26,966 nucleotides of DNA from a virus: positions 1 through 26,966 of the IMG/VR virus record IMGVR_UViG_3300028388_004314. One strand, written 5' to 3'. The notes under the pieces were generated by a model, which saw only the letters and a program-made list of their open reading frames with translations, was not told the origin of the DNA and did no database searches. The translations under genes and the position numbers were made by a program. Each line of letters begins with the position of its first letter. Within the stretch, counting starts at the first letter, position 1. Positions 1 to 26,966 of this stretch are shown here, piece after piece.

Positions 1-114
1 AGTCAGTCCGGACACATCGACCGTGATGGCCACAGTGTGGTTGATCGGACCCACAAACGGATTCGGGTGAACCTCACCCGCCGTTGCGACGTCCGTAATA
101 CGAATGGGAGACAT
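1..114 (-). CDS. Virion protein N-terminus, probable major capsid protein (partial)
   Basis: An open frame runs off the left edge of the window. The 38 visible residues begin MSPIRITDVATAGEVHPNPF from an ATG at 114 and are uninterrupted. The start lies 23 bp after the scaffold stop, with an AAGGTAGG-like ribosome site just before it. No fold can be recognised from so little sequence. The call rests on position: in many tailed phages the order is portal, scaffold, major capsid, and this is the next gene on the same strand. A decoration or head-stabilising protein is the main alternative. Confidence 0.55.
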   Translation of the reverse strand, partial: MSPIRITDVATAGEVHPNPFVGPINHTVAITVDVSGLT

Positions 115-137
115 TGTTACCTACCTTGTTCGGGTTG

Positions 138-827
138 TCAGGAGCGCGACGCCATCCCAAGACGTCCCTCCAGATTCTTCTGTGCCCGTTCTTCCGCACG
201 TTCTGCCCGTGCCTTCTTCTTCGCTTCCGCTTCCTTGCGGATCCTCTCGTAAAGATTCTCGGGGGGCTTCCCGTCATCTCCACGCTGGTCAATGAAGCCC
301 TTACTCCGGGGCTTCCCCGGTTCGGCCATACGCAGACCGCGGAGCGCAGTTACCTGCTCCTTGGCCTTGTCAAACGTGATGGGATCAGCATCCTCACCCA
401 TCTTGATGTAACCGACAGAGCTTTCATCTTCCTCCCGCACTTCGAACGTGGCTTCTGCCAGATCCGGAAACGCGAGCAGTGCGTCCACAGCGTCGTCCGC
501 CAGTCCAACAGCGGCGACGAAATCCTTTGCCTGTTGACGCCTACGTAGCACGTTGAGCTCCTTCTCCACCTGCTGCACGTTCTCCACACGCTTCCGGATC
601 TCTCCGGGTGTCCCGAGATCGCGATACTTCTTCAGCACCGCAACATCTTCCTCCGAAACGATGACTTGGCCATCTTCCGGAACCGATCCCTTTAGACTGC
701 GGATCGTGTCGCGCTGCGACTTGTTGTCGGACTCCAGCGCAGAAATCTTCTTCTGTACCTCGTCCGGAGTACCGAGGTCCTGAAACCTGATGAACTGCCT
801 GTACTCTGATTCGCTGATCTCGGGCAT
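138..827 (-). CDS. Probable capsid scaffolding protein
   Basis: This 229-residue protein is highly charged and predicted to be mostly helical. It contains many Glu/Lys/Arg heptad-like stretches, cysteine is absent, and a very basic tail (residues 195-225, rich in KKKARAERAEER) is present. Such composition is typical of phage scaffolds, which guide capsid assembly and then leave the procapsid; a basic end that contacts the coat protein is common. An internal duplication is visible: a DLGTPDEV segment at about residue 17 and a DLGTPGEI segment at about residue 71, each followed by a helical stretch. The gene sits between the portal gene (119-bp gap) and the presumed capsid gene, which supports the role. 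There is no protease motif, so this is not an obvious protease-scaffold fusion. Confidence 0.75.
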   Translation of the reverse strand: MPEISESEYRQFIRFQDLGTPDEVQKKISALESDNKSQRDTIRSLKGSVPEDGQVIVSEEDVAVLKKYRDLGTPGEIRKRVENVQQVEKELNVLRRRQQAKDFVAAVGLADDAVDALLAFPDLAEATFEVREEDESSVGYIKMGEDADPITFDKAKEQVTALRGLRMAEPGKPRSKGFIDQRGDDGKPPENLYERIRKEAEAKKKARAERAEERAQKNLEGRLGMASRS

Positions 828-946
828 GTGACTGTCCCCTGGACAGGTTGAGCGCCGGCTTCCGACGCTACGTGACTAAGTGTTGTGAACGGGCCTCCCA
901 TTCACGCTCTTGCGTCCAATGTACATCCTTCAAAAGACGAACACAA

Positions 947-2734
947 CTATTCATCCTGGAAAGGATCACCTCCCTCGTCGCTGGAGCCATCGGGAATCCG
1001 TGGATCCCCACTATTCTCCGTTTCTGCCTGAACGAGCGCATCCAAGAACCCTTCCGGCAACTCCAACTGCCGTAGGGCCTCGATCATCGACTCGGTTGTG
1101 AAGGCGTTGGACGCTTGGGCCACCTTTTCCAGGACACGGAGAATGTGCATGGTCGACTTCTGCACCCGAATCTTTTCTGCGTGGATGTCTTCCACGCCCA
1201 TCCGGGCCATGACCGTTTCATCCGACAATACGCCAGCCTCACCAGCTTCCAGATCCAACCGTACCAGATCCGGGGAACGAGGACCGGGGTTGACGTGCTG
1301 ATCCACCGTAACGCGGATCACGTCGGTAAACCTACCTTCTTCATCTGCAATGTATTCTGCCATGCGCAACACCGTGGTCAGAATATCCCGCAACATGCCT
1401 TCTTCGGCCACACGGCGCTTGTCCAGATCCTTCGCGAACACAGCGCGTGCCTGCTCATAGGCGATCCCGCTGGCCTCCGCATTGGAGATACCCCCGAGGT
1501 GTCCTTGACCACACATGCGTAGGATCTTACGGCGGATGGCGTCTGCGGCGTGAATGTACGGTCCCGGGTCCACAGGATCGGCAATGAACACTTGCGGCGT
1601 CGTGTGTCCTTTGGCTTCCGCACGATCGTTGTACTCGGGCAAGCCGATCAACTCGGTAGTGGTGTTGGCTCCGAGCGTGCGCGGTTGCGGAACCACCTGC
1701 CATTCCCGACCCTCGTCGTCTCGCTCCAGGAACGCCCCGTCGCGGAGCGTATCTCCCGGTGTGTACGGAATTCGGATCCCTTGCGGCTTTGCGTTCATGG
1801 TATACCGCTCCCGGAACGCCGCCGTCTCCATGATCCGCGTAAGCAGGGAGCTCGCAAGGTTCAGCTGCCTCTGCACACGGACCACCGGGTCCGTAATCAG
1901 AATGCGGTTCGTCATCGCGGCAATCGTCAGCTTGCCCCCAAGGGGAACAACTGCCCGCTGGCTTCGGCGCTTCTCCGGATCTGCGTACACAACGCGAACG
2001 ATCGTATCCGCCTCCTCGTCCCGCTCCCGCTCCGGGTCGAGGTAGACCATTTCCACTTTCTCGTAGGAGTTGACCTTATCGCCCTCGTAGGCAACCTCCG
2101 TCGAGAAGAACAGCCCAACCTGATCCATTGTGGCCATGTCTGTGACCACAACACCATGTTCTGGATCGGGCGCGGACAGGTGAATGTAGTCCAGTGCCTC
2201 GGCCACGTCCGCCGCAATCCGAAACTGCACGGCCCCTTGCCCATCCTGCATAAGGAACCGGGACGGTACCCACACCCTCAAGGCGGCATAGCCCGCCCAC
2301 ACCCCTTGCCGTTGCCTGTCCATCACCATCTCGTGCACACGGCGCTTATCCCACCACGCACTCAGGAGGGCCTCCGCCTCGGCCATCGCGTTTCTGGTGG
2401 CCTCCGGAATCGGGCTCCCGTCCGCAGGGTCCACAAGCGGAGCGGTACCCACCTGAGGCTCTTCGAACGCATTCTCCACATTGGTGATCACCTCGCCAAC
2501 CGCGTCGTCCGGCGCAAACTGATCAGCAATCTTGCCGGAGCGCGTAGCCGTCCCCGGACCGACCCACTGCGACCCGTCTTGGTAGTGGTCGTGATCCTTA
2601 ACGTACCGTTCCACCACCGAGTAGTCCGCACGCAACTGCTTCTTCATTGCGTTCAGCGCATCGGAATACGTCCAACGCTCAAACGGCGCGATGGCCAGCG
2701 GTTCTCCTGGCCGAGCCTCAGAGATCGGGTGCAT
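947..2734 (-). CDS. Portal protein
   Basis: This 595-residue protein is the usual size for a portal, the dodecameric ring at the capsid vertex through which DNA is packaged and ejected. It lies directly downstream of the large terminase, whose last 17 bp it overlaps (start ATG at 2734, terminase stop at 2718). The N-terminal half is acidic and helical (for example DQFAPDDAVGEVITNVENAF), followed by a beta-rich wing region and a long helical C-terminal part with the segment GQGHLGGISNAEASGIAYEQ, which resembles the portal stem and clip regions. The C-terminus is acidic. I cannot assign a specific portal family by eye; the call depends on size and gene order as well as these features. Confidence 0.85.
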   Translation of the reverse strand: MHPISEARPGEPLAIAPFERWTYSDALNAMKKQLRADYSVVERYVKDHDHYQDGSQWVGPGTATRSGKIADQFAPDDAVGEVITNVENAFEEPQVGTAPLVDPADGSPIPEATRNAMAEAEALLSAWWDKRRVHEMVMDRQRQGVWAGYAALRVWVPSRFLMQDGQGAVQFRIAADVAEALDYIHLSAPDPEHGVVVTDMATMDQVGLFFSTEVAYEGDKVNSYEKVEMVYLDPERERDEEADTIVRVVYADPEKRRSQRAVVPLGGKLTIAAMTNRILITDPVVRVQRQLNLASSLLTRIMETAAFRERYTMNAKPQGIRIPYTPGDTLRDGAFLERDDEGREWQVVPQPRTLGANTTTELIGLPEYNDRAEAKGHTTPQVFIADPVDPGPYIHAADAIRRKILRMCGQGHLGGISNAEASGIAYEQARAVFAKDLDKRRVAEEGMLRDILTTVLRMAEYIADEEGRFTDVIRVTVDQHVNPGPRSPDLVRLDLEAGEAGVLSDETVMARMGVEDIHAEKIRVQKSTMHILRVLEKVAQASNAFTTESMIEALRQLELPEGFLDALVQAETENSGDPRIPDGSSDEGGDPFQDE

Positions 2735-3962
2735 AGGTTATTCCAGCGTAGGTGCCTGAAGGTTGCTTCCGGCGAGCACGGATCTTGGGCGTGTGCGCAT
2801 ACCGCAAGCTGTCCACCCCGTGATTGTGCTTGTCCACAAGTTTGTCGGTCACTTCTTCCGTCTTGGGATCGACCTTGTAAGAGTACAACTTAAACTCTTG
2901 AAGTAGATTCTTGCAATCCGGGTGCACAATGATCTTTTCAAAAGACCTCAACCACGCAATCCCGTCCTCCACGGACCCCGGCCACTTGAACACGGGTTGA
3001 ATCCGGAACATACCCTTCTTCTTGAGAAACGAAATCGTTTCTGGACGGCTCGAATCGGCCCGAATGACCTCCTGCGCGATCCGGGAGTGAAACGCCTTCG
3101 CCATCTCTCGCCGAATCATGTGGATATCGAGGTTGGGCCGGAACATCTCCTTGGATACGTACAGAAACCCGTTCGATCGGCCCTGATACGGCTTCGTCCA
3201 CGACTCTGTGGCCGCCGTAGGGTCGTTGAACCCGAAATCCAGCCCGTAAAACGGTCCGTAGAACCCTTCTTCCTTCGGGTCCAGAACTTGCACCGTGTAT
3301 TTGTGCTTCAGTACCTGCGCGTCCGTGTGCTTGCGCGGAAATCCGCCCCACACGTGCTCTGCCGCGTCCGGATCGACCCGGTACAGGTAATCTTTTTCCT
3401 CCCGAAGCGTTTCCGGGAACCACGGGTTGTCCTCCCACCCGATCTTCGTCACCCACGCATTGTGCGGCGGCTCCACAACGAACCGCTGATACGTGGGGTC
3501 GTCTTCCTCGGCCGGGTTGAACGTAATCCAGATTTCCGAGTATTCTTTACGGATCGTAGGAATGAGGATCTCCCACGAATCCTTGCTGACGGCTTCTGCC
3601 TCCTCCACCCAGCAGATATCGACACCCTCAAACGACTTGATTCGATTGCTGTTGTACCGAAGACCCTCGAAGATGAAGTTCGTCCCGGTGCCCACATGTT
3701 CGATGGTCGTTTTCGTGGTCCGGTACCCGGGAATCTTCAACCGCTGAATCATGTCCACAAGGAGTCGGTACACCGAGTCGCTGATGGACTTCTGGAACTC
3801 ACGCACGCACAGGATACGAAGCTTCTCCTGTGCCCCGCGAATGAGCAGTGCTTGCGCACACGTCCAGGAACGACCCGCACCACGTCCGCCGTACATCACT
3901 TTGTAGCGCACGGGTTGAAAGATGGGCTCTGCCCACTCCGGGAACCTTGCCTTAAGTGTCAC
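2718..3962 (-). CDS. terL: Terminase large subunit (ATPase-nuclease packaging motor)
   Basis: This 414-residue protein has the two-domain layout of Terminase_3-type large subunits, which drive DNA into the procapsid and cut it. The ATPase part shows a Walker A-like loop GGRGAGRS at residues 25-32, a Walker B segment VDICWVEEAE at 114-123, and the coupling motif ITFNP at 146-150. The RNase H-like nuclease shows LDFGFNDP at 241-248 (Asp242), an Asp near 303 and HNHGVDSLRY at 379-388 (Asp384), consistent with the acidic metal-binding triad. The usual Walker A lysine is an arginine (Arg31). The gene overlaps the small subunit by 4 bp (ATGA) and the portal by 17 bp, indicating translational coupling. 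Confidence 0.96.
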   Translation of the reverse strand: MTLKARFPEWAEPIFQPVRYKVMYGGRGAGRSWTCAQALLIRGAQEKLRILCVREFQKSISDSVYRLLVDMIQRLKIPGYRTTKTTIEHVGTGTNFIFEGLRYNSNRIKSFEGVDICWVEEAEAVSKDSWEILIPTIRKEYSEIWITFNPAEEDDPTYQRFVVEPPHNAWVTKIGWEDNPWFPETLREEKDYLYRVDPDAAEHVWGGFPRKHTDAQVLKHKYTVQVLDPKEEGFYGPFYGLDFGFNDPTAATESWTKPYQGRSNGFLYVSKEMFRPNLDIHMIRREMAKAFHSRIAQEVIRADSSRPETISFLKKKGMFRIQPVFKWPGSVEDGIAWLRSFEKIIVHPDCKNLLQEFKLYSYKVDPKTEEVTDKLVDKHNHGVDSLRYAHTPKIRARRKQPSGTYAGITYAPDL

Positions 3963-4531
3963 TCTTCGTCGTCTTCCTGGATCTTGGCACCCGGCTTCAC
4001 AAACTGAACCTCCAGCTTAACCGGGCCACCCGCGCTCGTGATGTCCACACTGTCCTGATACATGCCATGGACCCGCGCAAGCTGCTTCAGAGCGTCGTAT
4101 GCGTCCTGAAAGTCCACCTTGGGGTTTCCGTTGCTGTCCAGAGAGAACGACTTGATGAATTCCTTGTTCTTCAGAACGGCTTCTTCGTTGAGCTCCAAGG
4201 CGCCCGTGTGCGGGTTCTTCTGGAGCACGTCTCCCATCGTGTGCCGCGCGATCTTTGTGAACCGTTGAAGCACTTCCATCTTGGTCATGGAGTTCTCTTC
4301 CATGCGCATCTGGATGTAGTCCCGCATTTGCGGAAGCTTCAACTTCTTCGTGGCCAACTGGGAGACCGGACGTCCCAAGAATCCGGCGTACTTGTATGCA
4401 GCCGTGGCGTTGAATGGCTTTCCGGTAGCTTTCCCTGTCAGATATTCGTCTGCCATCAATCGCTGTTTTCCGGTGAGCCCGTATTCGTCTCGGGCCTTAC
4501 CAGAGTGCATATTTTCTGTAGGATTGCCCAT
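3959..4531 (-). CDS. terS: Terminase small subunit
   Basis: This 190-residue protein resembles the Terminase_2 family, the DNA-recognition subunit that binds the packaging site and recruits the large subunit. The N-terminal segment LTGKQRLMADEYLTGKATGK (residues 19-38), then FNATAAYKYAGF and a later RDYIQMRMEE, match the family's helix-turn-helix pattern (compare the common LTxKQxxFxxEYL...NATxAAxxAGY). A central helical stretch follows and the tail is acidic (EDDEE). It is the first gene of the head operon, with its own promoter about 40 bp upstream. The ribosome site before ATG 4531 is weak (GTGGTCAGAAC). An internal ATG at codon 8 is possible but has no better site. Confidence 0.9.
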   Translation of the reverse strand: MGNPTENMHSGKARDEYGLTGKQRLMADEYLTGKATGKPFNATAAYKYAGFLGRPVSQLATKKLKLPQMRDYIQMRMEENSMTKMEVLQRFTKIARHTMGDVLQKNPHTGALELNEEAVLKNKEFIKSFSLDSNGNPKVDFQDAYDALKQLARVHGMYQDSVDITSAGGPVKLEVQFVKPGAKIQEDDEE

Positions 4532-4569
4532 GTTCTGACCACAGTGAAGGGTGGAGTGTGTTCAAATGT

Positions 4570-4599
4570 AGTATCGGGTGCAGACCTCGGTCCCGTCAA
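4570..4599 (-). promoter_or_regulatory. Sigma-70-like promoter of the head/packaging operon
   Basis: Read on the minus strand, TTGACG (4599-4594) is followed after 18 bp by GATACT (4575-4570). The -35 box matches the TTGACA consensus at five of six positions. The predicted start is about 30-40 nt upstream of the small terminase ATG. Confidence 0.6.
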
Positions 4600-4785
4600 G
4601 AGTTGATTGGAAAATGGGGAATGAGCGCCTCACGTAAAACGCGAAAATCGAAATGCAATAAGAGGTGAAGAAGAAAGGGGTCGGACAATAGGAAATAGGG
4701 GAAAGAGGCGTAGCTGCGTGGCGCTGAATAATGGTTGCTTGTTTGGGTTTGGTTTTTAGTTGTATACGGGGGGTGGGGGGCACAT

Positions 4786-4905
4786 TTTAAGTTTGTAATG
4801 TTTAAGTTTGTAATGTTTAAGTTTGTACTGTTTAAGTTTGTACTGTTTAAGTTTGTACCTTTTAAGTTTGTAATGTTTAAGTTTGTACCTTTTAAGTTTA
4901 AAATA
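4786..4905. repeat. 15-bp tandem repeat array, eight units
   Basis: The unit TTTAAGTTTGTAATG is repeated head-to-tail eight times. Variation is confined to the last four bases (AATG, ACTG, ACCT), and the final unit is degenerate (TTTAAGTTTAAAATA). The array sits between the terminator at 4921-4948 and the terS promoter. Together with the flank 4600-4785, where I see nothing else, it fills the gene-free stretch upstream of the packaging operon. A packaging or replication site, or slippage-expanded filler, are all possible. Confidence 0.9.
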
Positions 4906-4920
4906 GTGGGGCAAGGCAAA

Positions 4921-4948
4921 AGGGTGGGGGGCCTATGCCCCCCACCCT
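4921..4948 (-). terminator. Rho-independent terminator after the 4962-5345 gene
   Basis: The two 12-bp arms AGGGTGGGGGGC and GCCCCCCACCCT are perfectly complementary and separated by CTAT. On the minus strand the hairpin is followed by TTTT. It lies 13 bp beyond the stop codon of the gene at 4962. Confidence 0.85.
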
Positions 4949-4961
4949 GTGCCCGGTGCCC

Positions 4962-5345
4962 CTACTTTTTGGGGGTGGGCAGGTTGGCCAGTACCGCGCC
5001 ACGCGGTGCCCGGTAAGGCGGGTTACCCTTGGCACCGTTGCAGTGCCACGCGTACCATGCCATGTACCGGCCCACTTGGGTTTGTGCAGTGTTGTAGGCA
5101 ATGCCGGCCGCGTGGCATGCCTGCACCATGGCACTACGTGCCGGCATGTTGCCACCGTTGGCAACCCGCATGCCGTTGGCCATAACCCACACGTGGGCAG
5201 TAACGGTGCCCTTTGGGTACTTGTTGTAGTTGGTAACCGCCAACTTAGGCCCCTGTGCGGTAGTGGGGTTTACTACGGTGCCACCCTTGCCCTTAAACAC
5301 TTGGGCCTTGTTGGTGGTGGTGGTTTTGCCCTTGGTAGTGGCCAT
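4962..5345 (-). CDS. Small basic protein with a C-terminal helix-turn-helix-like domain (paralogue of 8021-8491)
   Basis: This 127-residue basic protein is of unknown function. The first 40 residues are low in complexity (Thr, Lys, Asn). The segment ACHAAGIAYNTAQTQVGRYM (about residues 77-96) clearly resembles ACRNAGIAYYTARTQYQSWF in the gene at 8021-8491, so the two are paralogues over a putative DNA-binding helix-turn-helix. ATG 5345 was chosen because CACAAGGGG, the ribosome-site motif shared by neighbouring early genes, stands just upstream; the longer frame from 5399 lacks one. The leader contains a GCACTACTAGGGGGTGCC element at 5395-5412, near where a transcript might begin. Codons are unusually rich in GTGCC and GGCAC. 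A DNA-binding role is inferred. Confidence 0.8.
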   Translation of the reverse strand: MATTKGKTTTTNKAQVFKGKGGTVVNPTTAQGPKLAVTNYNKYPKGTVTAHVWVMANGMRVANGGNMPARSAMVQACHAAGIAYNTAQTQVGRYMAWYAWHCNGAKGNPPYRAPRGAVLANLPTPKK

Positions 5346-5580
5346 GGTGTTGCCCCTTGTGTTGCGGTGTGCCCGGTGCCCGTGTGGCCCCGGTGGCACC
5401 CCCTAGTAGTGCAAACCCCATGCCAACTTGTGTTGTGATGCCGTAACCTGTTGTTATTACTGTATTTATACGGTTTGCCCCATTGTGGCATGGTAATTGC
5501 AGTGTGTTGCACTGTACGCAACACCTGTTGGAGTGTTGCCACCACACTGTGCAAGTAGTGTGCCACACCACCGAAGTTTG

Positions 5581-5742
5581 TAACAATGTGCCCGAATTGT
5601 TACATTTGCGAAAACTTGGCACACTTTTTGCAGTACCGTGCAAGTATTGTGCCAACTTTGTGGTATTGTAACAATGTGCCAACATTGTTACATTGTGGCA
5701 AACTTGGCACACTTTTTGCAGTGCCGTGCAAGTACCGTGCCA
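5581..5742. repeat. Two 74-bp repeats on an 88-bp period, each carrying a TGTAAC inverted repeat
   Basis: Copy 1 is 5581-5654 and copy 2 is 5669-5742; the left end of a third, diverged copy is visible from about 5550. Both contain AAACTTGGCACACTTTTTGC. Around each start lies an inverted repeat. In copy 2 the 10-bp arms TGTAACAATG (5667-5676) and CATTGTTACA (5683-5692) are perfect; in copy 1 the arms are 8 bp (5579-5586 and 5597-5604). These look like protein-binding sites, as in iteron origins or operators. No gene is convincing between 5346 and 6084. Confidence 0.85.
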
Positions 5743-5754
5743 GCATGTTTTAGG

Positions 5755-5852
5755 CCAGCCTCAATTGTAACTTTGTCCAGCCTCAATTGTAACATTAGGC
5801 CAGCCTAAATTGTAACTTTGTCCAACCTAAATTGTAACTTTGGCCCGCCTAA
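5755..5852. repeat. 22-23-bp direct repeats (five units) with core AATTGTAAC
   Basis: Units begin at 5755, 5777, 5800, 5822 and about 5844, each reading roughly CCAGCCTMAATTGTAACTTT; the last is degenerate. The spacing is close to two helical turns, which would put the TTGTAAC cores on one face of the DNA. The same TGTAAC core forms the inverted repeats just upstream. This is iteron-like; function is not known. Confidence 0.85.
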
Positions 5853-5879
5853 ATCCAACTTTAATCCAACCAAAAATCC

Positions 5880-6002
5880 GATTTTTAATCCGGATTTTCA
5901 GTCCGGATTTTCAATCCGAATATATTCGGATTATTAAGTCCGACGACGACATCAGATTTTCAGATCAGATTTTCAGATCAGATTTTCATTCGGGATTTTC
6001 AC
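5880..6002. repeat. GATTTTCA repeats on a 13-bp period (locus 1)
   Basis: Copies of GATTTTYA start at 5880, 5893 and 5906, and again at 5955, 5968, 5981 and 5994, all exactly 13 bp apart within each group. A 20-bp palindrome lies between the groups. The array lies just beyond the terminator of the gene at 6085-6324. Matching arrays occur at 7811 and 10889. Confidence 0.9.
5913..5932. repeat. Perfect 20-bp palindrome
   Basis: AATCCGAATATATTCGGATT is its own reverse complement. A 16-bp version (TCCGAATATATTCGGA) occurs at 6017-6032, and close relatives with an AT-rich centre occur at 6433, 7236, 7747 and 7771. It is an operator candidate. Confidence 0.85.
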
Positions 6003-6016
6003 CGGGGCAACTTCAA

Positions 6017-6032
6017 TCCGAATATATTCGGA
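6017..6032. repeat. Perfect 16-bp palindrome, second copy
   Basis: TCCGAATATATTCGGA, identical to the core of the palindrome at 5913-5932. It lies 13 bp beyond the A-run of the terminator at 6045-6079. Confidence 0.85.
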
Positions 6033-6044
6033 CAGTAGGAGCAG

Positions 6045-6079
6045 AAAAACGGGGGCCACCCGTATCAGGATGGCCCCCG
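6045..6079 (-). terminator. Rho-independent terminator after the 6085-6324 gene
   Basis: On the minus strand the arms CGGGGGCCA and TGGCCCCCG pair perfectly across 12 bp and are followed by TTTTT. The hairpin begins 6 bp past the stop codon. Confidence 0.88.
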
Positions 6080-6084
6080 GAACT

Positions 6085-6324
6085 TTACTTAGTAAACGGT
6101 CCGCGTGCGATCCGGTACCTGTTTACGTCCGCAAACAAATCCCAAATCACTGCCACCTGTTCCGGTGCCCAACCGTCCCACGATCCGTGGTTGCCTTCCG
6201 TAATGTACTCCGCCAGCAGATCACCAACCGCAGCCTTATCCGCGGTGCGCAGCCAGTTAAGCAGCGCAAGGTATTGTGCCTTGTTATCCTCGGGGAATCC
6301 GGCCCAAATAGCGTCCTGTGTCAT
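6085..6324 (-). CDS. Small acidic early protein, unknown function
   Basis: This 79-residue protein is rich in Trp, Ala and Asp (for example WDGWAPEQVAVIWDLFADVN) and likely all-helical, with no motif I recognise. ATG 6324 follows AAGGGAGTAGGAT, a good ribosome site. It is transcribed alone from the promoter at 6380-6408 and ends at a strong terminator, so it forms its own unit. Small helical acidic proteins expressed early in infection often bind host proteins, but that is only an inference here. Confidence 0.8.
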   Translation of the reverse strand: MTQDAIWAGFPEDNKAQYLALLNWLRTADKAAVGDLLAEYITEGNHGSWDGWAPEQVAVIWDLFADVNRYRIARGPFTK

Positions 6325-6352
6325 TATCCTACTCCCTTGTGGTGGGGTGTGC

Positions 6353-6408
6353 GTAGGGTAACGTTTACCCTACTAATACAACATACAACAATCACACGTA
6401 CAGCACAA
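6353..6408 (-). promoter_or_regulatory. Early promoter with 5'-terminal mRNA hairpin
   Basis: On the minus strand TTGTGC (6408-6403), a 17-bp spacer and TATGTT (6385-6380). The predicted transcript starts near 6373, where GTAGGGTAA (6373-6365 strand-reversed) pairs perfectly with TTACCCTAC across a 3-nt loop, so the mRNA would begin with a 9-bp stem. It belongs to the promoter family described in the findings. Confidence 0.65.
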
Positions 6409-6432
6409 GGGGCACAAAGCTCATGTTTACAA

Positions 6433-6448
6433 TCCGAATATAATCGGA
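6433..6448. repeat. Operator-like palindrome TCCGAATATAATCGGA
   Basis: The 5-bp arms TCCGA and TCGGA flank ATATAA. It lies 25 bp upstream of the -35 box of the promoter at 6403-6408, between two transcription units. Confidence 0.75.
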
Positions 6449-6455
6449 AAATAAA

Positions 6456-6482
6456 TACGGAAGCAGCGGGGCGACACCCCGG
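6456..6482 (-). terminator. Possible weak terminator after the 6504-6698 gene
   Basis: CGGGG and CCCCG arms (6467-6471 and 6477-6481) with a 5-nt loop, about 20 bp after the stop. The following minus-strand sequence CTGCTTCCGTATTTATTTT is only partly T-rich, so termination is uncertain. Confidence 0.4.
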
Positions 6483-6503
6483 AGGATGCCGCCCTTGCTT
6501 AAA

Positions 6504-6698
6504 TCAGTACCAGTATCCGAGGGCCGCTTCGAGCATTTCTGGATGCAAAGCGACGAGCGTATCCCGGAAGAGCACATAATCTTCCATGTGACGGAATCCA
6601 CGAGTCCTCAGATGCGCCATCAGATCGAATGGCCGGATGTAACGCGGAACCCGAAGGATGCCGCAAATGTTGCGCTCGAAGAGTGATTTGTTGGACAT
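6504..6698 (-). CDS. Small early protein, unknown function
   Basis: This 64-residue protein with many Arg and aromatic residues (LMAHLRTRGFRHMEDYVLFR) has no motif I recognise. ATG 6698 is preceded by a strong GGAGGT site that overlaps the end of the upstream gene; only 2 bp separate the stop at 6701 from this start. It is therefore the second gene of a two-gene operon with 6701-6958. An alternative frame through 6915 would overlap both genes and is less likely. Confidence 0.78.
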   Translation of the reverse strand: MSNKSLFERNICGILRVPRYIRPFDLMAHLRTRGFRHMEDYVLFRDTLVALHPEMLEAALGYWY

Positions 6699-6700
6699 GA

Positions 6701-6958
6701 TCAGACCTCCGACCAGACGGCGTTAATGACGCTGGGGAAGAACTCAGACACGAACACCTGCTCGATGCTGGCCTTGACCCACACACGACCAGTGGAACCG
6801 AACTTGTGCGGAGCACGACCGCCGACAACGATGTAGACGTTGCCACGGGCTGTGACTCGGTCACCGACGCAGATGGGAGTGTCGGTGGATGCGTGCCGGA
6901 GCTCCAGGGTGACATCCCTGTGATCCTCGGAACGGATTACTTGGGCTGACCGTACCAT
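6701..6958 (-). CDS. Small beta-rich early protein, unknown function
   Basis: This 85-residue protein is predicted to be mostly beta (ICVGDRVTARGNVYIVVGGR), with a pattern like small beta-barrel folds (SH3 or KOW-like: GDRV...G..Y.VVGG). It could bind nucleic acid or protein, but no specific family is clear. ATG 6958 lies 9 bp after the ACAAGGGG ribosome-site motif. It is the first gene of an operon with 6504-6698, driven by the promoter at 7011-7039. Confidence 0.8.
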   Translation of the reverse strand: MVRSAQVIRSEDHRDVTLELRHASTDTPICVGDRVTARGNVYIVVGGRAPHKFGSTGRVWVKASIEQVFVSEFFPSVINAVWSEV

Positions 6959-7002
6959 GTGACTACCCCTTGTGATAATGGTGTGCAGGGTACCCTACCC
7001 CA

Positions 7003-7039
7003 CGTGATACAACTTACTACAATCACAACACCGTCGCAA
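7003..7039 (-). promoter_or_regulatory. Early promoter for 6958-6504 operon
   Basis: Minus strand TTGCGA (7039-7034), 17-bp spacer, TAAGTT (7016-7011). The leader contains GGGTACCC, a short palindrome near the expected 5' end. Between this promoter and 7235 I see no gene, only a CCCCTATTGTACTAGGGG-type short inverted repeat at 7123-7140. Confidence 0.6.
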
Positions 7040-7235
7040 GGGGTATCCCACAACTACCGTTATCCGGACATTGTCCGTGGACATTGCCCCACAATCACTG
7101 CTGTAAGGGGCGCCGTTTGTTGCCCCTAGTACAATAGGGGGGCGTAGGCCACGGCCCGTACAGGCCCGTTAAGCGGTGATTCTGGCCATTTGCAGTACGT
7201 GGCACTGTGGCCACAGGGGGTGGCCCGCCCCCCTT

Positions 7236-7251
7236 TCCGAATATAATCGGA
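7236..7251. repeat. Operator-like palindrome TCCGAATATAATCGGA
   Basis: Identical 16-mer to those at 6433, 7747 and 7771. It lies 14 bp beyond the U-tract side of the terminator at 7265-7293. Confidence 0.75.
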
Positions 7252-7264
7252 TTGGAGGACTGGA

Positions 7265-7293
7265 CAAGGAAAGGGGTGCCGGATGGCACCCCT
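7265..7293 (-). terminator. Terminator after the 7302-7640 gene
   Basis: On the minus strand AGGGGTGCC pairs perfectly with GGCACCCCT across a 4-nt loop, followed by TTCCTT. It starts 8 bp past the stop codon. Confidence 0.75.
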
Positions 7294-7301
7294 GACCCTG
7301 C

Positions 7302-7640
7302 TTAGGAGAAGAAACGGTAGAGATGCGCCGCGTATGCCAACGCCGCTGTGTACACCTGCTGCTCGTACGGATGGGCAATGCGATCAGCCCCCGGACGGAC
7401 ACCGACTTGATCAATGCAAGCCATTACAAGCTCAAGATCCGTATCCCGCTGGCTAAGCCCGTGCAAAAACTGGAGGAAGTGCTGCTTGGTAACTTGATCC
7501 GGCTGGATACCAAAACCGAACTCAGGCGGGACCTCACTGGGGGACCCAAAAAAGGATTCGGCCGCGCATGTGATGCAAAAATGGACTGCGGCCATGGCTT
7601 TGTTGTGGACGGTTTGGGGTGACAGCGTGGGTGACAACAT
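7302..7640 (-). CDS. Small early protein, unknown function
   Basis: This 112-residue protein has a CITCAAES segment near residue 22 and a helical C-terminal half ending AYAAHLYRFFS. I recognise no family. ATG 7640 is preceded by CACAAGGGGCATCACA, the ribosome-site motif shared with neighbouring early genes. An internal ATG at codon 16 is possible. It forms a single-gene unit with its own promoter (7680-7708) and terminator (7265-7293). Confidence 0.75.
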   Translation of the reverse strand: MLSPTLSPQTVHNKAMAAVHFCITCAAESFFGSPSEVPPEFGFGIQPDQVTKQHFLQFLHGLSQRDTDLELVMACIDQVGVRPGADRIAHPYEQQVYTAALAYAAHLYRFFS

Positions 7641-7672
7641 TGTGATGCCCCTTGTGTGGGTGGGTGTGGTAC

Positions 7673-7708
7673 GTACCTAATACTAACGTTATCACACCCC
7701 GTCCACAA
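7673..7708 (-). promoter_or_regulatory. Early promoter for the 7302-7640 gene
   Basis: Minus strand TTGTGG (7708-7703), 17-bp spacer, TAGTAT (7685-7680). A GGAAAC element lies 10 bp upstream of the -35 box, as at three other early promoters. The leader starts with the palindrome GGTACGTACC. Confidence 0.65.
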
Positions 7709-7746
7709 CCCCTATCAAGTTTCCTGATTGGGAGCAGACACCACAA

Positions 7747-7786
7747 TCCGAATATAATCGGACACCACAATCCGAATATAATCGGA
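7747..7786. repeat. Two operator-like palindromes as a 24-bp direct repeat
   Basis: TCCGAATATAATCGGA occurs at 7747-7762 and 7771-7786, with the flank CACCACAA also duplicated, giving a 24-bp tandem repeat. It lies just upstream of the promoter at 7673-7708. Confidence 0.85.
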
Positions 7787-7810
7787 CACTACCATCTGAC
7801 CGCCGCGTCC

Positions 7811-7923
7811 GATTTTCAAGTCCGATTTTCGGTTCCGATTTTCAAATCTGATTTTCGGTTCCGATTTTTAAATCCGATTTTCAAATCTGATTTTCAGTTC
7901 CGATTTTCCTCAGTGATTTTCAG
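7811..7923. repeat. GATTTTC repeats on a strict 13-bp period (locus 2), nine units
   Basis: Units start at 7811, 7824, 7837, 7850, 7863, 7876, 7889, 7902 and 7915, with the general form GATTTTCRRNTCC. The array abuts the T-run side of the terminator at 7930-7960. The function is unknown. Confidence 0.93.
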
Positions 7924-7929
7924 AAGCAC

Positions 7930-7960
7930 AAAAAACGGCCCCCCGATGCTCAGGGGGACC
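7930..7960 (-). terminator. Rho-independent terminator after the 8021-8491 gene
   Basis: On the minus strand GGTCCCCC pairs with GGGGGGCC (one G-T pair) across an 8-nt loop, followed by a run of six T after one G. It is 60 bp past the stop codon. Confidence 0.87.
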
Positions 7961-8020
7961 GCGCCGGCTGACGCCACAAGGGTTACATCAGCTCGACTTC
8001 TCCGGGCACCACCCCGGAGC

Positions 8021-8491
8021 TTATTCGTCCTCTGCCTCTTCCTCCACAGCCACCCGCCGCATCGGCACACCGTCCGTGTTGCCGTCCGCGATCAGCTTCT
8101 GGCCCCGGTTCGTGTGCGTGAACCAGCTCTGGTACTGAGTCCGCGCCGTGTAGTAGGCGATTCCGGCGTTGCGGCACGCCGTGATCACGTCCTTGCGCCG
8201 GGGCGGGTCGCGACCCTCGTCACGGGCCTCCAGCCACATCTTATCGGCGATCTCCCACGTGAGGTTGCAGGGGGCGTCCACATCCGAAACCCCGCGCAGA
8301 GCCGGGTCCGGCATGTCCGCCGCCTCGAGGATCCAGTCGTACAGCTCGCCCTTGTTCGCGGCCGAGCCCGGGTCCTCCACGCCCTCCAACTCGGCGATCG
8401 CCTCCATGTCCGAGCGGGTGTACTCCTTCAGGAACGCCTCCTTGGTCAGCTCCTTCAGGTTGTTCCGGTGATCCTGCGCCGTGTTCGACAT
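8021..8491 (-). CDS. Small putative DNA-binding protein with a helix-turn-helix-like C-terminal part (paralogue of 4962-5345)
   Basis: This acidic 156-residue protein has, at about residues 27-56, YTRSDMEAIAELEGVEDPGS followed by NKGELYDWIL, which resembles SAP/HeH-like or Rho-N-like helix-extended-helix DNA-binding modules. At about 101-125 a second segment, ACRNAGIAYYTARTQYQSWF, looks like a helix-turn-helix and is shared with the protein at 4962-5345. The C-terminus is strongly acidic (EEEAEDE). ATG 8491 was chosen over the upstream frame opening at 8608 because AAAAAAGGAGCC lies immediately before it. A regulatory or DNA-binding role is inferred. Confidence 0.85.
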   Translation of the reverse strand: MSNTAQDHRNNLKELTKEAFLKEYTRSDMEAIAELEGVEDPGSAANKGELYDWILEAADMPDPALRGVSDVDAPCNLTWEIADKMWLEARDEGRDPPRRKDVITACRNAGIAYYTARTQYQSWFTHTNRGQKLIADGNTDGVPMRRVAVEEEAEDE

Positions 8492-8546
8492 CTTTGGCTC
8501 CTTTTTTCCTACGGGTGAATCGGTGGGGCCTTGTGCCCCTCCGAAC

Positions 8547-8603
8547 CTACTGTAATGTAATGTATTCTTTTGTGTTCCACAACCCCCTTCAGGTTTCCGG
8601 ATT
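8547..8603 (-). promoter_or_regulatory. Early promoter with upstream GGAAAC element
   Basis: Minus strand: AATCCGGAAAC (8603-8593), 10 bp, TTGTGG (8582-8577), 17 bp, TACATT (8559-8554). The leader contains a GGGGC/GCCCC hairpin near its start. It drives 8021-8491; the upstream element lies 13 bp beyond the stop of the preceding gene. Confidence 0.68.
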
Positions 8604-8616
8604 GCCAATCAGAAAC

Positions 8617-8817
8617 TTATTCTGCAAACCCCATCATCAGAAGCTCCTCTGCACCGTACACCTTGTGTTCTCCACACTCCCAGCACTCGTACTTTCGGGC
8701 ATCCGGCTCACACCCTCCCCTCATGGCTCCGCACTCTATGCAGAAGCCGTCATTCCCAGTCCCGAAGAGGCTATCGTTCACAGCCTCCAACAGTTCATCC
8801 TTGTCGATGACGCTCAT
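8617..8817 (-). CDS. Small zinc-ribbon-like protein
   Basis: This 66-residue protein has two CxxC pairs (CIECG near residue 26 and CWECG near 45) around GGCEPDARKYE, typical of a zinc ribbon. The GCEPDAR-YEC pattern recurs in small conserved phage proteins of unknown role, as far as I recall. ATG 8817 overlaps the previous stop by 4 bp (ATGA) and follows a GGAGG site. It is the last of five genes in an operon starting at 9662. Metal binding is inferred from the cysteines. Confidence 0.85.
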   Translation of the reverse strand: MSVIDKDELLEAVNDSLFGTGNDGFCIECGAMRGGCEPDARKYECWECGEHKVYGAEELLMMGFAE

Positions 8818-9032
8818 CGGTACTTCCTCCAGATTCTGAGTTCGTTGGCCACATGATCGCGGAAGGACTGCGGCCAGGATGCCCTTCGGTCCCACTGTGT
8901 GATCGGGTAGCGGATGCCCTTCCGAAGAAGAGCACCCTCTGCCCGACACCCGATGCGATACCACCGGGACCACTGCCCGGTATGGTAGTGGACACTGATC
9001 CAGACCAGTGCGAAGAGTCGCGCTGTGCTCAT
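8814..9032 (-). CDS. Small early protein, unknown function
   Basis: This 72-residue basic protein is rich in Trp, Arg and Tyr (SVHYHTGQWSRWYRIGCRAE). I recognise no domain. ATG 9032 was chosen because it forms a 4-bp ATGA overlap with the stop of the upstream gene, the same arrangement as every other junction in this operon; the frame upstream of it lies inside the preceding gene. Confidence 0.8.
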   Translation of the reverse strand: MSTARLFALVWISVHYHTGQWSRWYRIGCRAEGALLRKGIRYPITQWDRRASWPQSFRDHVANELRIWRKYR

Positions 9033-9229
9033 GGCTTCAGCTCCAGGGTCCTCTTGGCCACCAGCTTCATCAAGCGGTGGAATCTGTCGCGACCTCCGAG
9101 GCGATCTTCCGCGTCGTTGCTCACCTCCGACCACCAGTCCGGGTATCGGTGCTCCTTCGTGCCATCGTACTCGTCCCGCACATAAACCGCCATCAGGTTC
9201 ACCAGTGCGTCCAATATTCGGTCATTCAT
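9029..9229 (-). CDS. Small early protein, unknown function
   Basis: This 66-residue charged helical protein (YDGTKEHRYPDWWSEVSNDA) has no recognised family. The MNDRILDAL start at 9229 has a GGAGGTGAT ribosome site and an ATGA overlap with the upstream gene; the longer frame to 9280 is inside that gene and is not favoured. It is the third of five genes in the operon. Confidence 0.8.
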   Translation of the reverse strand: MNDRILDALVNLMAVYVRDEYDGTKEHRYPDWWSEVSNDAEDRLGGRDRFHRLMKLVAKRTLELKP

Positions 9230-9462
9230 CGGTTCATCACCTCCTCGGCGAAAGCCAGCATCCCGTTCAAGAACATCCACGTATGGCGGGACGTGTCCCG
9301 TCCGGTGATGTAGCGCATGTGGCGTCCCCTCACGTCAGTGAGCACAACCCTGTACCCTCCGTAAGCCATGTCGACGTACACGCGGTGCTCCGTTCCTGCC
9401 ATCTCCAGAGCCTCGTTAACGTCGTTGGCCATGTCTTCTACTACAGTCTTTGTAATGATCAT
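9226..9462 (-). CDS. Small early protein, unknown function
   Basis: This 78-residue alpha/beta protein (HRVYVDMAYGGYRVVLTDVR) has no recognised motif. ATG 9462 overlaps the upstream stop by 4 bp. An in-frame Met at codon 11 (MANDVNEAL) is an alternative start but would lose the overlap. It is the second gene of the 9662-8617 operon. Confidence 0.8.
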   Translation of the reverse strand: MIITKTVVEDMANDVNEALEMAGTEHRVYVDMAYGGYRVVLTDVRGRHMRYITGRDTSRHTWMFLNGMLAFAEEVMNR

Positions 9463-9662
9463 GTGTGCGTGTATCCGTCCGGCTCGATCCCGACGAACAT
9501 CCCGTGGAAGTTAATGACGCTCACGTAGGGCGTGATCCCGGCGGGAGCATGGCTGTTCTCCAGGAACGTGTCCCACGGAATCCCACTGTCCTTCTGCAAC
9601 CTCTTCATAGCCGTGCGCTGTTCATCTGTCAGCGCAGTGCTCTCGAATTCTGCCTGTGTCAT
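9459..9662 (-). CDS. Small early protein, unknown function; first gene of a five-gene operon
   Basis: This 67-residue protein (MTQAEFESTALTDEQRTAMK) resembles no family I can name. ATG 9662 follows AAGGAGACTGTGAA, a good ribosome site. The operon 9662 to 8617 has four consecutive ATGA overlaps, so the five products are probably made in matched amounts. Its promoter at 9711-9767 lies in a large inverted repeat. Confidence 0.8.
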   Translation of the reverse strand: MTQAEFESTALTDEQRTAMKRLQKDSGIPWDTFLENSHAPAGITPYVSVINFHGMFVGIEPDGYTHT

Positions 9663-9689
9663 TTCACAGTCTCCTTGTGCGATGGTGTT

Positions 9690-9756
9690 GTGAACCCCCT
9701 TGTGGGGTCACTACTGTAATGTAGTAGAATCCATGTACATCCACAAGGGGGTTCAC
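9690..9756. repeat. Perfect 16-bp inverted repeat spanning a promoter
   Basis: GTGAACCCCCTTGTGG (9690-9705) and CCACAAGGGGGTTCAC (9741-9756) are exact reverse complements with a 35-bp centre. One arm contains the -35 box of the promoter and the other lies in the transcribed leader, so a protein binding both arms, or a cruciform, would touch both. Confidence 0.88.
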
Positions 9757-9767
9757 GTTTCCGGATT
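9711..9767 (-). promoter_or_regulatory. Early promoter of the five-gene operon
   Basis: Minus strand: AATCCGGAAAC (9767-9757), 10 bp, TTGTGG (9746-9741), 17 bp, TACATT (9723-9718), then ACAGTAG and a GTGACCCC/GGGGTTCAC-type leader hairpin. The upstream element reaches the stop codon of the preceding gene. Confidence 0.68.
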
Positions 9768-10011
9768 ACGGTCTGCGAGTGACTGTCTTCAGAACGGTAA
9801 CGCGCTTGTACTTCCCGGCGTTGTCGGTAACAAGCTTCGCAACTTCCATCCGACTCAGCTTCACTGCGAAGGTCTCACTCAAGTTTCCTGGCTGAAACCA
9901 GATCACCTCCTCCCCTTCCGGGCTCTTAAGGTGGATCTCGTGGTATCCCCACCCACGATCCATCCACGCCTGAAGCTGTATGCGCTCTTCCTTGGTGACC
10001 TCATAGGTCAT
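9766..10011 (-). CDS. Small early protein, unknown function
   Basis: This 81-residue protein starts MTYEVTKEERIQLQAWMDRG and is basic in its C-terminal half (NAGKYKRVTVLKTVTRRP). No family is recognised. ATG 10011 follows AAGGAGCAAGACC. The gene overlaps the end of the upstream gene by 11 bp and is third in the operon 10596-9766. Confidence 0.8.
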   Translation of the reverse strand: MTYEVTKEERIQLQAWMDRGWGYHEIHLKSPEGEEVIWFQPGNLSETFAVKLSRMEVAKLVTDNAGKYKRVTVLKTVTRRP

Positions 10012-10297
10012 GGTCTTGCTCCTTCAGCTCGTAGGCGCATCCGTCGCAGAGAAAGTCCACTTCCTGCCCGTAGTGCAACTCCCACGAGGCTTCCGTTCCG
10101 CAATCGCACGCCCGCATCCCGTTTACGTAAGCGGAAGGGCGCTCGAACGTGCAGTTCCTGCACGGTCCGGCCCCGTGCACCACTACACCGTCGGAACGGC
10201 CATCCAGGGTGCCTTCCGGGGCGACGTCGGTACATGTGCCGTTGCACGTCGTGCAGGGAAAGCCCTTGGGGCGGTAGGTTAGGGTCGCTTGCAGCAT
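10001..10297 (-). CDS. Small cysteine-rich, probable zinc-binding protein
   Basis: This 98-residue protein has at least four short cysteine clusters: CTTCNGTC near residue 15, CRNC near 46, CDCG near 64 and CDGC near 84. This suggests two zinc sites of the ribbon or DnaJ-like type. The role is unknown. The ATG at 10297 shares one base with the upstream stop (TGATG); a GTG three bases earlier would give a GTGA overlap instead. AAGGAGG precedes both. Confidence 0.82.
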   Translation of the reverse strand: MLQATLTYRPKGFPCTTCNGTCTDVAPEGTLDGRSDGVVVHGAGPCRNCTFERPSAYVNGMRACDCGTEASWELHYGQEVDFLCDGCAYELKEQDHDL

Positions 10298-10596
10298 CAC
10301 ACGGCCTCCTTCTGCTTGTAGTTCGCTACCGTCCAGTAATGATGCTGGAACAGCGTGGGCAGCTTGGCCTCGATCTCAGCACGGTCCCGAGCCTCCATGG
10401 TGATCATAATCTGGTACGGCTTCGGGTACGAGACGTCAACGTGCACTTCCCATTCGTAGGTCACGCAGGACATCACTTCGTTTGCCGCGTCCGCAATCGC
10501 GTCGTCCGCCGATTCCGGAAGCTCGTCGTAACCGATCTCGGCTAGGTAGTCTTCAGCTACCTCGCGAAGCCGGTAGTAAAGCTCTTCAGCACTCAT
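10297..10596 (-). CDS. Small early protein, unknown function; first gene of a three-gene operon
   Basis: This 99-residue acidic protein has a helical N-terminal part (EELYYRLREVAEDYLAEIGY) and a beta segment (WEVHVDVSYPKPYQIMITME). No family is recognised. ATG 10596 (MSAEEL) has an AAGGGAG ribosome site; the frame continues upstream to 10845 but runs through promoter and repeat sequence, so that extension is rejected. Confidence 0.82.
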   Translation of the reverse strand: MSAEELYYRLREVAEDYLAEIGYDELPESADDAIADAANEVMSCVTYEWEVHVDVSYPKPYQIMITMEARDRAEIEAKLPTLFQHHYWTVANYKQKEAV

Positions 10597-10649
10597 GGTT
10601 ATGCTCCCTTGTGTGGGATGATGGTTGCGTGACCCCCTAGTTGGGGCCA

Positions 10650-10706
10650 CTACAATAAGGTAAAGGGATCTACAGTGCGTCGCAAGTGTCTTCACGTTTC
10701 CGGATA
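10650..10706 (-). promoter_or_regulatory. Early promoter of the 10596-9766 operon
   Basis: Minus strand: ATCCGGAAAC (10705-10696), 10 bp, TTGCGA (10685-10680), 17 bp, TACCTT (10662-10657). The leader begins with a GTGGCCCC / GGGGGTCAC hairpin-forming segment. Confidence 0.65.
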
Positions 10707-10800
10707 CAATCTTGATTGGCGTCTGGATATAATCCTGATTGGCATCTGAATATTGATGGAAAAATGGGCCGAGAGGCGTCCTGATATAATCCGGATCGCA
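10702..10800. repeat. Degenerate 23-bp repeats with GGATAYAATC core
   Basis: GGATACAATCTTGATTGGC (10702-) and GGATATAATCCTGATTGGC (10725-) are 23-bp tandem units. A shorter GAATATTGATGG follows at 10748 and GATATAATCCGGATC near 10783. The GATWTAATC core resembles the TCCGAATATAATCGGA palindromes elsewhere. The stretch 10597-10888 has no gene. Confidence 0.7.
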
Positions 10801-10888
10801 GCCAAACGCGCCTCCCGACAATAGACCAATAGACAACATGATCATGATCTAAGATTTCGTTCTAATAGACCAATCTGACGCAAAGATC

Positions 10889-10967
10889 GATTTTCAGCAG
10901 CGATTTTCAGACGCGATTTTCAGACCTACCCTGCAAACGGATTTTCAGTGTTCCATTGGATTTTCAG
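10889..10967. repeat. GATTTTCAG repeats (locus 3), three on a 13-bp period
   Basis: Exact GATTTTCAG starts at 10889, 10902 and 10915 (13 bp apart), then 10940 and 10959 inside the 3' end of the next gene. The same 9-mer builds the arrays at 5880 and 7811. Confidence 0.88.
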
Positions 10968-11372
10968 CAGTTCCCTCAACCACACTCGAAAGCTGCTCTC
11001 GTCCGTAGTCACAGTCATTCGAACACGCACCCCTTTGCTGACCACAACGGGGACCCGCATCCGAATCCGCCACTTATGATAGTTCTTACGGTAGAACAAC
11101 ACAGGGGCCTGACCCGGTCCGCACGCATCCACCACCTGCCTCCACCACGACCCGAGTCCCGACCAATCCTCCTGATACTTCACCTCCACCGCCAACCACG
11201 GCAGTCCAATCAAATCATACTGCTTGGGCGAATACCGCTGGTCCCTGTTCTTTCGAATGACCACATGGGGGTGCCCCGTCTCCTCGACAACCCCATCCAC
11301 CACCTCCTGCAAGATTCTCAAGACCTCCGTCTCTCCCCTGTTCCCCTTTCCCCTCGAATAGTTCCCAGCCAT
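10926..11372 (-). CDS. Putative PD-(D/E)XK nuclease, possibly Holliday-junction resolvase-like
   Basis: This 148-residue basic protein has the order of conserved residues seen in small restriction-fold nucleases. Glu14 lies in GNRGETEVLRIL, Asp53 in KQYDLIG, and Glu63 and Lys65 in AVEVKYQ, that is E...D...EXK. The N-terminal RGKGNRGETE is like archaeal Hjc resolvases. Such enzymes cut branched DNA before packaging or help recombination; a VRR-NUC-type or other DNA endonuclease is also possible. The second ATG (11372) is in frame; an ATG 4 bp upstream is not. Its 3' end contains two GATTTTCAG repeats that encode part of the C-terminus. Confidence 0.7.
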   Translation of the reverse strand: MAGNYSRGKGNRGETEVLRILQEVVDGVVEETGHPHVVIRKNRDQRYSPKQYDLIGLPWLAVEVKYQEDWSGLGSWWRQVVDACGPGQAPVLFYRKNYHKWRIRMRVPVVVSKGVRVRMTVTTDESSFRVWLRELLKIQWNTENPFAG

Positions 11373-11659
11373 GCATCTAATCTCCTGTTATTTGTGTTAA
11401 ACGGTCAACTTTAACAATGATTTCGCAACGTCACCAATATATCTATGTGTTTGTTATATGTTATATATGTTATAGTAGTAGTAGTAGTAATATATATCTA
11501 CGTAGAGTAATCACCGTTCTACTCCCCCACTCCCTCGGGGGGTGCAACCTATAACTATAACATTTATAACAAACCCGTAAGCAGTTGCGGCACATACACT
11601 TACGGCGTTAAAGGGGGGCAAAATCACCTATATAACCAATATAACAAATGAGTAATCAA
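11373..11659. other. AT-rich gene-free region with TATAAC repeats; candidate replication origin
   Basis: This 287-bp gap separates the primase-helicase from the nuclease gene. It contains a near-perfect 23-bp inverted repeat (11459-11481 and 11549-11571, differing at about two positions), a short GTA triplet run at 11474-11488, further TATAAC copies near 11630, a CCGTAAG/CTTACGG stem (about 11575-11605) that could terminate the primase transcript, and a CCCCC/GGGGG stem near 11525. AT-rich iterated DNA next to a replicative primase is a common setting for phage origins, but that is an inference. I see no tRNA or protein gene. Confidence 0.45.
11459..11571. repeat. 23-bp inverted repeat with 67-bp centre
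   Basis: The left arm at 11459-11481 begins TGTTATATATGTTATAG. The right arm, read on the minus strand from 11571, begins TGTTATAAATGTTATAG. I count about 21 of 23 positions matching. Confidence 0.8.
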
Positions 11660-13846
11660 TCATGGATGATGTGAGTAGAGTTTCGCTCGAGTTCCGAAAG
11701 ACTGCATCGACTCTCCGGCGCTCAACTCGACCAATATCCCGGCGTCAATCAAGTCAGAAATCGCGTCCTCGAGTGCCCGCTTGGCACCCAATCGGTGCTT
11801 GCGGAACGCGGCCAGATTATTCGTTCGCATCTGCAAGAACGCTTTTGGAACAACCCCTGCCTGACGCATGGACGGTGTGGCCCGAACCTTATCCAAATAC
11901 GTCTCATCAAGTTCGTAATATTCCTCCAGCAGTCGGCTGAGGTCTCCGGTCGCGCGATCGTGTCCGGTGCCCACTTCCTGATTGACGAACTTATCCTCCA
12001 TATTGGTGATGTCTCGGCGGACCAAGTTCACAGCCCATTCCGCTTCCTCCACTGTGGCCATCGTTCCACCCTGCGGTCGGTCCACAGCGGCAAGCAGCCC
12101 TGTGATTTTCAGCGCCTTGAGGTGCGCTCGGTTCCACAGCTGGCGTACCGCGTCTTGACTGCCCCCGCGGATGTGCCTGTCGCAGAAGCGATCGAAGTCC
12201 GCCAACAGAGATCGAGCACTGGGGGCGATACCGATGTCGACCCATGCGCGATTGGCGTTCATGCGAAGAGCGGTCTCTGCCAAGCGGGATACGCCCTCGA
12301 CTAGCTCTTCCGGTGGGTCGTAGAAGGCGTTCCTGTTCCGGTCCGGTCGCTCGCCGTGGTACTCAATGACCATGAACCTTGGAATAAGTCCTTCCGCCAC
12401 ATGCTGTGGAGTCAGTCCCGCGTAGAACGCTTCCGGGGTGCTTTCCCCGAGCAGGGTCATGGCCGGGGACTGGATGGGGTCGGTGTTCTTGTCCCGGTCG
12501 GAGTACACCATGGGGTGCAGTATGGAACTCTGGCCCGATTTTGCGTAGAGGTCGAGCAGTACCCGTTTCAGGATAATGAGGTGGGAGCCTGCGCCCGGAT
12601 CGGACAGGGATTGCAGGGTAAGGCCGAACTCGCCGAGCACAGAAAAGAAACACGGGGCGATATTGAGTGCCTTGAGGATGCTCTGGCCCGATGCGAACGT
12701 GCCGGGTCCGACGAACCCTGTGGCCGACGGGACCTTTTCCCGTACCGCGTGCATAAGGCGATCAATGCCAGAGGCGGCACCCTCTTTCCCGACCCCCGTC
12801 TTGCCCAGCAGAATGATGTACTGATTGAGCCCTGTTCCGGACACATTGAACTGTCTGCCCAGGATGCCAGCTGTGAGGGACATGGCCCCGGCGATGCCGA
12901 CCTCGGGCACGGGGCGGATTGCGGAGTCGTGCACGTATCGAGCAATCTCGCCCAGGAACCCCGGCGGGTACGCAAGCGACTCCACCTCGGCTGGCACACC
13001 CGTATCCTTCGGTGTTTCCTTCTTCTCTACCTTGGTGAGTTTGCTGTAATCCACAACGGGGGCCTCTTCGGCACGCACCTTCAATATCATGCGGTTGAGG
13101 TAGTCGTCCCGTTGAGCCTTGTCCCGCTTGCCGAGCTGACTGTATCGGAACAACCGACGTACCTGATCATTACTGCGCGTGTAGAACGCAAGCATGTTAA
13201 TGAGTGCGTAGTCGGCTTCGGACTGCGAGGGGTATCCCATCCGGTGCCAGTTTCCCTTGCATAGATCCAGAAACTTTCCGGCGTTGTCCGCACGCATGGC
13301 CATCTGAATAACGTCTTGATCGGACTGGAGAGCTGGTGTCTCGCTTAAGTCCATGGCGTGCGCGTCCGGATGGCGCTTCACTTCCCGGTACAAGATTTTC
13401 AGCAGTTCACTTTGATCCGTGACGGGCAGATTCCGGACAGCCTTCCCGGTACAGATGATATACCGATCGTGTGGGTATACCTCGACCTTGTCCCGACGCG
13501 CTCCTTGCGGCAGATCCCCAATGCACCAGATGTGGACTCCGTTTCCGGATCTGCTTACTTCGGCATACGTCTGGAACAGATCAAATATCTTGCTGTGTCG
13601 CTCCTTTTGATCGGGATTTTCAGGTGTGTCGAGATCGATGACCACAAAGGGGTCGTCCCTTGTGAGTGCAAAGCCGACGTCGAGATTTTCCTTGTGCGCG
13701 TAGGCCCAGGCTTCTTCATAGCTGGCAAAGTTGTCGGGGTTCCGAAAATCTGCCAGCTTACCACTGTGGACAGAACGAGGAGCCTTGTCTTCACCACTGA
13801 CCATCCATTGCGCACGTGAACGTATACTGTGCGGAATGTCTGTCAT
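11660..13846 (-). CDS. Primase-helicase (AEP prim-pol domain plus P-loop helicase-like domain)
   Basis: This 728-residue replication protein has an N-terminal archaeo-eukaryotic primase-type domain. It shows VVIDLDTP (Asp71, Asp73), SGNGVHIW at 100-107 (the sGxH-like motif, His105) and EVYPHDRYIICTGKA at 122-136. Residues 205-260 resemble the helical primase C-terminal module that follows such domains. From about 293 a second domain begins, with the P-loop GKTGVGKEGA at 348-357, similar to DUF3987-type phage helicase-like proteins. The residue after the P-loop lysine is Glu rather than Ser/Thr. It probably primes and unwinds DNA at the phage origin. It overlaps the upstream small gene by 4 bp. 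Confidence 0.88.
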   Translation of the reverse strand: MTDIPHSIRSRAQWMVSGEDKAPRSVHSGKLADFRNPDNFASYEEAWAYAHKENLDVGFALTRDDPFVVIDLDTPENPDQKERHSKIFDLFQTYAEVSRSGNGVHIWCIGDLPQGARRDKVEVYPHDRYIICTGKAVRNLPVTDQSELLKILYREVKRHPDAHAMDLSETPALQSDQDVIQMAMRADNAGKFLDLCKGNWHRMGYPSQSEADYALINMLAFYTRSNDQVRRLFRYSQLGKRDKAQRDDYLNRMILKVRAEEAPVVDYSKLTKVEKKETPKDTGVPAEVESLAYPPGFLGEIARYVHDSAIRPVPEVGIAGAMSLTAGILGRQFNVSGTGLNQYIILLGKTGVGKEGAASGIDRLMHAVREKVPSATGFVGPGTFASGQSILKALNIAPCFFSVLGEFGLTLQSLSDPGAGSHLIILKRVLLDLYAKSGQSSILHPMVYSDRDKNTDPIQSPAMTLLGESTPEAFYAGLTPQHVAEGLIPRFMVIEYHGERPDRNRNAFYDPPEELVEGVSRLAETALRMNANRAWVDIGIAPSARSLLADFDRFCDRHIRGGSQDAVRQLWNRAHLKALKITGLLAAVDRPQGGTMATVEEAEWAVNLVRRDITNMEDKFVNQEVGTGHDRATGDLSRLLEEYYELDETYLDKVRATPSMRQAGVVPKAFLQMRTNNLAAFRKHRLGAKRALEDAISDLIDAGILVELSAGESMQSFGTRAKLYSHHP

Positions 13847-14061
13847 TTGGGCAAGCGAAAAGGTTCTCCGGTGAGAACTTCGTAGACGGCCTGAACCTTC
13901 TGTATTCCCGGGTCCTTGTACCGACCGCGGATGAAATCACGAAGCCAGTAAAATGTGATGTTGGTACCGTTTTCGAGTACACGACAATAGATATCGTGTT
14001 TGCTCAATTCGGTAGTTTCGAGTAGCGCATAGGTGCGCGCTAGAATACTGTCCCCTTGCAC
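13843..14061 (-). CDS. Small probable DNA-binding regulator
   Basis: This basic 72-residue protein has helical segments and a YCRVLENGTNITFYWLRDFI stretch that could be a helix-turn-helix, followed by a KVQAVYEVLTG segment like the last helix of Cro/CI-type repressors. The match is weak and made by eye. The start is GTG at 14061, placed by AAAGGAGCC seven bases upstream. It lies first in the operon with the primase (ATGA overlap) and next to the divergent promoters at 14107-14179, where a small repressor would be expected. Confidence 0.65.
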   Translation of the reverse strand: MQGDSILARTYALLETTELSKHDIYCRVLENGTNITFYWLRDFIRGRYKDPGIQKVQAVYEVLTGEPFRLPK

Positions 14062-14106
14062 GAAAAGGCTCCTTTACAATGATAGGGTGGTAAACTATGG
14101 GGTTAC

Positions 14107-14136
14107 ACTATAACGTGAAGCAATAAAACGGGGCAA
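14107..14136 (-). promoter_or_regulatory. Leftward promoter for regulator and primase-helicase
   Basis: Minus strand TTGCCC (14136-14131), 18-bp spacer, TATAGT (14112-14107), five of six to the TATAAT consensus. It stands back-to-back with the rightward promoter, the two -35 boxes being 13 bp apart. Confidence 0.62.
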
Positions 14137-14149
14137 GGGTGGATTAGGG

Positions 14150-14179
14150 TTGCCAGATTAGGGAACATTGTTGTAGGTT
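14150..14179 (+). promoter_or_regulatory. Rightward promoter for the small-gene and lysis operon
   Basis: TTGCCA (14150-14155), 18-bp spacer, TAGGTT (14174-14179). The predicted start is about 25 nt before the ATG at 14212. The layout resembles the promoter at 25592-25621 (TTGCCA, 18 bp, TACGTT). Confidence 0.58.
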
Positions 14180-14211
14180 GTGTGGTACCCCTTTACCGTA
14201 ACGGAGGTTTA

Positions 14212-14472
14212 ATGTACTCGTTTGAAACTTTGGCCGATTTGTACAGAAACTACAAAGACGCAAAGGACCCCGTCGATCGTTTCGAAAACTTGGTTCACTT
14301 TCGTAACTACCTGCGGGAACATGCCTTAGAGATTGTACTCTCGGTCGACCTTATGCTCGACGTGTTGGAGCATACGGTGCCCGCTGAAGAAAACCGTGGC
14401 CGTGTGCGCTCATTTACGGCATACAACTTCTACTCGGATCTGGAGAGCGCACGCAATTACCTGACCGAGTAA
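14212..14472 (+). CDS. Small helical protein, unknown function; first gene of the rightward operon
   Basis: This 86-residue protein is rich in Tyr, Phe, Asp and Glu (ETLADLYRNYKDAKDPVDRF), probably all-helical, with no recognised family. ATG 14212 is preceded by GGAGGTTTA; the in-frame GTG 30 bp upstream would overlap the promoter and is rejected. It begins the plus-strand transcript. Confidence 0.8.
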   Translation: MYSFETLADLYRNYKDAKDPVDRFENLVHFRNYLREHALEIVLSVDLMLDVLEHTVPAEENRGRVRSFTAYNFYSDLESARNYLTE

Positions 14473-14494
14473 CCTACACACCAAAGGAGCCAAC

Positions 14495-14887
14495 ATGAGT
14501 AAGAAACTGACAGAGTATTACGCCAAGCTCGAGCGTTGGATGGAGCTTAAGGCGATGGTGGACAAACTGTCTGCCGAGGAACGCGCACTGCGGGAAGACA
14601 TCGCTGCCGAGGCATTTCCCGAACCGAAGGAAGGCGTAAACAACCTGGAGCTTCCCGACGGGCGTGTGCTCAAGGTTAACCACAAGGTGTACCGTAACGT
14701 CGACGAGAAGGGACTGGCGCAGTCGAGCTTGGACCCCGAGGTAAAGGAAAAGCTGTTCCGGGTAAAGCACAGCCTGCGACTTACGCCCTACCGGGAACTG
14801 GACCACGAGACGCGCCGTAAGGTAGACCGCGTCATTACCGAGCGCCCGGGACTGGCGACGATCGACATTAAGGAGCCAAAGGTATGA
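14495..14887 (+). CDS. Conserved phage-type protein with N-terminal coiled coil, unknown function
   Basis: This 130-residue protein has a charged N-terminal helix (LTEYYAKLERWMELKAMVDK, then KLSAEERALREDIA), which is probably coiled coil. It is followed by a short beta domain: FPEPKEGVNNLELPDGRVLK then VNHKVYRNVDE. I recall a similar layout (helix, then a F-P-x-P-x-E-G-x-N-x-x-E-L segment) in other tailed-phage genomes, where its function is also unknown; it is often near replication genes. AAAGGAG precedes ATG 14495. Confidence 0.83.
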   Translation: MSKKLTEYYAKLERWMELKAMVDKLSAEERALREDIAAEAFPEPKEGVNNLELPDGRVLKVNHKVYRNVDEKGLAQSSLDPEVKEKLFRVKHSLRLTPYRELDHETRRKVDRVITERPGLATIDIKEPKV

Positions 14888-15069
14888 AGGTTATCAAAAC
14901 GAAGTACATATATCGTGGGCAGGACACCGCGTGCGAGTGGTGTGGCGGGTACGTGCACAAAGGAGAAATAGCTTACTTGTACGAAGGGAAGCATGGAACA
15001 TCCTTTGGGTGCAGTCCCTCCTGTGCCAAAAAGGCCATGCGCCTAAAAATACGTGCCAACAATGCCTGA
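14884..15069 (+). CDS. Small zinc-finger-like protein
   Basis: This 61-residue basic protein has CEWC (residues 18-21) and a later CSPSC (44-48), the spacing of a treble-clef or PARP-finger-like zinc site; the segment between is rich in Gly and Tyr. It probably binds nucleic acid or a partner protein, by inference. ATG 14884 overlaps the upstream stop by 4 bp. Confidence 0.78.
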   Translation: MKVIKTKYIYRGQDTACEWCGGYVHKGEIAYLYEGKHGTSFGCSPSCAKKAMRLKIRANNA

Positions 15070-15343
15070 CCGCACGGTACGGTGGGGCGTGGTAGGGCTG
15101 TGGGTGGGGTATGCCGCCCTTGGCCTTGCCACGGCCCACCTATGGGCCGTACAGCAACGATTCCTGGCCTTGCAGGACGAGGCCATTGCTCTAGCGAAAC
15201 AACTGCAAGTGGTCATGGGCAAATACGATCCTTTCCTGGAATCCAACTGCGACAGCCAACCCCCGTACCCGCATACAGACGGGGGTGTGGTTTACATCTT
15301 CACGTGCAGGTCGCACCCGCAACAGGAGGCCGACGATGAGTAA
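15062..15343 (+). CDS. Small membrane-anchored protein, unknown function (spanin-like layout)
   Basis: This 93-residue protein has one N-terminal transmembrane helix (about residues 8-28, WGVVGLWVGYAALGLATAHL), then a helical stretch (RFLALQDEAIALAKQLQVVM) and a Cys-containing tail. An anchored helix facing outward is the layout of inner-membrane spanins, though this one is short and no matching outer-membrane lipoprotein is visible nearby. ATG 15062 overlaps the upstream gene by 8 bp; an upstream GTG at 15053 is possible. Confidence 0.72.
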   Translation: MPDRTVRWGVVGLWVGYAALGLATAHLWAVQQRFLALQDEAIALAKQLQVVMGKYDPFLESNCDSQPPYPHTDGGVVYIFTCRSHPQQEADDE

Positions 15344-15641
15344 CGTCAAGATCGTAAAGTCGCGAGAGGGTCTACTCATGCAAGGCGAAGGCATCACCAA
15401 CCCCACGTACAGCGGGGACCCCGCCCTCGTCATCACTGGGATCTCGCAAGAGGTCTACGATCTGATCGAACAGGACATGCTGTGGTGGGGCCATCCGGTC
15501 ACGGTCATTGCTCCTGACATTTCGGACTCGACAGGTGAGTGCGTGTTCGTTGATTTGGATGGTGGTGACCCGTTCAGTGTCCACATCTCCCGCCTCACCC
15601 CCATCCCCGAGACCAAGACCGTCACGGTTGGCGATGAGTGA
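15336..15641 (+). CDS. Small beta-rich protein, unknown function
   Basis: This 101-residue acidic protein (EGITNPTYSGDPALVITGIS) may be a small beta barrel. No family is recognised. ATG 15336 follows AGGAGG and overlaps the upstream gene by 8 bp; the frame upstream of it is inside that gene. Confidence 0.78.
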   Translation: MSNVKIVKSREGLLMQGEGITNPTYSGDPALVITGISQEVYDLIEQDMLWWGHPVTVIAPDISDSTGECVFVDLDGGDPFSVHISRLTPIPETKTVTVGDE

Positions 15642-16255
15642 GCTCTGCCGGAATGAGTGAAAGTCCGTATTGGGGGCCAGTCCAAAAAAAGAAGCGGCTT
15701 CCTGCGCGGGGTGTGATTGTTAAAGTGATCCACCCTGTCAATCGGTGGCTTGCTTTTGAAACAGAAGACGAGATTCCTAAGGACTTACGCGGGTTACTGA
15801 TACCGTTGCCCACAACAGATCCTTGTGCAACGGAAGAAGAACAGTGCACATTGGAATACATGAGTATCAAACACCCAGCCTTTAAAGACCATCCAGTAGA
15901 CTACGCACCGGGAATCCATCGGTGCATCATTCTTCGCGTCGTCGACGGGGACACCTACGATGTCATCCTTGACCTTGGCTTTCGTCGCTACTCTGTTGAA
16001 CGCATACGTCTTCGCAATGTGGACACTCCCGAAGTTTACGGCCCGAACGCAGAGCCAGCGGGTGCCGTTGCCAGTGAAGCGGTCAAGAACAAAGTAGCAG
16101 ATTGCGAAGGGTACGCAGTGCTGGCGGGAACAGATCCAGACGCGATGACCTTCGGGCGTTTCGTCGCAGACGTGTTCTTGTATACGCCGGACAAAGGTGC
16201 CCTAGACCTTGGACGTTGGATCACGGAGAATGGGTATGGCACAAAAGTCGACTAA
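15638..16255 (+). CDS. Staphylococcal nuclease-like (thermonuclease family) protein with N-terminal extension
   Basis: This 205-residue protein has residues 92-200 matching the SNase fold. These include VVDGDTYDV (Asp103, Asp105), RIRLRNVDTPE at 122-132 (Arg124, Asp129, Glu132), and FGRFVADVF with Arg174. They correspond to the calcium- and phosphate-binding residues Asp21, Arg35, Asp40, Glu43 and Arg87 of the staphylococcal enzyme, so activity is likely. The first 90 residues are a separate, unrecognised part. No signal peptide is seen, so it should act inside the cell, perhaps on host DNA. GTG 15638 (GTGA overlap) was chosen; ATG 15653 is also possible. Neither has a strong ribosome site. 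Confidence 0.88.
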   Translation: MSSAGMSESPYWGPVQKKKRLPARGVIVKVIHPVNRWLAFETEDEIPKDLRGLLIPLPTTDPCATEEEQCTLEYMSIKHPAFKDHPVDYAPGIHRCIILRVVDGDTYDVILDLGFRRYSVERIRLRNVDTPEVYGPNAEPAGAVASEAVKNKVADCEGYAVLAGTDPDAMTFGRFVADVFLYTPDKGALDLGRWITENGYGTKVD

Positions 16256-16517
16256 GCAATTTGTCTTCCGGTGGTCTGTCTTTTTGATCCTTTTGGCTGT
16301 TGCCTTCTTCGCCGTAGAGATCCCAGCGGTAATAGATCCGGCAGATGGAGACACACTGTCTGAAGTGATCTGGTACTGGATGGATAAGCATCCAATAGTT
16401 GCCAGCTTCATTTCTATCGTTTTCTTCTGGCTCTGTGTCCACATGATTTTCAGAGGCAAGATAGACGGTGCCATCTGGCGTTGGTTCAGAAATCTTTTTC
16501 GTAAGGAGGAATCGTGA
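16236..16517 (+). CDS. Two-transmembrane small protein, holin candidate
   Basis: This 93-residue protein has helices at about 12-31 (WSVFLILLAVAFFAVEIPAV) and 53-71 (PIVASFISIVFFWLCVHMIF), a charged loop between them and a basic C-terminus (WRWFRNLFRKEES). Two helices, small size, a charged tail and its place in the same operon as the amidase are the usual hallmarks of class II holins, which open the membrane for the endolysin. The ATG at 16236 lies within the nuclease gene's 3' end; no strong ribosome site is visible. A membrane protein with another job remains possible. Confidence 0.62.
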   Translation: MAQKSTKQFVFRWSVFLILLAVAFFAVEIPAVIDPADGDTLSEVIWYWMDKHPIVASFISIVFFWLCVHMIFRGKIDGAIWRWFRNLFRKEES

Positions 16518-17137
16518 TTCGCATTCTGATCGCACTTTCCATTTTGCTGACTGCGGTGCCAGCGGAGGCCCAAGAACAGAATCCAAACCCGGACGTGTTC
16601 GTTTACGACTCCGCAACGGTTCAGACCGCGGAGTACGCCACCAACCCCACGATCCTTTTTGACGACGGCTTCCCGCTTAACTCCCGTGCGGTGTTCTACG
16701 GGGACACGGTGGGCCTACTGTTCTATGCAGAGGCAGAAAACGGTGGCCGTGCCATGGGGATCGTAGATATTTCTATTGTTAACAGGAGCGGCGACGGGTC
16801 TGGCCTGATCCAAACAAGCGACACAACCGCTACCCTTGTGGTCAACAGTCGCACGATCCTACGTGCACGCATGGCCAGATACGATTACTTGTACGATGGG
16901 TGGTACGACGGAAACACGATGTATTGGATGGAGCCTGGAACCGATCCTGCCGTCCCGCCGCCTAGTGACACCACGAGCTACGAACATTGCCTCTTCGCAG
17001 ATTGGGAAGGCGTACCGTGGGTGGCTTCTAGTCAGAATTGTGCGGAAGGTCGCACAACGGAGGTCAACAACATCATTGTATCGAGAAGTCTAGGTTTCAT
17101 GCTGGCGCAAATGGGAGATAGAGACGTCTTCCAATGA
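16514..17137 (+). CDS. Exported protein of unknown function in the lysis region
   Basis: This 207-residue protein has a clear signal peptide (MIRILIALSILLTAVPAEAQ, likely cut after AEA). The mature part is beta-rich and acidic, with several Tyr/Trp-rich segments (DYLYDGWYDGNTMYWMEPGT) and two Cys in the C-terminal third. No family is recognised. It starts with GTG at 16514 (GTGA overlap) and follows AAGGAGG. Export from the host cell by a phage-coded protein just before the lysis enzyme suggests a job in the periplasm or at the surface, such as superinfection control or lysis; that is inference. Confidence 0.8.
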   Translation: MIRILIALSILLTAVPAEAQEQNPNPDVFVYDSATVQTAEYATNPTILFDDGFPLNSRAVFYGDTVGLLFYAEAENGGRAMGIVDISIVNRSGDGSGLIQTSDTTATLVVNSRTILRARMARYDYLYDGWYDGNTMYWMEPGTDPAVPPPSDTTSYEHCLFADWEGVPWVASSQNCAEGRTTEVNNIIVSRSLGFMLAQMGDRDVFQ

Positions 17138-17352
17138 GTGACCTCAGGCATTTTTCGTTTGGTGTAGTTTTTTCTGCTCTTTGTTTTTTAGCCATTTTCT
17201 TTTTGTATGTTCAACTAGACAACATAAAAGTAGAAGCGCAAAAAACAAGATGCTCGACACGTTGGTTGAAGCTTGAACCGGATACGGCGTTCATGGCCGG
17301 AATATACCCGGATTGCAAACCGCAAGATTGGAAAGATCCTCTATGGCATTGA
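17134..17352 (+). CDS. Small single-TM protein, unknown function
   Basis: This 72-residue protein has one N-terminal transmembrane helix (about residues 9-27, FGVVFSALCFLAIFFLYVQL) and an outward C-terminal part with two Cys (RCSTRW and YPDCKPQDW). It could be a small spanin or lysis-regulator. ATG 17134 overlaps the exported protein by 4 bp and its end overlaps the amidase by 10 bp. Confidence 0.75.
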   Translation: MSDLRHFSFGVVFSALCFLAIFFLYVQLDNIKVEAQKTRCSTRWLKLEPDTAFMAGIYPDCKPQDWKDPLWH

Positions 17353-17807
17353 GATACAAAACAGATTTCCTTGTGGTGCACGGGGCATGGACAAGGCCCG
17401 ACATGGATATTGGCGTAGCAGAGATTGAGGATTGGCACAAGAAGCGCGGATTTGACATGATCGGGTACCATTTCGTTATTCGGCGGAATGGTGCATTGGA
17501 ACACGGCAGACCAATCGAGTTAGTTGGTGCTCATGTAAAGGGAATGAACTTTCGTTCTCTCGGCGTGTGTCTTGTGGGTGGGCGCCCGTCTATAAAAGAT
17601 CACTTGGGCGAGTCTTGGGCTGGCGTCTCAAAACACGCAGAGTGGGAATTCAACTATACGCAAGCGCAAATGGAAACACTAAAAGCGCTTCACGAATACC
17701 TTAGTGTGATTTATCCTAATTTGACTGTCCTTGGCCACAAGGATCACAGTGGTACGCGGAAGCTTTGCCCCGGATTTGACGTGAGACAGTATTTCTCCAG
17801 GAAGTAA
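17343..17807 (+). CDS. T7 lysozyme-like N-acetylmuramoyl-L-alanine amidase (endolysin)
   Basis: This 154-residue enzyme matches the Amidase_2 / T7 lysozyme layout almost end to end (T7 gp3.5 is about the same length). The zinc ligands appear as His13 (VVHGAWT), His132 (VLGHKDHSG) and Cys142 (KLCPGFD). Tyr42 in GYHFVIRRNG and Lys140 occupy the catalytic positions. It cuts the amide bond between MurNAc and the stem peptide at lysis. T7 lysozyme also restrains phage RNA polymerase; no such polymerase is in this window. ATG 17343 was chosen over an upstream frame because the ORF's homology starts there. Confidence 0.93.
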   Translation: MALRYKTDFLVVHGAWTRPDMDIGVAEIEDWHKKRGFDMIGYHFVIRRNGALEHGRPIELVGAHVKGMNFRSLGVCLVGGRPSIKDHLGESWAGVSKHAEWEFNYTQAQMETLKALHEYLSVIYPNLTVLGHKDHSGTRKLCPGFDVRQYFSRK

Positions 17808-17849
17808 TTGAATCTTGACGGTGCAGTGATCACCGACATAATGTGGGTA

Positions 17850-17889
17850 TTGTGGGTACTCATCATTTCGTCGCACTATAGGGGGCATC
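17850..17889 (+). promoter_or_regulatory. Promoter before the virion genes (with T7-promoter-like core)
   Basis: TTGTGG (17850-17855), 18-bp spacer, CACTAT (17874-17879), then AGGGGG and the ATG at 17890. The -35 box is the same as at several early promoters. The core CACTATAGGG (17874-17883) also equals the 3' part of the T7 RNA polymerase promoter, but the upstream half matches poorly (about 5 of 10). Depending on the start, the leader would be only about 5-10 nt, with GGGGG possibly serving as ribosome site. Confidence 0.5.
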
Positions 17890-18294
17890 ATGGCATCGTT
17901 CGTATTTCTGAAGGGCAAGGCGAAGTTCGCTGGCGGTAGCATCGATTGGGTCAACGACGACATCCGGGCACTGCCCGTGAATGCCGTCCCCAACATCGAC
18001 ACCGCCGAGTTCGTGTCCGACATCAGCGCCACGGAGATCGGCTCTTCGCGTGTGGCGCTCGCCGGAAAGGTGATCAACGAGGACGCGGCGGGAGACGAGG
18101 TCGAACTCGATGCCAACAACTTCACGCACACGGCAGTGAGCAGTGGGGACACGGCGGTCGGGTCTGTGCTGTTCAAGCAAGTGACGACCGACGCGGATTC
18201 CCCGGTGATCGCCTTCCTCGACTACACGGACACGCCCACCAACGGCGGCGACATCACGGTCACGCTCGCCGCCGAAGGCGCGATCAAGTTCTAA
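17890..18294 (+). CDS. Phage structural-type protein of about 130 aa
   Basis: This 134-residue beta-rich protein follows the pattern KGKAKFAGGSIDWVNDDIR then DTAEFVSDIS, ending NGGDITVTLAAEGAIKF. I recognise this layout (lysine-glycine start, a D-I-R/I segment, F-x-S-D-I, and a final G-G-D-I-T-V) from small proteins beside tail or fibre genes in many tailed phages; their exact place in the particle is not known to me. It starts the virion block downstream of the promoter at 17850. Confidence 0.72.
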   Translation: MASFVFLKGKAKFAGGSIDWVNDDIRALPVNAVPNIDTAEFVSDISATEIGSSRVALAGKVINEDAAGDEVELDANNFTHTAVSSGDTAVGSVLFKQVTTDADSPVIAFLDYTDTPTNGGDITVTLAAEGAIKF

Positions 18295-18307
18295 AGGAGA
18301 TGGCCCA

Positions 18308-18733
18308 ATGGCCAATGACCTGAAGATCGACGCGGATGCGGCAACCCTGATGATTCAGGCGCTGGCCGACCAATTCGACGCTGCGTCAACGAACAACACG
18401 CTCAAGATTTACAGCGTAGGATCTGGGATCCCCACGGATGCGGACACCGCGATTACGGACCAGACTCTCCTCGTCACCATCAACCTCCCCACCCCTGCGT
18501 TCGGGACGGCTTCCGCCGGGGCGGTCTCAAAGACGGGAACATGGAGCGGGACGGTTACGTCAGCCGGTGAGGCCGCGTTCTACCGTCTCGAAGACGACAC
18601 CGGCAACACGACCATTCAGGGCACTGTCGGACTCGACACGGGAACGTTTGACCTGGAGTTCAGCGATGTGACGTGGTCCGTGGACGGCACGGTAACAGTC
18701 GACACCTTCACTCTCACGATGCCGGAGCAGTGA
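18308..18733 (+). CDS. Phage structural-type protein of about 140 aa
   Basis: This 141-residue beta-rich protein starts with a helix (LMIQALADQFDAASTNNTLK, then IYSVGSG) and then shows LLVTINLPTPAFGTASAGAV, a typical hydrophobic-beta pattern, and later TVGLDTGTFDLEFSD. Similar proteins accompany the preceding family in many phages. AAAGGAG precedes ATG 18308. It is probably a virion or virion-assembly protein. Confidence 0.72.
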   Translation: MANDLKIDADAATLMIQALADQFDAASTNNTLKIYSVGSGIPTDADTAITDQTLLVTINLPTPAFGTASAGAVSKTGTWSGTVTSAGEAAFYRLEDDTGNTTIQGTVGLDTGTFDLEFSDVTWSVDGTVTVDTFTLTMPEQ

Positions 18734-18737
18734 TCCA

Positions 18738-18932
18738 ATGAGCAGCTATGATCCGGCGAAGGACCCGAAACTCTCTGCCGTTTTCCAGGCGCTCGAACAG
18801 ATGCTGTCCGAGGAGCACCTCCCTCCTCAGATCCAGGTCCAGCGCCTTTACTACATCCGCAAGGAGGTGGCCAAGGCATCAACCGAGGCCAAGGATCGGA
18901 TCTTTGAGCGAGGATTGAAATGGCAACAATAG
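18738..18932 (+). CDS. Small helical protein, unknown function
   Basis: This 64-residue charged helical protein (DPKLSAVFQALEQMLSEEHL) has no recognised domain. It is 4 bp after the previous stop and overlaps the next gene by 13 bp, so it is surely translated with the virion genes. Confidence 0.75.
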   Translation: MSSYDPAKDPKLSAVFQALEQMLSEEHLPPQIQVQRLYYIRKEVAKASTEAKDRIFERGLKWQQ

Positions 18933-19342
18933 ACCTTCAGGCGCTTGCGGATGAATTGAGGCTTGATCCCGAAGGGCTGGGATACGATACGGCCGACCCA
19001 AAGCAGTGCTATGCGCTCCTCAACACCCGGAACCAGCCGACGCTCCTCTTTCGCCGAAATGTGCCGATGTGGGAGGTTCTGGGAGAGATTGACTGGATCA
19101 ACGACGTGGCCGGGGTCCCTGATCGTCAGTTTCAGGTTCTCATGCTGCTCCTCAACCAAGACCAAATCGACGTTCACTCCACCTACGTCCGGGATGCGCT
19201 TGGTACGATCTTGTCGGGAACCGCATCGCTGACCCGACTTCAGGCGCTTCTCCAGCGTCAGGCATCCCGGGGCGAAATCCTTTTTGGACAGAACGTTGCT
19301 GTCCCGCTCAATCCAATCATCTCGGCAATCGCTCTCATCTGA
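18920..19342 (+). CDS. Conserved phage-type protein near tail genes, unknown function
   Basis: This 140-residue protein starts MATIDLQALADELRLDPEGL and continues GYDTADPKQCYALLNTRNQP. The pattern L-x-x-D-P-x-x-L-G-Y followed by A-L-L-N-x-R is one I recall from small proteins of other phages that sit beside tail fibre genes. The middle part has many Asp/Leu helices. The role is unknown. Confidence 0.75.
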   Translation: MATIDLQALADELRLDPEGLGYDTADPKQCYALLNTRNQPTLLFRRNVPMWEVLGEIDWINDVAGVPDRQFQVLMLLLNQDQIDVHSTYVRDALGTILSGTASLTRLQALLQRQASRGEILFGQNVAVPLNPIISAIALI

Positions 19343-19356
19343 CGCTTCGCGATGCC

Positions 19357-19437
19357 ATGTCACGGGAACGGATCCGACCATTGCTGTTGGGGGGCATGGG
19401 CGTGTTGTCACGGGACTTCAAACCCACCGGTGGTTGA
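19357..19437 (+). CDS. Possible 26-residue ORF in the gap before the first fibre gene
   Basis: The frame from ATG 19357 begins MSRERIRPLLLGGMGVLSRD and stops at TGA 19435-19437, just ahead of ATG 19441. A second short frame (ATG 19352, stop overlapping ATG 19441) also exists. Neither has a visible ribosome site, so translation is doubtful; either might couple to the fibre gene. The region is otherwise a plain 98-bp gap. Confidence 0.25.
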   Translation: MSRERIRPLLLGGMGVLSRDFKPTGG

Positions 19438-19440
19438 ATA

Positions 19441-21774
19441 ATGGCCACGCTTCCGACCCTTCTCTCGACCAGCAACAACACGATCACGGCAGTTGACACA
19501 ATCCGGTACAACTTCCCGGATGACATTGAGATAGTTCACACATTCTTCATTGAATCGACACCGGACGAATTCGATTCAATGGACACCCTGTCGTGGACGG
19601 CGGTCTATCGTGTAGACCCGGTAAACTATGCGGATGATGTCTACGGCTTGGAAGTCCGAATACTGACCAGTGATCAACTTACGGTTCTTGCCGGGGCTTC
19701 ATCAACGTTGGCCTCTTCGTGGACCACGATTGATTCCACCGTCAATAACACGACGGACGCAACGGCTGGCCCGACCTCCTTCGCCTACGTCAACACGACG
19801 GCCACGAAGGCTCAGTGGGACGAGGCATGGGTCGAGCTTCGCCAGACCTACACGAAGACGAGGGGTGGAGACGCCGCCAATATTGAAGTCAACTATGTTG
19901 CCTTCACCGGGACCTTCACCGCAGGCCCCTCGACTCCGACAAGTATCACCACCACGGAGGTAGCTGGTGATGTAGAAATAGGGTGGACGGACCCGGCAAC
20001 CTACGCGACGGCGACGGAGTGGACGGTAGAGCGGATAGACGGTGCGCTACCGACCGCCGGGACGCAAGTAAGCTCCGTTGCTGTATCTCCTACCACCGGA
20101 CTCCAAGGAAATGCATATGACCCGATAGAGTTGAGCATTTGGTGTGCGTATAACCTCGTCACCAATATCTTTGAGTTTGACCCTTCAGACGGGACGCAAC
20201 TTTCCTCGTTCGTCAGCACCACGAACGGGAGCAACTACGGCATTGTTGTCAATGGGTCCCTGCTCGCCATCCTTGTGTCCTCGGACGAGATTGCGGAGCA
20301 CACCAAAACCGGGACCCTCTCGGACACCCTCTCTACACCTACTTCCATCACATTGCCCCGTGGCATTACGCACGATGGAACCACCTATTGGATTACAGGA
20401 GTTGAAGCCAGCAGCGAAATTGTAAAGCTGGATCCCAGCGACACCACGGTGGCGCTTGTCAGACATGAAACTGACATTCCGTATCCTGGATTGGCGTGGT
20501 TCAATGGCCTCCTGTACGGGCTCCGCGAAGATGAATCTGTTGACGTTATCGAACCGGGCACCGGAACGGTGCTCGACACCTTCTCGCTCGGTGGAACCGT
20601 TGGGAACACCACGTTCGGACTCTCTATAGAGGGTGAGCGAGTTTGGGTCACGGATCAAACCAACGGAAGGCTCCGGAAATTCGAGTCAGGGGCGTTCGGG
20701 ACGGCTGACTCGACCTTCACCGGAATCACCAGCGAGCCCTACACCGACACAACCGTCTCGCCCTCCAGCACGTACACCTATCGTGTTCAGGCGACCGCAC
20801 CCAACAGGTCATCGGGCTGGAGTGGCTCGTCCGAGATTACAACGGGGGCCGGAGGAGAATCCTACACCGGAGACGGCTCCGGAACCCTCACCCCGGTCAC
20901 TTCGACAGCTACCGGAACCCTCTCTGCACCGGCCTACACTGGGACCGGCTCAGGAACGCTCTCCCCGGTCACCTCGACGGCCACCGGGACCCTCGCCTAT
21001 CCGACATGGACCGGGACCGGCTCAGGAACGCTCTCTCCGGCCACCGGGACTGCCTCGGGGACCTCTTCAGGTCCGACGTTCACCGGAAACGGCCAAGGAA
21101 CCCTCGCCCCGGCCACAGGAGCGGCCACGGGGACTTGGACTGTTCCGACCTACACAGGAACCGGGACTGCCACCCTCTCCCCGGTCACCTCTACGGCCAC
21201 CGGAACGATCGAGGCGGGTGCAGTCACGGTCACCCCTTCGGTCGCCTCCGAACCCGCAACGGCCCTCGACCCGACCGTCACGGCGGGGTCCGTCACCACC
21301 TTTCCATCGGTCACGCCCGAAGCGATGGTGGGCCTCGACGCGACCGTCGCGGCGGGAGCGGTTACGGTTACGGCTCCGGTCGCCTCCGAACTCGCCACCG
21401 CCCTCGACCCGACGGCCACAAGTGGTGCACCCACGGTCACCCCTCCGGTCGCCGCTGAACTTGCGACGGCCCTCGATGCGACGGCCACACCCGGTGCGGT
21501 CTCCACCACCCCAGCGGTCACTCCCGAAGCAATGGTGGGGTTAAACCCGACCGTCGCCCTTGGGTACGCGCTCACCGGGTATCGTTTCCGCAACGACGAC
21601 GGAAGCGAATCTACGGCCACATGGATCGCGGCAGAAGACGGCAATATCCAAGCCAATGTGGGCGACGAGGTGCGTATTCGCTTTCAGATCGACAACATCC
21701 CCGACGGAGCGCAAGTGACGATCCAGTATGCCGAAGACGACGGCACCTTGGATTGGCAGGATGTGACGACATAA
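19441..21774 (+). CDS. Large fibre-like virion protein with FN3, beta-propeller and repeat regions
   Basis: This 777-residue protein has no signal peptide. Residues 1-160 are beta-rich and unrecognised. Residues 165-215 look like the first half of a fibronectin type III domain, and 427-468 (SEPYTDTTVSPSSTYTYRVQ) like its second half. About 200 residues between them have propeller-like repeats (ASSEIVKLDPSD, GERVWVTDQTNGRLRKF). Residues 475-591 are five 24-residue units of the form YTGTGSGTLSPVTSTATGTL. Residues 593-707 are five 23-residue units of the form GAVTVTPxVAxExATALDPT. An Ig-like C-terminal domain ends the protein. It is probably part of a tail fibre or surface protein. The next gene uses the same 23-residue unit. 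Confidence 0.82.
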   Translation: MATLPTLLSTSNNTITAVDTIRYNFPDDIEIVHTFFIESTPDEFDSMDTLSWTAVYRVDPVNYADDVYGLEVRILTSDQLTVLAGASSTLASSWTTIDSTVNNTTDATAGPTSFAYVNTTATKAQWDEAWVELRQTYTKTRGGDAANIEVNYVAFTGTFTAGPSTPTSITTTEVAGDVEIGWTDPATYATATEWTVERIDGALPTAGTQVSSVAVSPTTGLQGNAYDPIELSIWCAYNLVTNIFEFDPSDGTQLSSFVSTTNGSNYGIVVNGSLLAILVSSDEIAEHTKTGTLSDTLSTPTSITLPRGITHDGTTYWITGVEASSEIVKLDPSDTTVALVRHETDIPYPGLAWFNGLLYGLREDESVDVIEPGTGTVLDTFSLGGTVGNTTFGLSIEGERVWVTDQTNGRLRKFESGAFGTADSTFTGITSEPYTDTTVSPSSTYTYRVQATAPNRSSGWSGSSEITTGAGGESYTGDGSGTLTPVTSTATGTLSAPAYTGTGSGTLSPVTSTATGTLAYPTWTGTGSGTLSPATGTASGTSSGPTFTGNGQGTLAPATGAATGTWTVPTYTGTGTATLSPVTSTATGTIEAGAVTVTPSVASEPATALDPTVTAGSVTTFPSVTPEAMVGLDATVAAGAVTVTAPVASELATALDPTATSGAPTVTPPVAAELATALDATATPGAVSTTPAVTPEAMVGLNPTVALGYALTGYRFRNDDGSESTATWIAAEDGNIQANVGDEVRIRFQIDNIPDGAQVTIQYAEDDGTLDWQDVTT

Positions 21775-21775
21775 G

Positions 21776-24700
21776 ATGGCGACTGAAACCCTCTACCCCG
21801 ACGCGATTGTCACGCAGACCGGGCTCACCGGGGCGGTCACGGATATTGACGAGGATCCGGGAAGCCCGGACGCATCCTGGCTGACCACGAACGCCTCCGG
21901 GAGTACGCTACGTGTGAGCTTCCCGACCCCTACAGGCTCTCCGAACACCGGGACCGGGCTCCAGACGTTCCGCGTTTGGCTTCGGAAGGATGCCGCTGGA
22001 GGTGGCGATCCCGACGTTTCTGCCGAACTCCGTGAAACCGGAGGCGGGACGTCGCTCCAGACGCTCGCCACGAACACGGTTATAACCTCCGCCACGGGAC
22101 AGCTTCTTTCGTGGACATGGGACGCGGCGAACCTCGGGACCACCGATGGCTCTGCCGTCGAGCTTCTCATAACGAGTGCAAAAGGAGGCGGAGGGCCGAA
22201 TGAGCGCAACGTAGAAGTCGGTGCGATTGCGTGGGACGTAGACTACGCTGCGGTTACGAATCAGAACGTCTCTCCAGGAGTGTCCGCCGGGGCGTTGCTC
22301 GCGCTCGACGTAACCCGCACGGCAGGAGCCGTATCCGTTGCCCCGACGGTCGCCGCCGAAACAATGATCGCGCTCGACGCCACCCGGACCATCGGGGCCG
22401 CATCCGTGTCGCCCCCTGTCACACCGGAGGCGATGCTTGCGAATGATCCGACGACCACACCGGGCACAGCGACACGGGCACCCCCGGTAGCCGCCGAAGC
22501 GATCATTGCGCTGGACGCGACGGCAACCCTTGTCACTTCCGCCTCTGCTCCAGTCGCGGCGGAAACCTTTACCGCACTCGACGCCACGGTCACGACGGGT
22601 GCGGTTTCTGTGTCGCCGGGGGTTGCGGCAGATGCCTTCACCGCGCTGGATGCCGCTAACGTCAACCTCGAAGACGCGGTTGAGTTGTTTGACTCGGCCA
22701 ACGTGGCGGAGGGTGGTGAAGACACCACCGCGCAAATGTCGGCACCGCCGGGGAAGACGACCGGAGACTTCACGGCGGGCCGTCTGGAGGACACGGACAA
22801 CCCCACCGACGCAATCACCTCCACGGGCGATCAGTACACGGAAGTTGAGTGGGCGGTTGTCTTCCGGGGACAGTCCAGCGCGAAGACGTACAAGTTCCGT
22901 GTCCTCGTAGACGGGCAACCTGCACCGACGGCGCTGGAGCCCACAGCAACGCTGTCGAGTGTCACGGAGGTTGCGGCAGATGTCGCCGCTGAGCCCATGG
23001 TGGCGAACGCGCCGACAGTGGCGGGCGCAGTCACGGTCAGTCCGGCGGTGTCTGTTGCGCTGCTCGTGGCGGTGGAGCCTTCTGTTGTCGGTTCTGAGGT
23101 TGTTACTCCCCCGGTCTCAGCGGAGCTCTTCACTGCGCAAGACGCGACAGTTTCGGCTGGACTCGTCACAGTTTCCCCGGCGGCGGCAAGCAGTACCGCG
23201 TCTGCCCTCGACGCTACCGTTTCCGCCGGGGCTGTGGCAGTTCTTCCGGGTGTTGCCCTCTCCCTCGCCACGGCATTGGATCCGACGGCAGAGGGACAGA
23301 CAGCTACCGTTGCCCCGGATGCGGCGCTTGCTCCGTTCACGGCACTGGATGCCGACACAACGGGTGCGTCGAATGTCGGCCCGGCGGTAGCCAACGCGCT
23401 GTTCACAGCGCAGGACCCGACGGTATCCGCAGGTGCGGCTTCTGTATCGCCGAACGTGTCCACTGCGTTGATCACAGCACTGGACGCGAGTGTTGATGGC
23501 GGGCTCAATGTTTCGACCACAGTGGCGTCGGAGCCGATGGTTGCTTCCGACCCGACCGTGGCCGGGGGCAGTGTCACGCGAAGCAGTGCCATTGCGGAAG
23601 CCCTCCACGTTGCGTTGGACCCGAGTGTTGCGGTGGGAGCGGCCACCACGGCGTCAGACACTGCCATCGCCCTGCTTTCGGCTCTTGACCAAAACGTAGC
23701 GCCGGGTTCAACAGAAGCAAGTGCGTCGGTCGCCCCGCACAATATGGTCGCCCTCGACGCGACCGTGGTGTCTTCCGGGTCTGTCGCACCGGACACGGCT
23801 ACAGAGCCCATGTCCGCGCAGGACGCCACGGCATCTTCGCAAGCTGTGTCCGTTTTGCCCGATACAGCGGCGACGGGGATGCTTGCCCTCGGCGCTACAG
23901 TCGGTGCTTCTATCTCCCTTGCGGCTGACGTATCGGCCTCCCTGCTCACGGCCAATGAACCCACCGCGCTCCCCGGTGCAGTCATCGTCGGTGCAGACGT
24001 GGAACTCATCACCAACGGTGACTTCGCCACCGGGGATACGACGGGGTGGACCCGTTGGGCTCAGATCACCGAATTTGCTTTTGAGGTAATCGGCGGGAGG
24101 TTGTACTTCCACCTCGACGGCGGAGCTTCAAACGTTAGCCCGGACCCACCCTTACCGATTGAAGCCGGGCAATCTTACTTGTTCAGTTTTGAGGCGGAGT
24201 TGCTGGAAGGTGGGATGCAGTGGTTCACCAGTGTAGACCTCTACATTGGCTCTTCGGTCGGTTCCAATGTTGGAGTCGTCCAGCAGTCTTTCGTCTACCG
24301 CGCCACCGCCGATAACACCAACCCTCGTTTCCGGGAAATTGGGGGTGCGGACGTAGCTCACGGGTACCTCGACAACGTCAGTGTCACGTTGTACCCGATT
24401 GCGGACGAACCTGTTACCGCGCTGGATGCAACGGTTGCGACGGGAGCGGCCACGGTATCGCCGGGGAATGCCCAAGCGACGCTCACTGCGCTAGATGCTA
24501 CGGTAACAGTAGGAGCAACTTCCGTAGCGCCGCCAACAGCGAGCGCGCTGATCACGACCCTCGACGCAACGGCGCTCCAGCAGGGTGAGGTCAGCCCGGA
24601 TACGGCAATTTCGTATCTGCGTGCCAACGAGCCAACGATCAGCTTGGGTGCGGCAACGGTTCAACCCTCTGTTGCACAAGCTCCCTGCACGGCACTAGAC

Positions 24701-25183
24701 GCAACGGTCGCAGTAAGCGGAGTAACTGTTGCCACCACTGTGGCCACAGAAATCTTCGTTGCGCCAGACACATCCGTTGCACCGGGATCGTTGAACCTTT
24801 CCGTAACGGTTGCTTCTGCGATCCTATCTGCACAAGACGCGACGGCTGTCCCGGTTGTATCTGTTGGCGCACTTACGGCGGGCGAACTGTTCGAAGTCCC
24901 TGCACCATCCGTTCTCGCAACGATCACGGTTTACCCGGATACAGCTGATGCTGTATTCTTCGCGCCACTTGCAGATACAGGCGCAGAAACTTACATCTTC
25001 ATTAACGGTATCCGCGTGTACAATGCTCCTTCCGGGGCACTGCGATCCTATGCGCGTACTGGGATGATCCGATTTAACGTAGATCCCGGAGGAACATTGC
25101 GCACACACGAACGCACGGGGGATATTCGTTTCAATGCCCACAGGACAGCGGACGTACAGATCAAATACGGGGGTGACGGATGA
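21776..25183 (+). CDS. Giant repetitive fibre protein with inserted beta and carbohydrate-binding-like domains
   Basis: This 1135-residue protein has an N-terminal domain (1-160) with a beta-sandwich pattern I recall from other phage and bacterial surface proteins (LYPDAIVTQTGLTGAVTDID near the start). Then come about 29 units of roughly 22-23 residues with the consensus GAxxVxPxVAxExxxALDATV. The run is interrupted by two inserts. The first, 297-392, carries DQYTEVEWAVVFRG and KTYKFRVLVDG. The second, about 742-875, begins LITNGDFATGDTTGWTRW and ends YLDNVSVTLYP, which resembles a CBM4/9-like jelly roll that binds sugar. The C-terminal 85 residues carry two related RTGMIRFN and RTGDIRFN segments. 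It probably adheres to the host surface. Confidence 0.83.
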   Translation: MATETLYPDAIVTQTGLTGAVTDIDEDPGSPDASWLTTNASGSTLRVSFPTPTGSPNTGTGLQTFRVWLRKDAAGGGDPDVSAELRETGGGTSLQTLATNTVITSATGQLLSWTWDAANLGTTDGSAVELLITSAKGGGGPNERNVEVGAIAWDVDYAAVTNQNVSPGVSAGALLALDVTRTAGAVSVAPTVAAETMIALDATRTIGAASVSPPVTPEAMLANDPTTTPGTATRAPPVAAEAIIALDATATLVTSASAPVAAETFTALDATVTTGAVSVSPGVAADAFTALDAANVNLEDAVELFDSANVAEGGEDTTAQMSAPPGKTTGDFTAGRLEDTDNPTDAITSTGDQYTEVEWAVVFRGQSSAKTYKFRVLVDGQPAPTALEPTATLSSVTEVAADVAAEPMVANAPTVAGAVTVSPAVSVALLVAVEPSVVGSEVVTPPVSAELFTAQDATVSAGLVTVSPAAASSTASALDATVSAGAVAVLPGVALSLATALDPTAEGQTATVAPDAALAPFTALDADTTGASNVGPAVANALFTAQDPTVSAGAASVSPNVSTALITALDASVDGGLNVSTTVASEPMVASDPTVAGGSVTRSSAIAEALHVALDPSVAVGAATTASDTAIALLSALDQNVAPGSTEASASVAPHNMVALDATVVSSGSVAPDTATEPMSAQDATASSQAVSVLPDTAATGMLALGATVGASISLAADVSASLLTANEPTALPGAVIVGADVELITNGDFATGDTTGWTRWAQITEFAFEVIGGRLYFHLDGGASNVSPDPPLPIEAGQSYLFSFEAELLEGGMQWFTSVDLYIGSSVGSNVGVVQQSFVYRATADNTNPRFREIGGADVAHGYLDNVSVTLYPIADEPVTALDATVATGAATVSPGNAQATLTALDATVTVGATSVAPPTASALITTLDATALQQGEVSPDTAISYLRANEPTISLGAATVQPSVAQAPCTALDATVAVSGVTVATTVATEIFVAPDTSVAPGSLNLSVTVASAILSAQDATAVPVVSVGALTAGELFEVPAPSVLATITVYPDTADAVFFAPLADTGAETYIFINGIRVYNAPSGALRSYARTGMIRFNVDPGGTLRTHERTGDIRFNAHRTADVQIKYGGDG

Positions 25184-25572
25184 TCGAGACAAGAATTAAT
25201 CCGGAACAGGTAAGGATCATTGTTGGACGCGGCACTACGATTCGGTTTGCAGTGTCCATCAAAGACGAGACGGAAGGACCCATCGATGTACAGGCAGCTA
25301 ATGATCCCGTAAGGCTACACATGGCTTCTCGTGACGGGAAGTATAGCGCCGTCGTAGACGGGACCTACGCCATCACAGACAATGCCGACGGTTCATGGGT
25401 AGACTTTGTTGTAGACCATGATCTGTTTAGCATGGATGAAGATTGGGACGAAGATGTGATGGTCTTTTTTGCCGTGCGCCATGAAGATACTTCTGCGCTT
25501 GAAGAATACGTCAACTACCGTGGCGTTCTGCTTTTCGAGGGAGATCCCAGCAGCCCGGTAGCGACTCCTTAA
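25180..25572 (+). CDS. Small structural protein, beta-sandwich type
   Basis: This 130-residue acidic protein (INPEQVRIIVGRGTTIRFAV near the start) is predicted to be beta-rich. It is somewhat like the N-terminal Ig-like domains of baseplate and fibre-associated proteins, where a short I-x-x-G-x-T-x-x-F start recurs. It overlaps the giant fibre gene by 4 bp (ATGA), so the two are probably made together. It may be a chaperone or a fibre attachment piece. Confidence 0.72.
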   Translation: MIETRINPEQVRIIVGRGTTIRFAVSIKDETEGPIDVQAANDPVRLHMASRDGKYSAVVDGTYAITDNADGSWVDFVVDHDLFSMDEDWDEDVMVFFAVRHEDTSALEEYVNYRGVLLFEGDPSSPVATP

Positions 25573-25591
25573 ATTGGGTAGTGTTGTCCTC

Positions 25592-25621
25592 TTGCCAGTA
25601 CGGTGAACAACTAGGTACGTT
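25592..25621 (+). promoter_or_regulatory. Promoter of the recombination operon
   Basis: TTGCCA (25592-25597), 18-bp spacer, TACGTT (25616-25621). It has the same -35 box and spacing as the promoter at 14150-14179. No clear terminator separates it from the virion genes. Confidence 0.55.
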
Positions 25622-25664
25622 AACTGTCCACGGGGCCAACTACTTATCTCACAAAGGAGCCGCT

Positions 25665-25721
25665 ATGCAGCCAACCCCAAGGCCGCGCCTTTCCCCTTAC
25701 CCGGAGGGGAAATGCCTCTGA
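25665..25721 (+). CDS. 18-residue leader ORF upstream of the ATPase gene
   Basis: The frame MQPTPRPRLSPYPEGKCL follows a strong AAAGGAGCCGCT ribosome site and ends in TGA 10 bp inside the next gene (which starts at 25712). Its Pro/Arg-rich composition and overlap are typical of a leader peptide that couples or slows translation of the gene after it. It may equally be incidental. Confidence 0.5.
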   Translation: MQPTPRPRLSPYPEGKCL

Positions 25722-26410
25722 ACTTCACCACGACACGCGAAGCAGCCAGTCTGCACGGTGTCAAAATCTGTGTTCACGGGCGAGCTGGCGTAGGTAAGAC
25801 AACGCTCGTGAAAACACTCCCCAAGCCGTTGCTGTTGAGTGCCGAGTCTGGCATTCTGTCTCTCCGCAACGAGGACATCCCGACAATCGTCATCAAGACG
25901 TTCCAGGACTTCCGGGATGCGTATGCCTTTGTGTCCACAAGTGAGCACGCCGCCGAGTTCGAAAGTGTGGCACTGGACAGTATCAGTGAGATTGCGGAGG
26001 TGTGCCTCGCTAACGAGATGGCCATGACAAAGGATGGCCGGAAGGCGTACGGCGAGCTCAACACCAAGATGTCGGAAATGATCCGAAAGTTTCGCGACCT
26101 CTCTGGTAAGCACGTATACTTCAGCGCGAAGATGGGTCAGTTCACAGACGAAGTTACGAGCGTGACTAGGTACGGACCGCACATGCCGGGTCGTTCCCTT
26201 ACGCAGTCCATACCGTACTTCTTCGACGAACTGTTCTGTCTCGACATCGGTAAGGTTCCGGACACGGGTCAAGAATACCGTTTCCTACGAACCAAAACCG
26301 ATCTTCAGTTTGAAGCAAAAGATCGTTCCGGAGCACTGGACCCAATGGAGGAGCCGCACTTGGGGAAAGTCATCAATAAGATTCTGGCGGCTGTTGAGGA
26401 GAGTAACTGA
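25712..26410 (+). CDS. Sak4-like / AAA_24 P-loop ATPase, probable recombination protein
   Basis: This 232-residue protein has a Walker A loop GRAGVGKT at residues 23-30 and a Walker B Asp near 89 (SVALDSISE). The size, single RecA-like core and this loop fit the AAA_24 family, which includes Sak4-type phage single-strand annealing and recombination ATPases. The partner just downstream is a DUF669 protein, a pairing common in phages. It probably works with it on recombination or replication repair. ATG 25712 follows GGAGGGGAA. Confidence 0.82.
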   Translation: MPLNFTTTREAASLHGVKICVHGRAGVGKTTLVKTLPKPLLLSAESGILSLRNEDIPTIVIKTFQDFRDAYAFVSTSEHAAEFESVALDSISEIAEVCLANEMAMTKDGRKAYGELNTKMSEMIRKFRDLSGKHVYFSAKMGQFTDEVTSVTRYGPHMPGRSLTQSIPYFFDELFCLDIGKVPDTGQEYRFLRTKTDLQFEAKDRSGALDPMEEPHLGKVINKILAAVEESN

Positions 26411-26966
26411 TGGCAAAACTTGGAATGCAGTTCGACGCTACCCAGCATGAGCCCAATACGTCACTGCCGCCACTCCCGACGGATTGGTACAACGTGATGA
26501 TTACCGAGTCTGAGATGAAGCAGACCAAGGACGGCGAGGGTGGGTACCTTCAGCTGACCCTCAAGGTCATGGACGGAAAGCACAGTGGCCGGATCGCATT
26601 CGACCGCCTGAACCTGTACAACAAGAACCCCGTGGCAGTCGAGATCGCACAGAAGAGCCTGTCTGCGATCTGCCACGCCGTGGAAGTTTTCCAGCTCGAC
26701 GATTCGCAGCTGCTCCACGGAAAGCCGCTCATGGCACGCATCGTAGAAAAGCCTCCGACGGGCGGGTACGACGCGAGCAACGACGTCAAGGGGTACGCGA
26801 AGACTGGCGCGAAGGTATCGCAGAACGCCAACGGTGTGGACACGACCCCGGAGTTCGCGAACCCTGCGCCTCCCACGCCCTCGGCCCCGGCGGGCGCAAC
26901 GGGCACGGGCACGGCCACGCCCCCGTGGGCTGGCGGAACGGCACCGGAAACGCCGTCTCCCGCCCC
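26410..26966 (+). CDS. DUF669 family protein (partial, runs off the right edge)
   Basis: The frame starts at ATG 26410, sharing one base with the upstream stop (TGATG), and is open for 185 codons to the end of the window. The residues ITESEMKQTKDGEGGYLQLT, FDRLNLYNKN and AVEIAQKSLSAICHA closely match the DUF669 family, which is found next to phage recombination ATPases and is thought to bind single-stranded DNA. From about residue 150 the sequence turns Pro/Thr/Ala-rich, like the flexible acidic tails of such proteins. The end is not visible. Confidence 0.88.
   Translation, partial: MAKLGMQFDATQHEPNTSLPPLPTDWYNVMITESEMKQTKDGEGGYLQLTLKVMDGKHSGRIAFDRLNLYNKNPVAVEIAQKSLSAICHAVEVFQLDDSQLLHGKPLMARIVEKPPTGGYDASNDVKGYAKTGAKVSQNANGVDTTPEFANPAPPTPSAPAGATGTGTATPPWAGGTAPETPSPA

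Follow-up and report, generated by a model that had tools for sequence, protein, structure and literature searches.

The window, meaning the whole stretch of DNA analysed here, comprises the 26,966 bases of an IMG/VR virus record and carries two large neighbouring genes on its plus strand, hereafter referred to as A and B. A preliminary description of this sequence had placed the two genes 1 bp apart, and both open reading frames were recovered exactly as described there. The features of the two genes and of the surrounding region are listed below.

947-2734, minus strand: portal-like protein (identified by eye)
2718-4531, minus strand: terminase genes
17313-18733, plus strand: upstream cassette of an amidase, a phrog_644 protein and a phrog_3758 virion structural protein
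19441-21774, plus strand: gene A, 777 aa, with 24- and then 23-residue repeats and, at its extreme C-terminus, the N-terminal half (N-half) of a predicted split domain
19441-20838, plus strand: A residues 1-466, N-terminal region
20848-21213, plus strand: A residues 470-591, about five 24-residue repeats of the YTGTGSGTLSPVTSTATGTL type
21214-21558, plus strand: A residues 592-706, five 23-residue units (GAVTVTPSVASEPATALDPTV)
21571-21771, plus strand: A residues 711-777, N-half (YRFRNDDGSESTATW...) of the predicted split Ig-like domain, running up to the stop codon
21772-21778, plus strand: A/B junction TAA-G-ATG, with 1 bp between the genes, where the cut in the domain falls
21776-25183, plus strand: gene B, 1135 aa
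21776-22249, plus strand: B residues 1-158, N-terminal domain
22253-22663, plus strand: B residues 160-296, repeat block 1, about six 22/23-residue units
22664-22954, plus strand: B residues 297-393, C-terminal half (C-half; FDSANVAEGGEDTTAQM...YTEVEW...) of the predicted split Ig-like domain
22955-23989, plus strand: B residues 394-738, repeat block 2, about sixteen 22/23-residue units
23996-24403, plus strand: B residues 741-876, insert weakly resembling CBM_4_9, below the Pfam cut-off
24404-24955, plus strand: B residues 877-1060, repeat block 3, about eight 22/23-residue units
24956-25180, plus strand: B residues 1061-1135, non-repeat C-terminus lacking an N-half
25180-25572, plus strand: small gene adjoining B, 130 aa (phrog_1084 type by eye only)

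The plus-strand genes are ordered amidase, phrog_644, phrog_3758, a 140-aa gene, A, B, the 130-aa gene, a Sak4-like annealing protein and SSB, and a primase gene is also present on the minus strand. A and B adjoin the virion-protein gene (phrog_3758), which supports in part their earlier reading as fibre genes. In mycobacteriophages, the phrog_644 protein adjoins a minor tail protein with short repeats, close to the lysins, and the window shares this phrog_644 and lysin setting with the phrog_8501 minor tail proteins. Comparison of the window with L065-L067 and L069-L076 showed that mycobacteriophages conserve the position of phrog_644 beside lysins and minor tail proteins that bear repeats. 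Pseudomonas phage Rollin (L069) has a phrog_3758-type neighbour in common with the window, after which two large genes lie side by side. Small proteins of the phrog_1084 type were also found near the fibre genes at two other IMG/VR loci (L149 and L032).

Pfam and PHROG searches with A and B, including the A 1-466 region, returned only one weak sub-threshold match, of CBM_4_9 to B residues 743-813 (15.1 bits, E 0.03; the Pfam gathering score of 25.9 was not reached). By eye, A 1-466 appears to comprise a putative beta-sandwich domain followed by a putative FN3-like domain with a propeller-like insert. The repeat array of B is broken by two non-repeat inserts (residues ~297-393 and ~741-876), which the preliminary description had missed. 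The second of these begins ITNGDFATGDTTGWTRW and may serve the fibre as a sugar-binding module. The N-terminal domain of B (residues 1-158) is homologous to the starts of the third and fourth genes of the four-gene chain of L149 (38-39% identity).

The repeat shared by A and B is real. Autocorrelation gave period-23 peaks over residues 591-720 of A and 160-1060 of B, the latter including 22-residue variants, and a separate 24-residue period over A 471-592. Anchor spacing put the number of units at five in A and about 30 in B, against the five and about 29 counted previously, and a PSSM built from the units placed five in A and 17 full-length gapless units in B above the 95% shuffle threshold. 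Chains of units scored far above composition-preserving shuffles (z = 38 for A and 67 for B); these PSSM and chain scores are self-trained and therefore show only regularity. As had been stated, aromatic and charged residues are scarce in the units. Mean identity between A and B units (45% aa, 52% nt) was similar to that among B units (44%, 50%). The 23-residue repeats would be interchangeable shaft units common to the joined genes of one genome. A recent tandem duplication of A into B is not supported, given the low DNA identity of the units. The 24-residue repeats of A (YTGTGSGTLSPVTSTATGTL, window 20848-21213) resemble the phage repeats GALAPTIGSIAGSA (L009) and GALTAQDATIAGTA (L082). They look like another type of repeat, so A would carry two repeat classes in series.

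The repeat had also not been recognised as a described phage fibre repeat. It has no Pfam entry, which agrees with that view, but it is not isolated. A scan of IMG/VR for its spacing pattern yielded proteins following the same rule at three loci (L032, L056 and L017), one of which (L032; 2814-7140, minus strand) has two adjacent genes both bearing the window repeat. At this same locus, the end of the first gene appears by eye to start a beta-sandwich domain, for which an insert in the second gene could be the remainder. This may be a split domain of another kind, but neither BLAST nor phmmer supported it. The phrog_8501 profile ("minor tail protein") matches L032, L056 and L118, with no match in the window up to an E-value of 10. 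In hhalign comparisons of two-unit windows, with column-permuted profiles as controls, the window repeat matched its IMG/VR relatives (97% probability, score 48; control maximum 10.3), and these relatives matched the mycobacteriophage units (score 25.2; control maximum 10.9). The direct comparison of the window repeat with the mycobacteriophage units was not significant, the score of 16.7 lying below the control maximum of 22.

The mycobacteriophage minor tail proteins of phrog_8501 and phrog_13352 (Ryadel gp65, Brujita gp24, EniyanLRS gp42 and phiT46-1 gp23) are therefore reached from the window repeat through L032 and L118, not directly. They resemble the window in the adjacent phrog_644 protein and the nearby lysins and, apparently, in their 22/23-residue units with the rule G-x-V-x-V-x-P...P-T-V; they differ from it in having few units in a single gene, in which no split domain was seen. 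Given the IMG/VR relatives and the indirect link to phrog_8501, the window repeat joins a diverse class that has already been seen; this is a class of 18-24-residue phage fibre repeats with no Pfam entry. Single-protein searches of IMG/VR returned no close relatives of A or B. With tblastn against cultured phages (50,697 records for A and B), there was no match to A, B, L032, L017, the whole domain or L109, a result in which repeat masking may hide hits. The pattern scan of genome contigs gave chance matches only, and no solved structure was matched by sequence. In L099 (4700-7069), Pfam Motilin_assoc matches gene 2 above the cut-off (24.7 vs 22 bits); this match is probably spurious and due to a repeat.

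When the last 73 residues of A were used as a query, they retrieved IMG/VR proteins in which FRNDDGSESTATW opens a domain of about 165 residues. An HMM of 170 positions was built from four unsplit domains, with the window rows left out. It matched A 711-769 at model positions 4-68 (48.8 bits) and B 299-383 at positions 76-155 (27.0 bits); the corresponding E-values come from a database of three sequences, so these bit scores are the useful figures. A stops at about model position 70 and B resumes at about 74, with practically neither overlap nor gap, and the window thus holds both halves at complementary model positions with the cut near 70. These alignments show the last 67 residues of A and the first insert of B to correspond, at the level of sequence profiles, to the two halves of one predicted domain. 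A was matched by eight of nine related records, nearly always at residues 711-777, and the C-half of B is 43.8% identical to that of L084. Neither half matches Pfam above the cut-off, the domain is absent from the cultured phages in the collection searched, and the literature, which was incompletely covered, yielded no description of an Ig-like domain split between phage fibre genes.

The split recurs in other phages. A profile scan of IMG/VR identified 57 loci with the domain. After the removal of repeat contigs, the loci with the domain in one open reading frame comprised 16 with the whole domain and five with a nested insert of 129-215 aa. At a further 16 non-redundant loci, the N-half lay at the end of a gene, with no more than 22 residues after it, and the C-half in a downstream gene. 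Four loci had at first shown an N-half only, because the stretch first examined was too short; a search of the whole contigs found the C-half for all four, bringing the total to 20. Pairwise identity among these 20 contigs stays below 45% across most of the N-half gene (one short gene excepted), and at least 18 of them are cut at the same point as the window. In 18 junctions, the N-half ends at model positions 63-73, nearly always a few residues from the stop codon, and the C-half starts at 51-75; the wider profile used here includes the window and split rows, so these positions are partly fitted. In L084, a single chain contains both halves, separated by an insert of about 200-225 residues at the cut point of the window. 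The halves do not adjoin in about half of the loci, where a gap or a further gene lies between them (a gene in L118, L111 and L102); intervening genes of this kind cannot be put down to a stray stop codon or a sequencing error. A sequencing error or broken gene was also rejected for the window because B has a start domain of its own and the split is present in 20 contigs. Where the tail is long enough, 18-24-residue repeats follow the C-half or the whole domain in most loci.

There is a second site of cutting or insertion near model positions 112-119 (L110, L115 and L116), where the domain can be in three pieces. Cuts at about 112-119 fall across neighbouring genes in L152 (4254-7545; L110) and L115 (4489-6378), and L152 carries a relay over three open reading frames. 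In G023, the contig of L116 (19207-22703), pieces 2-73 and 65-119 are in one open reading frame and piece 119-165 is in another. In L087 (5401-7242), a propeller-like stretch was seen by eye, apparently inside the Ig-like domain after the first half. In L086 (1938-6123), two genes each end in an N-half and no C-half lies in the stretch covered, which extends 3 kb behind one of them; this contig ends soon afterwards.

The most extended case is L149 (IMGVR_UViG_3300010412_000044), in which four consecutive genes with touching ends contain three split junctions. The first gene has an N-half at its end, the second and third each have an internal C-half and a terminal N-half, and the fourth has a C-half only. 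Genes 2-4 share a repeat of their own, unlike that of the window. In L145, the second gene has the same order as B (N-terminal domain, repeats, C-half, repeats). These uncultured IMG/VR phages (L145/L150 and L149), known from metagenomic records, are like the window in having the split domain at adjacent genes and unlike it in the sequence of their repeats and, for L149, in the chaining of four genes. The split domain therefore recurs, whereas the repeat varies between genomes.

This bears on the original reading of the locus, in which the shared repeat would bundle the two proteins side by side in a beta shaft, or would reflect duplication only. The A and B units do form one population, and with five units ahead of the half-domain in A and about six ahead of that in B, the arrays could run in register. 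However, other phages with the split domain have different repeats or repeats in one gene only, which argues against the repeat as the constant link. Nor was the long thin beta shaft established: the AlphaFold model of the repeat (131 residues, 16 in-register rows) has two short strands per unit but no confident fold (pLDDT 44.5, modelled as a single chain of what is possibly an obligate trimer), and it found no fold match with Foldseek. The units appear interchangeable, but this reading had missed the more specific link through the split Ig-like domain, and we consider it distinctly unlikely.

The fold of the domain was predicted with AlphaFold2 for the unsplit domain of L083, a contiguous homologue (55 rows; pLDDT 91.4, pTM 0.88). 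The model has strands at residues 2-9, 34-42 and 53-59 before the cut and at 124-133, 143-150 and 165-169 after it. The best Foldseek matches were to integrin, RhoGDI and Ig V domains (150-190 columns, E ~0.01, TM ~0.4), each individually weak; weak matches also included the pilin FimA and a pilus tip adhesin-chaperone complex, and BFVD gave weak matches only. The prediction shows the unsplit domain as one compact beta domain, most like the Ig-like sandwiches. As an Ig-like fold pairs strands from both halves, the separate halves should be incomplete on their own.

Alternatively, the two halves might be small independent domains that often lie side by side, with the gene boundary falling between them and no need for A to bind B through the halves. 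They are indeed separable in sequence, often by hundreds of residues, and many genes stably carry the N-half by itself at their C-terminus. Nevertheless, AlphaFold folds both halves as one unit, and the Ig-like matches cover both of them; in such a fold, strands of one half would pair with those of the other. A terminal N-half is also accompanied by a downstream C-half in almost every case, and the cut falls repeatedly at one loop. Independent domains are therefore unlikely.

Across the 18 junctions, the distances of paired halves are correlated (r = 0.64, reached in none of 5000 permutations). The correlation shows co-inheritance of the halves and is compatible with contact between them without proving it; Rosetta-stone logic and the correlated distances would also follow from simple co-inheritance. 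The dN/dS analysis of L139-L142 was uninformative, as there were zero changes in the halves. The split could also be a neutral by-product, with the loop acting as a hot spot of insertion or recombination for swaps of tail modules, an accidental stop and start, and the half-domain of A a tolerated remnant. Nested inserts at the loop of the window within one open reading frame (L084, L109 and L123) and the second insertion site near positions 112-119 are in keeping with such a hot spot. By contrast, both halves retain conserved residues across 20 lineages, the distances of partner halves co-vary, and the four-gene relay of L149 is hard to call an accident. We regard this explanation as very unlikely.

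Taken together, the sequence comparisons and the predicted fold suggest, with a probability of about 0.7, that A and B follow one another as chains of the same phage fibre and that an Ig-like node, completed in trans, joins them. A and B would be translated together, and the last strands of A and the internal strands of B would fold in trans to form the node, which would anchor A by its end to a point about 300 residues along B. The N-terminal domain and first repeat block of B would then form an arm, and its later repeats, CBM-like insert and C-terminus would continue the shaft outward. B appears to be the last chain, as its C-terminus carries no N-half. The gene pair may have arisen by fission, or by the reverse process of fusion, at an insertion-prone loop of the domain.

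Two known systems may be regarded as analogues of A and B, and we claim membership of neither. In the donor-strand complementation of chaperone-usher pili, the Ig-like fold of one subunit is incomplete and the subunit that follows it supplies the missing part, with a dedicated chaperone and usher and a single donor strand. A and B differ in that each chain would contribute about half of the sandwich, that is, more than one strand, and in that the halves are C-terminal and internal. LtfA and LtfB of the T5-like phage DT57C are, in the available portions of the published accounts, two separately encoded proteins of a branched fibre, the second held to the virion via the first, and these portions describe no split domain (PMC4728585, PMC10713586). 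No sequence relation of A and B to LtfA and LtfB was found by tblastn (50,697 phage records).

More generally, the fibre proteins of many uncultured phages might be ordered by a split-Ig relay of up to four genes per contig, with repeats and receptor-binding modules freely exchanged, a generalisation to which we would give even odds. In such a relay, the end of each fibre protein would be a first half-domain and the second half would lie inside the next protein, so that the proteins would join in a fixed order. Fibre proteins decide host binding, and the ordered joining of several of them is poorly known in uncultured phages. The split domain would explain fibre gene boundaries that fall inside a domain and are overlooked by automatic annotation, and its recurrence would provide a sequence signature predicting which neighbouring genes make one fibre. 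It would also offer a test of ordered fibre assembly and supply natural pairs of proteins that complete each other.
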